This document shows positions 1 to 64,000 of a stretch of 64,000 bases of DNA, one piece after another. Every line of letters begins with the position of its first letter. Position 1 is the stretch's first letter. The stretch is from Jiangella asiatica. Lineage in GTDB: Bacteria; Actinomycetota; Actinomycetes; Jiangellales; Jiangellaceae. The notes beneath the pieces were generated by a model, which was not told the origin of the DNA, did no database searches, and saw only the letters and a program-made list of their open reading frames with translations. Both the position numbers and the translations under genes were made by a program. The stretch covers positions 186,001 to 250,000 of the forward strand of contig NZ_SMKZ01000003.1 of the NCBI RefSeq assembly GCF_004349065.1. Direction: 5' to 3'.

Positions 1-138
1 ACACCCGAAGTCTGGCTGCGCCCCGGCAACGAGCTCGTCACGACCGTCGAGGGTGTCGGCCAGCTGCGGAACCGCTGCGTCAAGGAAGAGGTCACGATCG
101 GCCCGGCGTCGGGGAGTCTCACGGTCGGCCCGGGCTAG
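1..138 (+). CDS. Fumarylacetoacetate hydrolase family protein, C-terminal fragment
   Basis: The first 45 codons are open in frame 1 and end at TAG 136-138; the gene begins outside the window. The visible tail has a tryptophan-leucine-arginine-proline-glycine turn followed by a Val-Glu-Gly-Val-Gly-Gln-Leu-Arg-Asn segment. That is how FAH/HpcE-type hydrolases close their beta-sandwich core (the usual form is pGD.v.vevegiG.l.N). These enzymes are metal-dependent and cleave C-C or C=O bonds in catabolism of aromatics and sugar acids. Only the tail is seen, so substrate cannot be inferred. Downstream, 139-345 holds no gene that I can support and includes an AT-rich palindrome at 289-300. Confidence 0.7.
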   Translation, partial: TPEVWLRPGNELVTTVEGVGQLRNRCVKEEVTIGPASGSLTVGPG

Positions 139-288
139 ACCGGGGCCGTCATCCTCGACACCGCTCGTGACGGTGACCGACCTCGCGATAGAGCAGATGA
201 CCTGGATGGCGAGCCGCGCTGGCGTCGAGTCGCGCACGGGCGGCTTCCTCTGTTTCATTTATAGCAGAGTTCCGCCGTCCTCATGAGC

Positions 289-300
289 GCAAAAATTTGC
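289..300. promoter_or_regulatory. AT-rich palindrome upstream of helR-like gene
   Basis: GCAAAAATTTGC is a 5-bp inverted repeat (GCAAA/TTTGC) around an AA centre, in the only AT-rich stretch between the FAH fragment and the HelR-like gene. It is placed where a promoter or operator for the downstream gene would be. I do not see the 19-bp GC-rich rifamycin-associated element reported before some helR genes. No binding protein can be named. Confidence 0.25.
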
Positions 301-345
301 ATCTAAGGTGGCCAACCTCAGATCGAGCTGATGAGGTGAACCACC

Positions 346-2559
346 CTGACTACCAGCGCGTTTGATCTTCCCGACCGCCTCGCCGCCAAGGCGGACCCGG
401 CGCTGATCGCCGCCGACGAGCGGCACTTCGTGGACATCGCGGAGAGCCTCGAACAGACGATCGCGGACCTGTCCGGCCGCCTGGACTCCGAGCGCAAGGC
501 GCCCGGCGGCACCGGCCAGGAGGCGATGGACCGCGACCTCGAGATCCACCGGCTGACCGCTCGCCTGCGCACCCTGCGTCGCTTCGGTCTGGACCTGTGC
601 CTCGGGCACATGGTCGCCGCGGACGACGCCGAACCCGTGTACGTCGGGCGGCTCGGCCTCACCGACAGCGCGGGCCGCCGGCTGCTGCTGGACTGGCGCG
701 CTCCCGCGGCCGAGCCGTTCTTCGGGGCGACCCACGCCAATCCCATGGGTCTGACGAGCCGTCGCAGGTATCGCTGGACCCGCGGCCGGATCAGCGACTA
801 CTGGGACGAGGTGTTCACCGCCGACGGGCTTGCCGACGACGCCGCGCGCGTCGCCCTCGATGACCAGTCCGCCTTCATCGCCAGCCTGAGCGCCAACAGG
901 TCGGCCCGGATGCGAGACGTGCTCGGCACCATCCAGGCCGACCAGGACGCCATCATCCGCGCGGGATCGCGCGGCGCCCTCGTCGTCGACGGCGGTCCGG
1001 GGACGGGGAAGACCGTCGTCGCCCTGCACCGTTCTGCCTATCTCCTCTACGCCGACCCTCGCCTCGAGCGCCGGCGGGGCGGCGTGCTGTTCGTCGGCCC
1101 GCACCAGCCCTACCTGGCCTACGTCGCCGACATCCTCCCCGGCCTCGGCGAAGAGGGCGTGCAGACCTGCACGTTGCGCGACCTCGTCGCCGAGGGAGCG
1201 TCGGCCGCGGCCGAGGCCGACCCGGAGGTCGCCCGCTTGAAGTCGTCCGCGGACATGGTGAAGGCGATCGAGAAGGCCGTCAGGTTCTACGAGGAGCCGC
1301 CGTCGGCGGGTATGACGGTCACCACCCACTGGGACGACATCTGGCTGAGCGCCGACGACTGGGCCGAGGCGTTCGACGCACCTGACCCCGGCACCCAGCA
1401 CAACGAGGCACGCGACCGGATCTGGGACGAACTGGGCACGATCCTGCTGGACAAGCAGGGCGGCGACGTCTCCGCCGAGCCGTTCCGCAAGTCGCTGCTG
1501 CAGAACACGGAGCTGCTCACGACCTTCAACAGGGCGTGGCCGCTGCTCGAAGCGACCGACCTCGTCGGCGACCTCTGGTCGGTGCCCGCCTATCTGCGGA
1601 TGTGCGCGCCCTGGCTGAGTCCCGACGACGTCCGGACGCTGCAGCGCGGCGACGCCCAGGCCTGGACGGTGTCGGACCTGCCGCTCCTCGACGCGGCACG
1701 GCAGCGGCTCGGCGATCCGGAGGTGTCACGGCGGCGTCGCCGCCGCCAGGCCGCCGTCGCGGCTGAGCGCGAGGAAATGCGCAGGGTCGTCGACCACCTG
1801 ATCGCCACGGACGACTCCGAGATGATGGTGATGTCGATGCTGCGCGGGGAGGACCTGCAGAGCACCCTGGTGGACGAGACCGCGCTGCCCGGCGCCGATC
1901 CGGACCTGCTCGCCGGCCCGTTCGCGCACATCGTCGTCGACGAGGCTCAGGAACTGACCGACGCGGAGTGGCAGATGGTGCTGCTCCGGTGCCCGTCCCG
2001 CAGCCTCACCATCGTCGGCGATCGCGCCCAGGCCAGGCACGGGTTCACGGAGTCGTGGCAGGAACGGCTCGATCGGATCGGGCTCGACCGGATCAGCCTG
2101 GCACCGCTGAGCATCAACTACCGGACCCCGGAGGAGGTCATGGACGAGGCCGAGCCGGTCATCCGGGCCGTGCTCCCGGACGCCAACGTGCCGACCTCCA
2201 TCCGCAGCGGCGGCGTCCCCGTCCACCACGGAGCCGTCTCGGAGCTGGGCTCGATCCTCGACACCTGGCTCGCCGAGCATGCCGAGGGGATCGCCTGCGT
2301 CATCGGAGATCCCACGTTCCAGGCGACGCCCCGCGTCCGGTCACTGACCCCGGAGCTGTCGAAGGGGCTCGAGTTCGACCTGGTCGTCCTCGTCGACCCC
2401 GAGTCGTTCGGCACGGGCATCGAGGGAGCGGTCGACCGCTATGTCGCGATGACCCGAGCGACCCAGCGACTCGTCATCCTCACGGCGCACCCGGCATTAC
2501 GAGTTGATGAGCTGCGACACCCGGCCGCGAGAGACACCGAGGATGGTCGCCGTGTCTGA
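346..2559 (+). CDS. helR: HelR-like RNA polymerase recycling ATPase (HelD family, UvrD/Rep-type helicase fold)
   Basis: Superfamily-1 ATPase of about 737 residues. Walker A GGPGTGKT lies near residue 216, Walker B VVDEAQEL near 530 and motif VI TRATQ near 704. The N-terminal coiled-coil-like arm with the MDRDLEIHRL pattern and the absence of typical helicase accessory domains match HelD/HelR. These proteins remove stalled or rifamycin-bound RNA polymerase from DNA using ATP. The start is unclear. Homologous-looking sequence (TTSAFDLPDRL) begins before the first canonical in-frame start (GTG 430) and runs back to a stop at 337-339. CTG 346, nine bases after TGAGG, is my best guess. A one-base shift joining GTG 336 to this frame is the alternative. 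The last 63 bases overlap hicB on the other strand, giving a C-terminal tail of about 22 residues after the conserved core. Confidence 0.8.
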   Translation: MTTSAFDLPDRLAAKADPALIAADERHFVDIAESLEQTIADLSGRLDSERKAPGGTGQEAMDRDLEIHRLTARLRTLRRFGLDLCLGHMVAADDAEPVYVGRLGLTDSAGRRLLLDWRAPAAEPFFGATHANPMGLTSRRRYRWTRGRISDYWDEVFTADGLADDAARVALDDQSAFIASLSANRSARMRDVLGTIQADQDAIIRAGSRGALVVDGGPGTGKTVVALHRSAYLLYADPRLERRRGGVLFVGPHQPYLAYVADILPGLGEEGVQTCTLRDLVAEGASAAAEADPEVARLKSSADMVKAIEKAVRFYEEPPSAGMTVTTHWDDIWLSADDWAEAFDAPDPGTQHNEARDRIWDELGTILLDKQGGDVSAEPFRKSLLQNTELLTTFNRAWPLLEATDLVGDLWSVPAYLRMCAPWLSPDDVRTLQRGDAQAWTVSDLPLLDAARQRLGDPEVSRRRRRRQAAVAAEREEMRRVVDHLIATDDSEMMVMSMLRGEDLQSTLVDETALPGADPDLLAGPFAHIVVDEAQELTDAEWQMVLLRCPSRSLTIVGDRAQARHGFTESWQERLDRIGLDRISLAPLSINYRTPEEVMDEAEPVIRAVLPDANVPTSIRSGGVPVHHGAVSELGSILDTWLAEHAEGIACVIGDPTFQATPRVRSLTPELSKGLEFDLVVLVDPESFGTGIEGAVDRYVAMTRATQRLVILTAHPALRVDELRHPAARDTEDGRRV

Positions 2560-2868
2560 CACGGATAGGCCCTTCTCCCGCAGGCCGAGAGCCACCTTCC
2601 GAGCGCGACGAGCAGCGGCCTGCTGAGCCACAGCGGCCGCGATGGTCTCCCGCTTGGACTCCTCGACCTCGTCCAGCAGTGAGCCGATCTCGGGAATGAT
2701 CACGATCTCTGCGTCGACCTCATCCAAGTCGTGCACGGTGGCCACATAGTCGCGGACAGCCTGCTCAGCGCTGGCCAGTGTGCGCGCCTGGGTGACGCCC
2801 TCGTCGGGAATGTGCAGCTCCCAACCGTGATCCCAGCGCTTCGCGGTGACGTTGTAGGACGTGCTCAC
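2497..2868 (-). CDS. hicB: HicB-type antitoxin with C-terminal helix-turn-helix
   Basis: 123 residues. The N-terminal half (to about residue 65) is a HicB partial-RNase-H-like fold with the usual tryptophan-glutamate-leucine and proline-glutamate features and the A.SLEEA..-like helix. The C-terminal 45 residues are a helix-turn-helix (KGLSVSDTATILGVSRGRVSQLI). It would neutralise HicA and bind DNA to repress the operon. The GTG start at 2868 overlaps the hicA stop by four bases (GTGA), so the two are translationally coupled in toxin-then-antitoxin order, as is usual for hicAB. Its 3' end runs antisense through the last 63 bases of the HelR-like gene. Confidence 0.82.
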   Translation of the reverse strand: MSTSYNVTAKRWDHGWELHIPDEGVTQARTLASAEQAVRDYVATVHDLDEVDAEIVIIPEIGSLLDEVEESKRETIAAAVAQQAAARRARKVALGLREKGLSVSDTATILGVSRGRVSQLINS

Positions 2869-3074
2869 TGCAACCACCCCTTCGGCAGGCACAACAGCTT
2901 CTTGATCGTGTCGGCGACGACGCCTGGCGAGACCATCCCAGACTTCGTCACCACGGCGATATGCTGGCCGCACGGGCAGTACCACTTCTCGTGGTCGCCC
3001 TTGCCCGGTTTCGAGCTGCACCCTTGAGCCGTGAGGGCCGCCGCCACGTCGCGGTACTTCATGGCCTTCGCCAC
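2865..3074 (-). CDS. hicA: HicA-type mRNA interferase toxin
   Basis: 69 residues, the normal HicA size. It opens with Lys-Tyr-Arg-Asp-Val and a helix ending in Ala-Gln-Gly. A Gly-Asp-His-Glu-Lys-Trp segment then carries the likely catalytic histidine (canonical form G.SH). The Val-Ser-Pro-Gly-Val helix replaces the common PxHxGxxLxxGTL motif. HicA degrades mRNA on ribosomes. GTG 3074 is 7 bases from the -10 hexamer and has no Shine-Dalgarno sequence, so the message may be leaderless; ATG 3062 is an alternative start. A CPC pair in the middle of the protein is unusual. Confidence 0.8.
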   Translation of the reverse strand: MAKAMKYRDVAAALTAQGCSSKPGKGDHEKWYCPCGQHIAVVTKSGMVSPGVVADTIKKLLCLPKGWLQ

Positions 3075-3080
3075 AAGAGT

Positions 3081-3110
3081 AGTTTACCCCGGCTAAACTG
3101 GCGATGGCAA
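3081..3110 (-). promoter_or_regulatory. hicAB promoter with overlapping 19-bp palindromic operator
   Basis: On the minus strand TTGCCA (3105-3110) and TAAACT (3081-3086) are separated by 18 bp, a good sigma-70-type promoter. The -10 and spacer are covered by AGTTTACCCCGGCTAAACT (3081-3099). This has 6-bp perfect arms AGTTTA/TAAACT and inner CC/GG symmetry. The location fits autorepression by the HicB helix-turn-helix. Confidence 0.65.
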
Positions 3111-3134
3111 GGGGGGCTATACAGTACGCGATGG

Positions 3135-4508
3135 TCAGGCCGGCAGGGTCGGCCGGCCGAAGTAGGCCTGGCTCTCGTTCCAGGCCTCGACCAGACCGGC
3201 GTGGCGGATGAGGTCCTCCCATGGCAGGAGGACGTCGTGCTTGTCGATCATCGTGTCGAGCGCCGCTCGCAGGCCGTCGCGGACGTCGGCATGGGAGGGA
3301 TCGTCGACCAGATTCGACAGCTGGTAGGGGTCCGCGAGGTTGTCGTACAGGAGATATCCGTCGTCGATCGCGGACCGTGCGAACGTATGGCGGCGGGTGC
3401 GGATCGCTCGCCACTCGCGGTCGCCACGGTCCGCGGCCTGGTGACACGGGATGAGGCTGGTGAGGTAGCACGCCTCCAGGCCGCCCGCGTCGGGGTCGAG
3501 CAGCACCTGATGCAGGTCGGAGCCGTCGGTGGGGGAGGAGAACCGGAGGCCCATGAGGCTGAGGAGGGTCACCGGCAGGTCGATCTGGCCGATCAGCTCG
3601 GCCGTCACTCCGGTGCGCACCACCCGGGGCCATGACACCAGGAGCGGGATGTTGACCGCTTCCTCGTACGGCAGCTGCTTGTTGGTGAGTCCTTGGCTGC
3701 CCATCATGTCGCCGTGGTCGCTCGTGTAGACGATGATCGTGTCGTCGAGCTGCCCCGTGCTCTCGAGCGCGGCGATCAGGCGGCCGAACTGCTCGTCCAG
3801 CGCCGAGATGTGTGCGTAGTAGCCCGCCAGGTTGCGCGTCACGTCGTCGCGCGTCCACCGTGACGACTGGGTGTGCCTGATCGTCTCCGGGACGTTGGCA
3901 CGCAGCGGGAGGGAGCGGCCGTCGTAGCGGTCGAGGTACGGCGCCGGCGCGGTGCGGTAGGGGTCGTGCGGCGGCCCCCAGGAGAGGAAGAGCGCCCACG
4001 GGTCGTCGTGGTGACGGTTCATGAAGTCGATCGCCAGCTCGGTCTGCCCCACGGGTTCGTAGCCGTCCAGCCGGTTCAGCACGTCGGCCTCGTCGTAGTA
4101 CGCGGCGTCGTCGTACTCGTGGCTGCAGTTGTAGGCCTTCCACTCTTGGAACCCCAGCCGCGCGGCTTGCGGTACCGGCTTGTCGCGCGGGACGCCGGCA
4201 AGGTGCCACTTGCCGATGTATCCGGTGCGATAGCCGGCGCCGCCGAGGACACCGGCGATGCTCTCGACACCCGTGTCGATGGGCAGATCGTTGGCGGCGG
4301 CCCGGTGCCGGAGGCCGAGGTTTCCGGTGAGCATGGCGGCTCGCGCGGGCACGCACAGCGGGGTGTTGGAGATGCAGTTCTCGAACCGGAGCGCCCGAGT
4401 GGAGAACTGGTCGAAGTACGGCGACCACACCTCGGCGTTGCCATAGCACCCCAGGTCGTACGAGCGATGCTGGTCACCGAACACGAACAGCAGGTTGGGC
4501 TTCGCCAC
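3135..4508 (-). CDS. Sulfatase (formylglycine-dependent, type I)
   Basis: 457-residue alkaline-phosphatase-superfamily sulfatase without a signal peptide. Metal-binding GDQ is at residues 11-13. The sulfatase signature C-V-P-A-R with the cysteine to be converted to formylglycine is at residue 52, followed by MLTG. GKWH and a YTSDHGDMMG metal motif lie further on. It would hydrolyse sulfate esters from sugars in the cytoplasm. No maturation enzyme (FGE or anSME) is in this window. It lies just downstream of the ROK regulator on the same strand, 4 bases after it, and a second sulfatase closes the divergent transporter operon. Together they suggest sulfated glycan use. Confidence 0.88.
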   Translation of the reverse strand: MAKPNLLFVFGDQHRSYDLGCYGNAEVWSPYFDQFSTRALRFENCISNTPLCVPARAAMLTGNLGLRHRAAANDLPIDTGVESIAGVLGGAGYRTGYIGKWHLAGVPRDKPVPQAARLGFQEWKAYNCSHEYDDAAYYDEADVLNRLDGYEPVGQTELAIDFMNRHHDDPWALFLSWGPPHDPYRTAPAPYLDRYDGRSLPLRANVPETIRHTQSSRWTRDDVTRNLAGYYAHISALDEQFGRLIAALESTGQLDDTIIVYTSDHGDMMGSQGLTNKQLPYEEAVNIPLLVSWPRVVRTGVTAELIGQIDLPVTLLSLMGLRFSSPTDGSDLHQVLLDPDAGGLEACYLTSLIPCHQAADRGDREWRAIRTRRHTFARSAIDDGYLLYDNLADPYQLSNLVDDPSHADVRDGLRAALDTMIDKHDVLLPWEDLIRHAGLVEAWNESQAYFGRPTLPA

Positions 4509-4512
4509 GTGC

Positions 4513-5787
4513 CTACTCCTCGATCTCGATCACCCGGCCGAGGGGCGGGTGGGCCAACGGGTTGCGGTAGTAGCTGTTGAGGACCAGTGCGCCGGAGGCT
4601 CGTGAGAGTGCGCTCCTGCCGAAGACGCTGGGGCGGATGATGTCCGCGACGTCGGGAGCGGTGTGCGTGGTGGAGGCGGCCCGCTGACGCAGGTCGTCGA
4701 GATACTCCAGTCCGTTGAGGATGGAACCTCCGAGGAGGATGAGCTCGGGGTTGAGGAGGTCGGCGAGCTGACCGACCGCGTTGCCCACGTATCGCGCCCG
4801 GTTGCGCAGCACCCGGGCGGCGACGTCGTCACCGCCCTCGGCCGCTTCGGCGAGGTCCCGGATGGACGTGACCGTCGTCGGGACGCCGGCTTGGTGTGCG
4901 AGCCGAAGCGTCGTCTCGTCGCTGACGGCGACGTGCAGGCAGTCGCGGCGCCCGCAGAAGCACTGTGTCTTCGTCCGCACCCGGACCGACAGGTGGTCGA
5001 CGGCCCCGGCCGCGGAGCTGGCGCCGTCGTAGATCTTGCCGTCGATGAAGAGCGCGGACCCGACCAGGGCGCCGATGGACACGTAGATGAAGTTCCGCAC
5101 CCCCTTGGCCGCTCCCAGCCAGGACTCGAGGAGCGCCATGGCGCGAGCGTTGCTGTTCAGGACGACGGGGAGGCCGAGGCGCTCCTCGAGTCCGTCTCGC
5201 AGCGGCGCGCCGACCCAGTGTGGTTGGACGTGGTCGAGGACGACGCCTTGGTCGGTGTCGACCCAGCCGCCGATGCTGGTGCCGACGCCGAGGATCGGTC
5301 CGGTGGGGGAGACCGCGTCCATCAGCTCTCGGGCGGCGTCCGCGGTCTGCCGGACCAGCCCGTCCACCGAGGTGCCGACCTGCTCGATCTCCGTCTCGGC
5401 GATGAGGTGCCCCGACAGGTCGATGAGACCGACACTGGTGTGCGTGCCGCCGATGAAGATGCCGAGGACGGAGAGGCCGTCGGGATCGATGACGACGGGG
5501 ACCTTCGGACGTCCGCGGTCTCGGCCCTCACTCGGCGGCTGCACCTCCTTGACCAGGCCAGCCTTCAGCAGTGACGTGACGATGCTGGTGATCGCCGTCG
5601 GCGTCAGGCCGACCCGGCGAGCGATGTCGACCCGCGAGATCGGCCCGTCGGTCAAGATCGTTCGCAGCACGACGGAGTAGTTCCGTCTGCGAAGCGTGGT
5701 GCCCTGCCATGAGCGCGGCGCGGCGGGAGACGTGCTCGGCTGGCTCAGGTCGACACCCCGTTGCGAGGCACCAGCAGGCGTGCTCAC
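4513..5787 (-). CDS. ROK-family transcriptional regulator
   Basis: 424 residues: an N-terminal MarR-like winged helix (about 37-83, with GPISRVDIARRVGLTPT), then a ROK sugar-kinase-like domain. The zinc site C-F-C-G-x-x-x-C-L-H is near residue 275, and the phosphate loop GIGTSIGGWVD-like segment is present. It would repress sugar-uptake genes and respond to a sugar or sugar phosphate. The GTG start at 5787 follows AGGAGG by five bases. It is divergent from the CUT1 operon at 5888 and in one direction with a sulfatase, so both units are probable targets. Confidence 0.88.
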   Translation of the reverse strand: MSTPAGASQRGVDLSQPSTSPAAPRSWQGTTLRRRNYSVVLRTILTDGPISRVDIARRVGLTPTAITSIVTSLLKAGLVKEVQPPSEGRDRGRPKVPVVIDPDGLSVLGIFIGGTHTSVGLIDLSGHLIAETEIEQVGTSVDGLVRQTADAARELMDAVSPTGPILGVGTSIGGWVDTDQGVVLDHVQPHWVGAPLRDGLEERLGLPVVLNSNARAMALLESWLGAAKGVRNFIYVSIGALVGSALFIDGKIYDGASSAAGAVDHLSVRVRTKTQCFCGRRDCLHVAVSDETTLRLAHQAGVPTTVTSIRDLAEAAEGGDDVAARVLRNRARYVGNAVGQLADLLNPELILLGGSILNGLEYLDDLRQRAASTTHTAPDVADIIRPSVFGRSALSRASGALVLNSYYRNPLAHPPLGRVIEIEE

Positions 5788-5809
5788 AAGGGCCTCCTGA
5801 GGCGAATGG

Positions 5810-5838
5810 TTGACAGCTATATGGCTGTATTTTAAAGT
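5810..5838 (+). promoter_or_regulatory. Promoter of the first CUT1 transporter operon
   Basis: TTGACA (5810-5815) and TAAAGT (5833-5838) are separated by 17 bp, a near-consensus housekeeping promoter. It lies in the 100-bp AT-rich gap between the divergent ROK gene and the transporter. A leader of about 40-45 bases would precede GTG 5888. The AT-rich sequence just after the -10 (to about 5865) is the likely place for a ROK operator, but I see no clean palindrome there. Confidence 0.65.
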
Positions 5839-5887
5839 CAGTTCACTTAATTATGCCACAGTATCAGGCAGCGTCCAGGAGGTGGCA

Positions 5888-6826
5888 GTGAGCAGAGTTT
5901 CAGCCGCCGCAGGCGCGGGCCGCTCAGCACCGGCGGACCAGCGAGGCTGGCGGCGACGTGAGAACGCATCGGCATTCGCGATGTTGGTGCCGTCGCTGCT
6001 GCCGTACATCGCGTTCGCGCTGATTCCGGTCGGATGGCTGGTGTACTACAGCTTCTTCCGGTGGAACGGCTTCACCGAACCCACGTACGTCGGCCTGGGA
6101 AACTATCGGCGGGTCGCCCGCGACGGCGAGTGGTGGGAGTCGGTGGTCACCACTTTGCAGTTCACCGGCGGGCGGTTGGTGCTGGAGATCCCGCTCGCCC
6201 TGGCCCTGGCGTACGTGTTCTTCCGCGGGGTACGGGCCGGCACGCTGCTGCGGACGGTCTACTTCCTGCCGTACGTGCTGTCACCGGCGATCATCGGGAT
6301 CATCTTCGGGTTCCTGTTCCGCGAGGTGGGCGGGCAGTTCAACCAGATCCTGCAAGGGCTGTCGCTGATCGACGAGCCGATCAAGTTCCTCGGCGACGCG
6401 ACCAACGCGCTGCTCAGTCTGATCAGCGTGGGGGTGTGGGCGCACGTCGGCATCAACATGCTGCTCTTCTTTGCCGGCATGATCACCATTCCCCGGGAGC
6501 TGACCGAGAGCGCGGCCGTCGAAGGTGCCGGGGAGTGGAAGACCTTCCGGTACGTGGTGCTGCCGCTGCTGATGCCGGTGGCACGCGTGGTGATCCTAAT
6601 CTCGATCATCGGCATCCTGCGGTCGTTCGATCTGGTGAAGACACTGACCGACGGCGGGCCCACCGGTGCGACGGACGTCATGTTCACCTACATCTACCGG
6701 TTCTTCTTCGAGCCGGAGACCGTCCCCCAGATCGGTTACGCGGCGGCGCTGGGAGTCACGGCGAGTGTGGTCGTCGGCATCGTGTCCGTCGCCTACCTGA
6801 GGGTGGTCCGGAGGAATGAGCCATGA
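5888..6826 (+). CDS. CUT1 carbohydrate ABC transporter permease (MalF type)
   Basis: 312-residue inner-membrane permease with six predicted membrane segments. The EAA loop (ESAAVEGAGEWKTFRYVVLPLL) couples to an ATPase. GTG 5888 was chosen because AGGAGG (5877-5882) lies five bases before it; upstream codons in this frame overlap the promoter. It pairs with the permease at 6823 and the Tat lipoprotein binding protein at 8383. The operon has no ATPase, as in many actinobacteria where a shared MsmK/MsiK-type ATPase serves several importers. Confidence 0.88.
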   Translation: MSRVSAAAGAGRSAPADQRGWRRRENASAFAMLVPSLLPYIAFALIPVGWLVYYSFFRWNGFTEPTYVGLGNYRRVARDGEWWESVVTTLQFTGGRLVLEIPLALALAYVFFRGVRAGTLLRTVYFLPYVLSPAIIGIIFGFLFREVGGQFNQILQGLSLIDEPIKFLGDATNALLSLISVGVWAHVGINMLLFFAGMITIPRELTESAAVEGAGEWKTFRYVVLPLLMPVARVVILISIIGILRSFDLVKTLTDGGPTGATDVMFTYIYRFFFEPETVPQIGYAAALGVTASVVVGIVSVAYLRVVRRNEP

Positions 6827-7746
6827 GCGCGGCTATCGGGTTCCGTGAAGGCGAACGAGTCGCGGCGCCGCCACCTGCGCCGCCGCGTCGGTTGCGGCGA
6901 CTCGGGGCCGCCGCATGGCTCCGCCGCGGCCTGCTCGCAGTCCTGCTCGTCGGTCTCGCGGCGTTCATGCTGGTGCCGCTGGTGTTCGGGTTCTTCGCCT
7001 CGGTGTCCCCACTGCGGCAGATCGTCAGCAGCGATCCGGGACTGCTGCCCGACAGTTGGGACTGGTCGAACTACACCGACGCCTGGACACGAGCGAACTT
7101 CGCCCGGTACTTCGTCAACAGCGTCATCGTCACGTTCATCGTCGTCGTCTTCGACACCTTGGCGTCGAGCATGACCGGTTACGTGCTGGCGCGGAAACAC
7201 CTTCCCGGCCAGCGGGTTCTCGAGACCGTCTTCATGGTGACGTTGTTCATCGGGCTCACGACGGCAATGCTCTACCCGCAGTATCAGATCGCCCGGTCGT
7301 TGGGCATCGCGAACCTGCTCGGGGTCTCGATGGTCGAGTACGCCGGCATCATGATCATCCACGTGTACCTGATCAAAGCGTTCGTCCAAGGACTCGGGAC
7401 CGAGGTCGAGGACGCCGCTCGCGTCGACGGCTGCGGATTCTTCGGCACCTACCGGCGGATCGCCCTCCCGTTGATGGCACCCATCCTCATCACCACCATC
7501 GTGCTCGGCTTCCAGGCGTCGTGGAACAACTATCAGGTGCCGCTGGTGTTCTCGCTCGCCGAGCCCGACCTGCGCACGCTGATCGTCGGCGTGTCGGCGC
7601 TGCAGTACGACGCCGTCGAGGGCATGTCCGCCTACAACACCGTCCTCGCCGGAGCCAGCATGGCGCTCATCCCGATCGTCGTCGTGTTCATCGTCCTGCA
7701 GCGGTTCTTCGTCCGTGGCTGGACGGAAGGGGCGGTGAAGGGATGA
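6823..7746 (+). CDS. CUT1 carbohydrate ABC transporter permease (MalG type)
   Basis: 307-residue partner permease. It has a cytoplasmic N-terminus rich in proline and arginine, six membrane segments and an EAA loop (VEDAARVDGCGFFGTYRRIALPLM) typical of MalG-type subunits. ATG 6823 overlaps the upstream permease stop by four bases (ATGA), so the two are coupled. The next gene, a DUF624 protein, also overlaps its stop. Confidence 0.88.
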   Translation: MSAAIGFREGERVAAPPPAPPRRLRRLGAAAWLRRGLLAVLLVGLAAFMLVPLVFGFFASVSPLRQIVSSDPGLLPDSWDWSNYTDAWTRANFARYFVNSVIVTFIVVVFDTLASSMTGYVLARKHLPGQRVLETVFMVTLFIGLTTAMLYPQYQIARSLGIANLLGVSMVEYAGIMIIHVYLIKAFVQGLGTEVEDAARVDGCGFFGTYRRIALPLMAPILITTIVLGFQASWNNYQVPLVFSLAEPDLRTLIVGVSALQYDAVEGMSAYNTVLAGASMALIPIVVVFIVLQRFFVRGWTEGAVKG

Positions 7747-8390
7747 CACACCTGCTCGCCGTCGACGGCCCGCTCTACCGCGTCCTCGCGACCTGGACGG
7801 CGTTCGTGCGTGCGAGCGCCGTCTGGCTGCTGCTGTGCCTGCCCGTCGTCACTGCTCCGGCGGCGACGGTCGTCCTGCTTCGCACGATGCGCTCGATCGT
7901 CTCCGGTGCGCCGGCGATGAGCGTGCGCGAGTGCTGGCACGCGACCGTGCGGGCCCTCTTCCCGGCGCTCCGGCTCGCCGCGGTCCTGACCGCGGGGTCG
8001 TTCGTGGTGGTCACCGCGGTGATCGGACCGTCGCCGGGCGGCGAATGGGACGGTGTCCTGCCGTTGGTGATCATTCCGGTCGCCGCGATGTGGGCCCTGG
8101 CGAGCACCTGGTCGTTCGCCGTCCTCGAGGAGCGGGAGGACGGGGCGTGGAACGCGCTGCGCTACGCGTACCTGCGGGTCGTCCGGCGGCCCGATCTCGC
8201 GGTCGGCGCCGTGCTCGGCACCACCACGGTGCTGGTCATCGGGGTCGCCGTGCCGTCCGGCGTCTGGATCCCGTACTGGCTCACCGCACCAGCCCTGTGC
8301 GCACTCATCGTCACCATCACCAGCCGACGTGCGGGCGTCTCCGCACGGGCAACCAACGCCGTCCCCATCGAGGAGGACCACCATGGCTAG
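7743..8390 (+). CDS. DUF624 (YesL-like) membrane protein
   Basis: 215-residue membrane protein with about five hydrophobic segments. It has the DUF624 features: an aromatic WLLLCLPVVTAPAAT helix near the N-terminus, and an ALRYAYLRVVRR stretch after the central helices. YesL-like proteins are encoded with sugar importers and polysaccharide-degradation genes, but their function is unknown. It starts at ATG 7743 inside the stop of the upstream permease and ends 8 bases inside the binding-protein gene, so it is clearly part of this operon. It could assist assembly or gating of the importer (inference). Confidence 0.78.
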   Translation: MTHLLAVDGPLYRVLATWTAFVRASAVWLLLCLPVVTAPAATVVLLRTMRSIVSGAPAMSVRECWHATVRALFPALRLAAVLTAGSFVVVTAVIGPSPGGEWDGVLPLVIIPVAAMWALASTWSFAVLEEREDGAWNALRYAYLRVVRRPDLAVGAVLGTTTVLVIGVAVPSGVWIPYWLTAPALCALIVTITSRRAGVSARATNAVPIEEDHHG

Positions 8391-9762
8391 CGCACGATTC
8401 ACCCGTCGCACGTTCCTGGAACGCGCCGCCGCGGCAGCCGCGTTGGGCGCCGGAGGCCCGGTCCTCCTGTCCGGCTGCGGCGACGACGGCGACGACGACA
8501 CCGGTAGCGGCGGCGTTCGCACCGTCGTCGTCTGGGACCGCGCCGGAGCGGAGGCGACCGCACGCCAGGAGTTCTTCACCGCGTGGAACGAGGACCAGGG
8601 AGCCGAGCTCGGCATCACGGTGCAGTACGAGCCACAGGCCACGGAGAAGTACGAGGAGATCGTCCGCACTGCGTTCCAGACCCAGCGCGGGCCGGACATC
8701 TTCCACGGGCCGAGCTCGATCCTCGGCCAGTTCGTGGCGGCCGGCTGGATCCAACCGCTCAGCGGCCTGATCAACGACGACGTCCTCTCGAACGCCGACG
8801 CGTACCTCCAGGACAGCAGCGAGCTGGTGTGGGGCGGCGAGCCCTACGGGGTGCCGACGACCACCTTCACCATCCGGAACTGCCTCAACCGCGGCCTGTT
8901 CCAAGCCGCGGGGCTCGATCCGGACGATCCGCCGACGACGTTCTCCGCGGTGCTCGACGCCGCTCGGAGGATCACGGCCGCCGGCGGTGGCACCGCGTTC
9001 GGCATTGCCCTGCCCACCGCCTGGGTGGGTTTCCAGGCCTGGATCGTCGACACACCGATCCTCGCCGCGAACCCGGAGCTCACCCAGCTCGGCCTGTTCA
9101 ACGTCGACACCGGTGAGTTCGAGAGCGAGAAGTACGAACCCGTCATCGACCTCTACCGGACGTTGATCGCGGAGGGGATCGCGTATCCGGGTGCGGAGAC
9201 GCTGAACAGCGACACCGTGCTCGGTGCCTTCGCCGAGGGCAACATCGGGATGTACATCGGCAGCGGCAGCATCGTGGGCGGGATGCAGAACCTCGGGTCG
9301 CAGATCGACTTCGGCATCGGGCCGATCCCGGTGCCGGACGACCAGACACAGCAGCAGTCGCCGATGAACGCCGGCTTCCCGTACTCGATCTCGTCCACCA
9401 TCGAGGACGAGGAGTCGGTCGCGGCCGTTTTCGAAGTGCTGGTCGGAGCCGAGATGCAGCAGGCGCTGGCCGATGGAGGCCTGCCCCCGCTGAGCGCCGA
9501 GGCGTGGGACTCCGACAGCGCCATGAGCAACGACTGGCTGCAGCTGTTCCGTCCCACCGATCTCGACACGCAATGGCCGAAGAAGCCCGGCTCGGTCGTC
9601 GCCGTCGAGGGTGAGAACGTGACGAAGACGGTCACCAAGCTCATCTTCGATCCGTCGCAGGACGCCGCGTCGACGCTGGCGGACCTCGCGGAGCGGTATC
9701 AGCAGGCGTTCGAGACCGGCGTGGACAACGGAGAGATCGACCCCGAGGAGTTCCGTGCGTGA
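8383..9762 (+). CDS. CUT1 extracellular solute-binding lipoprotein, Tat-exported
   Basis: 459 residues. A twin-arginine signal (RRTFLE from residue 8) leads into an alanine-rich core and the lipobox L-L-S-G-C with Cys32. It is therefore likely exported folded and lipid-anchored. The mature part is a MalE-type binding protein. ATG 8383 has AGGAGG at 8371-8376; a longer reading from 8329 would disrupt the Tat signal and was not used. It delivers the sugar to the permeases encoded upstream. The sulfatase downstream suggests a sulfated saccharide, which is inference. Confidence 0.88.
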   Translation: MASARFTRRTFLERAAAAAALGAGGPVLLSGCGDDGDDDTGSGGVRTVVVWDRAGAEATARQEFFTAWNEDQGAELGITVQYEPQATEKYEEIVRTAFQTQRGPDIFHGPSSILGQFVAAGWIQPLSGLINDDVLSNADAYLQDSSELVWGGEPYGVPTTTFTIRNCLNRGLFQAAGLDPDDPPTTFSAVLDAARRITAAGGGTAFGIALPTAWVGFQAWIVDTPILAANPELTQLGLFNVDTGEFESEKYEPVIDLYRTLIAEGIAYPGAETLNSDTVLGAFAEGNIGMYIGSGSIVGGMQNLGSQIDFGIGPIPVPDDQTQQQSPMNAGFPYSISSTIEDEESVAAVFEVLVGAEMQQALADGGLPPLSAEAWDSDSAMSNDWLQLFRPTDLDTQWPKKPGSVVAVEGENVTKTVTKLIFDPSQDAASTLADLAERYQQAFETGVDNGEIDPEEFRA

Positions 9763-9804
9763 GACGCGGTGCGTGCCGCACACAGACCGATGCGAGGTCC
9801 CCCT

Positions 9805-11310
9805 GTGACCAGCCGGCCGAACGTCCTGCTCATCACCGCCGACCAGTTCCGCTTCGATGCGATCGCGGCACATGGCAACCACCACGTCCGCACGCCCAAC
9901 CTCGACCGGCTGGTGAGTCAGGGCGTCACGTTCCACCGCGCCTACGCCGAGTCGCCGGTGTGTGTTCCGGCCCGAGCGGGCATCCTGACCGGGCAGCTCC
10001 CTCATCGCAACGGCATCACCAGCAACGGGACACCACTGACCGACGGCACACCGACCGTCGTGCGGGAGCTTGCCAGCTCCGGCTATCACACCCAGGCCAT
10101 CGGCAAGATGCATTTCACGCCGGTCCGGGCCAGTCACGGCTTCGACCGGCTGTGGCTCTCCGAGGAGATCCCGGAGGCGGCGGAGGAGGATGAGTACCTC
10201 ATCGATCTCCTCGCCGCCGGCATGGACCACGTCCTGGAGCCGCACGGCATCCGGCATGAGCTGTACTACTCGCCGCAGCCTTCGCAGCTGCCCGCCCACC
10301 TGCACACCACCGCCTGGACGGGCCGGCGGACGCGTGAGTTCCTCGCGTCCCGCGTCCATGACAGCGCGCCGTTCTTCTGCTGGACCTCGTTCATCAAGCC
10401 ACACCCGCCGTTCGACCCGCCGTACCCCTACTACCTGTGGTACGACCCTCTCGACATGCCCGACCCGGTCCGGGCCGACGACGAGCTCGGGCGGCTCGGC
10501 TATCACATCCACAACCAACACCGGGTGAAATGGACCCACCCGGAGCTGGACGTCACCCGCATCAGGGTGCTGCGCGCCTACTACTACGCCTGTGTCTCGC
10601 ACGTCGACGCCGAGATCGGCCGGATTCTCGACCAGCTCGACGAGAGTGGACTGCGCGACAACACCCTGGTGATCTTCACCGCTGACCACGGCGAATACCT
10701 GGGGGACCACTGGGCATTCGGAAAACGCGGCTACCACGACTCGGCGGCGCGCATCCCACTGCTCCTCAGCTGGCCGGGAACCATCCCCGACGACGCGGTC
10801 AGCTCGGCGCTGGCGGGCCTGACGGACATCGCGCCGACGGTGCTCGCCGCGACCGGGGCGGATCCGGGCGGCCTGGACCCGGACGGCCACGACCTGCTAC
10901 CTGTCGCCACCGGCCGGCAGGAGTCGGTTCGCGACGTCCTCCTGGGCCAGTACCACGTGGGCGCCCACGCCCTGTACTTCGCCATGAACCCCCGGTACAA
11001 GTACACCTACAGCGCGGCCGACGACCGGGAGTGCCTTTACCAAGTCGGGAGCGATGAGACCACCGATCTCACCGGCGACGGTCGCTACGAGGGCGATCTG
11101 ACGAAACTCCGCAACGCGTTGATCGACCGGTTGGCCCGCGACGGCTACCACGAACCGCTGGACGACGACGGCTGGCGGAGATACCCGCCGCCGGGCCCGC
11201 ATCCGTCGCACGATGACCGCGAGGCGCGCGGCCGGGGGCGTCAGTATCCCCGCTGGAAGGGCCCTGACGATCTCCTGAGGTCCTACGGCGGCTCTGGTCT
11301 CGATCCGTGA
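9805..11310 (+). CDS. Sulfatase (formylglycine-dependent, type I)
   Basis: 501 residues, no signal peptide. ADQF metal ligands are at residues 12-15 and C-V-P-A-R (Cys53 to become formylglycine) is followed by GILTG. GKMH and a TADHGEYLGDH metal motif follow. GTG 9805 is preceded by GAGG at a good distance; ATG 9790 and GTG 9769 are in-frame alternatives. It lies 42 bases after the binding-protein gene and is probably the last gene of the CUT1 operon. It is not a close copy of the sulfatase at 3135-4508, so the two probably act on different sulfate positions. The C-terminal 30 residues are proline/arginine-rich and look disordered. Confidence 0.87.
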   Translation: MTSRPNVLLITADQFRFDAIAAHGNHHVRTPNLDRLVSQGVTFHRAYAESPVCVPARAGILTGQLPHRNGITSNGTPLTDGTPTVVRELASSGYHTQAIGKMHFTPVRASHGFDRLWLSEEIPEAAEEDEYLIDLLAAGMDHVLEPHGIRHELYYSPQPSQLPAHLHTTAWTGRRTREFLASRVHDSAPFFCWTSFIKPHPPFDPPYPYYLWYDPLDMPDPVRADDELGRLGYHIHNQHRVKWTHPELDVTRIRVLRAYYYACVSHVDAEIGRILDQLDESGLRDNTLVIFTADHGEYLGDHWAFGKRGYHDSAARIPLLLSWPGTIPDDAVSSALAGLTDIAPTVLAATGADPGGLDPDGHDLLPVATGRQESVRDVLLGQYHVGAHALYFAMNPRYKYTYSAADDRECLYQVGSDETTDLTGDGRYEGDLTKLRNALIDRLARDGYHEPLDDDGWRRYPPPGPHPSHDDREARGRGRQYPRWKGPDDLLRSYGGSGLDP

Positions 11311-11554
11311 TTGGGAGGCCGGTGGTCGAGGCAACGACCCGGACAAGGTCGACGGCGCCGTCGTAGAGTGACGACCTGGAGCCTGCGAGATCGGCCGGTG
11401 CAGCGTCGGATGGTCACATGATCACGGACGCCTACACCGCGCTCCGCTCGTCCGAGACCGCGCTGTTGGTTCTGGAACCACGGCCCGGGAGTGTCCCGTG
11501 GGGCGCCGCTCGTTCGTCATGTAAGTGAGAGTCCGTCGTCCCGGAGGGTTTGCG
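11311..11554. other. 244-bp region with gene remnants, no supported gene
   Basis: One frame ending at about 11370 reads GNDPDKVDGAVVE then stop. This looks like the C-terminal stretch of short-chain dehydrogenases that lost the rest of its gene. A second short frame, ATG 11418 to TGA 11528, encodes 36 residues with an ETALLVLEP segment. That segment faintly resembles the first strand of cysteine hydrolases, but the frame then stops. Neither is long enough to call. The DGPF-protein ribosome site GGAGG lies at 11543-11547. Confidence 0.3.
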
Positions 11555-11893
11555 ATGCTGTACGCGCTGGTGATCTACGCCGAGCCCGGTCATGACGAGG
11601 GGTTGTCGCAGGCCCAGCGTGAGGCGGATCGCGCCGTGTACGCGGCGTTGGAGGAGGATGCCCGGTTTGCCGGTGGTGTGCGGTTGCAGCCGGCGGAGAC
11701 GGCGACGTGTGTGCGGGTGACCGGTGGGCGGATGTTGGTGACGGATGGGCCGTTCGCGGACACCAAGGAGGTGTTGGGGGGTGTCGCGTTGGTGGAGGCG
11801 GCGGATCTGGACGAGGTGTTGGAGATGGCGGCGCGCGTCCCGGCGGCCCGGTTGGGCGGGGTGGTGGAGGTGCGGCCGGTGGCGCGCCGCTGA
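11555..11893 (+). CDS. YCII-related / DGPF-domain protein
   Basis: 112 residues forming one ferredoxin-like alpha/beta domain. The diagnostic D-G-P-F motif lies near residue 65, followed by KEVLGG, and it has the normal family length. ATG 11555 follows GGAGG by about seven bases. These proteins often sit next to ECF sigma factors of the SigJ/ECF41 group in actinobacteria and are described as PhnB/YCII-like, but no sigma factor is adjacent here. Function unknown. Codon use is richer in TTG and GTG than its neighbours, which could mean a different origin. Confidence 0.82.
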   Translation: MLYALVIYAEPGHDEGLSQAQREADRAVYAALEEDARFAGGVRLQPAETATCVRVTGGRMLVTDGPFADTKEVLGGVALVEAADLDEVLEMAARVPAARLGGVVEVRPVARR

Positions 11894-11965
11894 GGCGGGT
11901 TGTCCCGGCTGGAAGAGATCCGGCCCCACATGTCCCCACCGCCGGCGCCCGTTCGTCGCTTGGGT

Positions 11966-13303
11966 ATGACAGAACTCGCGACACGAGCCGCGGGAGGGCT
12001 TCGCCAGCGCATCGCCGGCGAGGTGGTCCTGCCCGCGGACGAGACGTACGACGACCACCGCAACGCCTTCCAGCACGAGGGCAGTCCCGCCGTCATCGTG
12101 AGAGCTCGCACCCACGACGACGTCCGTCACGCCATCGACCTCGCCAGCGAGCACGACCTGGTGCTCTCCGTGCGCAGCGGCGGCCACAGCCTTCCCGGGT
12201 TCGGGACGAACGACGGCGGTGTGGTGCTGGACCTCACCCTGATCGACCACGTCGAGGTCATCGACGCCGCCCGCCGGATCGTCCGGATCGGCTCGGGCGC
12301 GAGGTGGGAGGACGTCGCCCGCGAGCTGGGCCCGCAGGGCCTGGCGATCTCCTCCGGCGACACCACCAAGGTCGGTGTGGGCGGGCTGATCCTGGGCGGC
12401 GGCATGGGGTGGATGGTGCGCAGGTACGGCCTCACCATCGATGCCCTGGTCGCGGCCGACGTGGTCACCGCCGACGGTCGAGTGCTGCGGGCCAGCGCCG
12501 AGGAGAACCCCGACCTGTTCTGGGCGCTCCGCGGCGGCGGCGGCAACTTCGGCGTGGTGACGCACTTCGAACTGGTCGCCCAACCTGTCCGTGAGGTGTA
12601 CGCCGGGTCGATCGTCTACCCGCGCGCGGACCTGGCGGCTGCGCTGAAGGGTTGGCGCGACGTCATGCGCGCGGCGCCGGACGAGCTCACCACGATGGTC
12701 GGGATCCTGCCCGAGATGCTGATGCCGGAGTCCTTCATGATCGGCGTCTGCGTTGCCACCGGCGACGCAGCGGCCGCGGAGAAGATCGTCGAGCCGTTGC
12801 TCGGCATCGCCGCGGTGACCGCCCAGACCCTGACGATGAAGCCCTACGGCGACGTCCTGGAGGAGCCGCCGCCTCCCCCACCGCCCGGCCTGAGCCCGGT
12901 CGCCGCGAACAGCTTGACGGCCGACCTCAGCGATGAGCTGATCGACCTGTACGCGGCCGGTCTCGCCGGTGACGCGCCGATGGTGGGGCAGCTGCGTGCC
13001 CTCGGTGGCGCGATGTCCAGAGTGCCCACCGGCGACACCGCGTTCGCGTACCGGGACAGCGAGGCGATGCTCTCGGCGGTCCTGTTGTCGCCCGCGCCCG
13101 AGGCGCACGCGGCGTTCGGGGCGTTCCGCACGTCGCTCGCTCCGCACACCCGTGGCTCCTACGGAAACCTGATGACCTCCGTCGACCCGGACGACGTCGC
13201 GGCACTGTATCCGCCGGAGACGTACAAGCGGCTGGTGGCGATCAAGGGGTCCTACGACCCGGAGAACGTCTTCCGGCGGAACCTCAACATCCCGCCCACA
13301 TGA
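11966..13303 (+). CDS. FAD-binding oxidoreductase, berberine-bridge-enzyme type
   Basis: 445 residues. The N-terminal PCMH FAD domain has R-S-G-G-H-S with His74, the histidine that forms the 8-alpha bond to FAD. GGLILGGGMGWMVRRYG follows. The C-terminal BBE motif (AIKGSYDPENVF) is near the end. The second covalent position, normally a cysteine, is in a SSGDTTKVGVGG stretch without cysteine, so FAD should be attached through histidine only. Substrates of this family are sugars, alkaloids and polyketides, and I cannot choose among them. ATG 11966 was preferred because the conserved domain begins soon after; ATG 11930 is in frame. No signal peptide. Confidence 0.85.
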   Translation: MTELATRAAGGLRQRIAGEVVLPADETYDDHRNAFQHEGSPAVIVRARTHDDVRHAIDLASEHDLVLSVRSGGHSLPGFGTNDGGVVLDLTLIDHVEVIDAARRIVRIGSGARWEDVARELGPQGLAISSGDTTKVGVGGLILGGGMGWMVRRYGLTIDALVAADVVTADGRVLRASAEENPDLFWALRGGGGNFGVVTHFELVAQPVREVYAGSIVYPRADLAAALKGWRDVMRAAPDELTTMVGILPEMLMPESFMIGVCVATGDAAAAEKIVEPLLGIAAVTAQTLTMKPYGDVLEEPPPPPPPGLSPVAANSLTADLSDELIDLYAAGLAGDAPMVGQLRALGGAMSRVPTGDTAFAYRDSEAMLSAVLLSPAPEAHAAFGAFRTSLAPHTRGSYGNLMTSVDPDDVAALYPPETYKRLVAIKGSYDPENVFRRNLNIPPT

Positions 13304-13327
13304 TGTGACGGGGCGTCGTGCGTCACA
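13304..13327. terminator. Hairpin between converging genes
   Basis: TGTGACG (13304-13310) and CGTCACA (13321-13327) form a perfect 7-bp stem with a 10-base loop between the flavin-oxidase stop and the stop of the converging secreted hydrolase (13323), whose stop codon lies in the stem. There is no U tract, so it would be a weak or factor-assisted bidirectional terminator. Confidence 0.4.
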
Positions 13328-14891
13328 GGGGCGCTGTGGGGATCGTGCCGGCGACGTAGTGGCTCTTGATCACGGCGGCGATGTCCTCCTGCCAGGCGAT
13401 CATGTCCGCGCGCAGCTGCGCTTCGGTCCGGGTGCCGGTCCTGAGGTCGGCCATGAAGGCGTCGTATTGGTCGAAGGCCCAGTTCTCGATGCCGAAGGTG
13501 TACTTCTGGATGCCCCCTTCGCCGTAGTAACCGCCGGCGCCGACGAGCGCGTCCACGTCGATGGAGTGGTCGACGTTGCGGCCGCAGCTGTACCCGCAGG
13601 CGGCGTCGTCGGTGTAGTCGTAGACGAGGTGGCGCTTGGCGTTGCTGGCCAGGTACATGTCGGCCAGCTCGTCCGGAACGGTGCCGGCGAACGGGAAGAC
13701 CGGCACGAAGACGCTGACGGACGGTTCGCCGAGGGCCACCCAGATCGTGGTCAGCCTGCCGTCGTACGGGTCGCCCGGCTTGGCGCCGACGCTGACGAAG
13801 CCGAAGGTGGAGACGAACCGGTTGACGTGCCAGCCGGTGGGCTTCTCCCCGGTGTACGGGAGGTCGCCGATGCTGCGCGACAGCGACTCGATGGAGTGCT
13901 CGGTCGGGATGCCGTGTGAGGGCACCTCCTGCTGGATGAAGTACCGGTAGCTCTTGTCGTGGGGGTCGTCCATGCGGATGCCCACACGGGTGTGGCGGTA
14001 GACGGCGCTGGAGGAGTCCTCCCAGTCGTGGATGCCGTCCGGGGTGTCGCCGCTGTTGACGATGTCGCCGTTGGCGTCCACCGTCGTGACCTGCTCGTCG
14101 ACGAAGAACGGGAAGCCGGTGGCTTTGGTCCAGGCGACCTTGCTGAAGTTGGTGCGCCAGTCGAACCCGCCGTATGCGCCGTCGGCCGGGTTGGGCTGGT
14201 CCTTGTCGTCGTCGTGGGGCGAGGTGTAGGTGCCGTCGGGGTCGGGCAGGTGCTCGGTGGTGACGTTGTCGCGGGTGAAGCTGTCGCCGTCGATCTCGAA
14301 CGTGGCGGCATTGCCCCAGCGGTCGAAGACGCTGATGATCGTCGAGGTGTTCCGGGCGGTGCTGCCGTTGAAGCCGCCGCCGTCGTTGGTGTCGCGCAGG
14401 ATCTGCTCGACCTCGTCGACGTGCTCGGCCCGCGACAGCAGGACGTGGTTGAGGTAGCCGCCGGTCATGCCGTTGGCCAGGTCCTGGGAGACGGGAAAGC
14501 CGTGGTCGGCGGCGAACGCGGAGGTCAGCGTGTGCCCGGCCACCTGGACCAGGCCGAGGCCCCGGTCGTTGCTGCCTGACCACGGGATGCGGCCGCCGGT
14601 GATCGCGTCGACGCCGGACGTGCCGTGCGCGGTGATGCCGGTGTAGTCGAACCGGGCGGTGTAGCGGTCGCCGGCGCCGAAGGACGAGCCGTCGGCGGCG
14701 TAGGCGTAGGGGAACACCTGCCAGCCGTCCGGGGTGGACCAGTGGTCGCGGTTCTTCCAGATGACCGGCCGGCCGTCGACGGTGGAGCTCCCGGTGGCCG
14801 TGCCGGAGCTGGACGCGTGCGCGGACGAGGTGGACACGAGGATCATGGCCGCTGCCACGCAGCCGGCTGCGCACGCGCTCAGGACCCTCAT
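13323..14891 (-). CDS. Secreted Ntn-hydrolase-like protein (AAT / C45-C69 type)
   Basis: 522 residues. The Sec signal peptide probably ends after Ala26 (AHA then S). The mature start contains V-D-G-R-P-V-I-W-K-N-R-D, the pattern by which acyl-CoA:6-APA acyltransferase-like and C69 dipeptidase-like Ntn hydrolases are recognised (DGxxxxxRNxD). A DRWGNAATFEID strand comes later. These enzymes hydrolyse linear amides and need an N-terminal Cys, Ser or Thr after self-cleavage. The cysteine expected about 10 residues before DG is absent and only Ser/Thr are available. ATG 14891 overlaps the upstream amidotransferase stop by four bases. Role in the CUT1 operon is unclear; it would act outside the cell. 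Confidence 0.55.
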   Translation of the reverse strand: MRVLSACAAGCVAAAMILVSTSSAHASSSGTATGSSTVDGRPVIWKNRDHWSTPDGWQVFPYAYAADGSSFGAGDRYTARFDYTGITAHGTSGVDAITGGRIPWSGSNDRGLGLVQVAGHTLTSAFAADHGFPVSQDLANGMTGGYLNHVLLSRAEHVDEVEQILRDTNDGGGFNGSTARNTSTIISVFDRWGNAATFEIDGDSFTRDNVTTEHLPDPDGTYTSPHDDDKDQPNPADGAYGGFDWRTNFSKVAWTKATGFPFFVDEQVTTVDANGDIVNSGDTPDGIHDWEDSSSAVYRHTRVGIRMDDPHDKSYRYFIQQEVPSHGIPTEHSIESLSRSIGDLPYTGEKPTGWHVNRFVSTFGFVSVGAKPGDPYDGRLTTIWVALGEPSVSVFVPVFPFAGTVPDELADMYLASNAKRHLVYDYTDDAACGYSCGRNVDHSIDVDALVGAGGYYGEGGIQKYTFGIENWAFDQYDAFMADLRTGTRTEAQLRADMIAWQEDIAAVIKSHYVAGTIPTAPL

Positions 14892-15586
14892 GAGGTCACC
14901 CCGACCCGGGTCAGGCGGCGGGACCGGTCTACGAGGTCGGCGAACAGGACGTGCGCGGCGGCGTCGCGCTCGGCGAGCTCCTCCGGGTGCCACTGGACCG
15001 CGAGGACCTGGCCGTCCGGCGTCTCGACGCCCTCGATCAGGCCGTCGTCGGCGAAGACGGTGGCGAGGAGGCCGGCGCCGATGCGCTTGATGCCCTGCCG
15101 GTGGATGCTGTTCACCCAGAGCTGCTCGGAGCCGAGCAGACCTTCCAGCCGTCCCCCGTGGGCGCGCACCGGGTGCGCGAGATGGTCGCGGCTCTGGTCG
15201 GGCCGGTGGAAGGGTGCGTATGAGGTGTTGGCCAGCTCCTGGTGCAGCGACCCGCCGTAGTAGACGTTGACGACCTGCAGCCCGCGGCAGATGCCGAAGA
15301 TCGGCAGGCCGCGCCCGATCGCCTGGTCGAGGATCGCCCACTCCAGCTCGTCCCGCGGCAGGTCCATGGTGGGTTTCACCCCGGGTTCGATGCCGGAGCC
15401 GTACCGGGCCGGCTGGACCGACGCGCCGCCGGCCAGGATCAGCCCGGCGGCGTCGTCGGGCAGGTCGGGGACGCAGTCGCCGGGCACCACGACTCGTGGC
15501 TGCCCGCCTGCGCGCTCGACGGCCTGCTCGTACGGCTCGGGCGGGGTTTTGTGGCCTGCGGTGATGACGATGAGGGGTGCGGGCAT
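14888..15586 (-). CDS. Class I glutamine amidotransferase-like hydrolase (peptidase C26, gamma-Glu-GABA hydrolase type)
   Basis: 232 residues with the full catalytic triad: nucleophile Cys in FGICRGLQ and His-x-Glu in QWHPEE. An LILAGGASVQPARYG segment is typical of PuuD-like stand-alone hydrolases. These split gamma-glutamyl amides. ATG 15586 was chosen because GGAGG lies seven bases before it; ATG 15607 upstream is in frame and overlaps the permease stop. It sits between the permeases and the secreted Ntn-hydrolase-like gene, so the operon couples an importer of CUT1 type with two amide-cleaving enzymes. Confidence 0.85.
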   Translation of the reverse strand: MPAPLIVITAGHKTPPEPYEQAVERAGGQPRVVVPGDCVPDLPDDAAGLILAGGASVQPARYGSGIEPGVKPTMDLPRDELEWAILDQAIGRGLPIFGICRGLQVVNVYYGGSLHQELANTSYAPFHRPDQSRDHLAHPVRAHGGRLEGLLGSEQLWVNSIHRQGIKRIGAGLLATVFADDGLIEGVETPDGQVLAVQWHPEELAERDAAAHVLFADLVDRSRRLTRVGVTS

Positions 15587-15603
15587 CGCGTGGGCCTCCG
15601 GGA

Positions 15604-16473
15604 TCATTTGAGCCCGGTCATGGTGATGCCCTTGACCAGGCGGCGTTGGAACAGCACGAACAGGACGAACAGCGGGAGCAGCGAAACCAGCGACATGGCC
15701 GACATCGGCCCGAGGTCGGAGCCGGACGTGGCGTCGAGGAACATCCGCAGGCCGACGGAGAGCGTGTAGTTCTCCGGGCTGTTGAGGTAGATCAGCTGCG
15801 GCATGTAGTCGTTCCAGGTCCAGATGAAGGTGAAGATCGCGGTGGTGGCGATGGCCGGGCGGATCAGCGGCAGGGTGACGTGCCACAACCGCCGCCACGG
15901 ACCGCAGCCGTCGAGCACGGCGGCCTCGTCCAGCTCGCGGGGGAGTCCGCGCAGGAACTGCACGGACAGGAACACGAAGAACGCGTCCAGGGCCAGGAAC
16001 TGCGGGACGATCAGCGGGAGGAAGCTGTCGGTCCAGCCCAGGGTGTGGAAGATCGTGTACTGCGGGATCAGCAGCACTTCCTTGGGCAGGAACAGGATGC
16101 CGATGACGACCGCGAAGAGCGCGGCCCGGCCGGGGAAGGACAACCGGCTGAAGGCGTAGGCCGCCAGCGTGCAGCTGACGACGTTCCCCACGACCGCCGC
16201 CGTGGCGATGATCGTCGAATTGAGGAAGAACGTGCCGAACGACTCGACCCCGGCGCCGTCCCAGCCCTGCACGAAGTTGTCCAGCGTCCACGACTCCGGC
16301 AGCAGCGACGTGCCGGCGATGATCTCGCTGGTCGGCTTGAGCGACGTCAGGACCATCCACAGCACGGGGTACAGCAGCGCCGCCAGACACAGCCCTGCGA
16401 CGGCGTGCGGCCACAGCGCGCCGCCGCGGCGGCGCCGGGTGATCGGCCGGCTGGTCGTCTGGTCAGTCGCCAT
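15604..16473 (-). CDS. CUT1 ABC transporter permease (MalG type)
   Basis: 289 residues, six membrane segments, EAA loop LDEAAVLDGCGPWRRLWHVTLPLI. It starts at ATG 16473, 11 bases inside the upstream permease gene, and its stop overlaps the region just before the C26 hydrolase. It acts with the permease at 16463-17449 and the lipoprotein at 17452-18735. No ATPase is present in the operon. Confidence 0.88.
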   Translation of the reverse strand: MATDQTTSRPITRRRRGGALWPHAVAGLCLAALLYPVLWMVLTSLKPTSEIIAGTSLLPESWTLDNFVQGWDGAGVESFGTFFLNSTIIATAAVVGNVVSCTLAAYAFSRLSFPGRAALFAVVIGILFLPKEVLLIPQYTIFHTLGWTDSFLPLIVPQFLALDAFFVFLSVQFLRGLPRELDEAAVLDGCGPWRRLWHVTLPLIRPAIATTAIFTFIWTWNDYMPQLIYLNSPENYTLSVGLRMFLDATSGSDLGPMSAMSLVSLLPLFVLFVLFQRRLVKGITMTGLK

Positions 16474-17449
16474 AGTGCACCCACCTGCGCGACGTCCAGA
16501 ACAGCAGTCCGGCGACGACGGCCAGGACGGCGAGCATGACCCAGGCGATGGCCGAGGCGTACCCCATCCGCTGGTACTCGAACGCCTGCTGGTAGAGGTT
16601 GACGGCGTAGAACAGCGTGGAGTCGGCCGGGCCGCCCCGCCCGTCGCCCACCAGCTGCGCGGGCGTGAACGTCTGGAACGCCGAGATCACGCCGAGCACC
16701 AGGTTGAAGAAGATGATCGGGCTCAGCATCGGGATGGTGATCCGGGTGAAGGTGGTGACCGGTCCAGCCCCGTCCAGCGCCGCCGCCTCGTAGACCTCAG
16801 CTGGTATCTGCTGCAGGCCGGCGATGAAGATGACCATCGGCGCGCCGAAGCGCCAGATCTCCAGCGCGACGATCACCCAGAGCACGGTGGACGGGTTGTT
16901 CACCCACGACCGCTCCTCGATCCCGAACGTCGCCAGGAAGCTGTTCACGCCGCCGCCGTAGTCGAACAGCGCCCGCCAGGTGATCGATACCGCGACGCTG
17001 GCACCGAGCAGCGACGGCAGGTAGAAAAGGGCGCGGTAGACGCCCTGGCCGCGGCGCGACGGCGAGAGCAGGAGCGCCGCCGCCAGTGCCGCCGCGAGCT
17101 GCAGGGGGACCGCCACCACGACATAGCCCAGCGTGAGCCGCATCGAGTGCAGGTACCTGTCGTCGTCGCCGAACAGCTGGCGGTAGTTGTCCAGCCCGAC
17201 CCACTCGGGCGAACCGAGCAGGTTGTAGTCGGTGAAGGAGAGGTAGAGCGAGAACGCCAGCGGCACCAGCACCAGCCCGGCCACGCCGACGAACCACGGC
17301 GTGAGGAACACGTAGCCGGACCTGGACCGGGTGAAGTCGTGTCCCGGCCGGCGGCCCACCCGTGGGCGGCGCTCCGGTGACCCCGATCCTCCCTCCCGGA
17401 CAGGCGCGCCACCGGCGTCCGGGCGGGCGAGCGCTGGAAGTGTCGACAT
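16463..17449 (-). CDS. CUT1 ABC transporter permease (MalF type)
   Basis: 328 residues: a 45-residue charged cytoplasmic N-terminus, six membrane segments and an EAA loop VYEAAALDGAGPVTTFTRITIPML. ATG 17449 lies two bases after the binding-protein stop. Partner of the permease at 15604-16473. Confidence 0.88.
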   Translation of the reverse strand: MSTLPALARPDAGGAPVREGGSGSPERRPRVGRRPGHDFTRSRSGYVFLTPWFVGVAGLVLVPLAFSLYLSFTDYNLLGSPEWVGLDNYRQLFGDDDRYLHSMRLTLGYVVVAVPLQLAAALAAALLLSPSRRGQGVYRALFYLPSLLGASVAVSITWRALFDYGGGVNSFLATFGIEERSWVNNPSTVLWVIVALEIWRFGAPMVIFIAGLQQIPAEVYEAAALDGAGPVTTFTRITIPMLSPIIFFNLVLGVISAFQTFTPAQLVGDGRGGPADSTLFYAVNLYQQAFEYQRMGYASAIAWVMLAVLAVVAGLLFWTSRRWVHYGD

Positions 17450-17451
17450 GC

Positions 17452-18735
17452 TCAGTGGCCGGAGTCGATGAGCTGTTGGGCCTCGGCGACGAACGCCTCG
17501 GCCGCGTCAGCGGCGTCGCGCTGGCCGAACAGCACTTCCTGCGAGTAGCGGTCGAACATCTCCGATCGGATGTTGCGCGTCCCGGCCGGGTCCGGTGCCG
17601 GTGCCGGCCTGCTGTTGCCGTCCTGGCTCAGGTACTCGACGTACTCGACGATCTGCTGTTCCTTGGCGTCCAGCCCGTCCTTGACGGACGCGGCGATGCT
17701 CTGGTTCGGCGGCACGCCACGGGTCAGGCCGAGGATCTCCCCGGCGTCGGGGTCGTTGACGAGGAAGTCGACGAGCGCGACGGCCTCGTCCGGATGCTCG
17801 GTCTCGGCGTTGACCGCCCAGCTGTTCGAGCGCATCAGGTACACGCCGGGGTTGCCGGCCTCGTTCGGCAGCGGGCCGTACGCCCATTCGTCGTTCGGCA
17901 GGGTGATGCTCGTGCCGTAGATGCTCATGGCGACCTGGTTCTTCGCCACCGGTGACTCGGTGACGTCGCCGCCGGCGCTGGCCACCGTCACGTCGGCGGG
18001 CGGCACGGCGCCGGCCTCGCGCAGATCGGCCCAGTAGGTCCACCAGTCCACGAGGTCCGGTGCCTCGAAGCCCAGGGACGAGCCGTCCTCGCTGAACCAG
18101 TCGCGGTCGCGTTGGCGCAAGAAGACCTGGAAGTGGTTGGGGAGCGAGCTGCTGTCGGCCAGCGCCCAGCCGCCGTCGTCGATCGTCGCCTGGATCTCGA
18201 CGGCGAGGTCGGCGAACTCCTCCCAGGTGGTCTCCGCGGTCGGCAGCTCGAAGCCGGCGGCATCGAACGCCGACGGCCGGACCACCAGCGCCATCGGGCT
18301 GCTGCCGGCCGGGAGCTCGTAGAGCCGGTCGTCGACCATCGCCTGGGCGAGGAACCCGTCGTCGATCTGCGAGGTGTCCAGGACGTCGTCGTACTCGCCG
18401 AGATCGAGGAGCAGGCCCTGGTCGGCGTACGTCGTCACCTGGTCGTCCTGGAACACGTCCGGCGCGGCGTCGGAGGCGAACTGCGTGTTCAGCTTGTCGT
18501 AGTAGCCGGAGAACGAGGCCGGGCTGACCTCGACGTCGATGTCCGGGTTCCGCTCCTCGAACAGCTCGACGGCTTCCTGCGTGGCCTCGGCCCGGGCGGG
18601 ATTGCCCCACCACGTCATCCGCAGCGTGACCGCGTCGGAGGTGTTGGCGCCGGAGTCCTCGCCGTCGCCTGCGGATCCGCAGGCCGCGGCGGTCAGTGCC
18701 GCGACGAGCAGGGCTGTGCAGAGTCTGGTGCGCAT
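17452..18735 (-). CDS. CUT1 extracellular solute-binding lipoprotein
   Basis: 427 residues with a Sec lipoprotein signal ending A-A-A-C (Cys19) and an acidic linker. The mature MalE-type binding protein starts around TLRMTWWGN. A GGAG ribosome site precedes ATG 18735. It lies 80 bases downstream of the GntR gene on the same strand, so the regulator and transporter are probably co-transcribed. The ligand could be a sugar or a sugar-like amide; the neighbouring amide hydrolases favour an amide-containing compound (inference). Confidence 0.86.
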   Translation of the reverse strand: MRTRLCTALLVAALTAAACGSAGDGEDSGANTSDAVTLRMTWWGNPARAEATQEAVELFEERNPDIDVEVSPASFSGYYDKLNTQFASDAAPDVFQDDQVTTYADQGLLLDLGEYDDVLDTSQIDDGFLAQAMVDDRLYELPAGSSPMALVVRPSAFDAAGFELPTAETTWEEFADLAVEIQATIDDGGWALADSSSLPNHFQVFLRQRDRDWFSEDGSSLGFEAPDLVDWWTYWADLREAGAVPPADVTVASAGGDVTESPVAKNQVAMSIYGTSITLPNDEWAYGPLPNEAGNPGVYLMRSNSWAVNAETEHPDEAVALVDFLVNDPDAGEILGLTRGVPPNQSIAASVKDGLDAKEQQIVEYVEYLSQDGNSRPAPAPDPAGTRNIRSEMFDRYSQEVLFGQRDAADAAEAFVAEAQQLIDSGH

Positions 18736-18815
18736 GGGTGTGCTCCGTTCTCGCGGGTCAACGGGCAGCGTCGACGGGGTCGTCGCCCGGTGGACGACGG
18801 GTGGTGCGTGGCGGC

Positions 18816-19841
18816 TCAGCGCGAGGCGACGTGCAGCCGCTGGAGGTCGAGCATCAGCTCACGGTCGGACTTCAGTGTCTGGACCAGATGGTGTAGCGAC
18901 TTCTCCTGAGGGACGTGCTTGAGCTCGATGAGGGCGTGGTGCGGCCCGGCCAGTTCCCGGACGCGTTCGGTGGCGGCGGACGTGTGCAGCACGACGTCGG
19001 TCCGCTCCAGCGCGTCGGCCATCGCCGCCGGGTCCGCGTCGCTGACGAACGGCAGGTCCGTCAGATCGGGGCGCTGGACCCGCAGCAGGTCGGCGTAGAT
19101 CGGCCGCGTCTCCGGCCGTGCCACCAGCAGCGGGGGAGTCGCCGAGGTGGCGCCTGGCACGCGGGCGAGCAGCCTTTCCTCCAGCCGGGACACCACCGTC
19201 AGGACCCGGACCGGCCGGTCGGTGAGCAGTCGCTCCACCTCGCGCGCGTGGAAGGCCAGGCTGACGACGTACGTGGCGCGGCCGAGCTCAGCGGCGGCGT
19301 CGCCGGTGCGCAGCCGCTCCAGGCTGACCGCACGGACCGTACCGATGTCGGCCTGGACGTGCTCGGAGATCAGCTGGGCGTATCGTGCGGTGGACGCGGC
19401 GACGCCGACGAACACGACGTCGACGCCGTTCTGGAGCAGGGCCAGCCGCTGCGCCATCGCCCTGGCGGTCTCGCGCGGCTCCGATCCGGTCCGGATCAGG
19501 TCCGCGAGTGCCGCGTCTGCCCGCGCCCAGGTCATGTCGGGGCTCGCGACGTCGCTGCCGGTGCTCTCCGGCAGTGTGGTGAAGGTGCCGGCGCCGCGCT
19601 GCGTGACGACCAGGCCGGTCTTGCCCAGCTCCTCGTAGGCCTGGCGGACGGTGTCGACGGCGACACCGAGCTGGCTCGAGAGCGCGCGGACGGACGGCAG
19701 CCGCGTGCCGGTGGGCACGGCGCCGGTGGCGATCGCGTACTCCAGCTGGGTCTTCAGCTGCACCCAGATCGGCACGCCCGAGCTGTGGTCGGCCTGGAGC
19801 CGATGCCAGGGCTCGGGAAGCGCGCCGTCCGGATGCGTCAT
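18816..19841 (-). CDS. GntR-family regulator with unassigned effector domain
   Basis: 341 residues. The winged-helix GntR domain (about 20-95) contains TRLPSVRALSSQLGVAVDTVRQAYEEL-type sequence. The effector part (about 110-340) does not look like UTRA, FCD or aminotransferase. It has a VDVVFVGVAAST strand and repeated alternating alpha/beta segments, suggesting a Rossmann-like or periplasmic-binding-like sensor. ATG 19841 has no Shine-Dalgarno sequence and lies seven bases after a -10, so the mRNA may be leaderless. It probably controls the CUT1 operon 18735-13323 and itself through the palindrome at 19844-19855. Confidence 0.84.
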   Translation of the reverse strand: MTHPDGALPEPWHRLQADHSSGVPIWVQLKTQLEYAIATGAVPTGTRLPSVRALSSQLGVAVDTVRQAYEELGKTGLVVTQRGAGTFTTLPESTGSDVASPDMTWARADAALADLIRTGSEPRETARAMAQRLALLQNGVDVVFVGVAASTARYAQLISEHVQADIGTVRAVSLERLRTGDAAAELGRATYVVSLAFHAREVERLLTDRPVRVLTVVSRLEERLLARVPGATSATPPLLVARPETRPIYADLLRVQRPDLTDLPFVSDADPAAMADALERTDVVLHTSAATERVRELAGPHHALIELKHVPQEKSLHHLVQTLKSDRELMLDLQRLHVASR

Positions 19842-19843
19842 GC

Positions 19844-19876
19844 TGTTATACAACACCCCAACAGTTTGCTCGTCAA
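19844..19876 (-). promoter_or_regulatory. GntR gene promoter with overlapping palindrome
   Basis: Minus strand: TTGACG (19871-19876), 17 bp, TTGTAT (19848-19853); transcription would begin at or next to ATG 19841. TGTTATACAACA (19844-19855) is a near-palindrome with TGTT/AACA arms overlapping the -10, the usual shape of a GntR operator. It is the only such element I see near this gene. Confidence 0.5.
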
Positions 19877-20079
19877 GTACGGCCGCGGACCTGGCTACCG
19901 TGACGGTGTGCACCGCGAAGATGTCACGACGGCACCGTCGATCGTGAACCACGCCGCCGCGATCGCCGGGGTTTTCGGGGTGCTGCGGGTGGCCGGCCGG
20001 GGACGACGCGGACGCACCCTTGCGGCAATAGTGCACAAACCCGGATCATGTCCGGGCCAACTTTCTGGAGGAGATGATG

Positions 20080-21567
20080 ATGGGCGGCGTCGATCGTCGG
20101 ACCTTTCTCGCGTGGCTGGGTAGCACGGCCGTCGGCACCGGCGCGGTCGGATGGTTGTCATCCGGCTCCGCCGCGGCGGCCGAGCGCGCCACCGTCGACG
20201 CGGGACTGACCGTTCTGACCGGCGCGACACTCATCGACGGCACCGGCGCGCCGCCGGTGCCGTCCGCGACGGTGGTCCTGGCAGGCGAGCGCATCCTCGC
20301 CGTCGGGCGGAACCGGGACGTTCCCGCCATCGCGGGCGTGCGGGTCGTCGACCTGGCCGGCAAGTACGTCGTTCCCGGGCTGTGGGACGTGCACACCCAC
20401 AGCTCCGAGATCGCAACCACGTTCCCGCCGATGCACCTCGTGTACGGCGTCACCGGCATCCGCGAGATGCGTGGCTCTGCCGAGACGCACGACGTGTGGG
20501 CGCGCATCCAGCGCGGTGAGCTCGACGGACCCTCCATGGTCATCGCCAGCAAGGTCCTGGACGGGCCGGACTCGCGCAACCCGTTCAGCGTCCCCATCGT
20601 CACCGAGGAGGATGCGCGTCAGGCCATGGCCGAGGCGAAGGCCGACGGCGCTGACCTCGTCAAGGTCTACTCCTTCATGGATCGCCAGACGCACGCCGTG
20701 ATCGCTCGGGAGGCGGACCGGGTCGGGCTGCGGATCGCTGGTCACAGCCCGTCGCCGATCCCGGTCCAGGACGCGATCGACGTCGGGCAGCTCTCGATCG
20801 AGCACAACTACGGGATGCACCTGTCCACGTCCGCGGACAGGGACGAGTACTTCGCCCAGCTCGAGCAGATGCCCGACGACGCGGACGACCCCAACTGGTG
20901 GGGCTGGCAGGCCTCGACGCTCGAGCGCGAGGCGTTCCGGACCTACCGTCCCGAGTTCGCCGCCGAGCTCGCCGGTCGGCTCACCGAGCGCGGCGCCTGG
21001 CACGTCCCCACGCTCGCGGTGGAGTCGTCCATCTCGCGCCACCCGTCGAAGCACCTCGAAAACCCCGAGCTGGTCGAGCTGATGGAGCGGTTCATGCCGC
21101 GCAGCCTGCGCGAGGAGTGGGTGACGTGGATCGGCGCGTGGCCCCCGTGGACCCCCGAGCGCGAAGCCATGGAGCTGGCGTACTTCGACGCGAAGCTCCA
21201 GCTCGTCGGCGACATCGCCGCAGCGGGCGGGAACACCGGCACCGGCACCGACACCGGCGTCGCGTTCGTCTTCCCGGGCCTGGCCACGCACGACGAGCTG
21301 GAGCTGCTGGTCCGCGCCGGCATGTCGCCGATGCGCGCGCTGCAGGCGGCCACCCGCGACGCGGCCCGCTGCGCCGAGCAGGAGCACGTCGCCGGCACGG
21401 TCACCGCCGGCAAGCGCGCCGACCTGCTGGTCCTCGACGCCGACCCGCTGGCCGACATCCGCAACAGCCGCCAGATCCACGCCGTCGTCGCCCGCGGCCG
21501 CTACCTCGGACCGGCGCAGCGCCAGGAGATCTTCGACGAGCTGGAGCAGGCCGCCCAGGAGAGCTGA
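20080..21567 (+). CDS. Tat-exported metal-dependent amidohydrolase (imidazolonepropionase-like)
   Basis: About 495 residues. Twin-arginine signal D-R-R-T-F-L-A near residue 6 with a hydrophobic core ending at an AAAA site. Amidohydrolase motifs are complete: WDVHTH (HxH), DLVKVYS lysine, IAGHSP and SIEHNYG histidines, and GTDTG aspartate. It belongs to the group with imidazolonepropionase and prolidase-like enzymes, which hydrolyse cyclic or peptide amides. Three ATGs in phase (20074, 20077, 20080) follow GGAGGAG (20067-20073). The third has the best spacing and was used. It is alone on the plus strand between two minus-strand operons and faces a GntR/UTRA gene. Confidence 0.84.
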   Translation: MGGVDRRTFLAWLGSTAVGTGAVGWLSSGSAAAAERATVDAGLTVLTGATLIDGTGAPPVPSATVVLAGERILAVGRNRDVPAIAGVRVVDLAGKYVVPGLWDVHTHSSEIATTFPPMHLVYGVTGIREMRGSAETHDVWARIQRGELDGPSMVIASKVLDGPDSRNPFSVPIVTEEDARQAMAEAKADGADLVKVYSFMDRQTHAVIAREADRVGLRIAGHSPSPIPVQDAIDVGQLSIEHNYGMHLSTSADRDEYFAQLEQMPDDADDPNWWGWQASTLEREAFRTYRPEFAAELAGRLTERGAWHVPTLAVESSISRHPSKHLENPELVELMERFMPRSLREEWVTWIGAWPPWTPEREAMELAYFDAKLQLVGDIAAAGGNTGTGTDTGVAFVFPGLATHDELELLVRAGMSPMRALQAATRDAARCAEQEHVAGTVTAGKRADLLVLDADPLADIRNSRQIHAVVARGRYLGPAQRQEIFDELEQAAQES

Positions 21568-21584
21568 GCCCGGTGGCGGTTCAG
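21564..21584. terminator. Small hairpin between converging genes
   Basis: CTGAGCC (21564-21570) and GGTTCAG (21578-21584) can pair over seven positions with one G-U, loop of seven bases. It spans the stops of the amidohydrolase and the converging GntR gene. Weak, without a U tract. Confidence 0.3.
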
Positions 21585-22300
21585 CGGGTGATGCGCATGC
21601 GCACCAGGTCGGTGCGCTGGTAGGACACGCCGTGGGCGACGGGCTCGCCGCGGCGGGCGAACGTCGTCTGGGTCGCGCGCAGCACCGGGGCGCCGTCGTC
21701 CAGGTCGAGGGCGCGGGCGTCCTCGCCGTGGATGCAGACGGCTTCCAGCTCGGTCGACGCGTGCATGGCCGCGCCGGGAGTGTGCCGGTTCAGCAGTTCG
21801 TACAGGGACGTGTCGATGTGCAGCATCGGGTTGGGGTCGATCGGCCGCCCGAACAGCTGCGCCGGGATGATCTCGCTCATGAGCGCCGACGGTGCGCCGT
21901 TCACGGCGAAGAGCCGGCGTACGTGCCAGGCCTTGGCGCCGCCCTCGATCTGAAGCGCCGCCGCTGACGCCGTCGGCGGGGTCACGAGGTCGCAGGAGGC
22001 GTCGAGGAGGGTGACGATCCGGCCGCCGGCGCCGACACGGTCGCGGTACGACTCGATCTTCGACATGTTCAGCGACGCCACCTTCGGGGGCGCGCTCACG
22101 AAGGTGCCGGCGCCCCACCTGCGGGTGACGATGTTCTCCGCCGCGAGGACGACCAGCGCCTCCCGCACCGTCGTCCGGGAGACGTCGAGAGTCTCGGCGA
22201 GGTCCTTTTCCGGCGGCAGCCGGTCGCCGGGCCTGAACTGGGCCGCGATGAGGTGACGCAGCCGCAACAGCGCGCTCTGTGCCGCGGAGTCCCGCCTCAT
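21581..22300 (-). CDS. GntR/HutC-family regulator with UTRA domain
   Basis: 239 residues: winged helix about 8-70 (DRLPPEKDLAETLDVSRTTVREAL) and a UTRA ligand domain about 90-235 (AWHVRRLFAVNGAPSALMSEIIP, then a C-terminal HGVSYQRTDLVRMRI strand). ATG 22300. It is the last gene of the minus-strand peptide operon, 25 bases after the M19 gene. The inverted repeat at 32418-32461 over the operon promoter is the best candidate target. Its ligand may be the imported peptide or its product. Confidence 0.86.
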   Translation of the reverse strand: MRRDSAAQSALLRLRHLIAAQFRPGDRLPPEKDLAETLDVSRTTVREALVVLAAENIVTRRWGAGTFVSAPPKVASLNMSKIESYRDRVGAGGRIVTLLDASCDLVTPPTASAAALQIEGGAKAWHVRRLFAVNGAPSALMSEIIPAQLFGRPIDPNPMLHIDTSLYELLNRHTPGAAMHASTELEAVCIHGEDARALDLDDGAPVLRATQTTFARRGEPVAHGVSYQRTDLVRMRITR

Positions 22301-22325
22301 GCTCGACTACCGTCCTTGTCCGAGA

Positions 22326-23546
22326 TCATCGGTCGTCGTCGGTGGACCGCCACACCGACTCGAGCACCCGCAGCGTGTTGCCGCCGAGCACCTTGCCGAT
22401 GTCTGCATCAGAGTATCCGTGCTGCACCAGCCAGCCGGTGATGTTGTGGAAGCTCTCGCCCGGATTCTCCACGCCGTCGACGTAGTCGACCATGGGGTGT
22501 TCGGGCCGCCCCTCGTCCTTGTGGGCGTAGTTGCCCGCGTAGGTGCGGTGCACGGCCACGTGGTCGCCGAACATGGTGTCCGGGCCGAACGTCACGTGGT
22601 CGATGCCGACGAGGTCGACGCAGTACTGGAAGTGGTCCATGAAGGACTCCAGCGAGTGCGTCAGGTGCCGCTCGGACAGGGTCGTGTGGGGTGCGGCCTC
22701 GATGCCGATGATCCCGCCGCGCTCAGCGCAGGCGACGATCACCTCGTCGGGCTTGAGCCGGGGGATGGGCCAGACGGCGCGGGCACCGGCGTGGGTGATC
22801 ACGACCGGCACGGACGACGACTCGATGACGTCGAGGCTGGTGCGGTCGCCGCAGTGCGAGATGTCGATCGCCATGCCGAGCTTGTTCATCCGCTCCACGG
22901 CCCGCCGGCCGAAGTGCGTCAGGCCGGCGTCGGAGCGCTCGGACAACCCCGAGCCCAGCAGGTTGGCCTGCGAGTACGCGATGCCCAGTTGCCGCACACC
23001 GAATCCATAGAGCATGTCGATCCGGTCGAGCTCGTTTTCGATCATGGTCGCGCACTCGAGCCCGGCGACGAGGGCCAGCTGGCCGGCCGCCTTGGCGTCG
23101 CGGATGTCCCGCACGGTCGTGGCGTGGACGACGAAGTCCTGCTTGGCCAGGTCCGCCAGCCGGAAGCCGAGCGCGTAGATCATGTCGTCCCACTTCCAGC
23201 CGTGCTGGCTGGTGACGCACGATGCTCCGGCCATGAAGTTGTCGACGACCGCGGTCAGCCCGGAGTGGGCCAGGCCCTCGTAGGCGGTGCGCTGCCGGCC
23301 GGTTCGGTTGTAGCGCCGGATCTCGTCGGGGTTCTCCGGCAGGACGACGGCGTGCTCGTGCAGCGAGATCACGATGTTCTCGTCGAGCAGCCGGGCGACC
23401 CGCGCCCGCTCGTCCTCGGTGAGCCCGCCGTCGTACACGGGGACCCGGCCGACCTCGGCGGCGAGCTCGAAGTCCTGATAGTCGGCACCGGCCTGGAGGT
23501 ACGAGTACGCGCGGTAGCCGTCGTACGCCGGCGCGGGGGACGTCAT
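22326..23546 (-). CDS. M19 membrane-dipeptidase-family protein, copy 1
   Basis: 406 residues. TIM-barrel metal-dependent dipeptidase family: ALVAGLE carries the bridging glutamate, DISHCGDR and ITHAGAR carry the two histidines, and FGPDTMFGDH the late aspartate. The first motif, normally HxD, is H63-E-H65. It has no signal peptide or anchor, so it is cytoplasmic. ATG 23546 was chosen over a longer reading frame because the match to the second copy (31201-32403) begins there. Long identical blocks (ACAERGG, HSLES, MDHFQYCVDLVGIDHV) show that the two are paralogues. They are at opposite ends of the operon. Confidence 0.85.
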   Translation of the reverse strand: MTSPAPAYDGYRAYSYLQAGADYQDFELAAEVGRVPVYDGGLTEDERARVARLLDENIVISLHEHAVVLPENPDEIRRYNRTGRQRTAYEGLAHSGLTAVVDNFMAGASCVTSQHGWKWDDMIYALGFRLADLAKQDFVVHATTVRDIRDAKAAGQLALVAGLECATMIENELDRIDMLYGFGVRQLGIAYSQANLLGSGLSERSDAGLTHFGRRAVERMNKLGMAIDISHCGDRTSLDVIESSSVPVVITHAGARAVWPIPRLKPDEVIVACAERGGIIGIEAAPHTTLSERHLTHSLESFMDHFQYCVDLVGIDHVTFGPDTMFGDHVAVHRTYAGNYAHKDEGRPEHPMVDYVDGVENPGESFHNITGWLVQHGYSDADIGKVLGGNTLRVLESVWRSTDDDR

Positions 23547-23566
23547 GGTCACTGTGCTCCTCGGTA

Positions 23567-24583
23567 TCACGCGGTCGCAGGTTCGGCCTGCTCCGGCATG
23601 GGGTGGTGGCAGGCGAACGCCTGCCGGTGCCGGTCGTCGCCGACGAGCTGCGGCTCGACCGTCGCGCACTCGTCGGTCGCCTTCCAGCAGCGGGTCCTGA
23701 ACCGGCAGCCCGACGGGGGATCCACAGGGCTCGGCGGGTCGCCGTCGAGCAGGCGGCGCGTCCGCCGCCCGCGCACCCGCGGGTCGGGCACCGGCACGGC
23801 GGACAACAGCGCCGACGTGTACGGGTGGCGGGGGCTGCCGTAGACGTCGCGCCGCGACCCGAGCTCGGCCAGCTTGCCGAGATACATCACGCCGACTCGG
23901 TCGGAGATGTGCCGGACGACGGACAGGTCGTGTGCGATGAACACGTAGGCCAGCCCGAGCTCACGCTGCAGGCGCTGGAACAGGTTGACGACCTGCGCCT
24001 GGATGGACACGTCGAGTGCGGAGACCGGTTCGTCGCAGACGACCACGTCGGGGGCGAGCGCGAGCGCCCGCGCGATACCGATGCGCTGCCGCTGCCCGCC
24101 GGAGAACTGGAACGGATACCGGTCGAGGTGGTCCGGGTCGAGCCCGACCAGCTCGACGAGCTCGGCGATCCGCGCGGCCTGCTGCTTGCGCGGCAGCAGG
24201 TCGCGGTGGATCTCGAACGGCTGACGGAGCAGCTCGCGGACCGTCCGGCGCGGGTTGAGCGACGTGTACGGGTCCTGCAGCACTATCTGCACGCGTCGGC
24301 GCAGCTCGCGCAGCCGGCGGCCGCGCGCGGCGTGTACGTCGGCGCCGCGGAACCGGACGGTGCCGGACGTCGGCGTCTCCAGCCCGACGATCATGCGGGC
24401 GAGCGTGGTCTTGCCGCAGCCGGACTCGCCCACGATCCCGAGGGTCTCGCCGGCGCTGAGCTCGAAGCTCACCCCGTCGACGGCCCGGACGACAGGTGCC
24501 GGGCGGCCGGGCAGGACCGCGCGGCGGCTGGCGAAGTGCCGGGTCAGGTCATCGACGGAAAGCACAGGTTCAGATGCGGCCAT
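23567..24583 (-). CDS. Oligopeptide ABC transporter ATPase (DppF/OppF type)
   Basis: 338 residues: Walker A GESGCGKTT, signature FSGGQRQRIG, Walker B VVVCDEPVSALD, switch histidine IAHD. The C-terminal Opp/Dpp domain has SGCRFRTRC...C cysteines that can bind an Fe-S cluster. ATG 24583 follows GGAGG and overlaps the DppD-type gene by 14 bases; upstream codons in the frame belong to that gene. It drives the importer of 28550-31204. Confidence 0.9.
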   Translation of the reverse strand: MAASEPVLSVDDLTRHFASRRAVLPGRPAPVVRAVDGVSFELSAGETLGIVGESGCGKTTLARMIVGLETPTSGTVRFRGADVHAARGRRLRELRRRVQIVLQDPYTSLNPRRTVRELLRQPFEIHRDLLPRKQQAARIAELVELVGLDPDHLDRYPFQFSGGQRQRIGIARALALAPDVVVCDEPVSALDVSIQAQVVNLFQRLQRELGLAYVFIAHDLSVVRHISDRVGVMYLGKLAELGSRRDVYGSPRHPYTSALLSAVPVPDPRVRGRRTRRLLDGDPPSPVDPPSGCRFRTRCWKATDECATVEPQLVGDDRHRQAFACHHPMPEQAEPATA

Positions 24584-25628
24584 GGAGGACCTCCTCTCGA
24601 CGGTGGCAGGCACTCGCCCGGGCGGCCGGTGGGTGCGCCGGCGTCGGCGGTGCCGAATCCGGCGGCGCCAGCTCCGGCCGGGACGTGGAGCAGATGTCCA
24701 CGGCGACATCGCATCGTGTCGCGAACGCGCAGCCGGCCACCCGGCTCAGGACGGTGGGCGGCGAGCCGGGGATGGCCCACAGGCTGACCTCGTCCTGGTC
24801 GAGGCGGGGGATCGAGTGCAGGAGGCCACGGGTGTAGGGGTGCCCCGGGCGGGCGAACACGTCCTCGACCTTGCCGCGTTCCACCACCCGGCCGGCGTAC
24901 ATCACGGCCAGCGTGTCCGCGGTCTCGGCGACGACGCCGAGGTCGTGGGTGATGAGGATCATGCCCATGCCGGTCTCGTCCTGCAGGTCCAGGAGGAGGT
25001 CCATGATCTGCGCCTGGACGGTCACGTCGAGCGCGGTGGTCGGCTCGTCGGCGATGAGCACGGTCGGTTCGAGGGCGAGCGCCATGGCGATCATCGCCCG
25101 CTGCCGCATCCCGCCGGAGAACTGGTGCGGGTACTCCTTCGCCCGCCGCTCGGCCGCGGGGATCCGCACCCGCGCCATCAGTTCCACCGCGCGGGCGGCG
25201 GCGGCGCGCCGGCCCAGGCCGCGGCGGGTGCGCAGCAGCTCGGCGATCTGCTCGCCGACGGAGAACACCGGGTTGAGGGCGGAGAGCGCGTCCTGGAAGA
25301 CGATCGCGATGCGCTCGCCGCTGATGAGACGCCGTTCCTCGGCGGAGGACCTGACGAGGTCCTTGCCCTCGAACAGGACCTGGCCGGCGGTGATCCGGCC
25401 GGGCGGGTCGATCAGGCCCATGACGGAGCGGGCCGTCACGGACTTGCCCGACCCGGACTCACCGAGCACGGCCAGCGTCCGCCCGGCGTACACGTCGAGG
25501 CTGACGTCCTGGACCACCGGGCGGACCCCGTCGCGGGTGTCGAACTCCACGCACAGGTCGCGCACGCTCAGGACCGGCGCGCCGTCGACAGGAGGGCGTC
25601 GGGCGGTGACGACCGTCGTCTCAGGCAT
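24570..25628 (-). CDS. Oligopeptide ABC transporter ATPase (DppD/OppD type)
   Basis: 352 residues: Walker A GESGSGKS, signature FSGGMRQRAM, Walker B VLIADEPTTALD, switch ITHDLG. The C-terminal Opp extension has the cysteine pattern ending CHRREE. ATG 25628 lies eight bases inside the alpha/beta hydrolase gene; ATG 25646 is a possible earlier start. It pairs with the DppF-type ATPase. Confidence 0.9.
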   Translation of the reverse strand: MPETTVVTARRPPVDGAPVLSVRDLCVEFDTRDGVRPVVQDVSLDVYAGRTLAVLGESGSGKSVTARSVMGLIDPPGRITAGQVLFEGKDLVRSSAEERRLISGERIAIVFQDALSALNPVFSVGEQIAELLRTRRGLGRRAAAARAVELMARVRIPAAERRAKEYPHQFSGGMRQRAMIAMALALEPTVLIADEPTTALDVTVQAQIMDLLLDLQDETGMGMILITHDLGVVAETADTLAVMYAGRVVERGKVEDVFARPGHPYTRGLLHSIPRLDQDEVSLWAIPGSPPTVLSRVAGCAFATRCDVAVDICSTSRPELAPPDSAPPTPAHPPAARASACHRREEVLHGRI

Positions 25629-26487
25629 GGGGCACGACCCCGACATCGTGGAGGAACTCCCTCACGGTCGCCTGGAACAGCTCGGGCTCCTCCAGTTGGG
25701 GGGAGTGGCCGGAATGCTCGAACACCACGAGCCGGCCGTCGACGACCCGCTCGGCGATGAGCTGCGACGCGGGGACCGGCGTCCGCCAGTCGTGCCGGCC
25801 GACGGCGACCAGGACCGGGCAGGTGATCTCGGGCAGCCGGCCGGTGAGGTCGTAGCGCGGCATGTTCACGCCGAACGCGTGGTTGTGCGTGGCGTAGTGG
25901 TACTGGGTCGCGGCGGCCTTCCGCTCGACCGCCGCCGGGTCGTAGTGGTGGTCGTAGAGCGGCAGGATCGCCCGCCAGTAGCGCTCGAACTCGGCGTTGT
26001 CGGCGAAGTTCCCGGTGCCGATCCGCTCGATCGCCCACGGGTCGATCGTCACGACGTCGAACGCGCGGGCTCGCTCGACGGCGAGGTGGTCGTGCGACGT
26101 GTCCGCCGCGGTGTCGCGGAGCACCAGCGCCCGGACCCGCTCGGGGTGGGCCAGCGTGTACTCCATCGCCAGGAAGCCGCCGTACGACCCGCCGGCCATC
26201 ACGATGTCGCCGAGATCGAGCCGGTCGCGGATCTCCTCGATGTCGGCGACCCACTGCTCGTGGCTGAACGGGCCGTCGTCGGACGACGAGCCGGAGCCAC
26301 GGGCGTCGAACGTGACGATCCGGCACGCGTCGGCGAACGGGCCGAACGACCGCAGCGGCTCCGACCGCGACCCCAGGCCCGGCGCGCCGTGGTGGACCAC
26401 GAGGGCCGGAGCCTCCACCGGCCCGAGCTCCTCGATGACGATGCGCGCGCCGTTGATCGTCTCCGTGTGGGTGCGAGAGGTGGTCAT
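25621..26487 (-). CDS. Alpha/beta hydrolase, proline iminopeptidase-like (S33)
   Basis: 288 residues, complete triad: nucleophile Ser101 in G-G-S-Y-G-G, aspartate in GRHDWRTP, histidine in EHSGHSP. An HHGAPGLG oxyanion loop comes near the N-terminus. The fold and motifs match proline iminopeptidases and related amide hydrolases. ATG 26487 overlaps the M24 stop by four bases. In this peptide operon an N-terminal proline or cyclic-amide cleaving role is plausible; an ester substrate cannot be excluded. Confidence 0.82.
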   Translation of the reverse strand: MTTSRTHTETINGARIVIEELGPVEAPALVVHHGAPGLGSRSEPLRSFGPFADACRIVTFDARGSGSSSDDGPFSHEQWVADIEEIRDRLDLGDIVMAGGSYGGFLAMEYTLAHPERVRALVLRDTAADTSHDHLAVERARAFDVVTIDPWAIERIGTGNFADNAEFERYWRAILPLYDHHYDPAAVERKAAATQYHYATHNHAFGVNMPRYDLTGRLPEITCPVLVAVGRHDWRTPVPASQLIAERVVDGRLVVFEHSGHSPQLEEPELFQATVREFLHDVGVVPHA

Positions 26488-27659
26488 GCCGCGATCACGT
26501 TCTCCTCGATGGTGCGCGGGTACGTGGTGAGCCGTTCGGGTCCGCCGTCGGTGACGAGCACGGTGTCGGAGATCCGGTAGCCGCCGTGTCCGGGGACGTA
26601 GACGCCCGGCTCGCTCGACAGCACCATGCCTGCGGCCAGCGGGGTGGGGTCGCCGTCCTCGACCCACGGCGCCTCGTGCTGCTGGACCCCGATGCCGTGG
26701 CCCTGCCGGTGGCGCAGGTACTCGCCCATCCCGGCGTCGCGGATGACGTCGAGGCACTCGGCGTTGACGTCGGCGCAGGTCCGGCCCACCCGCATGGCCT
26801 CGGTGCCGACGTGCTGCGCGCTCCGGGCGGTCTCGAAGTAGCGCCGCTGGTCCGCGCTCGGCTCACCGATGACGAAGGTCCGCTCGCTCTCGACGAAGCG
26901 GCTCAGGACGGACGCGCCGAGCGACAGGATCAGCGTGTCGCCGACCTGGACCCGCCGGCTGCTGGGCAGCCCGTGCGGGTTGGCCGCGTTGGGGCCGGCG
27001 TAGACGAGGCCGCCGGCGAGCTTCGTCGTGAACACGACATGGTCGTAGCGCTGGTAGATCAGGTCCGAGCCGTGGCCGACGACATGCCGGGCGATCTCGC
27101 CCTCGCGGGGGAGCTCGCGGCCGGCCGACAGCGCCTCCTCGATGTAGGCGCGCCCGGCCGCGAGCATGGAGTCGCAGATGTCCGCGGCCTGGCGGTGCAG
27201 CTCGATCTCCTCCGGTGCCTTGGTCAGCCGCAGGCCGGCGACGACGTCGGAGACCTCCCACGTGACGTCCGGCAGCGCGGCGCCCAGCTTGCCGAACGTG
27301 CTCACCGACATCGACGAGGTGTAGGCGACGCGGCCGGCGGCGAGGCCGCGGTGGCGCAGCAGGTCGGCGAAATGCTCCTCCGGGCTCGTCACGCCGGGGT
27401 ACTCGAAGTACGTCACGACCGGGGCGTGGGTCCGCTGCTGCTCGGCGTACTGACGGTCCAGCTCCGGCACGAGCACGAACCGGTCTCGGTCGGCGCCGAC
27501 CCACAGGTACACCGGGCGCTCGGTCACCGCGTAGCAGAAGCCCACGAGGTACGCGACATCGGCGGGCTGGGTGACCAGGATCCCGTCGTAGCCGGCGGCG
27601 CCGATCCGCTCGACGACGCGGTCGAGCGTGCCGAGGTAGAACGAGTCGGGCAGGTGCAC
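26484..27659 (-). CDS. M24 (aminopeptidase P / creatinase) family protein with altered metal site
   Basis: 391 residues: creatinase N-domain about 10-140, pita-bread catalytic domain about 150-385. Two of the five canonical metal ligands are kept (His321 in GHGIGVQQHE and Glu350 in SSEPGVY). The two aspartates are replaced (Ser246 in LILSLG and Glu257 in FVESERTF). The last glutamate is Ser364 in YRISDT. Creatinase itself works without metal and lacks these ligands, so this is either a metal-independent amidinohydrolase-like enzyme or a non-peptidase. The GTG 27659 start has only weak ribosome pairing. It is between the DppC-type permease and the S33 hydrolase. Confidence 0.82.
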   Translation of the reverse strand: MHLPDSFYLGTLDRVVERIGAAGYDGILVTQPADVAYLVGFCYAVTERPVYLWVGADRDRFVLVPELDRQYAEQQRTHAPVVTYFEYPGVTSPEEHFADLLRHRGLAAGRVAYTSSMSVSTFGKLGAALPDVTWEVSDVVAGLRLTKAPEEIELHRQAADICDSMLAAGRAYIEEALSAGRELPREGEIARHVVGHGSDLIYQRYDHVVFTTKLAGGLVYAGPNAANPHGLPSSRRVQVGDTLILSLGASVLSRFVESERTFVIGEPSADQRRYFETARSAQHVGTEAMRVGRTCADVNAECLDVIRDAGMGEYLRHRQGHGIGVQQHEAPWVEDGDPTPLAAGMVLSSEPGVYVPGHGGYRISDTVLVTDGGPERLTTYPRTIEENVIAA

Positions 27660-27665
27660 GGTACG

Positions 27666-28553
27666 TCACACTCCTCGGGTGCGCGGGTCGCGCGAGTCGT
27701 TGTAGCGGATGCCGGCGATCGTGGCGGCCAGGACGAGCAGCAGGATCGCCAGCGACGGGAACAGCGTCTGCCACCAGGCCGAGGCGATGGTGCCGGAGCG
27801 CTGGGCGTTGAGCAGGATGCGGCCCCACGACCACGACGACGGGTCTCCCATGCCGAGGAAGGAGAGGCCGGCCTCGGCGATCACCGCGCGAGCGGCGGTG
27901 AGGAGGACGTTGACCACGACCAGCGGCATGACGGCGGGCAGGATCTCGCGGGAGATGATCCGCGTGGCGCCCGCACCGAGCACCCGGGCGCCGTCGATGT
28001 AGGGCATCGCCGCCACGACGAGCCCGTTGGCCCGGATCATCCGGGTCACCTCCGGCCACGACAGCAGCCCGATCACCGTGATGAGCGTGACCACGCTCGG
28101 ACCGGCCAATGCGGTGACGAGGATCATGAGCGGCAGCATCGGCAGGGACAGCATGACGTCGGTGAGCGTGGTCACGACCGGGTCGAGCCGCTTCACGTAC
28201 GCGGCGGCGAGGCCGAGCAGCGTGCCGATGCAGATCGCGATCAGCGACGCGACGGCGCCCACCATGAGGCTGATCCGGGTGCCCCACACGACCTGGGCGA
28301 ACACGTCCTGACCCAGGTCGTCGGTGCCGAACCAGTGATCGGTAGACGGCGACTGCAGGATGTCGGTCCCGAGCCCGCTGGGCGAGTCGACGGACAACGG
28401 CCCGACGAGCGCGATCACCACGAACATGCCCAGCACGCCGACCGACAGCCACCCGGACGGCGCCGAGAAGAACCCTCCGGCGCGGCGACGCCTGGCGGTG
28501 GTCATCGCGGCCGACGGGGTGTCGACGGTGAGGTTCTGCGGCTCGGTGCTCAT
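27666..28553 (-). CDS. Oligopeptide ABC transporter permease (DppC/OppC type)
   Basis: 295 residues, membrane protein with an OppC N-terminal domain (first membrane segment, then DHWFGTDDLGQDVFAQVVWG, the conserved OppC/DppC stretch) and five further segments. The EAA-like loop is ARVLGAGATRIISREILP. ATG 28553 overlaps the DppB-type stop by four bases. It forms the channel with the DppB-type subunit. Confidence 0.9.
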   Translation of the reverse strand: MSTEPQNLTVDTPSAAMTTARRRRAGGFFSAPSGWLSVGVLGMFVVIALVGPLSVDSPSGLGTDILQSPSTDHWFGTDDLGQDVFAQVVWGTRISLMVGAVASLIAICIGTLLGLAAAYVKRLDPVVTTLTDVMLSLPMLPLMILVTALAGPSVVTLITVIGLLSWPEVTRMIRANGLVVAAMPYIDGARVLGAGATRIISREILPAVMPLVVVNVLLTAARAVIAEAGLSFLGMGDPSSWSWGRILLNAQRSGTIASAWWQTLFPSLAILLLVLAATIAGIRYNDSRDPRTRGV

Positions 28554-29503
28554 GTGCGGATCCTTGGGTTGAGAACCATCGAGAGCAGATCGGTGACGAG
28601 GTTGGCCAGCACGACGGTCACGGCCAGGACGACGAATGCGCCCTGCAGCACCGGATAGTCCAGCTGCTGCACCGACTCGAAGATCAGCCGGCCGACGCCC
28701 GGGTAGGCGAAGACGGTCTCGGTCAGGACCGCGCCGCCGATGAGGGTTCCCAGCTGCAGGCCCATCAGCATCAGGGCCGGCAGGACGGCGTTGCGCAGCG
28801 CGTGCCGCCACACGACCCGCCGCTGGGTGAGCCCGCGCGAGCGTGCGCTGGTGATGTAGTCCTCGCCGAGTACCTCGACCATGTTGGTGCGCAGGGTGAG
28901 GGCGTACGGTCCGAGCTGGACCAGGACGAGCGAGAACAGCGGCAGTGCCAGGTGGTGCAGGAGTGAGGCGTAGGCCGCGAGCCCTCTGGTGTCCGGGTCT
29001 ATGGCCTGTCCGATCGGGAACCAGCCGAGGTTCGACCCGAAGACGACCAGGAGCAGGATCGCGACGCTGGGGATGAACAAGGCGTTCGAGGTGATACCGA
29101 AGAACTGCACTCCCCGGTCCACGAGGCCGCCCCGCCCGACGGCGGCGTAGACGCCGAGCGGGATGCCGACCAGCAGCGTCAGCACGAACGCCGAGCCGGC
29201 GAGCAGGAGCGTCCAGGGCAGCCGCGACAGCAGCAGGTCAGCGACCGGGACGAGCTGACGGAAGGACACCCCGAGGTTGCCCTGGACCAGCTGGCCCAGG
29301 TACAGGACGTACTGCTGCAGAATCGGCTTGTCCAGGCCGTACTGGCTGCGCAGTGCCTCCTGCATCTCCGGGGTCATGTCGCCCTCGACCACCAGGAGGG
29401 TGGGGTCCGCCGGCAGCAGCCGCAGCAGGAAGAACGTCACCGTCACGGCGATCCAGATCGTCAGGATCGCGCGCAGCAGTCGACTCGCGGCGTACCTCAA
29501 CAC
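28550..29503 (-). CDS. Oligopeptide ABC transporter permease (DppB/OppB type)
   Basis: 317 residues, six membrane segments. The N-terminal periplasmic loop has RSQYGLDKP, a diagnostic OppB/DppB motif, and the coupling loop is TSARSRGLTQRRVVWRHALRN. GTG 29503. It is 54 bases downstream of the binding-protein gene. Confidence 0.9.
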   Translation of the reverse strand: MLRYAASRLLRAILTIWIAVTVTFFLLRLLPADPTLLVVEGDMTPEMQEALRSQYGLDKPILQQYVLYLGQLVQGNLGVSFRQLVPVADLLLSRLPWTLLLAGSAFVLTLLVGIPLGVYAAVGRGGLVDRGVQFFGITSNALFIPSVAILLLVVFGSNLGWFPIGQAIDPDTRGLAAYASLLHHLALPLFSLVLVQLGPYALTLRTNMVEVLGEDYITSARSRGLTQRRVVWRHALRNAVLPALMLMGLQLGTLIGGAVLTETVFAYPGVGRLIFESVQQLDYPVLQGAFVVLAVTVVLANLVTDLLSMVLNPRIRT

Positions 29504-29557
29504 GGCGTGCTACCAACCCTCCTGGTGTGTCGCGGACGAGGACCGGGGCGACGAACG

Positions 29558-31204
29558 TCAGTCGACCTGCTCGACCTGCGACAGCGAGAAGCCGGTGACC
29601 ATGCCGAGCAGGTCCGACGGCGACGGGTCGAAGCCGGCGAACCGGTCGCCGCGGTAGGCGAAGCGGAAGTCCTCCACGTACAGCGGGGTGAGCAGCGCCT
29701 GGTCGTGCACGTAGGCGTCGATGCCCTTGATCTTCTCGACGAAGGCCTCAGGGTCGGCCGTGACCGCGGCGTCGTTCACCAGGGCGTCCAGCTCCGGGTC
29801 CTGGACGAGGTTGTAGTTGATCCCGCCGGGGTTGGACGACAGATAGGTGCTGCGCAGCTGGTCCATCGGGTTGTCGAAGACGCCCCACTGCGACAGGTCG
29901 ATGTCGTAGTCGCCCTCACGGGTCCGGCTCAGGAAGGTGTTCCGCTCGATGCAGGCCAGGTTGAGCTGGATGCCGGCCTCGGCCGCGCTGTCGCGGACCA
30001 CCTCGGCGACCCGGGTGAGGTTGGCGTTGGACTGGTCGCACACCACCTCGAACTGGAGCTCGTCGAACATCCCGTCACCGTCGGCGTCGGCGTAGCCCGC
30101 GCTCTCGAGAAGCGAGCGCGCCCCGGCCGGGTCGAACGGGTACGGCTGGAGCTCGGTGTTGTCGTAGTCGGCGAAGATCGGCGCGATCGGGCCGGTCATC
30201 TGCTGGCCGTCACCCTGCAGGATCGTCTCGATGATCGACTCGGTGTCGACCACCATCGAGAGCGCCTGCCGGACCGCCTGGTCGGCGAGCACCGGATGCT
30301 GCATGTTGTACGTGAGGTGGGCGAAGCCGAGCGACTCCACCGTCTCGATGGCGATGTTCTCGTCGCCCTCGAGCGAGGCCACCGCGGAGACCGGCACTGG
30401 CGTGCCCATCAGGTCGATGTCGCCGTTGCGCAGCGCCAGGATCATCGTGTTGACATCCGGGTAGACGACGTACTCGACCGTCTCGACGGCGGCGCCGCCC
30501 TCCGGGGCGTGGGGGTAGTTCTCGTTCGCCTTCAGGGTGTAGCGCTGGCCGGGCGTCGCCGAGTCCAGGACGTACGCGCCGGCGCCGACCCAGTCGGAGT
30601 CGTTGGCGAACTGGGACAGGTCACCGGCCTCGCTGAAGATGTGCTCGGGCACGATGCGCATCCAGAACCCGACGCCCTCGGCGAACGGGGCGTAGGGCTC
30701 GCTGAGGTGGAAGGCGACGGTCTGCTCGTCGCGGACCTCGATGTTCTCGACCCAGGTCAGCTTCGCCGCGACGTTGCCCAGCTGGTAGTCCATGATCGAC
30801 TGGGCGGTGAACGCGACGTCGGTGGCCGTCACGGGGGTGCCGTCGGTCCAGACGAAGTCGTCGCGCAGGTGGAAGACGACGATGCTGCCGTCGGCCTCCG
30901 TGGTGTACTCCTCGGCGAGCTCCGGCACCTTCTGCGCGTTGCCGTCGATGCGCAGCAGCGTCGGGTACGTCGCGTTCAGGATCCAGCTGTCGGTCTTGGA
31001 CAGCGACTGCAGGGGGTTGAAGTTCTCGACGTCCGTCGTCGTGCCGATGCGCAGCGTCGCCCCGCCCGACTGCTCGCCGGAGCCGCTGCCCGCGTCGCTC
31101 GTGTCGCCGCCGCCCTCGTTGAGCGAGCATCCCGTGGCCGTCACCATGGCCGCGACGATCAGCGCCGCGCTCGTCGCGCGGACGCGTCCGATCTTCCCGT
31201 TCAC
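29558..31204 (-). CDS. Family 5 (oligopeptide-type) solute-binding lipoprotein
   Basis: 548 residues. Sec lipoprotein signal ending T-A-T-G-C, then a Gly/Ser-rich linker. The mature SBP_bac_5 fold opens with TLRIGTTTDVENFNPL and contains VFHLRDDFVWTDGTPVTATDV. Family 5 proteins bind di- and oligopeptides, nickel or sugars. The GTG 31204 start overlaps the M19 stop by four bases, tying dipeptidase and binding protein together. Confidence 0.9.
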   Translation of the reverse strand: MNGKIGRVRATSAALIVAAMVTATGCSLNEGGGDTSDAGSGSGEQSGGATLRIGTTTDVENFNPLQSLSKTDSWILNATYPTLLRIDGNAQKVPELAEEYTTEADGSIVVFHLRDDFVWTDGTPVTATDVAFTAQSIMDYQLGNVAAKLTWVENIEVRDEQTVAFHLSEPYAPFAEGVGFWMRIVPEHIFSEAGDLSQFANDSDWVGAGAYVLDSATPGQRYTLKANENYPHAPEGGAAVETVEYVVYPDVNTMILALRNGDIDLMGTPVPVSAVASLEGDENIAIETVESLGFAHLTYNMQHPVLADQAVRQALSMVVDTESIIETILQGDGQQMTGPIAPIFADYDNTELQPYPFDPAGARSLLESAGYADADGDGMFDELQFEVVCDQSNANLTRVAEVVRDSAAEAGIQLNLACIERNTFLSRTREGDYDIDLSQWGVFDNPMDQLRSTYLSSNPGGINYNLVQDPELDALVNDAAVTADPEAFVEKIKGIDAYVHDQALLTPLYVEDFRFAYRGDRFAGFDPSPSDLLGMVTGFSLSQVEQVD

Positions 31205-32403
31205 CAGACCTCCTTGAGTACGCGCAGGATGTTGAGACCGATGACCTTGCTGATGTCCTCGTCGGACCAGTCGTTCTTGACCAGCCAGCCGACGATGTTG
31301 GTGAAGTTCTCCGCCGGGTTCTCCACGCCCGCGACGTACGGGACGCGCGAGTGCTCCACGTGGCCGTGCGCGTTGGCGATGGTGAGATGGCCGGTGAAGG
31401 AGTCGTGCAGCCCGACATGGTCGCCGAAGTTGGTGTCCGGGCCGAACGCGACGTGGTCGATGCCGACCAGGTCGACGCAGTACTGGAAGTGGTCCATGAC
31501 CGACTCCAGCGAGTGCTCGGGGTGCTCGTCCGAGAGCGTCGTGTGGGGTGCGGCCTCGATGCCGATCACCCCGCCGCGCTCGGCGCAGGCGACGATGACG
31601 TCGTCGGGCTTCATGCGGTTGGTTGGCCAGACCGACCGGGCGCCGGCGTGGGTGATGAACACCGGCACGGCCGAGCGGTCGATGACGTCGCGGCTGGTGC
31701 GGTCGGACGAGTGCGAGATGTCGATCGCGATGCCCAGCGTGTTCATGCGGTCGACGGCGCGGCCGCCGAACATGGTGAGGCCGCCGTCCTGGGGCTCGGC
31801 GAGCCCGGCGCCGAGCTGGTTGGCCATCGAGTACGCGATGCCCATCTGCCGCACGCCGAGGCCGTAGAGGATGTCGAGCCGGTCCAGCTCGTTCTCGATC
31901 ATCGTGGCGGCCTCGAGTCCTGCGACGAGCGCGATCCGGCCCTGCGCTTTGGCACGCTCGAGATCGGCGACGGTGCGGGCGAGCACGACGTGGTCCTGCT
32001 GCGCGACGTCGGCGAAGCGCAGGCCCAGGTCGAAGATGACGTCGTTCCACTTCCAGCCGTGCTCGGACGTCACGCAGTTGGTGCCGTTCATGAAGTTGTC
32101 GAAGAAGGCGGTCATGCCCGACCGCGCGATGCCCTCGAACCCGAACGCGTTGCGTCCGGTGCCGTTGTACTCCTTCAGCAGGGACGGGTCCGTGGTGAGG
32201 ATCTTCGGGTGCTCGTGCAGGGAGATGACGTGCTCGCGGCCGAGGATGTCCGTCACGCGCCGCGTCTGCTCCTCGTCGAGCCCGAGGTCGTACGCGGGCA
32301 CGCGGCCGATCTCGGGTGCGAGGTCGAAGACGCGGAAGTCGGTGTGCGGTTCGAGGTAGTCGAAGCTGCGGTAGCCCCGGTAGCGCACGCCTGGTTTCTG
32401 CAT
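31201..32403 (-). CDS. M19 membrane-dipeptidase-family protein, copy 2 (first gene of operon)
   Basis: 400 residues, paralogue of 22326-23546 with the same motif set: H63-E-H65 in place of HxD, GLEAATMIENE, DISHSSDR, ITHAGAR, FGPDTNFGDH. No signal peptide. ATG 32403 follows GGAG. It is first in the minus-strand operon and translationally coupled to the binding-protein gene. Two copies in one operon suggest two related substrates, a heteromeric enzyme, or recent duplication; none can be chosen from sequence. Confidence 0.86.
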   Translation of the reverse strand: MQKPGVRYRGYRSFDYLEPHTDFRVFDLAPEIGRVPAYDLGLDEEQTRRVTDILGREHVISLHEHPKILTTDPSLLKEYNGTGRNAFGFEGIARSGMTAFFDNFMNGTNCVTSEHGWKWNDVIFDLGLRFADVAQQDHVVLARTVADLERAKAQGRIALVAGLEAATMIENELDRLDILYGLGVRQMGIAYSMANQLGAGLAEPQDGGLTMFGGRAVDRMNTLGIAIDISHSSDRTSRDVIDRSAVPVFITHAGARSVWPTNRMKPDDVIVACAERGGVIGIEAAPHTTLSDEHPEHSLESVMDHFQYCVDLVGIDHVAFGPDTNFGDHVGLHDSFTGHLTIANAHGHVEHSRVPYVAGVENPAENFTNIVGWLVKNDWSDEDISKVIGLNILRVLKEVW

Positions 32404-32731
32404 CTACATCTCCAAGTGGTCCAACCTCTTTTGATGGCACACCATAACGAGAGGTTGGACCTCTGGGAAATTGGCTGACTGATCGAAACCGCGTGAATCG
32501 TCGGGGCGAGTCGGCTTGTGGCGGTCCAAGCGGGGCCTTGACCTGCACTGTCGTCGAGTCAGTCCAGCGGCGGCGTGATCGTCAAAGCGCTCACGTGGCT
32601 CGGGATCGTTACGTGAAGGAAACGTCAGTTCACTATTCGGTCATTTTCCGGGCCGTGTCCCCGCTCTGCGGAGTGTGCGATCTGGGCCGGCACCGGCGAC
32701 GCGGCGGCGGAGGATCCTGGGCCGGTTCAGG
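32404..32731. other. Intergenic region, peptide operon promoter side
   Basis: 328 bases between the desaturase stop and the first M19 gene. The 60 bases nearest the M19 gene hold its promoter and operator. The rest shows no coding signal that I trust; GTGAA/TTCAC arms at 32613-32633 are too short to interpret. Confidence 0.6.
32418..32469 (-). promoter_or_regulatory. Peptide-operon promoter with perfect 12-bp inverted repeat
   Basis: GGTCCAACCTCT (32418-32429) and AGAGGTTGGACC (32450-32461) are perfect reverse complements separated by 20 bp, 32 bp centre to centre, about three helical turns. On the minus strand TATGGT (32441-32446) is a likely -10, with weak -35 TTCCCA (32464-32469) at 17 bp. 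One arm is in the spacer and the other just after the start site. Each arm contains GGTnnnACC symmetry, as GntR-type operators do. The UTRA regulator at 21581-22300 is the natural candidate. Confidence 0.6.
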
Positions 32732-33823
32732 TCAGGTGCGGTACTGAGCGGCGAGAGGGCAGCGGAACGGGTCTGTCGTGGCATGTTCGACGGTGTTGAG
32801 GTAGCGGACGATCACGCGGTAGGCGCCGACGAAGCTGGTTTCGGTGTAGTGGATGTCGTGTTTGGCGCAGTGGTCGCGGACGAGAGCTTGTGCCTTGCGT
32901 AGGTTGGGGCGGGGCATGTTCGGGAACAGATGGTGTTCGATCTGGTAGTTGAGCCCGCCCATGGCGAAGCTGGTGAGCCGGCCGCCGGTGATGTTGCGCG
33001 ACATCAGGACCTGGCGGCGCAGGAAGTCGATCTTCATGTCGGGTGGGACGATGGGCATGCCGAGGTGGTTGGGCGCGAACGCGCCGCCGAGTAGGAGGCC
33101 GAACAGTGCCATCTGGACACCGAAGAACGCGGCGGCCTTGCCCGGTGGCAGAACGAGCAGCAAGACGGTGATGTACCCGCCGAAGCGGCCGGCGATGAAC
33201 GCGACTTCCCACCAGCGGTGCTTGAGCTGTTGCTGATGCAGCAGCCGCTGGATGCTCGCGATGTGTAGGGCGAGGCCCATGAACAGGGCGAGGGGGAAGA
33301 AGTAGCCCTGCCATCGGGTGAGGCGGGCTGCCAGGCCGCGCCGATTCGCGGCGATGGTGGGTGTGAAGGCGAAGGCGCTGGGTCCGATGTCGGGGTCCGC
33401 GCCTTCCTTGTTCGGGTTGGCGTGGTGACGGCTGTGTTTGCTCATCCACCAGCCGTGGCTGAGGCCGACGAAGAGTCCTGCCAGCACCCGGGAGGTCCAG
33501 TCGTTCCAGTGATGGGACGTGAAGATCTGTCGGTGTGCGCTGTCGTGGCCCAGGAAGGTGAGCTGGGTGAGCACGGCGCCGAGTCCCGCGGCGAGGAGTA
33601 GCTGGAACCATGAGTTGCCGAGGAAGGCGAAGATCACCCAGATTCCGGCGAGGGCCGTCATGGTGATGATGATCTTGGACCAGTAGTAGGCGTAGCGGCG
33701 GCGGAGCAGTCCAGCGGCCTGAACCCGGTGCGACAGTTCGGTGTACGTGCTCACGTACCGCACCCGCCGCGACACGGCCTCGGGTTTGGTCGTGGCGGTC
33801 GAGCTCGGCGAAGTCGGTGTCAT
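32732..33823 (-). CDS. Membrane fatty acid desaturase (acyl-lipid, delta-6-like)
   Basis: 363 residues with the three histidine boxes of di-iron desaturases: HDSAH (93-97), HSRHH (130-134) and late QIEHH. The QxxHH third box is typical of front-end (delta-5/6) and some omega desaturases. Four to six hydrophobic segments surround them. No cytochrome b5 domain, so an external ferredoxin or similar donor is needed. ATG 33823 follows GGGAG. Single-gene unit, not obviously linked to the surrounding catabolic genes; membrane-fluidity adaptation is the usual role. Confidence 0.88.
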   Translation of the reverse strand: MTPTSPSSTATTKPEAVSRRVRYVSTYTELSHRVQAAGLLRRRYAYYWSKIIITMTALAGIWVIFAFLGNSWFQLLLAAGLGAVLTQLTFLGHDSAHRQIFTSHHWNDWTSRVLAGLFVGLSHGWWMSKHSRHHANPNKEGADPDIGPSAFAFTPTIAANRRGLAARLTRWQGYFFPLALFMGLALHIASIQRLLHQQQLKHRWWEVAFIAGRFGGYITVLLLVLPPGKAAAFFGVQMALFGLLLGGAFAPNHLGMPIVPPDMKIDFLRRQVLMSRNITGGRLTSFAMGGLNYQIEHHLFPNMPRPNLRKAQALVRDHCAKHDIHYTETSFVGAYRVIVRYLNTVEHATTDPFRCPLAAQYRT

Positions 33824-34127
33824 GCGGGTCTCCCGGCGGTCAGGGGTGGATGGCGCGAGGATCCGCTCGGGATGACGACCGCCCGTACGGTGGAATCATT
33901 CGACTCGTTGTCGGGCAGTCGCATGACCAAGCCCGTCTTCGGCCTCTACGGCCGACACACCTCGAACGGCGTAGCTGGAACCATCAGCGGTTCCTTGTCC
34001 AACGCCGCTGACGACCATTCTACCCGAGACGCGATGGTCTCCGGGATGAGTCTGATCGGCCCGAGCATCCTGAGCCTCAGCGGCCACGTTCGCGACGGTC
34101 TGATGAAAGGGCAGTTCCCTCGCCCGG
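33824..34127. other. Intergenic region with short palindrome
   Basis: 304 bases between desaturase and glycosyltransferase genes. GGAACC (33977-33982) and GGTTCC (33989-33994) form a 6-bp inverted repeat with a 6-base centre, which could be an operator for either neighbour. Open frames here have no recognisable protein features. Confidence 0.35.
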
Positions 34128-35261
34128 CTACGCCGCGGCCGGGGTCACGGGACCGCTGGGCCCGACCGGGCGCGGTACCTGCGCCGAGGGCGCGGCGATG
34201 AGCTCCTCGAGCTCTCGTTCGATGGTCGCGGGCGTAATCGGCAGAGGTCGGGCGAACACGCTCAGGAGTGTGTCCACGGACTGTTCCACGGTGAACCTCG
34301 TGCTGGCGTCTCGACGAGCAGCCAGCGAGAGTGGCCCGGCCGCCACGGCCGCTCGGATGCCCCAGGCGAGCGCCTCGGCATCATCGGGCTCGACCAGGAT
34401 CACGCCTCCGCAGTCGGTCTCGGGTAGCCCGCCGTCGTCGGAGGCGATGACGCGGCAACCGGCGTGCTGGGCCTCGATCGAGACGATGCCGAAGGTCTCG
34501 TGCCAGTACTGGCTGTTGGACGGCATCACGACGATGTCGTGATCGGCCATCAGGGCCGCCATCGCGGCCGGTGTCTTGCAGGAGGGGACGACGGAGATCC
34601 TCGGATGCGCGTCGAGCAACCGTTCGATGATCTTTCCCTGCGGCTTGTCGGCGCCGGCGGTCGTCGCCATGAAGTCGAGGTCGAGGTCTTGGTCGATGAC
34701 GTCGATGTGCAGGGTCGACAGGAGGGTGTAGATGCCCTTCTCCGGGCTCAGGCGACCGGCGAAGAGCACCCGGGTCGTCCCGCTGTCGTTTGCCGGCCTG
34801 GGCTGTGCGGCGAAACATGGCTCGGCGAACGGGTACACGACCCTGATGGTCGCCAGGTCGACGTCCAGGAACCGTGACCACACCTCGGCTGCGTAGCGGC
34901 TGGTGGCGATCAGGGCTCGATCCCTGGTCCCGGCGACGGCGAACGCCTTCTCGCGCTCCCGGATCGGCGGCGGGTTGTGCAGGATCAACAACGCCGGCGA
35001 CCTGGTCGGCACGATGTGCGGTTCGTTGACGAAGACGACGGTGCCGTCGAGGTCACCAACCTCGGCCAGCGTCGGCAGAGACAGGAACGGGATGTCGGTG
35101 AACTCGTCACGTCCGTCGGCGGCACCCAGGCCGACGGTGACCACCTGCGCCGGCATGCCGCGTCGGTTCAGTTCCCGAACCTGGCCAACGGTGTAGTTCT
35201 CCGAACCGCCGGTGCCGGCCGGAAGCAGATTTCCTGGAGACCAGATGAACGAGATCAACAT
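34128..35261 (-). CDS. Glycosyltransferase family 4 (GT-B fold)
   Basis: 377 residues. N-terminal Rossmann domain with GTGGSENYTVGQVRELNRRG. In the C-terminal domain, FAGRLSPEKGIYTLL and the retaining EX7E motif in HETFGIVSIEAQHAG bind the nucleotide sugar. These enzymes add hexoses to lipids, polysaccharides or secondary metabolites. ATG 35261 was used because the conserved LISFIWSPGN strand begins there; the frame stays open for 66 more codons upstream. It stands alone, so its acceptor is unknown. The 296 bases to the next gene show no feature I can name. Confidence 0.85.
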   Translation of the reverse strand: MLISFIWSPGNLLPAGTGGSENYTVGQVRELNRRGMPAQVVTVGLGAADGRDEFTDIPFLSLPTLAEVGDLDGTVVFVNEPHIVPTRSPALLILHNPPPIREREKAFAVAGTRDRALIATSRYAAEVWSRFLDVDLATIRVVYPFAEPCFAAQPRPANDSGTTRVLFAGRLSPEKGIYTLLSTLHIDVIDQDLDLDFMATTAGADKPQGKIIERLLDAHPRISVVPSCKTPAAMAALMADHDIVVMPSNSQYWHETFGIVSIEAQHAGCRVIASDDGGLPETDCGGVILVEPDDAEALAWGIRAAVAAGPLSLAARRDASTRFTVEQSVDTLLSVFARPLPITPATIERELEELIAAPSAQVPRPVGPSGPVTPAAA

Positions 35262-35557
35262 GCACCACCCACGGGGCTTAGTTGTTGCGGACTCGAACAG
35301 GACTCGGCTGTCGTAGCCGTGGTTGCGAGCCCGGACGCGACGAGACGCCATGACGACGGCCCCGGTGCGTAGCCGACCGCGAGTGAGGGACGAGAACGTC
35401 ACGCTGGAAGACCTGGAGACCCAGGCAGCGGCGCAATCCCACAACGCTCGATGAAACAACGGTCGCAGCTATTTGCACCGTAGCACGTGTGGTGCCGCCA
35501 CCAGTCCGAACGCCGCGTCCCTCGGGCACTGTCGGTGGTGGGCGGCAAGATGAGCAG

Positions 35558-37294
35558 GTGCAGCCTGTCGTAGTCCCGGAACCTGGCGGCACCGTGCGCG
35601 TCGTGGGCCTGGGTGCGGCCGGCGACGAGCGGCGGGTCGCGGCGGGGGAGTTGGCTGCCGTGGTGCGCGAGGCCGAGGCCAGGACCGAGGTGGGTCCGCG
35701 GTGGACCTGGGGCGACACGAACCGGTGGTATCCGGCGCTGCTGGCGGCGGGCGTCCGGGTCGAGCGGGCTTACGACCTGCGGCTGGCGCACCGGATCCTG
35801 CGGCAGTCGGCGCTTGCGGCGTGGCCAGGGCCGGACGAGGCGGTCCCTGGGCCGTGGGACACGATGCCGCCTGCACCCCTCACGTCAGCAGGGGCCACGC
35901 GCGACGAGCCGGCGACGCTGTTCGCCGGCCTCGGACCGGTGGAGGACGCACCCGAGCCGGATCCGCACTCGGAGCTCGACGCCCAGAACACGGCGGTGGA
36001 GGGGTCGTCCGCGGCGGTGCGGTTGCGGCTGCTGCTGGCGGCGGAGTCCGCCGGCGCGCTGCTGGCGGTGGAGATGTACCACGCCGGCCTGCCGTGGCTG
36101 GCCGACGTCCACGACGCGGTGCTCACCGAGATCCTCGGGCCGCGGCCGCGCCTGGGCGAACGGCCCGCGCGGCTGGAGGAGCTCGCCGAACTGATCCGTT
36201 CGGCGCTGGACGCCAAGCCCAGCCTCAACCCGGACTCACCCCGCGATCTCCTCAAGGCGATGCAGTACGCGGGTGTCGGCGCGCGGAGCCTGCGCAAGTG
36301 GGAGCTGGAGCGGCTCGACCACCCCGTCATCGAGCCGCTGCTGGAGTACAAGTCGCTGTACCGGCTGATGACCGCCAACGGGTGGGCGTGGCTCGACGCG
36401 TGGGTGCGCGAGGGGCGGTTCCGCAGCGAGTACGTCGTAGGCGGCGTCGTCACCGGCCGGTGGGCGTCGAGCGGCGGGGGAGTGCTCCAGCTGCCGAAGA
36501 ATGTGCGCCGGGCGGTGGTCGCGGACCCAGGCTGGACCTTCGTCGTCGCCGACGCCGCCCAGCTCGAGCCGAGGGTGCTCGCGGCGATGGCGGGAGACGA
36601 GGCAATGGCCGCCGCCGGCCGCGGGGCCGACGGCCGGGGCGCGGACATGTACGCCGGGATCGTGGCCTCCGGCGCGGTGGCGACGCGCGAGCTGGCCAAG
36701 GTCGGCATGCTCGGCGCGATGTACGGCGGGACCACCGGGTCAAGCGGCCAGGTGCTGCCGCGGCTGGCGAAGGCGTTCCCGCGCTCGCTGGCGTTCGTCG
36801 ACGAGGCCGCCCGGGCGGGGGAGCGCGGCGAGGTTGTCACGACGCACCTGGGCCGCAGCTCGCCGCTGCCGGGCGCGACCTGGCACGAGGCGCAGTCCGG
36901 CGCGTACCAGGACGACGCCGGTGAGGACGAGGTGGCGCGGGCCAGGTCGTCCGCACGCTCGTGGGGCCGGTTCACCCGCAACTTCGTCGTGCAGGGCACC
37001 GCGGCGGAGTGGGCGCTGTGCTGGATCGCGTCGATCCGCCGGCGGCTGTGGGCGCTGGGGCAGGCGCCCGACGCCACGGACGGGCCGGTGCCCGAGCCGT
37101 TCGCCGGCCGTCCGCACCTCGTGCTCTTCCTGCACGACGAGGTCGTGATCCACGCCCCGGCCAGCATGGCCGAGGCCGTCACTGATGAGGTTCGGGGCGC
37201 CGCGGCCGAAGCGGGTCGGCTCCTGTTCGGCGGCTTCCCGGTGCGGTTCCCGCTGAGCATCGCCGTGGCCGGCTGCTACGCCGACGCGAAATGA
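35558..37294 (+). CDS. Family A DNA polymerase-like protein (actinobacterial 'bifunctional exonuclease/DNA polymerase')
   Basis: 578 residues. The C-terminal half has family A polymerase motifs: motif A as D-A-A-Q-L-E-P-R near 331, motif B as K-V-G-M-L-G-A-M-Y-G near 381, and motif C H-D-E near 525. The N-terminal 200 residues correspond to the exonuclease region, but I see no complete DEDD carboxylate set, so proofreading is doubtful. This short PolA relative is widespread in actinobacteria and is distinct from housekeeping PolA. A repair role is probable, though unproven. GTG 35558 is assumed; the ribosome site is weak and GTG 35489 is in frame. Confidence 0.85.
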   Translation: MQPVVVPEPGGTVRVVGLGAAGDERRVAAGELAAVVREAEARTEVGPRWTWGDTNRWYPALLAAGVRVERAYDLRLAHRILRQSALAAWPGPDEAVPGPWDTMPPAPLTSAGATRDEPATLFAGLGPVEDAPEPDPHSELDAQNTAVEGSSAAVRLRLLLAAESAGALLAVEMYHAGLPWLADVHDAVLTEILGPRPRLGERPARLEELAELIRSALDAKPSLNPDSPRDLLKAMQYAGVGARSLRKWELERLDHPVIEPLLEYKSLYRLMTANGWAWLDAWVREGRFRSEYVVGGVVTGRWASSGGGVLQLPKNVRRAVVADPGWTFVVADAAQLEPRVLAAMAGDEAMAAAGRGADGRGADMYAGIVASGAVATRELAKVGMLGAMYGGTTGSSGQVLPRLAKAFPRSLAFVDEAARAGERGEVVTTHLGRSSPLPGATWHEAQSGAYQDDAGEDEVARARSSARSWGRFTRNFVVQGTAAEWALCWIASIRRRLWALGQAPDATDGPVPEPFAGRPHLVLFLHDEVVIHAPASMAEAVTDEVRGAAAEAGRLLFGGFPVRFPLSIAVAGCYADAK

Positions 37295-37321
37295 CTGGGA
37301 CGTTCCCGCACCGCCGGGCTA

Positions 37322-38500
37322 TCACTCCCGCGAGAACGCCTGGCGCGCGACCGATCCGCTCACCGTCCGGCGGTACTGTCCCGGCGACATGCCGGTGTAC
37401 TTCTTGAACACGACGCTCATGTACTCCGAGTGGCTGAAGTCCAGCCGCTCCGCGATCTGCTGCAGTGTCCAGTCCGTCGACGACAGCAGCTCGGCGACGT
37501 GCCCCATCCGCACGCGCACGATCTCGCCGTGGACCGTCCGGCCCAGCATCCGCGCGAACCGGAGATCGAGCGCGCGCCGGGAGAGCCCGACATGCCGGAG
37601 CACGGCGCCCACCGCCAGGTTCTGGTCCGAGCGGTCACGGATGAACCGCAGGGCCGCGGCGACCAGCGGATCGTCGACGGCGAGGATGTCCGAGGACTGC
37701 CGGGCCACGATCCGGGTCGGTTCGATCAGCCGTAGGCCTGGCGCGAGGGTGTGCCCTTCCATCATCAGGTCCAGGAGCTTCGCGGCGAGGTATCCCGTCC
37801 TCGTGGTGTTCGGCTCGATGCTCGACAGCGGCGGTGTCGTGAGGCTGCCGATGAGCTCGTCGTTGTCGACGCCGATGACGGCGACGGAGTCCGGCACGGC
37901 GAGATCGGCGATCTTGCACGCCTCCAGGACCTCCTGACCCGCGATGTCATAGCAGGCCAGCACGCCCACCGGTTTGGGCAGGGCGGTGAGCCACGCCGCG
38001 AGGAGCTCGCGGTCGGCGGCGCGCATTCCGGACGGCTTCATCCGGAACTCGTGTGGCGTCGACCCGCGCCCGCGAACCTCCTCGGCGAACCACTCGCTTC
38101 GCTTCACCGACCAGCCGAACCGTTCGTCGCCGCAGAAGGCGAAGTTCCGCAGGCCGCGCTCGGCGAAGTGCTCCACGGCCCACAGCGCGATGGTGCCGTC
38201 GTCGGTCTCGACGCCGGGCAGCTCCGGTGCCAGTCGTGCCGCGCTGAGATCGACGGTCGGAAGGCCGAGCCGCCGAATGAACCGGGCCGTCTCCTCGTTC
38301 TCGATCCGCGCCAGCACGCCGTCACCGTGCCAGCCCTCGAGCCACGAGAAGTCGGTCTCGTGACGGCTGTGCTCGGCCAGGTACATCGACCAGTGTGGGT
38401 GTTCCTCCACGTACTTCTTCACCCCGACGAGCAGGCCACGGGCATACGCGTTGGAGGTTTCGACCAGCAGCGCCACGTGCCGCGTCTCGGATATGACCAC
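37322..38500 (-). CDS. XylR-type AraC-family regulator (LacI-like sensor plus AraC HTH)
   Basis: 392 residues. The N-terminal two-thirds are a LacI-like periplasmic-binding sensor of the XylR group (VALLVETSNAYARGLLVGV at the start). The last 100 residues carry two AraC helix-turn-helix units (LAVGAVLRHVGLSRRALDLRF and QQIAERLDFSHSEYMSVVFKKYTG). XylR proteins activate sugar genes on binding xylose-like sugars. GTG 38500 lacks a Shine-Dalgarno sequence; a TAGATT -10-like hexamer lies at 38507-38512, so leaderless translation is possible. Divergent from the oxidoreductase-LIV operon, its expected target. Confidence 0.87.
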   Translation of the reverse strand: MVISETRHVALLVETSNAYARGLLVGVKKYVEEHPHWSMYLAEHSRHETDFSWLEGWHGDGVLARIENEETARFIRRLGLPTVDLSAARLAPELPGVETDDGTIALWAVEHFAERGLRNFAFCGDERFGWSVKRSEWFAEEVRGRGSTPHEFRMKPSGMRAADRELLAAWLTALPKPVGVLACYDIAGQEVLEACKIADLAVPDSVAVIGVDNDELIGSLTTPPLSSIEPNTTRTGYLAAKLLDLMMEGHTLAPGLRLIEPTRIVARQSSDILAVDDPLVAAALRFIRDRSDQNLAVGAVLRHVGLSRRALDLRFARMLGRTVHGEIVRVRMGHVAELLSSTDWTLQQIAERLDFSHSEYMSVVFKKYTGMSPGQYRRTVSGSVARQAFSRE

Positions 38501-38586
38501 GTGAAAAATCTAAGGTCTGATGCTGGATTGCGCATGGTTTGACCCGTTGTGCCGTCAATAGCCTGGCACATCACAGGAGGTCAACG

Positions 38587-39699
38587 ATGACGCAGAGAGT
38601 GCGGATGGCCATCGCCGGGCTCGGCTTCGGATCGGAGTTCATCCCGATCTACCAAGCCCATCCGGACGCCGAGCTCGTGGCCGTGTGCCAACGGACCGAG
38701 AGCGTGTTGCGGGAGGTCGCCGACCGCTTCGGCGTCCCCGGCCGGTTCACCGGTTTCGCCGCGATGCTGGAGGACCCGTACATCGACGCGATACACATCA
38801 ACACTCCGATCCCGAATCACGCGGAGCACACGATCGCCGCGCTTCGCGCGGGAAAGCACGTGGCGTGCACCGTGCCGATGGCCACCACTCTCGACGAGTG
38901 CCGGGCGATCGTCGCGGCCGTGCGGGAATCCGGCAAGAACTACATGATGATGGAGACGGTCGTCTATTCCCGGGAGTTCTTGCACGTCAAGGATCTCGTG
39001 GAGAACGGCACGATCGGCCGCATCCAGTTCCTCCGCGGGGCGCACCACCAAGAGATGGCCGGGTGGCCCGGGTACTGGGAGGGTCTTCCCCCCATGCACT
39101 ACGCGACCCATGCGGTGAGCCCAGTCCTGAGTCTGGCCGGTGCGCTGGCGGACAGCGTCGTGTGCATCGGTTCCGGGCGGATCTCCGCGGAGCTCGCCAG
39201 CAGGTACGGGTCGCCGTTCGCGGTGGAGAGCGCCCTCGTGACCATGCGTGACTCGCCGGTCGGAGCCGAGATCGCCCGCTCGCTGTTCGAGACTGCGCGG
39301 GAGTACGTCGAGAGCTTCACCGTCTTCGGCGAACTGGCGAGCTTCGAGTGGGAACAGACCCAGGGCTCGGGTCACGTCCTGCACGTCGGCGAGACCCCGA
39401 AGACCATCGACGTACCCGACTTCGCCGACCGGTTGCCGCCGCAGATCGCGCCCTTCACGACGAGGGGCGTCTACGACGACGAGAACGAGCACCTCTCGTT
39501 CATCCAGGGCAGCGGCCACGGTGGGTCGCACCCACATCTGGCGCACGAGTTCGTTCGCAGCATCGTCGAGGGACGTGCGCCCGCGATCGACGAAATCACG
39601 GCGGCGAACTGGACGTCCGTCGGGATCTGCGCCCACGAGTCGGCCATGAAAGGGGGAGCCCGCGTGGCGCTCCCCGACTACGAGGAGATGGCGAGCTGA
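38587..39699 (+). CDS. Gfo/Idh/MocA-family oxidoreductase
   Basis: 370 residues: Rossmann NAD(P) domain about 5-125 (IAGLGFGSEFIP, INTPIPNHAEHTIAALRAGKHVACTVPM), then an alpha/beta domain. The usual catalytic E-K-P at the end of the first domain reads C-T-V-P-M, so the EKP lysine is missing. HYATHAVSP supplies the His motif. Members oxidise or reduce sugars and inositols. ATG 38587 has AGGAGG six bases upstream. First gene after the XylR regulator; the LIV transporter follows after 123 bases with no gene. Confidence 0.88.
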   Translation: MTQRVRMAIAGLGFGSEFIPIYQAHPDAELVAVCQRTESVLREVADRFGVPGRFTGFAAMLEDPYIDAIHINTPIPNHAEHTIAALRAGKHVACTVPMATTLDECRAIVAAVRESGKNYMMMETVVYSREFLHVKDLVENGTIGRIQFLRGAHHQEMAGWPGYWEGLPPMHYATHAVSPVLSLAGALADSVVCIGSGRISAELASRYGSPFAVESALVTMRDSPVGAEIARSLFETAREYVESFTVFGELASFEWEQTQGSGHVLHVGETPKTIDVPDFADRLPPQIAPFTTRGVYDDENEHLSFIQGSGHGGSHPHLAHEFVRSIVEGRAPAIDEITAANWTSVGICAHESAMKGGARVALPDYEEMAS

Positions 39700-39822
39700 C
39701 GGCGACGGCGTCCGTCGTGACGCCGCGGGTCGCGCCTCACGCCGGCCGATCCTGACGGTGACCCATCGAAGAGCGATCGATGCGGCCGTACGGGGGCGTG
39801 CCCTGAGTAGCGGGAGGGATCG

Positions 39823-40905
39823 ATGGAGCCTGTCGGGATCGATCAGCACCGGCCGAGCACGACGACCGCGAGGAGCCGCCGGGTCGAGCCACGCCGGCTT
39901 CCGGTGCTGGTGGCCGCCGCGGCCGCCGTGGCCCTTGCCGTCTGGGTGACGTTTCTCGCCGACGGCACTCCGGCCGGCCCGGCGACGGAGAACCCGGGCA
40001 AGTTCGTGGTCACGGCGCTCGACGCGGTCACCTTCGCCGGTTTGCTGTTCGTCGCGGCATCGGGGTTCACGCTGATCTTCGGGCTGATGCGCACGGTGAA
40101 CATGGCGCACGGTTCGCTGTTCCTGCTGGCGGCCTACATCGCCATCCGGGTGCAGGAAGCCATGGTCGGCAGGTCGCGCAACATAGATCCGGCCGACGTC
40201 GCAGTGCTGGACTGGCTGGTGCCTCTGCTGGTCGGTGCCGGTGTCGCGGCGGCGCTGGGCCTGGTGATCCAGCAGGTCTTCCTTCAGTGGAACGAGGGCC
40301 AGGAACTGCGCCAAGCGCTCATGACGCTCGCCATCACGGTCGTGCTGGCTGATCAGATGCTGCGTGAGTTCGGCGGGCTCGCCCAACGGATGGTTTGGCC
40401 CGGTGCGGTCACGCACTTCCTCTCCGTCATGGGCGAGCGCTACGCGGTCACGCGCCTGTTCATGCTCGGGGTGGCCGTCCTGGTCGGCGTGCTCCTCTGG
40501 CTCTGGCTGACCAGGACGAGCATGGGCATGGTCATCAGGGCCGGTGTCGACGACCGCCAGATGGTGCGTGCTCTCGGCATCAACATCAGGCTGGTGTTCG
40601 CGATCACCTTCTTCGTCGGCTCGTTCCTCGCCGGGGTGGGTGGCGTGCTCGGCGCGTCGTTCGCCGGTGCGGCGCCGGGAACGGACGGCAGCTGGCTGTT
40701 GAACGCGCTCGTCGTCGTCATCATCGGCGGGCTGGGATCGCTCAAGGGCGCCGCGGCCGGCTCGCTGCTGTACGGCGCGGTCGTAGCGTTCTCACCCGCG
40801 TATCTGCCCAGCCAGTACTCCTACTACGCGATCATCATGACCTTCGCCCTGCTGGCGCTGGTCCTCGCCGTCCGGCCGTACGGACTGTTCGGGAGGCCGG
40901 CATGA
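39823..40905 (+). CDS. LIV-type (HAAT) ABC permease, LivH type
   Basis: 360 residues. A 50-residue cytoplasmic N-terminus, then eight or nine membrane segments. The LivH signature GLMRTVNMAHGSLFLLAAYI and the C-terminal VVIIGGLGSLKGAAAGSLLYG are both clear. ATG 39823 follows GGGAGG. Although this family is best known for branched-chain amino acids, members also import amides, urea, aromatics and sugar acids. Sugar enzymes at both ends of this operon favour a non-amino-acid ligand. Confidence 0.9.
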   Translation: MEPVGIDQHRPSTTTARSRRVEPRRLPVLVAAAAAVALAVWVTFLADGTPAGPATENPGKFVVTALDAVTFAGLLFVAASGFTLIFGLMRTVNMAHGSLFLLAAYIAIRVQEAMVGRSRNIDPADVAVLDWLVPLLVGAGVAAALGLVIQQVFLQWNEGQELRQALMTLAITVVLADQMLREFGGLAQRMVWPGAVTHFLSVMGERYAVTRLFMLGVAVLVGVLLWLWLTRTSMGMVIRAGVDDRQMVRALGINIRLVFAITFFVGSFLAGVGGVLGASFAGAAPGTDGSWLLNALVVVIIGGLGSLKGAAAGSLLYGAVVAFSPAYLPSQYSYYAIIMTFALLALVLAVRPYGLFGRPA

Positions 40906-41972
40906 CGGTACGCGGTCAGCTCACCCGGAGGAACCTCGTCCTCGCCGCCGTGGTCGTCGTGCTGCTGGCGCTGCCGAGCCTGGCGACGGCGTTCTTCGTC
41001 AACTTCGTGATGACGCAGACGCTGATCCTGGGGCTGGCGGCGGCGACGATCGTGTTCCTCGCGAAGTACGCGGGCATGACCTCGCTGGCGCAGTTCCTCC
41101 TGTTCGGGGTCGCCGGCTTCATGTTCGGCAACGCCGCCCTGGAGGCCGGCGCACGTGGCCTCAACCTGGGCTGGGACGCGTGGGCGGCCGTGGGGTTCGC
41201 GATCGTCGTGACCACCGTGGTCGCGTTCGTCCTCGGCGCCATCGCGAGCCGCACCACCGGGATCTACTTCCTGATGCTCACGCTGGTCTACGCGGTGATC
41301 GGCTACTTCGTGTTCGCCCAGATCGTCGAGATATCCGGCCCCGGCGGCATCACGAGCATCCAGCGGCCGGAGCTCCTCGGCCCGCCGGTCCGGCTGTACT
41401 ACGCGGGCCTCCTGCTCTCGGTCCTGGCCTACCTCGGCTTCCGGTCGCTCGGGCGGACCGCGTTCGGGCTGGCACTGCAGGGGGTCCGTGACGACCCGAT
41501 CCGGATGGCGTCGCTCGGGTTCAACGTCGCGCTGCACCGGACCCTGGCGTTCACGCTGGCCGGGTTCGTGGTCGGGCTGGGCGGTCTGCTCAACGTGTGG
41601 TGGAACGGCCAGATCGATCCGGCGTCGATCTCGATCGGGCCCACCCTGATCCTGCTGATCATCGCCGTGATCGGTGGCATCTCGTCGTTCGAGGGCGCGT
41701 GGCTGGGCGCGTTCGTCTACGTGCTGGTGTTCACCTACCTGCGCGATCTTCCGCTGATCGACCGGATCGGCATCACCGAGGCCCGCTTCAACACCGTGAT
41801 CGGCGTCATCGTGCTGGCGATCATGGTGCTCTCCCCGGAGGGACTCACGGGGATCATCCATCGACTGCGTGGCCGCCTGGAGCGGCCGGCCGCCGCGGCT
41901 GCGGACACCTCGACCGGCGGGCCGCTACCCCTGCGCAAGACCGAGAAGGAATTCGGAGGAACACGACCATGA
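40902..41972 (+). CDS. LIV-type (HAAT) ABC permease, LivM type
   Basis: 356 residues, about ten membrane segments. It has the LivM features GMTSLAQFLLFGVAGF and RTTGIYFLMLTL near the front, the coupling loop GVRDDPIRMASLGFNV, and LLIIAVIGGISSFEGAWLGA near the end. ATG 40902 overlaps the LivH-type stop by four bases. Partner of the 39823-40905 permease. Confidence 0.9.
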   Translation: MTVRGQLTRRNLVLAAVVVVLLALPSLATAFFVNFVMTQTLILGLAAATIVFLAKYAGMTSLAQFLLFGVAGFMFGNAALEAGARGLNLGWDAWAAVGFAIVVTTVVAFVLGAIASRTTGIYFLMLTLVYAVIGYFVFAQIVEISGPGGITSIQRPELLGPPVRLYYAGLLLSVLAYLGFRSLGRTAFGLALQGVRDDPIRMASLGFNVALHRTLAFTLAGFVVGLGGLLNVWWNGQIDPASISIGPTLILLIIAVIGGISSFEGAWLGAFVYVLVFTYLRDLPLIDRIGITEARFNTVIGVIVLAIMVLSPEGLTGIIHRLRGRLERPAAAAADTSTGGPLPLRKTEKEFGGTRP

Positions 41973-43453
41973 GCAGACTCAGGCGACGAACGGCCCTGGC
42001 ACTCTGCGCGGTCACCGGCCTGGCGCTGCTGGCGGCCGGTTGTGGCGGCGGTGACGAGGACGACTCGGCCGGCCTCCCGGCGGACCAGGAGACGGCCGCC
42101 GGCGAGGTGAGCGCCCCGCCGCCCGGCGACGGCGACGGGGTCCGGTTGGGCATCCTGGGCCAGTGCGAGGGCCCGTTCGGCGGCTTCCACGAAGATGTCG
42201 TCGCCGGTACGACACTCGCCCTGGCGCGGTTCGCCGGCGCGACCCCCAACTCCTCCACCAGCGCGCTCGAGGGCTTCACCGGTGCGGAGGTCGCCGGGAC
42301 CCCGATCGAGCTCGTCGGCATCGGCTGCGGCGACGACACCGCGGACCGCATCCTGCAGGAGGTGCGCCGCCTGGTCGAGCAACTCGGCGCCAACGTGATC
42401 ATCGGCCCGCTCTCCGGTGACGAGGGCATCGCCATCGCCGAGTACGCGAAGGCGAACCCCGAACTGACGGTGTTCGCGGGGATCTCCGGGTCGCAGGAAC
42501 AGACACTGCAGGTCCAGGCGCCGAACTACTTCCGTTTCTACGGCGACGGCGCGATCTGGAGCGCCGGCCTCGGCGACCTGCTGCACAACCAGGAGGGATG
42601 GGAGACGGTTGCGATCATCGCCGACGACTACAGCTTCGGCCACACGTCCGCGGCGGGTTTCGTCGCCGACTTCTGCGCCGTCGGCGGCGAGGTCACGCAC
42701 CGTGTGTTCCCGCCGCTGGGCACCACGGACTACTCGTCGTACATCGCTCAGCTGCCGAACCCGGACGAGGTCGACGGCTACTTCTGGGCGGTCGGCGGGA
42801 CGGGGACGCAGGCCGCGCTGGAGGCGTTCGTCAACGGCAAGGGCGACCTCACCGGTGACCAGCACGCGGGCAACCTGTTCTTCAACCCCGACCTGGCGCA
42901 GGCCCTCGGCACCGACATCGCCGGCGCCTACGTCGGCGGCTTCGCGACACTGCCCGGCGACGTCCGGACACCGAAGATCGAGGAGTACCTGGCGGCGGCC
43001 GACGAGACCTGGGAGACCATCCCCGGCTCCTTGAGCGGCAACGAGCCCGCCGCACCGTCGGTGGCCGCCGCCTTCGGGTTCTTCTACGGCTATTACACGG
43101 CCGGTGTCGCGCTGGCCGAGGCGCTGGAGGCGGTCGGTGGTGACATCTCCGACCTGGACGCGTTCCACGCCGCGGTCAGCGGTCTCACGCTGGACCTCCC
43201 GTACGGCGACATCAGCCTGGACGAGAACCGCAGCGGCATCGTCGACGTCGGCCTCTCGCGCCTGGCGCTCGACGAGTCCGGCGAGGTCGTGCAGGAGACG
43301 GTGGCCATCGTGCCCGGGGTGGACCAGACCTTCGGCGGCACGTTCAGCCCCGACACGCCGTCGCCGGGGCGGGATTTCCCGGCGTGTGAAGAGCGTGACC
43401 TGCCGTGGGTGGGCAACGCCATCCCCGTCGTCGACGGCGTCCCGCAGAGCTAG
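41969..43453 (+). CDS. LIV-type solute-binding lipoprotein (type I, Peripl_BP_6)
   Basis: 494 residues. Sec lipoprotein signal ending L-A-A-G-C, acidic linker, then a type-I periplasmic binding protein fold. Conserved parts include VIIGPLSGDEGIAIAEYA and NYFRFYGDGA. ATG 41969 overlaps the LivM-type stop by four bases and has GGAGG upstream. The longer-than-usual insert and four cysteines in the mature part differ from leucine-binding LivJ/K, agreeing with another ligand. Confidence 0.88.
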   Translation: MSRLRRRTALALCAVTGLALLAAGCGGGDEDDSAGLPADQETAAGEVSAPPPGDGDGVRLGILGQCEGPFGGFHEDVVAGTTLALARFAGATPNSSTSALEGFTGAEVAGTPIELVGIGCGDDTADRILQEVRRLVEQLGANVIIGPLSGDEGIAIAEYAKANPELTVFAGISGSQEQTLQVQAPNYFRFYGDGAIWSAGLGDLLHNQEGWETVAIIADDYSFGHTSAAGFVADFCAVGGEVTHRVFPPLGTTDYSSYIAQLPNPDEVDGYFWAVGGTGTQAALEAFVNGKGDLTGDQHAGNLFFNPDLAQALGTDIAGAYVGGFATLPGDVRTPKIEEYLAAADETWETIPGSLSGNEPAAPSVAAAFGFFYGYYTAGVALAEALEAVGGDISDLDAFHAAVSGLTLDLPYGDISLDENRSGIVDVGLSRLALDESGEVVQETVAIVPGVDQTFGGTFSPDTPSPGRDFPACEERDLPWVGNAIPVVDGVPQS

Positions 43454-43462
43454 GGGCCCGTC

Positions 43463-44251
43463 ATGGCGCACACCAGTGCCGCGCAGTCCGAGCCGTCCGG
43501 TTCGGCCCCGGTCATCGAGGTCCGCATGGTCACGGTGGCGTTCGGCGGCTTGCTGGCCTTGCGTGGTGTCGACCTCGACATCATGCCGGGCGAGCGGCTG
43601 GCGGTCATCGGACCGAACGGGGCTGGCAAGTCGACCCTGTTCAACGTGATCGCGGGAGACATCGCGCCGACGGCCGGCAAGGTGGCCGTCAAAGGGCAGG
43701 ACTGCACGTACCGGCCGTCGAGGCACCGGCCGCGCCTCGGTGTGGCGCGGACCTACCAGAAGGCCCGCACCTTCGACGGCCTCACGGTCCGCGACAACAT
43801 CTACCTGGCACTCGCCGGCCACGCGCGGCGGCATCGCGCGCTGTGGCGGTCGTCGGTCGACGCACGGATGCGATCGACGGCGGCGAACGTGGCCGAGACG
43901 GTCTGGCTCGCCGGCCAGCTCGACCACCCGGCGGGACAGCTGGCACACGGTCAGAAGCGCCAGCTCGAGCTCGGGATGGCGATCGCCACCGGGCCGGACG
44001 TGATGTTGCTCGACGAACCGGCCTCCGGCCTGTCTCGCGGCGAGCGGGAACGACTGATCGAGGTGCTCGAGTCCTTGGCGCCGGAGGTCACGCTCCTTCT
44101 CATCGAGCACGACATGGACGTGGCGTTCCGGATCGCGCAACGGGTGGTCGTGATGGCCGACGGCGAGACGGTGACGGCCGGTTCGCCGGCGCAGGTCCAG
44201 AAGGACACGAACGTCCACCGGATCTACCTCGGCACGGAGGCGACGGCATGA
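43463..44251 (+). CDS. LIV-type ABC ATPase, LivG type
   Basis: 262 residues: Walker A GPNGAGKST near 53, LivG-typical ARTYQKARTFDGLTVRDNI after the Q-loop, Walker B VMLLDEPASGLS, switch IEHD. The signature loop reads L-A-H-G-Q-K-R-Q-L-E-L-G, the usual LivG form of LSGGQ. ATG 43463, nine bases after the binding-protein stop. Confidence 0.9.
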   Translation: MAHTSAAQSEPSGSAPVIEVRMVTVAFGGLLALRGVDLDIMPGERLAVIGPNGAGKSTLFNVIAGDIAPTAGKVAVKGQDCTYRPSRHRPRLGVARTYQKARTFDGLTVRDNIYLALAGHARRHRALWRSSVDARMRSTAANVAETVWLAGQLDHPAGQLAHGQKRQLELGMAIATGPDVMLLDEPASGLSRGERERLIEVLESLAPEVTLLLIEHDMDVAFRIAQRVVVMADGETVTAGSPAQVQKDTNVHRIYLGTEATA

Positions 44252-44988
44252 CCGACGATCAGGCGCTGCTCGAGGTCCGCGATTTACGCGCCGGCTACGG
44301 AGTCTCCCGCGTCCTTGACGGGGTGAGCTTCCGGGTGGCGCACGAGGCGGTCGCGATCGTCGGCCGCAACGGCATGGGCAAGTCGACACTCTGCGACACC
44401 CTCGTCGGACTCCTGCGGGCCTCAGGCGGGGAGGTCGTGCTGCGCGGCGAGCGCATCGACGGCCTCGCCCCGGAGAGGGTCGCCAACTCCGGCATCGCCT
44501 ACGTGCCACAGGGCCGGCGGCTGTTCCCGTCGCTGACCGTCGACGAGCACCTGGCCATGCTCGCCAGGCGGACGCGCGGCAAGCGGTGGACCCCCGACGC
44601 CGTCTACGAGCTGTTTCCGCGGCTGGCCGAGCGCAAGAAGCACGGCGGAGCCGATCTCTCCGGCGGTGAGCAGCAGATGCTCGCCGTCGGACGGGCGTTG
44701 CTGTTGAACGCCCACGTGATCGTGATGGACGAGCCGTCCGAGGGGCTGGCTCCGACCATCGTCGACGTGCTCGTCGATGCCGTGCACCACCTGGTCGACC
44801 AGGGCGTGGCGGTGCTCGTCGTCGAGCAGAACCTGCGCGCCGCGGTCCGGATGGCGCACCGGCAGTTGGTCATGGTGTCCGGCCGTCTCGAGGCCGAGTT
44901 CGCCGGCGACGAGCTGCTGGCACGGCCGGACCTGCAACACCGGTACCTCGGTGTGGGCGGACATGAGCTGGAAGGGGAGTACCGATGA
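44248..44988 (+). CDS. LIV-type ABC ATPase, LivF type
   Basis: 246 residues: Walker A GRNGMGKST, signature LSGGEQQMLAVGRAL, Walker B VIVMDEPSEGLAP, switch VEQN. The last two are LivF hallmarks. ATG 44248 overlaps the LivG-type stop, and the epimerase start overlaps its own stop (both ATGA). This chain of four-base overlaps shows that transporter and epimerase are one operon. Confidence 0.9.
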   Translation: MTDDQALLEVRDLRAGYGVSRVLDGVSFRVAHEAVAIVGRNGMGKSTLCDTLVGLLRASGGEVVLRGERIDGLAPERVANSGIAYVPQGRRLFPSLTVDEHLAMLARRTRGKRWTPDAVYELFPRLAERKKHGGADLSGGEQQMLAVGRALLLNAHVIVMDEPSEGLAPTIVDVLVDAVHHLVDQGVAVLVVEQNLRAAVRMAHRQLVMVSGRLEAEFAGDELLARPDLQHRYLGVGGHELEGEYR

Positions 44989-45860
44989 GGCCGACGAGGA
45001 CGTTGGGGGTCAACACCTGGGTGTGGACCTCGCCACTGACCGACCAGCGGCTGGCCGAGCTGGCGCCGCGCATCCGGGAGTGGGGCTTCGACGTGATCGA
45101 GCTCCCGGTGGAGGACCTGGGTGACTGGGACCCCGAGCACGCGAGGAAGCTGCTCGACACTCTCGGGCTGTCTGCGACCATCGTGCTGGCCATGGGGCCC
45201 GGCCGCGAGCTGGTGGCCGCCGACCACGCGACCATCGCCGCCACTCGCGACTACCTGCGACGGGTGGTCGACGTGGCGGCCACGGTCTCCTCGCCGGTGG
45301 TGGCCGGCCCGGCCTACACGTCGGTCGGACGTACGTGGCGGATCGGCGGCTCGGAGCGGCCCGCCTGTTACGAGCAGCTGCGCGATGGCCTCGCACCGGT
45401 CGTGGAGCACGCGGCGGCGGCCGGCGTCACGGTGGCGGTCGAGCCTCTCAACCGGTACGAGACGAGCTTGATCAACACGGTGGACCAGGTTCTCGAGGCG
45501 CTGGACGGCCTGCCGGCCGACGGCGTCGGCGTGGCCCTGGACATTTACCACATGAACATCGAGGAACGGAGCATCCCGGAGGCCATCCGGCGGGCCGCGG
45601 ACCGGATCGCACACGTGCAGGTGTGTGCGAACGACCGGGGCGCGCCGGGCGCGGACCACCTCGACTGGCCGGGCATCGTCGCCGCGCTGGACGAAGCGAG
45701 GTACCGGGGCCCGCTCGTGATCGAGTCCTTCACCGGGGAGAACGCGACGATCGCCACGGCCGCGTCGATCTGGCGGCCGCTGGCGAAGAGCCAGGACGCG
45801 ATCGCCGTCGACGGGCTCTCCTTTCTCACCGGTGTCGTGCGGGGAGGAGGTACTCCCTGA
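44985..45860 (+). CDS. Sugar phosphate isomerase/epimerase (AP-endonuclease-2-type TIM barrel)
   Basis: 291 residues. Metal-binding residues of ketose 3-epimerases and related enzymes are visible: Glu in VAVEPLNRYETS, Asp-x-x-His in ALDIYHMN, His in VQVCANDRGAPG..HLD, and Glu in PLVIESF. Members isomerise or epimerise ketoses and inositol intermediates. It is coupled to the transporter by ATGA overlap at 44985, with GGGGAG upstream. With the Gfo/Idh oxidoreductase it suggests that the imported compound is a sugar or cyclitol. Confidence 0.88.
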   Translation: MRPTRTLGVNTWVWTSPLTDQRLAELAPRIREWGFDVIELPVEDLGDWDPEHARKLLDTLGLSATIVLAMGPGRELVAADHATIAATRDYLRRVVDVAATVSSPVVAGPAYTSVGRTWRIGGSERPACYEQLRDGLAPVVEHAAAAGVTVAVEPLNRYETSLINTVDQVLEALDGLPADGVGVALDIYHMNIEERSIPEAIRRAADRIAHVQVCANDRGAPGADHLDWPGIVAALDEARYRGPLVIESFTGENATIATAASIWRPLAKSQDAIAVDGLSFLTGVVRGGGTP

Positions 45861-45910
45861 GGGCCGGGAACGACTCCTTCCTTCCGCAACGAAGCGACGG
45901 TGAGAGGGCT

Positions 45911-48900
45911 ATGCGACGACGTTATCGGTACATCCCGTTCATGGTGCTGACGGCACTGCTGTTATCGGTTCTCCCGGGTCTGGCAGTCAGCTCCGCACAA
46001 ACCTCTGATTCCGCGTACGACGTGCTGTTCTTCCACAAGACGACAGGCTTCCGGCACGATTCGATCCCGGCTGCCATCGCCGCGGTCGAGGAACTGGGCG
46101 CGGCGAACGACTTCGCGGTGACCGAGACGCAGGACGCGTCGGTGTTCACCGACGAAGGACTGGCGCAGTACGAGGCCATCGTCTTCTTCACCGACGGTGA
46201 GAACACGCTCGACGCTGAGCAGCGGCATGCGTTCGAGCGCTACATCCACCGCGGTGGAGGTTTCGTCGGACTGCACTCGACGTCGAACATGGACAAGACG
46301 GACTGGCCCTGGTGGTCCGATCTCATGGGTGGTGCGTTCTTCCTGAGCCATCCCTCCGGCGCCGACCAGTTCCAAGACGCCACCGTGCGGGTCGAGGAGC
46401 CCGAGCATCCGTCCACGGCCGGCCTGCCGGCCGAATGGGTCCGCGAGGACGAGTGGTACAACTTCACCGCCAACCCGCGCGAGAAGGTGCACGTCCTGGC
46501 CACGCTGGACGAGTCGACCTACGACCCGGGCCCGGACGCCATGGGGGAGGACCACCCGATCGCCTGGTGCTCCGAGTTCGACGGTGGCCGCACCTGGTAC
46601 ACGGCGCTGGGCCACAGCTCCGAACACTACGCGGAACCGCTGCTGCGCGAGCACCTCCTCGGGGGCATCCAGTGGGCGGCGGGCGTGGCCGAGGGTGAGT
46701 GCGGTGAGCCTCGCGAGGGCATCCCCACCGAGGCGTCGTTCGAGAAGGTGACCCTGGACGACAACACCGCCAACCCGATGGAGCTGGCCGTCGCTCCTGA
46801 CGGGCGGGTGTTCTACGTCGAGCTGGGCGGCGCGGTGAAGATCTACGATCCCGACACCGGCGCCGTGACGGTCGCCGCGCAGATCCCGGTTCACCGCGGC
46901 AACGAGAACGGCTTGCTGGGTATCGCCCTCGACCCCGACTTCGAGACGAACCAGTGGCTGTACCTGTTCTACAGTGCGCCGTCGCCGCAGGTGCAGCACG
47001 TCTCCAGGTTCACCGTCGACGGTGACGCGCTGGACCTGGCGTCCGAGGAGCTCCTGCTGGAGATCCCGCACCAGCGTGAGGTGTGCTGTCACTCCGCGGG
47101 CTCTATGACGTTCGGTCCCGACGGCAACCTGTTCATCTCCACCGGTGACGACAGCGCCCACTTCGCGTCGCAGGGCTATGCCCCCATCGACGGGCGCATC
47201 TACGACGAGTACCAGAGCGAGGACGCCAAGCGCTCCTACGACGCGCGGCGCACGTCCGGCAACACCAACGACCTGCGCGGCAAGATCATCAGGATCACGC
47301 CGGAGGACGACGGCACGTACTCGATCCCGGAAGGGAACCTGTTCCCTCCGGGCACCGAAGGCGCCCGGCCCGAGATCTACACGATGGGTCACCGCAACCC
47401 GTTCCGGATCGCCGTGGACGACGAGACCGGCTGGATCTACGCGGGCGAGGTCGGCCCCGACGCCGGCAGCGACAACCCCGACCGCGGCCCTCGCGGCTAC
47501 GACGAATGGAACCAGATTCGCGAGGCCGGGAACTACGGCTGGCCGTTCTGCATCGCCGACAACCAGCCGTACCGGCAATGGGACTTCGCCACCAGCACCC
47601 CGGGCGAGTTCTACGACTGCGAGAACGGCCCGGTCAACGACTCGCCGTTCAACACCGGACTGGACGTCCTCCCGCCGGCGAAGGACGCGTTCATCTGGTA
47701 CCCGTACGGCGAGTCGCCACAGTTCCCGGAGCTGCCCACGGGCGGCGGCCGCACGGCGTACGCCGGGGACGTCTACCACTACGACCCGGACCTGCTGGGC
47801 GACGGCCAGTTCCCGGAGTACTACGACGACGCGGTGTTCGTCATGGAATGGTCGCGCAAGTGGATCGGCACGCTGCGACTGGACGAGAACGGCGACTACG
47901 AGAGCTTCGAGCAGTTCATGCCGAGCACGCTGTTCCGCAGCCCGCACGACATGGAGTTCGGCCCGGACGGGGCGATGTACCTCATCGAATGGGGCATGGA
48001 CTTCAACTACGCAGGTGAGAACGTCAATCCGGATTCCGGTCTCTACAAGATCAACTACACCAAGGGTGCGCGGACCCCGATGGCGGAGGCGAGCTCGGAC
48101 GTCGACTCCGGACGCACTCCGCTCGAGGTCACGTTCTCCAGTGCGGGAAGCCACGACCCGGACGGGGACGAGCTGACGTTCGCGTGGGACTTCGGCGACG
48201 GAACCACGACCGAGGAGCCGAACCCCACGCACACCTACACCGAGCCCGGCGAGTACACCGTCCGTTTGACGGTCAGCGACCCGTCCGGGCGCTCCAGCAG
48301 CTCCAACCTCACGATCACCGCCGGGAACACCCGCCCCGAGGTGACGATCGAGCTGCCGGCCAATGGCCAAGTCTTCGACTGGGGCGACGAGATCCCGTAC
48401 CGGGTCTCGGTCCTGGATGCCGAGGACGGGTCGGGGGACGCGATCGACTGCGAACGGGTGACCGTCCAGCAGGGGCTCTACCACGACGAGGGCGGTAACG
48501 CGCACGTGCACCCGGGTCAGGTGCAGAACGGCTGCGAAGGGGTGCTCGCCACTCAACCAGACGCGGAACACGGCGAGGCCGCGGACATCGCGCTGACGGT
48601 GACGGCCAGCTACACCGACGACGGCGGCGAGGCGGGGGCTCCGCCGCTGACCGGCGGGGTGACGCACTTCTTGCAGCAGAAGCGCAAGGAGACCGAGCAC
48701 TTCGCCGAGTCGTCGGACGTCGTCGTCGGGGTAGCCGCCGACGAGGAGACCGGTGGTGGCGACGCGATCACGGGGCAAGGCGGCGCCTGGGCGTCGTACG
48801 AGCCCTACAACCTCGCCGGCATCGGCGAGATGACGCTGCGGGTGGCGGCGGCCGATGACACCACGGTCGAGGTCCGGCGGGATGCGCCCGACGGCGAGCT

Positions 48901-49981
48901 GCTCGCCACGGCTCAGATCGAGGGTAGCGTCGAGATCGAGCGTGCAGCCGGTCCGGACGGCTTCCACAGCGCCGTCCGGCTGGGCGGCACGAGCCAGCTG
49001 GAGAAGGTGGAGCTCCCCGCGGGCATCGTCAGCGGCGTCGAGGACTTCACCATCTCGGCGTGGGTGAACTGGTCCGGAGGCCAGACGTGGGCGCGCGTCT
49101 TGGACTTCGGCTCCGGCACCGGCACCTACATGTTCCTGACGCCGAGCGCTGGCGGGACGAACCGACTCAGGTATGCGATCACGACCGGCGCCGGCGAGCA
49201 GGTGATCAACGGGTCGCAGCAGCTGCCCGCCGACGGCTGGCATCACGTCGCGGTCACCCTGGCCGGAACGACGGGCACGTTGTACCTCGACGGTGAACCC
49301 ATCGGGACCAACGCCGCCATGACGTTGACCCCGTCGGACCTGGGCGTGACCGAGCAGAACTGGATCGGCGACTCCCAGTGGTCCGCGGACCCCCTGCTCG
49401 ACGGCGCCGTCGACGATGTCAACCTCTTCGACCGGGCCTTGGCACAGGGTGAGATCCAGTCGCTGATGCAGACTCCTGGCGGCGACGTGGGCGGCGGGAC
49501 CGTCGCCTGGTACCAGTTCGACGAAAACGGCGGTGCCGCGGCCGTGGACTCCTCCGGGCAGGGCAACGACGCGACCATCGTCCTCGCCGCGGACGCCGCG
49601 GCCTGGCAGGACGTGACGTTCGAGCTGAGCCAGACCGAGGGGACGTTCCCGCTGCACCTCGTCTTCCCGGACGGTCCGGTGCGGGTGAACTGGATGGAGC
49701 TCGGTGATTCGGACGTGGACCCGGGCGTCTGTACCGACCCGGACCAGCGGGCGACCGTCGTCGTCGGCGACGTCGACAGCGGCGTGCCGAACCGCGACGC
49801 CGGCGACGGGTGCACGGTCAACGACCTCATCCTCGACGACCAGCCGTGGGACGGTCACGGCGCGTTCATCAGGCACGTGCAGCAGGTGACGGCTCAGCTC
49901 GTGGCCGACAGCGTCCTGACCTCACGGGAAGGGCGTGACGTCAACCTGGCGGCCAGCCGCAGCGACATCGGCCGCGGCTGA
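45911..49981 (+). CDS. Secreted multidomain ThuA / PQQ-type sugar dehydrogenase / PKD / CBM6 with inserted LamG
   Basis: 1356 residues. Signal peptide to about residue 30. ThuA (trehalose-utilisation, class-I-amidotransferase-like) fold about 35-256. Glucose/sorbosone dehydrogenase beta-propeller about 273-716, with YTMGHRNPFRI and FGPDGNLFISTGD. PKD domain about 723-805 (FAWDFGDGTTTEEPNPTHTY). CBM6 first half about 926-1005, then a LamG/concanavalin-like domain about 1010-1206, then the missing CBM6 second half about 1228-1263 (DVTFELSQTEGTFPLHLVF). A cysteine-containing C-terminal module follows about 1270-1356. It would oxidise sugars outside the cell while bound to polysaccharide. ATG 45911 is 50 bases after the epimerase stop, and a strong hairpin follows at 50006. 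Confidence 0.86.
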   Translation: MRRRYRYIPFMVLTALLLSVLPGLAVSSAQTSDSAYDVLFFHKTTGFRHDSIPAAIAAVEELGAANDFAVTETQDASVFTDEGLAQYEAIVFFTDGENTLDAEQRHAFERYIHRGGGFVGLHSTSNMDKTDWPWWSDLMGGAFFLSHPSGADQFQDATVRVEEPEHPSTAGLPAEWVREDEWYNFTANPREKVHVLATLDESTYDPGPDAMGEDHPIAWCSEFDGGRTWYTALGHSSEHYAEPLLREHLLGGIQWAAGVAEGECGEPREGIPTEASFEKVTLDDNTANPMELAVAPDGRVFYVELGGAVKIYDPDTGAVTVAAQIPVHRGNENGLLGIALDPDFETNQWLYLFYSAPSPQVQHVSRFTVDGDALDLASEELLLEIPHQREVCCHSAGSMTFGPDGNLFISTGDDSAHFASQGYAPIDGRIYDEYQSEDAKRSYDARRTSGNTNDLRGKIIRITPEDDGTYSIPEGNLFPPGTEGARPEIYTMGHRNPFRIAVDDETGWIYAGEVGPDAGSDNPDRGPRGYDEWNQIREAGNYGWPFCIADNQPYRQWDFATSTPGEFYDCENGPVNDSPFNTGLDVLPPAKDAFIWYPYGESPQFPELPTGGGRTAYAGDVYHYDPDLLGDGQFPEYYDDAVFVMEWSRKWIGTLRLDENGDYESFEQFMPSTLFRSPHDMEFGPDGAMYLIEWGMDFNYAGENVNPDSGLYKINYTKGARTPMAEASSDVDSGRTPLEVTFSSAGSHDPDGDELTFAWDFGDGTTTEEPNPTHTYTEPGEYTVRLTVSDPSGRSSSSNLTITAGNTRPEVTIELPANGQVFDWGDEIPYRVSVLDAEDGSGDAIDCERVTVQQGLYHDEGGNAHVHPGQVQNGCEGVLATQPDAEHGEAADIALTVTASYTDDGGEAGAPPLTGGVTHFLQQKRKETEHFAESSDVVVGVAADEETGGGDAITGQGGAWASYEPYNLAGIGEMTLRVAAADDTTVEVRRDAPDGELLATAQIEGSVEIERAAGPDGFHSAVRLGGTSQLEKVELPAGIVSGVEDFTISAWVNWSGGQTWARVLDFGSGTGTYMFLTPSAGGTNRLRYAITTGAGEQVINGSQQLPADGWHHVAVTLAGTTGTLYLDGEPIGTNAAMTLTPSDLGVTEQNWIGDSQWSADPLLDGAVDDVNLFDRALAQGEIQSLMQTPGGDVGGGTVAWYQFDENGGAAAVDSSGQGNDATIVLAADAAAWQDVTFELSQTEGTFPLHLVFPDGPVRVNWMELGDSDVDPGVCTDPDQRATVVVGDVDSGVPNRDAGDGCTVNDLILDDQPWDGHGAFIRHVQQVTAQLVADSVLTSREGRDVNLAASRSDIGRG

Positions 49982-50005
49982 GCCGGGTCGCACGTACTGA
50001 CGCCG

Positions 50006-50034
50006 GTGGCCCGGGGCGTCCTGCCCCGGGCCAC
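50006..50034. terminator. Strong 12-bp GC hairpin between converging operons
   Basis: GTGGCCCGGGGC (50006-50017) and GCCCCGGGCCAC (50023-50034) pair perfectly around the five-base loop GTCCT. It lies between the stop of the ThuA/dehydrogenase gene (49981) and the stop of the converging amidohydrolase (50065). It would terminate both strands; a U tract is missing, as is common in actinomycetes. Confidence 0.8.
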
Positions 50035-50064
50035 TCCGCCGGCATTGGTTGGAGCAGCCCCGGG

Positions 50065-51612
50065 TCACGCTCCGGTGAACATGCGGTTGAGCCCCACGTC
50101 GGTGTTCCAGGTGCGGTGGTGCGCCTCCAGCAGGTAGGGGCGCAGCCGGTCCGTGCGCGCCTTGACGGCCGCGAAGTCGGCGCGGTACTTCTCGGCGACG
50201 TCGGCCACATGCTCCACCAGCGTGCGCTGGTCCATCGTCGTCAGCACTCGGTCCTTGATCACGACCCTGCCGTCGACGACGACGTCGGTGACCGCGCGTC
50301 CGGACTCGGTGAACACGAGCTGCCGCACCGGGCTGTTCAACGGCACGAAGGTCGGGTCCGACAGATCCAGCGCGACCAGGTCGCCGCGGCAGCCGACCGC
50401 GATCCGGCCGAGGTCGTCGTCGCGGCCGAGGGCATGCGCGCCGCCGACGGTCGCGGCTCGCCACGCCTGGTCCGCCTGGTTCGGGCCGGGGTCGACGCGG
50501 CTGATCGAGGCCATCGAGGCGAACAGCTTCATCGCCTGGAACATGTTCTGGGCGTCACTGCAGGAGGAGTTGTCGCAGCCGAGCCCGAAGCTGATGCCGG
50601 CCTCCTCGATGGCGTGGATGGGCGGGATGCCGCTCTTGAGCTTGAGGTTGCTGAGGGGGTTCAGCACGACGTTCGTGCTGGTCTCGGCCAGGAGCTCGAT
50701 CTCCTCCTGCAGCAGCCAGACGCTGTGCGCGAGGTTGACCCGCGGACCGGCCATGCCCTCGTCGACGAGACGGCGGATGAGGGACCCGTCGTAGCGCGGG
50801 TACTCGAGGCGGGCCTGCAGAGCCATCGCCCGCGACTCGTAGATGTGGCTGAAGATCTGCAGGTCGTACTTCTCCGCCAGCGACACCGTCCGCTCGATCA
50901 GGGCGGTCGTGCACCGCTCCGGCGCCGACGGGCCGAGCGCCCAGGTCACCAGCCGGTGCGGAGCTCGGGACAGGAACGCCTCCTCCAGGTGCGCGAGCTG
51001 GTCGATCCGGGCGTCGGGTTCGGCGGCCGTGGAGAGCCCGCCGTGCAGCTCGGGCGGGAACACCTCCTCCCAGTACGGAATGGTGGAGATGCCCTTCCGG
51101 TCGGCGTACTGCAGCCCGACGACCGCGCGCAGCCCGATCTCCTCGTACGCCTCGACGACGGCGTCGAGGTGGTCCGGCTCGAAGGGGAACAGCGTGACCA
51201 TGTCCTGCACCGTGGTCATGCCCGAGCGCAGGTTCTCGTAGGCGCCGATGAGCGTCCGCGCCTTGACCTCCTCGCGGCTTCGCGGTGGGAACTGGGGCGG
51301 CAACGCGAGGAGGCGCCAGTACTCCAGCGGCTCCTCCTCCAAGGTGCCCTTGGCCAGCGTGTCGTGGGAGTGGTAGTGCGAGTTGATCATCCCGGCGACG
51401 ACCAGCTTGCCGCTGGCGTCGAGGACCTCGCAGCCACCGGCGGGCGGCTCGATGTCCGGCGCGAGCTCGACGATGACACCGTCGCGGACCAGGACGTCGA
51501 GCCGCTCGGGCTGGCTGTGGACGTCGGTGCCGCGCAGCACCCGCCCGCCCGTGACGAGGAGCTCGGACGTCGATGCGGACGGGTCAGTCACCATGGTGTG
51601 CCTCTCGCTCAT
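50065..51612 (-). CDS. Metal-dependent amidohydrolase, SsnA/Trz/Atz-like
   Basis: 515 residues. N-terminal beta-sandwich, then HxH in N-S-H-Y-H-S-H, His in IFSHIYES and NLAHSVWL, and metal Asp in GLGCDNSSCSD. This is the complete Zn/Fe set of the cytosine deaminase, chlorohydrolase and SsnA group, which hydrolyses amino, chloro or amide groups on N-heterocycles. ATG 51612 overlaps the permease stop (ATGA); ATG 51594 with GAGAGG before it is the alternative. Last gene of the NitT/Tau-type transport operon, so its substrate is probably the imported compound. Confidence 0.85.
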   Translation of the reverse strand: MSERHTMVTDPSASTSELLVTGGRVLRGTDVHSQPERLDVLVRDGVIVELAPDIEPPAGGCEVLDASGKLVVAGMINSHYHSHDTLAKGTLEEEPLEYWRLLALPPQFPPRSREEVKARTLIGAYENLRSGMTTVQDMVTLFPFEPDHLDAVVEAYEEIGLRAVVGLQYADRKGISTIPYWEEVFPPELHGGLSTAAEPDARIDQLAHLEEAFLSRAPHRLVTWALGPSAPERCTTALIERTVSLAEKYDLQIFSHIYESRAMALQARLEYPRYDGSLIRRLVDEGMAGPRVNLAHSVWLLQEEIELLAETSTNVVLNPLSNLKLKSGIPPIHAIEEAGISFGLGCDNSSCSDAQNMFQAMKLFASMASISRVDPGPNQADQAWRAATVGGAHALGRDDDLGRIAVGCRGDLVALDLSDPTFVPLNSPVRQLVFTESGRAVTDVVVDGRVVIKDRVLTTMDQRTLVEHVADVAEKYRADFAAVKARTDRLRPYLLEAHHRTWNTDVGLNRMFTGA

Positions 51613-52391
51613 TCGTGCTTGGCTCTGAGCAGGCGCTCCATGACGCGCTGCAGGACGATCGTGATCAGGATGAGCAGCAGGACGGTGGCGTAGGAGTCGG
51701 CGATCATGAGCCGGCTGGATGCTTGCTCGATCTCGTGACCGAGCCCCTTCTGGGAGCCGAGCAGCTCGGCCAGGACGACGAAGATGGTGACGATCGACGA
51801 GCCGATGCGCAGCCCGGCCAGGATCATCGGCCGGGCGGCACCGAACTTGATGTTGAAGTCGACCTGGAGCGAGGACGCACCGAAGGCGCGGCCGACCTGC
51901 AGGTACTTCGCGTCGACGCTCCTGAGGCCGCGGATCGTGTTGTAGGTGATCGGGAAGAACGCCCCGACGGCGGCGTAGGCGATCTTGGAGCCCATGCCGA
52001 CACCGACCCAGAGCAGGAAGAGCGGGTACAACAGGGCGAGGGGGAACATGTAGCCCCACGCCAGCAGCGGTTCCGCGGTCCGTGCGATGACCGGGCCCCG
52101 CGACAGCAGGAAGCCGCACAGCAGTCCGCCGACGGCGGCGATGGTGAACGCGGCGAGCATCTCGAGGACCGTGATGCCGGCCTGTTGCCAGGTGTGCGAG
52201 CTGCCGACGAGCTGGGTGAACGAGTCGGTGACGGCGGAGAGCTGGGGCAGGATGAGCGGCGACACCTCGCCCGCGGTGTTGGCGTACCGCCACGCGCCGA
52301 GGACCGCGAGCAGCAGCGCGAGGCGCAGGGCCCAGATCGTGGCCTGCCGCCGGACGACTCTCCGGCCCGGCCTGGTGAGGGTGATCGGCAC
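51609..52391 (-). CDS. NitT/Tau-type ABC permease, subunit 2
   Basis: 260 residues, six membrane segments; coupling loop DAKYLQVGRAFGASSLQVDFNIKFGAARPMI as in SsuC/TauC. GTG 52391 overlaps the ATPase stop by one base. With 53229-54017 it is one of two different permeases in the same operon, so the channel is probably a heterodimer. Confidence 0.87.
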   Translation of the reverse strand: MPITLTRPGRRVVRRQATIWALRLALLLAVLGAWRYANTAGEVSPLILPQLSAVTDSFTQLVGSSHTWQQAGITVLEMLAAFTIAAVGGLLCGFLLSRGPVIARTAEPLLAWGYMFPLALLYPLFLLWVGVGMGSKIAYAAVGAFFPITYNTIRGLRSVDAKYLQVGRAFGASSLQVDFNIKFGAARPMILAGLRIGSSIVTIFVVLAELLGSQKGLGHEIEQASSRLMIADSYATVLLLILITIVLQRVMERLLRAKHE

Positions 52392-53200
52392 TAGACCACC
52401 GCCGCCGACGACGACGCGTCGCGCTCGGCCGCGTCGCGCTGGTGGACCTCGAGCTGCTCGAACAGGTGCACGCGGAGGTCCTGGAACCGCTTGGTGGTCA
52501 TGAACTCGAGCTGACGCGGGCGGGGCGTCTCGACCGTGATCTCCTCGGCGATGCGGCCGGGCCGGGCACTCATCACGACGATCCGGTCGGCCCAGAAGAT
52601 CGCCTCGTCGAGGCTGTGGGTGATCATGACCACCGCCTGGCCGGCCTCGCCGAGGATCCGGGACAGGTCGGTGCCGAGGTTGCGGCGGGTCTGCTCGTCG
52701 AGGGCGCCGAACGGCTCGTCCATGAGCAGGAGCTTGGGCTCGAGGGCGAGAGCGCGGGCGATGGCCACGCGCTGCTGCATCCCTCCGGAGAGCGCACGGG
52801 GGTACCGCTCGCCGAAGTCCTTCAGGCCCACGAACTCCAGTTGTGTCTTCGCCTGGCTCATGGCCTCGGCCTTGGAGGCACCGGCGAAGCGCAGCCCCAT
52901 GCCGGCGTTCTCCTCGACGGACTTCCAGGGGAACAGGCTGTAGTCCTGGAAGACGAATGCGGCGTTGCGCGGGTTGGGTTTGGTCACGGGCACGCCGTCG
53001 AACCGCACCGCGCCATCGGTGGGCGAGATCAGTCCGCCCATCGTGTGCAACAGCGTGGACTTGCCGCACCCGGACGGCCCGATGATCGTGACGAACTCGC
53101 CGCCCTCGATGGTCAGGTCGATCTCGTGGCAGGCGAGGAGCTCGTCCTTGGTGTCCACACCGTATTTCACGGTGAGGTTATCGACGGTCAGCAGGGACAC
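52391..53200 (-). CDS. NitT/Tau-type ABC ATPase
   Basis: 269 residues: Walker A GPSGCGKST, Q-loop VFQDYSLFPW, signature LSGGMQQRVAIARAL, Walker B LLLMDEPFGALD, switch THSLDEAIFWADR. These are the standard SsuB/TauB forms. GTG 53200 was chosen because AAAGGA lies eight bases upstream; GTG 53236 is in frame but lacks this. It sits between the two permease genes. Confidence 0.88.
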   Translation of the reverse strand: MSLLTVDNLTVKYGVDTKDELLACHEIDLTIEGGEFVTIIGPSGCGKSTLLHTMGGLISPTDGAVRFDGVPVTKPNPRNAAFVFQDYSLFPWKSVEENAGMGLRFAGASKAEAMSQAKTQLEFVGLKDFGERYPRALSGGMQQRVAIARALALEPKLLLMDEPFGALDEQTRRNLGTDLSRILGEAGQAVVMITHSLDEAIFWADRIVVMSARPGRIAEEITVETPRPRQLEFMTTKRFQDLRVHLFEQLEVHQRDAAERDASSSAAVV

Positions 53201-53228
53201 GGTCGTTCCTTTCGATGCTGGCGGCCGG

Positions 53229-54017
53229 TCAGTCACGCCAACGGGTCAGGTGTGACTCCAGGCGAGACCACAGGGAGCCGGTCAGGATGACCAGGGCCGC
53301 CATGGCCAGCGTCAGCGCCATGGCGTTGTCGATCTGGAAGTTGTTGCTGTACAGGCGGACGAGGTAGCCGATGCCGTTGGTCGACACGAAGAGCTGTGCG
53401 ATGACGACGCCGACGAAGCCGTTGCGGATGCCGTGCCAGATGCCCGCGAAGATTCCGGGCGCGGCACCGGGCAGGATCACGTCGAGGAACAGCCGCGTCG
53501 GCCGGGCGCCGTACGCGCGGCCCACGTCGTAGAACTTCTGCTCGACCAGGTCCAGCCCGGCGACGACGTTCACCGTCACGTGGACGAACGCCAGCAGCAC
53601 GCCGAACGCGATGCCCGCGGTGGCGCCCAGGCCGAAGAAGAGCACCAGCAGCGGGAGGAAGACCGACTTGGGCACGACCATCAGCACCATGACGATCGGG
53701 AAGTAGGCGTCGCGGAGCAGGCGGTTGAGGCCGAACACCACCCCGGTCACGATGCCCGCGCCGGTGCCGATGGCGAAGGCGGTGAGGAACGCCGCCATGG
53801 TCTCGCCCGCGGCGCCGAGCGCCTGGCTGTCGACCGCCAGGTGCCCGAGCGCCTGGAAGACGGCAGACGGCCGGGAGGCGAACTCCTCGTCGACGACGCC
53901 GACCTCGGCCAGGACCTCCCAGAGGACGAGCACGGCGAGGACGAAGGCCGCCCTGAGCCAGAGCGCCGCGCGTGCCACGCTCCGCGGCTCGGTCCGGGCC
54001 GCCGTCGTCGAGCTCAC
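53229..54017 (-). CDS. NitT/Tau-type ABC permease, subunit 1
   Basis: 262 residues, six membrane segments, coupling loop KFYDVGRAYGARPTRLFLDVILPGAAPGI. GTG 54017 was chosen because it overlaps the binding-protein stop by four bases (GTGA). Partner of the permease at 51609-52391. Confidence 0.87.
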   Translation of the reverse strand: MSSTTAARTEPRSVARAALWLRAAFVLAVLVLWEVLAEVGVVDEEFASRPSAVFQALGHLAVDSQALGAAGETMAAFLTAFAIGTGAGIVTGVVFGLNRLLRDAYFPIVMVLMVVPKSVFLPLLVLFFGLGATAGIAFGVLLAFVHVTVNVVAGLDLVEQKFYDVGRAYGARPTRLFLDVILPGAAPGIFAGIWHGIRNGFVGVVIAQLFVSTNGIGYLVRLYSNNFQIDNAMALTLAMAALVILTGSLWSRLESHLTRWRD

Positions 54018-55000
54018 GACAGCTCCGTCCACTCGGTGAACTTGACGTCATCCACCTCGTCGGCGGACATGTCGAGGGTGAAGCCGACCGTGTCCTGGAT
54101 GCCGGCGAGCTCCTCGTCGGTGATGGTCCCGTCGGTGGACAGCTCCGGCAGGCTCTCCGCGGCCAGGCGCTCGGCGACCGGCTGCGGGACGTCCCATTCG
54201 TTCACCAGGACGTCGATGAACAGCTGCGGCTCGGCCTGCATCCGCTCGACCGTCTCGAAGTAGGCCTCGAAGAAGGTCCGCACCGTGTCGGGGTTCTCCT
54301 GCGCGAACGAGTCGACCACGGCGAAGGCCTGCAGGACGTTCTCGCCCACGAAGTCCGACCCGGGGGCCAGGATGACGCCGTCGCCGGACTCCTCCATCTG
54401 GAACGCCGCCTGGCTGCTCCACGCGAACGCGTCGATGGACCCGGCCTGGAGCGCCGCCGTCAGCGACGAGAGGTTCCCGAGGCTGGTGAAGGTGTAGTCG
54501 GACTCGGACCAGCCGAGCTCCTCGGCCATCCGAACCATGGTGTACTCGCCGGGGGAACCGGCGCCGGTGATGCCGAAGTTGCCGCCCTTCAGATCCTCGA
54601 CGCTGGTCGTGCCCGGGCTGGCGATGATCCGCTGGTCCCAGTAGGACAGGTTGCTGGCGACGATCGTCATCGGGACGCCGGAGCGGATGCTGACGGCCTC
54701 GCTGCCGGCGCCGGCCAGGGCGATGTCGGCGTCGCCGCCGGCCATGATCTGCCCGATGGTGGGCGTGGTGCCCTCGACCACCTCGACGTCCAGGCCCGAC
54801 TCGTCCCAGGTGCCCAGCGTCTCGCCGGCCTGGACGGCGATGAACGGGAAGGAGTTGGAGACGGACGTGGCGACGCGGACGGTGGTGGAGCCCGACCCCT
54901 CGCCGCTCGTCTCGTCGTCAGAGCCACAACCCGCGAGCACCAGGGAGGCAGTGGACAGTGAAAGCAGTGCTGCCGCACGGCGGCGAGTGGTTCTGATCAT
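54014..55000 (-). CDS. NitT/Tau-type solute-binding lipoprotein (SsuA/THI5/NMT1-like)
   Basis: 328 residues. Sec lipoprotein signal ending L-A-G-C (Cys25), then an NMT1/SsuA-type fold (TVRVATSVSNSFPFIAVQAGETLGTW, VEGTTPTIGQIMAGGDADIALAG). Such proteins bind sulfonates, pyrimidine precursors, riboflavin-like molecules or carboxylates. ATG 55000 has GAGG nine bases upstream; ATG 55009 has none at a useful distance. First gene of the operon ending at 50065, with a good promoter at 55056-55084. Confidence 0.86.
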   Translation of the reverse strand: MIRTTRRRAAALLSLSTASLVLAGCGSDDETSGEGSGSTTVRVATSVSNSFPFIAVQAGETLGTWDESGLDVEVVEGTTPTIGQIMAGGDADIALAGAGSEAVSIRSGVPMTIVASNLSYWDQRIIASPGTTSVEDLKGGNFGITGAGSPGEYTMVRMAEELGWSESDYTFTSLGNLSSLTAALQAGSIDAFAWSSQAAFQMEESGDGVILAPGSDFVGENVLQAFAVVDSFAQENPDTVRTFFEAYFETVERMQAEPQLFIDVLVNEWDVPQPVAERLAAESLPELSTDGTITDEELAGIQDTVGFTLDMSADEVDDVKFTEWTELS

Positions 55001-55055
55001 CTTCCCCATCCTCGTTTCCGTACTCTGAAAGTAGGTTTCGCCCTGCGGTACGGCG

Positions 55056-55084
55056 AACGTACCCAGGGTCCCCTGTGGTGTCAA
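55056..55084 (-). promoter_or_regulatory. Promoter of the NitT/Tau-type transporter operon
   Basis: Minus strand: TTGACA (55079-55084), exactly 17 bp, TACGTT (55056-55061); the leader to ATG 55000 would be about 50 bases. The spacer contains a palindrome, CAGGG and CCCTG around two bases (55064-55075), well placed for a repressor. Confidence 0.65.
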
Positions 55085-55110
55085 TCACTCGTTCTGGCCG
55101 GGCGCACTTG

Positions 55111-56100
55111 TTAACCACGCAGAAACACCTGCGTACCGAGGCCGGCCGCGACGGCGCGCCGCGCGGCGAGCTGGGCGGCCATCAGGTCCGCGGCGGCGAA
55201 CCCGACGGTCTTGAGCACCCTGGGCCCGCCGCGCCCGCGAAGCGCCGCCGGCAGGCCGTCCACGACGTCGCCGAGCTCGACGACGTCGTCGCGGGAGATC
55301 CGGCCCGCATCGATGACGTGCGCGACGTCCCCCGCGCCGTCGATGGCGCCCGGCTTCGTGTCCACGACGACGACGCCGGCACGCGCCACCGTGTCCGGAG
55401 CGATCTCGGCGGCGCCTGGATCATGACTCCCGACGCCGCAGACGAGGGTGTCGTCGGCAACCCACCGGTCGTCGATCACGGGAGACCGCGCGGTCGTCGC
55501 CGCGACCATGACGTCCGCGCCCTCGCAGGCCTCCTCGGCCGACCGCGTCGACCGGACGACGACCTCCCGGCCCGATCCGCTCAGCTCCCGCCGCAGGTCG
55601 TCGACGAACGCCTCCCGCGGGCCGTCCCGGCGCGACGTCACCCTGATCTCCCCGACCCCGGGCAGCGCGTGCACGACGGCGAGGGCCTGCGTGCGCGCCT
55701 GGATGCCGGCACCGACGATCGTCAGCACGGTGGCACCCTCGCGAGCCAGCTGCCTGGCGGCCAGCCCGGTCATGGCTCCGGTGCGCAGGTCCGTGATCAG
55801 CTCACCGTTGAGGAGCACCTCGCCCAGCTCCGGGTCGAGCAGCAGGATGGCGGCCGCGCTGGCCTCGAGCCGCCCGGGGTCGTCCCCGGCGGCGTACCAG
55901 ACCTTCGTCCCGGCGTAGCTGTCGGCGACCACGCCCGGCATCACCAGCATCTCGATCCCGGTGCTCCGTGCGGTGAGTGCGGTGCGCGACGGCACCGTCA
56001 CCGACCCGGCCACCCACGCGCGGGCCGCGTCCTCGACGGCGGCGAAGGCGTCGGCCATCGTGAACACCTGCCGCAGCTCGCTCCGGTTGACGACGAGCAA
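55111..56100 (-). CDS. Ornithine cyclodeaminase / mu-crystallin family protein
   Basis: 329 residues: a substrate domain with PGVVADSYAGTKVWY and LRTGAMTGLAARQLA, and an NAD domain with VGAGIQARTQALAV. The family includes ornithine cyclodeaminase, alanine dehydrogenase and ketimine reductases. TTG 56100 is the start: AGGAGG lies eight bases before it, and the first residues LVVNRSELRQVF match the family's N-terminus. Last gene of the unit that begins with UbiD; an imine reductase or amino acid dehydrogenase role is equally possible. Confidence 0.85.
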   Translation of the reverse strand: MLVVNRSELRQVFTMADAFAAVEDAARAWVAGSVTVPSRTALTARSTGIEMLVMPGVVADSYAGTKVWYAAGDDPGRLEASAAAILLLDPELGEVLLNGELITDLRTGAMTGLAARQLAREGATVLTIVGAGIQARTQALAVVHALPGVGEIRVTSRRDGPREAFVDDLRRELSGSGREVVVRSTRSAEEACEGADVMVAATTARSPVIDDRWVADDTLVCGVGSHDPGAAEIAPDTVARAGVVVVDTKPGAIDGAGDVAHVIDAGRISRDDVVELGDVVDGLPAALRGRGGPRVLKTVGFAAADLMAAQLAARRAVAAGLGTQVFLRG

Positions 56101-56127
56101 ATCTCTGTCCTCCTGCCTGTCGCGGCC

Positions 56128-56880
56128 TCACCAGATGGTCTGGCCACCGTCGATCGCCAGTGACGCGCCCACCACGAAGGACGCCTCGTCCGAGGCGAGG
56201 TAGACCACCGCCTCCGCCACCTCCGACGTCTCCCCGTACCGGCCCGCCGGGATGGTCGCCGTCCGCTGCCGCCGAAAGTCGGCGTCCTCCAGGTAGTGCC
56301 GGTTCAGGTCCGTGACGAACGTGCCGGGCGCGATGCTGTTCACGCGCACGCCCAGCGGCGCCAGCTCCAGCGCCATGGACCGGGTCAGCATCGCGGTGCC
56401 GCCCTTCGACGACGCGTACGGGGCGCTGCCCGGCCAGGCCTGGACCTGCCGCGTCGACGAGACGTTCACGATCGCGCCGTAGCCGGCGGCGGCCATGTGC
56501 CGAGCCGCGGCCTGGCCGACCAGGAAGTAGCCGGTCAGGTTGGTGTCGATGACCCGCCGCCACTCCGTCTCGTCGAGCTCGAGAAACGGCGTCGTCGCCA
56601 TGACGCCGGCGTTGTTCACCAGGATGTCCAGCCCGCCGAGGCCGCCGATCGCGTCGTCGACCAGGCGGGCGACGTCGTCGGCGCGCGTGACGTCGCCGCT
56701 GACGGTCCGCGCGACGCCGCCCGCGTCGCGGATCGCGTCGCGGATCGCGTCGCCGCCGCCCGGCATGCGTGAGTGGACCGCCACCGCGGCTCCCGCCCTG
56801 GCCAGGCCGGTCGCGATCGCGGAGCCGAGGCCTCCGTTCGCCCCGGTCACCAGCGCGCGCCGGCCGGTCAGGCTGGTCAT
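56128..56880 (-). CDS. Short-chain dehydrogenase/reductase (FabG-like)
   Basis: 250 residues: cofactor motif T-G-A-N-G-G-L-G, NNAG, catalytic Ser in NVSSTR with Y-A-S-S-K thirteen residues on, and C-terminal ASLAIDGGQTIW. Classical SDR size. ATG 56880 overlaps the maleate-isomerase-like stop by four bases. Substrate unknown; part of the UbiD unit. Confidence 0.88.
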   Translation of the reverse strand: MTSLTGRRALVTGANGGLGSAIATGLARAGAAVAVHSRMPGGGDAIRDAIRDAGGVARTVSGDVTRADDVARLVDDAIGGLGGLDILVNNAGVMATTPFLELDETEWRRVIDTNLTGYFLVGQAAARHMAAAGYGAIVNVSSTRQVQAWPGSAPYASSKGGTAMLTRSMALELAPLGVRVNSIAPGTFVTDLNRHYLEDADFRRQRTATIPAGRYGETSEVAEAVVYLASDEASFVVGASLAIDGGQTIW

Positions 56881-57665
56881 CGCGGGCTCGGGGTGGTCGT
56901 CGGGCGGTCCGAGGCGCGCTCGGCCGCGTGGAGCAGGCTCCCGATGCCGAGGTCCGGCTGCCGGATGCGCAGCGTGCGCAGGCACCACCAGACGATGCTC
57001 TGGTTGGTGGTGATGACTTGCTTGCCCAGGTCGGCCTCGAGGTAGTCGACGACCTGGAGCGTCGCCAGGTTGGTCGAGACGATCACGACGGTGTCCGCCT
57101 TGGCGGTGTCGACGGACCTGGCGATCTCGTACGCCATCGTCGCCGGCTGGCGGTTGGTGAGGTACCAGACCCGTGGATCTGCCGACTCCAGGCTGAAGTC
57201 CCGGTGCAGCGACGCGGCGATCTCGTAGCCCTGCGCGTTCAGCGTCGCCTCGAGGATCTCCCCGGACCGCGCCGAGTACGGGGTCGCGAGGGCGAGCCGG
57301 CGGGCGCCGACGTGCGCCAGCGCGACCACGAGCGCGTTCGTTGCGGTCACCACCGGGACGCCGCACTCGACCTCGATGGTGCCCGCCAGCGTCTCCCGTG
57401 CGCCGTCGCCGCCGTTGAAGCTGGTCTCGGCGCAGGCGTAGACCGCCGCGTCGAGGCCGAGCTCTCGGATGGCGCTCGCCAGCTCGACGGCCTGCCGGCG
57501 CATCCGTTCCGGCTCGGTCTCGGTGAGCCGGAGCGCGTGGAAGCTGACGCCGGGGAGCACGAGGGCGTTGAGCTCGGGTTCCATGACGACGTTGTCGGCG
57601 GGCAGGATCAGCCCGATCCGGGCCCGCCAGCCGTAGGCCCCGTGCCGCGTCGACACGAGCTTCAT
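56877..57665 (-). CDS. Maleate isomerase / arylmalonate decarboxylase-like (Asp/Glu racemase superfamily)
   Basis: 262 residues. Near the N-terminus L-P-A-D-N-V-V-M-E-P-E is the hallmark of the maleate cis-trans isomerase and AMDase group. The first catalytic cysteine is present (Cys78 in VYACAETS). The second, expected before T-N in the late strand, is Ser197 in VIVSTNLATL. Maleate isomerase uses two cysteines, while AMDase uses only the second. A protein with only the first is unusual and may catalyse another reaction. ATG 57665 overlaps the UbiD stop by four bases. Confidence 0.82.
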   Translation of the reverse strand: MKLVSTRHGAYGWRARIGLILPADNVVMEPELNALVLPGVSFHALRLTETEPERMRRQAVELASAIRELGLDAAVYACAETSFNGGDGARETLAGTIEVECGVPVVTATNALVVALAHVGARRLALATPYSARSGEILEATLNAQGYEIAASLHRDFSLESADPRVWYLTNRQPATMAYEIARSVDTAKADTVVIVSTNLATLQVVDYLEADLGKQVITTNQSIVWWCLRTLRIRQPDLGIGSLLHAAERASDRPTTTPSPR

Positions 57666-59092
57666 GCGCGCCCGCCGTCGGGCAGCAGGTAGCCGTCGAG
57701 GTCGGGCATCGACCAGTCATGCCTGGCCAGCACGTCACTCAGGAGCCAGTTCTCCATGCCGAGGACCTTCGGCGCCTCGTACATGCGCCGCTCGTCGCCC
57801 ATCGGGGCGGTCGCGTCGATGCCCATCTTGGCGCTGGTGCGGGCCGCCGGTGCGGACGGGTCGAGGGTCGGGCTGTAGAGGTTGGGGACGATGACGACGT
57901 CCTTGTCCGGCTGGACCCGGGTGTTGACCGCCCACTCGACCTGCTGGAGGTCGTACGGATCGATGTCGTCGTCGACCACCGTGACCAGCTTCGCGCCCAG
58001 CCCGCTGGCCAGCAGCGCCAGCATCACGTTGCGCGCGTCGGCCGGGTGCCGCTTCTTCAGCGACACCACGACGTGGTGCCGGGTCGTGCCGCCAGGGGTG
58101 ACGTGGACGCTCCTGATCTCCGGCGTGACGCGCCGTGCCTCCCGGTAGGCGAACGCCGTCGCGCTGGGCTGCATCATCCAGTGGTTCTCCGTCATGGGCG
58201 TGCCGGTCAGCGTGTTCTGGTACAGCGCCCCGCGGCGATGGGTGATCGCGGTGACCCGCATCACCGGGGTCGGCTTGGCCTCGCTGTACGTGCCCGGGTA
58301 CTCGCCGAAGGGGCCGTCGGACTCCAGGCGCCCGATCTCCACCAGCCCTTCCAGGATGATCTCGGCGTGTGCCGGCACCCGGACGTCGACCGTCCTGCAC
58401 GTCGTGAGCTCGAGCGGTTCGCCGCGCATCCCGCCGGCGATGGAGAACTCGTCGACGCCGTACGGCGCCCGGGCCTGCGAGGCGATCTGGGTGACCGGGT
58501 CCGCGCCGATGACGACCGCGATGGGGGCCTCCTGGCCCTTCTCGTGCCACCGCTCGATGATGGTGCGAAGGTGCCGGCCGAGTGGAGCGAAGACCGTCAG
58601 GTGGTTGCGGTCCACCGGCAGCTGCCGGTGGATCGAGACGTTCGCGACCCCGGTCTGCGGATCGTGCGCGACCTGGAGTCCGGCGGTGAGGTAGCGGCCG
58701 CCGTCGAGTTCGAAGTGGCGCAGGAGCGGCAGCCGCGACACGTCGACGTCGTCGCCGGTGACCACCACCTCCTGGCACGGCGCGGCCGCGGAGCTGACCT
58801 CCGGCTCGAGCATCTGCTGTTCGAGCTCGCCGAAGTTGCGCAACAGGTAGTCGTATTCGTGACCGAGGGCCAGCGCGACGCGGCGTGACGACCCGAACAG
58901 GCCGCTGACACACGCGAAGTCGCTGTCGCGCATCCGGGCGAAGCGGAGGGCAGGGCCGTCCAGATCGGAGGACTGCTTGGTGAGCGCCACCGCTTGGTAC
59001 TCCCAGTCGACGACCTCGTCGACGGTCACCAGGTCTCCCCGGTGTTCGAGAGCAGAGAGGAACTCACGCAGATCTCGCCACGCCCTCTTCAT
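57662..59092 (-). CDS. UbiD-family prenylated-FMN-dependent decarboxylase
   Basis: 476 residues, normal UbiD length. Recognisable are the metal and prFMN-binding SIHRQ, EFSIAGGMRGEPLELTTCRTVDV, and the R-L-E-S-D-G-P-F-G-E-Y-P-G stretch carrying the catalytic Glu-Arg-Glu network. These enzymes reversibly decarboxylate unsaturated, aromatic or heteroaromatic acids. ATG 59092 was chosen because the MKRAWRDLREFL start matches the family; longer readings run into the intergenic operator. Its cofactor maker, UbiX, is encoded at 60007-60615. Confidence 0.9.
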   Translation of the reverse strand: MKRAWRDLREFLSALEHRGDLVTVDEVVDWEYQAVALTKQSSDLDGPALRFARMRDSDFACVSGLFGSSRRVALALGHEYDYLLRNFGELEQQMLEPEVSSAAAPCQEVVVTGDDVDVSRLPLLRHFELDGGRYLTAGLQVAHDPQTGVANVSIHRQLPVDRNHLTVFAPLGRHLRTIIERWHEKGQEAPIAVVIGADPVTQIASQARAPYGVDEFSIAGGMRGEPLELTTCRTVDVRVPAHAEIILEGLVEIGRLESDGPFGEYPGTYSEAKPTPVMRVTAITHRRGALYQNTLTGTPMTENHWMMQPSATAFAYREARRVTPEIRSVHVTPGGTTRHHVVVSLKKRHPADARNVMLALLASGLGAKLVTVVDDDIDPYDLQQVEWAVNTRVQPDKDVVIVPNLYSPTLDPSAPAARTSAKMGIDATAPMGDERRMYEAPKVLGMENWLLSDVLARHDWSMPDLDGYLLPDGGRA

Positions 59093-59108
59093 CTGGCTCC
59101 ATTCGCAG

Positions 59109-59127
59109 TATGGAAGTGCCTTCCGTA
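59109..59127. promoter_or_regulatory. Probable IclR operator between UbiD and IclR genes
   Basis: TATGGAAGTGCCTTCCGTA is a 19-bp near-palindrome with arms TAyGGAAG and CTTCCrTA around three bases, 17 bp upstream of the UbiD start. A further half-site CTTCCGTA is at 59183-59190, 40 bp before the IclR start. The arrangement suits regulation of both divergent units by the adjacent IclR protein. Confidence 0.55.
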
Positions 59128-59230
59128 GTACGAAGCACATGCAATAGCATTCGCGGAGAAACTGTCAAGGAAATGATCAGCGCTTCCGTACGATGGGAGC
59201 GTCAGCACGCTGGACCATCAGGAAGGGCCT

Positions 59231-60010
59231 ATGAACGTCGTGATCCGCACGTTGAACGTGCTCACGCTGGTGGGGGAGTCCCGCGACGGCGTCTCCCTCA
59301 CGGAGGTCAGCGAACGTCTCGGCTACCCCCTGGCCACGGCGCATCGTCTGCTCAAGGTCCTGGCTGACGAGGAGTTCATCCGGCGTGACCCCGTGACCCT
59401 GGAGTACCACCCGGGGCGCCGGCTGCTGCGGCTCTCGTCGGTCACCCGGCGCGAGACCCTGGGCGCGACGGCCGAGCTGAACATGAAGACGCTGAGCGAG
59501 CGCTTCAACGAGACGGTGATGCTCACCCAGCTCATCGACCGCCGCGCCGTGTGCGTCGCCCTGGTCGAGAGCCGCCGGCCCCTCCACCTCTCGGTGAAGA
59601 TCGGGCAGGCCGTGCCTCTGCACGCGGCCGCGAGCGCACGTGTCCTCTACAGCGGGTACGACGACGACGCCATCCGCGCGCTGCTCGACGGCCACGACTT
59701 CGTCCGCCTCATGCCCAGCACGCCGTCCACCATCGAGGAGGTCCTCGCCCACGTCGAGAACATCCGGCGGTACGGCTACGACGTGTGCGACAACGAGTTC
59801 GACTTCGACATCTGGGCGGCCTCGGCACCGGTCCGCGACGACACCGGCGCCATCGTCGCCGCCGTGACCCTCACCGCGACCCAGGACCGCAGCGTGCCGG
59901 CGCAGCGGCGGCACGAGATCATCCAGGCGGTGGTGTCGACCGCCGAGGACATCACCCTGGCGATCGGCGGAGTGTCGGCCCGGTCGCACGACGGCACCGT
60001 CCCCGCATGA
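59231..60010 (+). CDS. IclR-family transcriptional regulator
   Basis: 259 residues: winged helix about 5-70 (NVLTLVGESRDGVSLTEVSERLGYPLATAHRLLKVL), then the IclR effector domain with VKIGQAVPLHAAASARVLYSG and the C-terminal AASAPVRDDTGAIVAAV. ATG 59231 follows GGAAGGG. Divergent from UbiD and coupled to UbiX by a four-base overlap, so it probably senses the substrate of the decarboxylase pathway. Confidence 0.9.
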   Translation: MNVVIRTLNVLTLVGESRDGVSLTEVSERLGYPLATAHRLLKVLADEEFIRRDPVTLEYHPGRRLLRLSSVTRRETLGATAELNMKTLSERFNETVMLTQLIDRRAVCVALVESRRPLHLSVKIGQAVPLHAAASARVLYSGYDDDAIRALLDGHDFVRLMPSTPSTIEEVLAHVENIRRYGYDVCDNEFDFDIWAASAPVRDDTGAIVAAVTLTATQDRSVPAQRRHEIIQAVVSTAEDITLAIGGVSARSHDGTVPA

Positions 60011-60615
60011 GCGCCCCGACGGCGCCGCGCCGGCTGGTCGTGGCGATCACCGGTGCCTCCGGTGCGCTCTACGGGACGCGGCTGCTGGAGATCTGCGCCT
60101 CCCTCGGCGACGTCGAGACACACCTGATCGTCAGCCGGGGCGCCCGCCGGACCATCGCGTCGGAGACGGGGCGGACGGTGGCCGAGGTGGCGGCGCTGGC
60201 CGACGTCGTCCACGCCGAGGGCGACCTCGGCGCCGCCATCTCCAGCGGCTCGTTCCCGACGTGCGGGATGATCGTGGCCCCGTGCTCCATCAAGACCCTG
60301 TCCGGCATCGCCAACTCCTACGACGACAACCTCGTGGTGCGCAGCGCCGACGTGACGTTGAAGGAGGGGCGGCCGCTGCTGCTGATGGTGCGCGAGACGC
60401 CACTGCACCGCGGTCACCTGCGGCTCATGACCCTCGCCGCGGAGAGCGGCGCCGTCATCTATCCGCCGGTGCCCGCCTTCTACACCAACCCGTCGTCCGT
60501 CGCGGACCTCGTCGACCACAGCTGCCGCCGTGCCCTGGAACGCATCGGCATCGGCACACCGGACACGTTCCGGTGGCAGGGGATGCGGGACGCGAGCGCG
60601 GTCACGAGTGCGTGA
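60007..60615 (+). CDS. ubiX: UbiX-family flavin prenyltransferase
   Basis: 202 residues: N-terminal AITGASGALYGTRLLE flavin-binding loop, VAPCSIKTLSGIANSYDDNL, and PLLLMVRETPLHRGHLRLM, all diagnostic of UbiX/Pad1. It makes prenylated FMN from FMN and dimethylallyl phosphate for UbiD-type enzymes. ATG 60007 overlaps the IclR stop. The stop overlaps that of the converging dihydroorotase by 14 bases. Confidence 0.92.
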   Translation: MSAPTAPRRLVVAITGASGALYGTRLLEICASLGDVETHLIVSRGARRTIASETGRTVAEVAALADVVHAEGDLGAAISSGSFPTCGMIVAPCSIKTLSGIANSYDDNLVVRSADVTLKEGRPLLLMVRETPLHRGHLRLMTLAAESGAVIYPPVPAFYTNPSSVADLVDHSCRRALERIGIGTPDTFRWQGMRDASAVTSA

Positions 60616-61864
60616 CGCGCCCGCCCAGCATCGTGAGGACGACGCGGTGCCGCACCGGGTGACCGTCGAACGGCGTGTTCCGCGACCGGCTGTGGTGGTC
60701 CGCGACCGCCAGGGAGTACTCGGGTCCGGTCTCGACCACGCAGAGGTCGGCCGCCGACCCGACGGCGAGCGCCACCCGCGGGAGCTGCCCGAGCGAGGCG
60801 GGCACGGACGACATCACCTGGGTCAGCCGGCGCCAGTCCGTACCGCTCGCTGACGACAACACGCCGGCGACTATCGGCAACGCCGTCTCCAGGGCCGTCA
60901 GCCCGAACGCCGCCTCCGTCCACGGCCGCGCCTTCGTCCGCGCCGGATGCGGTGCGTGGTCCGTCCCCACCACGTCGATGGTCCCGTCCGCCACTGCCTC
61001 CCGCAGGGCCCGGACATCCTCCGCCGAGCGCAACGGCGGGTTGACCTTCAACGCGGGCCCGCGGGCCACCGCGTCGGTGTCCTGGAGCACCAGATGATGC
61101 GGCGTGACCTCCGCGGTGACCGGGGCCCCGACCTGCTTGGCCCAGCGGATCAGGTCCACCGACCGGCGGGTGGAGACGTGGCAGACGTGCAGGTGGCCGC
61201 CCGTCGCGCGGGCGATGGCGATGTCGCGGGCGACGACCGCTTCCTCGCCCGCGTCGGGCCAGCCCGGGCAGCCGACGCTCGCGGCGACGCGCTCGTTGAT
61301 CACGCCGGCTCCGGCGATGCCGGCGCTCTGCGCGTGCTGCGCGAAGACACCGCCGCGCTCGGCCAGCTCCGTCAGGAGCCGGTACACGAGCCCGTCGTCG
61401 CCGACGCAGTGCCCGTCGTCGGAGAACAGCACGACCCCGGTCCGACGCAGGGCGGCCACGTCGACCAACTCCTCGCCGGCCTGGCGCATGGTCGCGGCGG
61501 ACACGACGTGCACGCGCGCGTCCGCTCGTGCAGCCCGCCGCCGGACGTCCCGGACGCGCTCGACACCGTCGGTCACCGGGTCGGTGTTCGCCATCGCGAA
61601 CACGTCGGTGTACCCACCGGCCGCGGCGGCACGGGTGCCGGTGGCGATGGTCTCGGCGGTCTCCCCGCCCGGTTCGCGCAGGTGGGTGTGGAGGTCCACG
61701 AAGCCGGGAAGCAGCACCCTGGAGGTGTCCTCCGCGGCCGCGGCGGGTGCGATGCGGACCAGCCGGCCTGCCTCGACGGTCACGTCGACGCGCTCGGGTC
61801 CGCCGGCCAGCCGGACGTTCTCGACCACGAGACCGCCGTCGGGCAGCTCCCGGACCGCGCTCAT
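60602..61864 (-). CDS. Dihydroorotase, PyrC type I (probably a catabolic paralogue)
   Basis: 420 residues: metal HxH in D-L-H-T-H-L-R-E-P-G, MANTDPVTDG, VLFSDDGHCVGDD with the Asp that takes the place of carboxylysine, CHVST, and GTDHAPH with the catalytic Asp. All the ligands for ring opening or closing of dihydroorotate are present. ATG 61864 overlaps the M20 hydrolase stop by four bases. Biosynthetic pyrC normally sits with pyrB/carA; here the partners are a carbamoyl hydrolase and phosphoribosyltransferase-like genes, favouring degradation (inference). Hydantoinase-like activity is an alternative. Confidence 0.85.
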   Translation of the reverse strand: MSAVRELPDGGLVVENVRLAGGPERVDVTVEAGRLVRIAPAAAAEDTSRVLLPGFVDLHTHLREPGGETAETIATGTRAAAAGGYTDVFAMANTDPVTDGVERVRDVRRRAARADARVHVVSAATMRQAGEELVDVAALRRTGVVLFSDDGHCVGDDGLVYRLLTELAERGGVFAQHAQSAGIAGAGVINERVAASVGCPGWPDAGEEAVVARDIAIARATGGHLHVCHVSTRRSVDLIRWAKQVGAPVTAEVTPHHLVLQDTDAVARGPALKVNPPLRSAEDVRALREAVADGTIDVVGTDHAPHPARTKARPWTEAAFGLTALETALPIVAGVLSSASGTDWRRLTQVMSSVPASLGQLPRVALAVGSAADLCVVETGPEYSLAVADHHSRSRNTPFDGHPVRHRVVLTMLGGRVTHS

Positions 61865-63144
61865 GCGAGGGCTCCCCACTCGGCGTCGACGGCGGCCATG
61901 GCCCGCACCAGGACGTCGGTTCCCCGCGCGATGTCGGCGAAGCTCGTGGTCTCCTCCGGCACGTGGCTGAGGCCGCCCACGCTGGGCACGAAGATCATGC
62001 CCGTGCGCGTGATCCGGCTGATCTGCTGCGAGTCGTGGCTGGCCCCGCTGGAGAGCAGGCGGTACGGGAGGTCGAGGTCCCGGGCGGCGCGCACGATCGT
62101 GTCGACGAGGTCGACCGGCAGGATCACCGGGGACGTGTCGCCGATGATCGTCGTGTCGATCCCCACCCCGCGTTCGGCGCAGATCTGCCGGAACCGGTCG
62201 TCGAGCAAGTGCGCGGTGCGGCGCTGGCGAGCGCTGTCGAAGTCCCGGACGTCGATGGTGAAGGCCACGCGGCCCGGAATCGTGGTGATGGAGCCGGGGT
62301 GCACGTCGAGCCGGCCGACGGTCACGCGGGTGCCGTGATGGGTGGCGTCGGTGGCGACCCGTTCGCACAGCAGGACGCACTCCGCCGCGGCCACCAGCGC
62401 GTCCTGGCGCTGGTGCATCGGCGTACCGCCGGTGTGCGAGGCCACTCCGTCCAGCCGGACGAGCAGCCGGGTGCTCCCGGAGATCGCGTCGACCACTCCG
62501 ATGACGGTGTCGGACGCCTCCAGGACCGTGCCCTGCTCGATGTGCAGCTCGATGAAGGCGAGCCACTCCTCGCTGTTCCACCGCGACTCCGCGATGCGGC
62601 CGGGTTCCAGGCCGACCGCGCGCATCGCCTCCGTCATCGTCACACCGTGCGCGTCGGCGAGCGCGTCCAGCTGCGGTGGTGAGACGATCCCGGCGGCGGC
62701 CCTGCTGCCGTTGCACGCCTGGCCGAACCGGGCCCCTTCCTCCGCGGCGAACGCGACGAAGCGCCAGGTCGCGCGCGGACGCCACCCGCTCGACACGACG
62801 GCACGGGCAGCCTCGATGGCCGCGCACACCCCGGCGATCCCGTCGAAACGGCCGGCCTGGGGCACCGAGTCCAGATGCGACCCGGTGCCGATGGCGGGCG
62901 CGCCCTCGACGCGGCCCGGTAGCTCGGCGACGGTGTTGCCCGCGGTGTCCGTCCAGACCGTGAGCCCGAGCGCGGACAGCTCACGGGCGAAGACGGCGTG
63001 CGCCTCGCGTTCCAGCGCGGAGTAGCCGAGCCTGGTGACGCCGGTGCCGGGCTCGGACAGCGCGGCGAACTCGTCGATCAGCTTCTCGATGTGACCGGCC
63101 CCGATCGGCCGCGCTGCCTCGGACGTGGCCCGAGTGCCCGTCAC
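61861..63144 (-). CDS. M20-family N-carbamoyl amino acid / allantoate-type amidohydrolase
   Basis: 427 residues: GSHLDSVPQAGRFDG with metal His and Asp, AAEEGARFG with the catalytic and metal glutamates, ELHIEQG, SHTGGTPM for dimer contact, and a late SHVPEE-type histidine. This is the HyuC/AtzF-like group that removes carbamoyl or ureido groups (N-carbamoyl-L-amino acids, allantoate, ureidosuccinate). GTG 63144 overlaps the upstream gene by four bases. Combined with a dihydroorotase it could convert N-carbamoyl-aspartate to aspartate, CO2 and ammonia. Confidence 0.88.
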   Translation of the reverse strand: MTGTRATSEAARPIGAGHIEKLIDEFAALSEPGTGVTRLGYSALEREAHAVFARELSALGLTVWTDTAGNTVAELPGRVEGAPAIGTGSHLDSVPQAGRFDGIAGVCAAIEAARAVVSSGWRPRATWRFVAFAAEEGARFGQACNGSRAAAGIVSPPQLDALADAHGVTMTEAMRAVGLEPGRIAESRWNSEEWLAFIELHIEQGTVLEASDTVIGVVDAISGSTRLLVRLDGVASHTGGTPMHQRQDALVAAAECVLLCERVATDATHHGTRVTVGRLDVHPGSITTIPGRVAFTIDVRDFDSARQRRTAHLLDDRFRQICAERGVGIDTTIIGDTSPVILPVDLVDTIVRAARDLDLPYRLLSSGASHDSQQISRITRTGMIFVPSVGGLSHVPEETTSFADIARGTDVLVRAMAAVDAEWGALA

Positions 63145-63572
63145 AGGTCCTCCAGGACGATCGACGGCAGCCCCGACCGGCTCGCGGGACCACCCCTCAG
63201 CACCGACAGGGCGATGACCGGGTGGAGCCCTTCGGTCTGGACCAGCCCTTCGAGCGGGTCCAGCAGGCGGCTCTCGCTCCAGCGCGTCGCGACCAGCGCG
63301 ACCCGGGTGCCGGGCGGCAGGTTCGCGTCGAGGGACAGCAGGCCCAGGCTCTCGTGGGCGCGGAGCACGCGCACCCGGAGCTCGGCGGCGAGCACCTGCG
63401 CGAACACCGCGTCGTCGTCACCGCTCCAGCACACCACCGCCGCGACGGCGTGATCGCTCACCGTCTGCGCGGCCGCGGCCCCGAGGCGCTGGACCGCCAC
63501 CGGTTCGACGCTGGTGTCGAACTCGCCGTCGGCGCTGAGTCCCGCCCGGATGTCGTCGCGGACACTGCTCAC
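63141..63572 (-). CDS. Phosphoribosyltransferase-like protein, PRPP motif degenerate
   Basis: 143 residues, not confidently assigned. The order of strands resembles type I phosphoribosyltransferases. VAAVVCWSGDDDAVFAQVLAAELRVRVLRA corresponds to the first Rossmann part. VALVATRWSESRLLDPLEGLVQTEGLHPVIALSVL aligns with the strand, PRPP loop and helix that normally read VDDVxTTG. The two acidic residues and the threonines are gone, so transferase activity is unlikely. GTG 63572 follows GGAGG by seven bases and overlaps the upstream gene (GTGA). It may bind a pyrimidine or nucleotide as sensor or partner (inference). Confidence 0.5.
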   Translation of the reverse strand: MSSVRDDIRAGLSADGEFDTSVEPVAVQRLGAAAAQTVSDHAVAAVVCWSGDDDAVFAQVLAAELRVRVLRAHESLGLLSLDANLPPGTRVALVATRWSESRLLDPLEGLVQTEGLHPVIALSVLRGGPASRSGLPSIVLEDL

Positions 63573-64000
63573 GTTGATCCCTCCCTGATCGAGCCGCCGG
63601 CATCGACGACGAACAGCGCGCCGGTCGCGTCGGACCCGCCGAACACGCTTTGGTGGTGCACGGCGGTCAGGCCGTGCGCATCGCACCACGCCCGGAGCCC
63701 GGCGAGGCTGTCGTGGTGGACGGCGACGAGGCTGGCGTCCTCGCCCGCGTGCACCTCGCCGAAGGTGAGCCCCGTGGCGTCGCCGGACAGCGCGGCGAAG
63801 GGGAGCCCAGCCGCGAGGGACAGGCCGGTGCCAAGTGCCTCCGCGCCATCGCCGGCGACGACGACCCGGGTCGCGCGCGCGGGGACGCCCTCCGCGAGCA
63901 GCAGCGCGATCCGGCGCATGACCGCCGGGCGGCTCATCCAGCGCCCGGCGGCGTCCCGCCCGCCCGCGCCGAGCGCGGCCAGGTCCTGCGCCAGCTCGAG
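63569..64000 (-). CDS. Phosphoribosyltransferase-like protein, 5' end outside the window
   Basis: The frame is open from the window edge and 143 residues are visible. RIALLLAEGVPARATRVVVAGDGAEALGTGLSLAAGLPFAAL resembles the orotate phosphoribosyltransferase segment around the first strand and glycine-rich loop. A later AVHHDSLAGLRAWCDAHGL... FVVDAGG segment may be the PRPP-site region but lacks D-D-x-x-T-T-G. First visible gene of the unit with the second such protein, M20 hydrolase and dihydroorotase. ATG 63937 is an internal possible start, but upstream codons remain open and helical in character. Confidence 0.45.
   Translation of the reverse strand, partial: LELAQDLAALGAGGRDAAGRWMSRPAVMRRIALLLAEGVPARATRVVVAGDGAEALGTGLSLAAGLPFAALSGDATGLTFGEVHAGEDASLVAVHHDSLAGLRAWCDAHGLTAVHHQSVFGGSDATGALFVVDAGGSIREGST

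What the first reader, a model, noticed from the sequence alone, without database searches (positions are those of the whole stretch)
45911..49981. LamG domain nested inside a CBM6 in a ThuA-sugar dehydrogenase protein
The CBM6 front half (about residues 926-1005) and its end (about 1228-1263) are separated by a LamG-like domain, so the two carbohydrate-binding folds are nested rather than tandem. The protein also joins ThuA and a PQQ-type propeller, an extracellular oxidase design with unusual targeting.
Basis: partly seen in the sequence, partly recalled or inferred. Interest (0 to 1): 0.52.

Follow-up and report, generated by a model that had tools for sequence, protein, structure and literature searches.

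The report
Rearranged LamG domain nested in hosts
A lectin-like domain whose first strand has moved to its end sits inside another sugar-binding domain of a secreted sugar enzyme, and the same rearranged domain is also inserted in several unrelated proteins of related soil bacteria, so it looks like a reusable plug-in part.

Summary
The 1356-residue, probably secreted protein has ThuA, a glucose/sorbosone-dehydrogenase propeller, PKD, then a CBM6 split by a LamG: joining the halves raises the CBM6 score from 36.5 to 49.5 bits and completes the profile. The 11 near-full-length orthologues found (Jiangella, Streptomyces, Glycomyces, Nocardioides and others) keep it.

The LamG is circularly permuted against its nearest bacterial relatives: the motif that opens a canonical LamG_3 comes after the body. 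A profile built only from canonical domains puts it there in 55 of 55 distinct bodies of 165 bits or more. And the same permuted domain is inserted elsewhere: in GH127 catalytic domains, the last loop of ricin-type trefoils, and a GH39-like enzyme (there possibly at a domain border). Uninterrupted relatives locate the cut. One of the 55 lies between domains.

The strand order itself is not new: pentraxins, PAPP-A and 4DQA have it. What seems new is one permuted LamG lineage recurring as an insert in unrelated hosts. Likely role: an added glycan-binding module; ligand unknown. New variant of a known kind.

The parts
45911..49981 (+). CDS, ThuA-GSDH-PKD-CBM6[LamG] protein, 1356 aa
   Evidence: open frame; Pfam
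45911..45997 (+). probable signal peptide (residues 1-29)
   Evidence: basic-hydrophobic-AQT pattern read by eye; no predictor was run
46022..46678 (+). ThuA domain (residues 38-256)
   Evidence: PF06283, 257 bits
46772..47557 (+). GSDH (glucose/sorbosone dehydrogenase) propeller, Pfam stretch residues 288-549; the propeller probably runs on to ~720
   Evidence: PF07995, 142 bits; alignment to 2ISM and 1C9U/8RE0
48074..48316 (+). PKD domain (residues 722-802)
   Evidence: PF18911, 81 bits
48692..48925 (+). CBM6 front part (residues 928-1005)
   Evidence: PF03422 profile 2-80/125
48938..49582 (+). nested, circularly permuted LamG module (residues 1010-1224)
   Evidence: models
48959..49465 (+). 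LamG body (residues 1017-1185)
   Evidence: PF13385 residues 1033-1183; coordinates
49499..49582 (+). canonical LamG N-terminal motif placed after the body (residues 1197-1224, TVAWYQFDENGGAAAVDSSGQGNDATIV)
   Evidence: weak swapped match to 4QVS; strand 190-196 of model
49601..49702 (+). CBM6 back part (residues 1231-1264)
49724..49978 (+). C-terminal ~85-residue tail recurring in other proteins of this genome
   Evidence: 8 further places; no Pfam match at E<=10
44985..45860 (+). context: xylose-isomerase-like TIM barrel gene just upstream, same strand
   Evidence: PF01261

Best explanation
The protein is a probably secreted ThuA-GSDH sugar enzyme whose CBM6 carries a whole LamG domain in one loop. 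Shown by sequence: the LamG is a circular permutation of the bacterial LamG_3 order. The strand motif that opens a canonical domain follows its end after a short linker, and the new ends lie in the loop where strand 1 used to meet strand 2, so the domain can sit in a loop of another domain. Shown: the same permuted domain is nested in GH127 catalytic domains and in the last loop of ricin-type trefoils, and is inserted in a GH39-like enzyme whose chain is continuous in relatives (whether inside one domain there, or at a border, is not shown). Likely but not proved: one permutation gave a lineage of LamG domains that was then passed between different secreted glycan enzymes. Inferred: in the CBM6 host it replaces the loop tip that carries a key aromatic of cleft A in known members, and it acts as an added glycan-binding platform. 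The nearest relative with a known ligand, AbnA domain 4, binds arabinan. The ligand here is unknown.
For: Nesting in CBM6. Permutation: motif and body order; a motif profile from 10 canonical domains scores best just after the body in 55 of 55 distinct bodies of 165 bits or more; matches to canonical 4QVS come in swapped order, though its motif part is only 1-3 bits; in the structural look AbnA domain 4 (5HON) aligns with model 1-180 only, while the best rows of PAPP-A, PTX3 and 4DQA run on to 216-220, through the moved strand. Distinct lineage: 64 matches of 223 bits or more reaching profile position 215 or beyond of 222, the next at 181 bits; one clade of permuted rows is not rejected, p-AU 0.457. 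Other hosts: PF07944 split in two stretches in 7 of 7 GH127 hosts given to Pfam, against one stretch in control L133; one stretch 1-376 after joining L070; insert between chain residues 129 and 153 of 5OPJ. GH39-like: both flanks of L084 align 4-10 residues apart in 3 of 3 uninterrupted relatives tested. Ricin: uninterrupted relatives L181 and L182 read QW(D/T)DNGTADHLWRLT where L121 reads QWTDGTPTS[LamG]...TADRFWTLT. AbnA domain 4 binding: PMC9110388, passages.
Against: The body-then-strand order exists in pentraxins, PAPP-A and 4DQA, so descent from a pentraxin-order ancestor rather than a fresh permutation cannot be excluded. One of 55 distinct copies (L127) sits between GH43 and ricin domains, so the lineage is not insert-only. 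The tree places 8 canonical long-branch rows inside the permuted group (support 80/85); neither one clade of all permuted rows nor one clade of GH127 rows is rejected, so number and direction of moves are open. The copies were gathered with permuted queries, so they are no random sample. AF2 confidence is moderate (pLDDT 71 and 73); model residues 197-223, after the moved strand, are under 50, and the CBM6 front is poorly modelled. Joining the ricin halves brought no gain in score. No ligand data.
Confidence: 0.78

Rival explanations
1. Plain nesting of an ordinary LamG: a canonical LamG dropped into a CBM6 loop, nothing else unusual.
For: CBM6 is split and Pfam sees a normal Laminin_G_3 body.
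Against: The opening motif follows the body in 55 of 55 distinct bodies by a profile that never saw permuted domains, and the 4QVS match is split in swapped order, the motif part weakly.
Confidence: 0.06
2. Two LamGs in tandem worn down from both ends: a first copy that lost its opening strand and a second reduced to that strand only. As a fold this equals a permuted domain; it would be the route by which the permutation arose.
For: A short linker, glycine-rich in CBM6, GH39-like, GH43 and some GH127 hosts, joins body and motif; canonical LamGs in pairs are seen in these genomes (e.g. L020, L134, L136).
Against: I noticed no intermediate with more of the second copy, though none was specially sought; the motif is kept in all 55 distinct bodies, which argues for use within one fold rather than decay.
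Confidence: 0.1
3. The nested domain is a pentraxin-order LamG by descent and was never permuted; the canonical bacterial order would be the derived one.
For: Pentraxins, PAPP-A and 4DQA share the order.
Against: The profile scores 150 bits against canonical 4QVS but 20-36 bits against pentraxin-order chains; the nearest non-permuted bacterial body seen is canonical (L133, 164.9 bits).
Confidence: 0.15
4. Tandem modules: residues 926-1005 fold alone and 1228-1263 belong to the LamG or the tail.
For: The joint AF2 model has a weak CBM6 front.
Against: Joined halves complete the CBM6 profile and match solved CBM6s over both halves; LamG is modelled as a sandwich without 1231-1264; uninterrupted paralogues show the same end.
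Confidence: 0.04

Closest known systems
Laminin_G_3 / concanavalin A-like LamG domains of bacteria (4QVS, canonical order)
   Same: Body matches at 103.6 bits to PF13385; the A2 profile gives 150 bits to 4QVS
   Different: Opening strand motif comes after the body; domain nested in another domain
AbnA domain 4 (5HON; Geobacillus GH43 arabinanase)
   Same: Fold match Z 17.2, 167 residues, rmsd 2.5; profile E 1.2e-11; binds arabinopentaose and arabinan (PMC9110388, passages)
   Different: Canonical strand order and placed at the end of the protein, not nested; ligand residues not compared
Pentraxins, the PAPP-A LG domain and 4DQA
   Same: Same strand order: aligned through the moved strand, Z 15-18
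   Different: Distant in sequence (20-36 bits); no pentraxin family among Pfam matches; in 4DQA the matched range is the C-terminal part of the chain
Sialidases with a lectin domain inserted in the propeller (e.g. Vibrio cholerae; recalled, not tested)
   Same: A concanavalin-like domain nested in an enzyme
   Different: Single host family (recalled); here one permuted lineage in several unrelated hosts
CBM6 (1W9S BH0236; 1O8P/1NAE putative xylanase)
   Same: Joined halves match over most of the domain
   Different: The segment GGWQ/GSFD of these solved CBM6s is missing and the LamG stands in its place

Membership tests
CBM6 (PF03422) | sequence profile over the whole domain | tested here: met
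   49.5 bits, profile 2-123/125 when joined; 36.5 bits, 2-79 front only
CBM6 (PF03422) | cleft A aromatic in the loop where the insert lies (Trp92 of CtGH11-CBM6; residue from PMC10284105 passages) | tested here: not met
   Joined alignment has a gap opposite GGWQ of 1W9S and GSFD of 1O8P; placing Trp92 there is my inference from its 28-residue spacing to Asn120. By eye, 3 of 8 frames of the same genome keep a Trp there (L012, L014, L017) and 5 do not; HhGH5-CBM6 lacks it too. So this weakens a cleft A role, not family membership
Laminin_G_3 (PF13385) | sequence profile of the body | tested here: met
   103.6 bits against cut-off 27.6
Laminin_G_3, canonical bacterial order | opening strand motif before the body | tested here: not met
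   Motif after the body in 55 of 55 distinct bodies, the window's included
Pentraxin family | strand order body then last strand | tested here: met
   Alignments run through the moved strand
Pentraxin family | pentraxin sequence profile | tested here: not met
   No pentraxin family among Pfam matches at E<=1
GSDH / PQQ sugar dehydrogenase | sequence profile | tested here: met
   PF07995 142 bits; the NCBIfam model TIGR03606 is below its cut-off, 97 against 435 bits
GSDH / PQQ sugar dehydrogenase | PQQ and catalytic residues | tested here: inconclusive
   The His of CCHSAG and the Arg-Asn of GHRNP align with soluble glucose dehydrogenase; their roles are recalled; the second half of the propeller did not align
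AbnA domain 4-like CBM | arabinan binding | not testable with these tools
   needs a binding assay
GH127 host | one catalytic domain interrupted by the insert | tested here: met
   Two stretches in 7 of 7 given to Pfam; one stretch when L070 is joined
GH39-like host | insert inside one domain rather than at a border | tested here: inconclusive
   Chain is continuous in 3 of 3 relatives, but Pfam names no catalytic family there, so the place in the fold is unknown; the GH39 label is recalled

The most novel reading that the evidence does not exclude
A circularly permuted LamG lineage is adapted to live inside other proteins: its ends were brought together once, and it has since moved as a unit into at least three unrelated folds (CBM6, GH127 barrel, ricin trefoil) and a GH39-like enzyme, a natural plug-in lectin module. 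In two host families (GH127, GH39-like) relatives carry a canonical LamG at a chain end instead.
Probability: 0.5. Interest if true: 0.72.

Novelty: new variant of a known kind. Interest (0 to 1): 0.56.

Why it matters
Domain insertion is usually seen as a rare event in one family (recalled). Here one permuted domain recurs as an insert in unrelated hosts, with uninterrupted relatives at hand for each. That makes it directly testable whether permutation prepares a domain for insertion, and it offers natural, tolerated insertion sites and a ready module for protein engineering. It also corrects annotation: the Pfam scan sees only part of the CBM6 and an ordinary LamG.

Tried and rejected
Plain tandem modules and plain canonical LamG were tested and dropped. 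The idea that the strand order itself is new was dropped when pentraxins, PAPP-A and 4DQA aligned through the moved strand. The idea that the lineage occurs only as an insert was dropped because of L127, where it lies between GH43 and ricin domains. GH127 as source of the lineage: the tree puts GH127 rows at the base, but one clade of GH127 rows is not rejected (p-AU 0.461), so I do not claim it. Joining the ricin halves gave no gain in Pfam score and phmmer did not reach the end; the ricin case rests on uninterrupted relatives L181 and L182. An alignment of the whole nested stretch to uninterrupted paralogues failed to bridge the insert; only the back-half scores and shuffles were used. The structural listings were filled by the LamG; no CBM6 row appeared, which tests nothing.

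Papers: ten searches, five of which listed nothing. No listed title or abstract start describes a LamG nested in CBM6, GH127 or ricin, or a permuted LamG. This covers only the open library, not subscription journals; I saw search listings and passages of PMC9110388 and PMC10284105, no whole paper.

Limits: only 7 or 8 candidates a genome were scored, so counts are lower bounds; the searches with alignment A2 drew on Actinomycetota only. Bodies came from loci fetched with permuted queries. The cut of 165 bits lies just above the best canonical body (L133, 164.9); the lowest permuted body has 179.0 (labels mended). Host labels of the 55 distinct permuted bodies (GH127 25, CBM6 22, ricin 6, GH39-like 1, GH43-ricin 1) come from text patterns in the 120 residues downstream; seven GH127 copies and four ricin copies (L085, L120, L121, L124) also went through Pfam. 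L052 and L065 are cut at contig ends before their CBM6 front. In one search rows over 92% identical were dropped (95 to 84). In one search only 10 of 24 canonical motifs passed the text cut and built the profile.
Full report
What is there. The frame at 45911-49981 (+) encodes 1356 residues. Pfam finds ThuA 38-256, GSDH 288-549, PKD 722-802, the first two thirds of a CBM6 (928-1004, profile 2-80 of 125) and a Laminin_G_3 body 1033-1183. The start looks like a signal peptide by eye; no predictor was run. The gene follows, on the same strand, genes for a GFO/IDH/MocA oxidoreductase, an ABC importer and a xylose-isomerase-like TIM barrel; an amidohydrolase lies on the other strand.

Nesting in CBM6. 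The front half alone scores 36.5 bits against CBM_6, the back half alone nothing, the joined halves 49.5 bits over profile 2-123 of 125. The joined sequence aligns to solved CBM6 chains 1W9S, 1O8P and 1NAE (E about 1e-7), with a gap where they carry GGWQ or GSFD. Paralogues in the same genome have a CBM6 without interruption. Against four uninterrupted relatives (L015, L011, L013, L034) the back half is matched or beaten by 0, 1, 6 and 18 of 1000 shuffles. A scan of genome contigs gave 16 loci; 11 of them (L022-L032) are near-full-length orthologues from Jiangella, Phytoactinopolyspora, Haloactinopolyspora, Streptomyces, Glycomyces and Nocardioides, and all 11 keep the order front, LamG, back. 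One more, from outside the class but inside the phylum, does too (G461).

The insert replaces a binding loop tip. In CtGH11-CBM6 the cleft A ligand stacks on Trp92 and Tyr34 and is hydrogen-bonded by Asn120 (PMC10284105, passages). Trp92 lies 28 residues before Asn120, and the Phe of GSFD lies 28 before the Asn of VNVDW in 1O8P; so, by inference, the LamG stands where that aromatic would be. Of 8 frames of the same genome printed, 3 keep a Trp there (L012, L014, L017) and 5 do not (L011, L013, both of L015, L016), by eye; so the loss need not be due to the insert.

The LamG is permuted. Canonical bacterial LamG_3 domains open with a strand motif of the type LLLHYGFDESGGNIVRDSSGHGFHG (L056), then the body. 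Here the motif (TVAWYQFDENGGAAAVDSSGQGNDATIV, residues 1197-1224) follows the body. In 4QVS, a canonical solved domain, phmmer places query residues 15-179 at chain 49-220 and 190-216 at chain 5-32, in swapped order, the motif part at only 1 bit (3 bits with the profile). Among 95 distinct bodies from fetched loci, 56 have the motif after the body, 24 before, 15 undecided; 55 of the 56 score 165 bits or more, and the other (L020, 41.6 bits) has a second body behind it. As an independent test, a motif profile from 10 canonical domains only was run on the proteins of the 55: its best hit lies just after the body in 55 of 55 (6 to 43 bits). Body and motif are joined by a short linker, glycine-rich (VGGGN, TGGGN and the like) in CBM6, GH39-like, GH43 and some GH127 hosts, less so in ricin and other GH127 hosts.

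Structure. The joint model of residues 915-1270 has pLDDT 71, pTM 0.63; the CBM6 front is weak. The LamG-alone model (residues 1008-1230) has pLDDT 73, pTM 0.79, with the moved motif as strand 190-196 and low confidence after it. In the structural second look, AbnA domain 4, canonical in order, aligns with model 1-180 (Z 17.2, 167 residues, rmsd 2.5), while the best rows of PAPP-A, PTX3 and 4DQA run on to 216-220, through the moved strand (Z 17-18). So the order is that of pentraxins. By sequence the domain is far closer to canonical 4QVS (150 bits) than to pentraxin-order chains (20-36 bits), which favours a separate permutation in this lineage.

A distinct lineage in several hosts. A profile of 13 permuted domains (A2) searched in 393 genomes of the class gave 64 matches of 223 bits or more in 32 genomes (counted by me from the listing), reaching profile position 215 or beyond of 222; the next best has 181 bits and ends at 185, before the motif. 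In 396 genomes of the phylum, 5 had a match at E<=1e-50, four of them (the window's own among them) already in the class search. I fetched all 15 of the 64 that lie outside the family of the window: 9 GH127, 5 ricin and one (L127) between a GH43 and a ricin domain, that is, not nested. Among the 55 distinct bodies the host labels are GH127 25, CBM6 22, ricin 6, GH39-like 1, GH43-ricin 1 (by text pattern).

The other hosts. GH127: PF07944 is split in two stretches in 7 of 7 tested, the second starting at profile 96-98; L070 joined is one stretch 1-376; in 5OPJ the site lies between residues 129 and 153. Control L133, a GH127 with a canonical LamG at its end, has one unbroken stretch 1-375. GH39-like (my label, recalled; Pfam names no catalytic family there): front and back flanks of L084 map 4 to 10 residues apart in L057, L121 (second frame) and L141, scores far above shuffles. 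So the chain is interrupted, but whether inside a domain or at a border is not shown. These relatives carry a canonical LamG before the enzyme (L121 second frame). Ricin: L181 and L182 are uninterrupted relatives that end QWDDNGTADHLWRLTAR and QWTDNGTADHLWRLTSR; L121 reads QWTDGTPTS, LamG, then TADRFWTLTP. Joining the ricin halves did not raise the Pfam score.

Tree. On bodies only (84 rows, 172 columns) the permuted rows group together except that 8 long-branch canonical rows fall among them; one clade of all 45 permuted rows is not rejected (p-AU 0.457). GH127 rows lie at the base but one GH127 clade is not rejected either (0.461). Host labels, canonical counted as one, need 6 changes, the least possible being 5. 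So few moves between hosts; their direction is open.

Likely working. The enzyme part: ThuA plus a GSDH propeller; the His of CCHSAG and the Arg-Asn of GHRNP align with soluble glucose dehydrogenase, roles recalled. The LamG as added glycan binder is inferred: AbnA domain 4 holds arabinopentaose in its concave cleft, and calorimetry was used to confirm arabinan binding (PMC9110388, passages), and GH127 and GH43 hosts act on arabinose-containing glycans (recalled). Ligand residues were not compared.

Verdict. Observation confirmed, interpretation partly supported and extended: a new variant of a known kind, worth a structure and binding tests. None of the titles and abstract starts listed by ten searches of the open library describes it.

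Noticed in passing
49724-49978: C-terminal tail of ~85 residues (TVVVGDVDSGVPN...FIRHVQQVT...) without a Pfam match, repeated at 8 other places in this genome; L130 has a C-terminal match to FIMAH PF22888 at 25.6 bits, and whether the two are related was not tested.
   Followed up: partly
L002-L010 and G000:C11:4446-5993: The genome holds at least 10 further relatives of this ThuA/GSDH protein at 320 bits or more, several with an uninterrupted CBM6 and added modules, some reading by eye like DUF1080-type ends.
   Followed up: partly
L029, L031, L032, L154: Orthologues add different modules after the CBM6 end: Ig-like pairs, a ricin-type trefoil, cadherin-like repeats (read by eye).
   Followed up: no
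L133:1168-3882: GH127 enzyme with a canonical LamG at its end, 164.9 bits, the nearest non-permuted body seen; possible relative of the source of the permuted lineage.
   Followed up: partly
L134, L136, L137, L138: Proteins of ~1840-1970 residues with two canonical-looking LamGs whose bodies fall inside the permuted group of the tree on long branches: a reversal or a tree artefact.
   Followed up: no
38539-45860: Same-strand run of GFO/IDH/MocA oxidoreductase, branched-chain-type ABC importer and xylose-isomerase-like TIM barrel just before the gene, reminiscent of keto-sugar pathways (recalled).
   Followed up: no
L127:2899-5499: Permuted LamG between a GH43 and a ricin-type trefoil: the only one of 55 distinct copies labelled as not nested in a domain.
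   Followed up: yes
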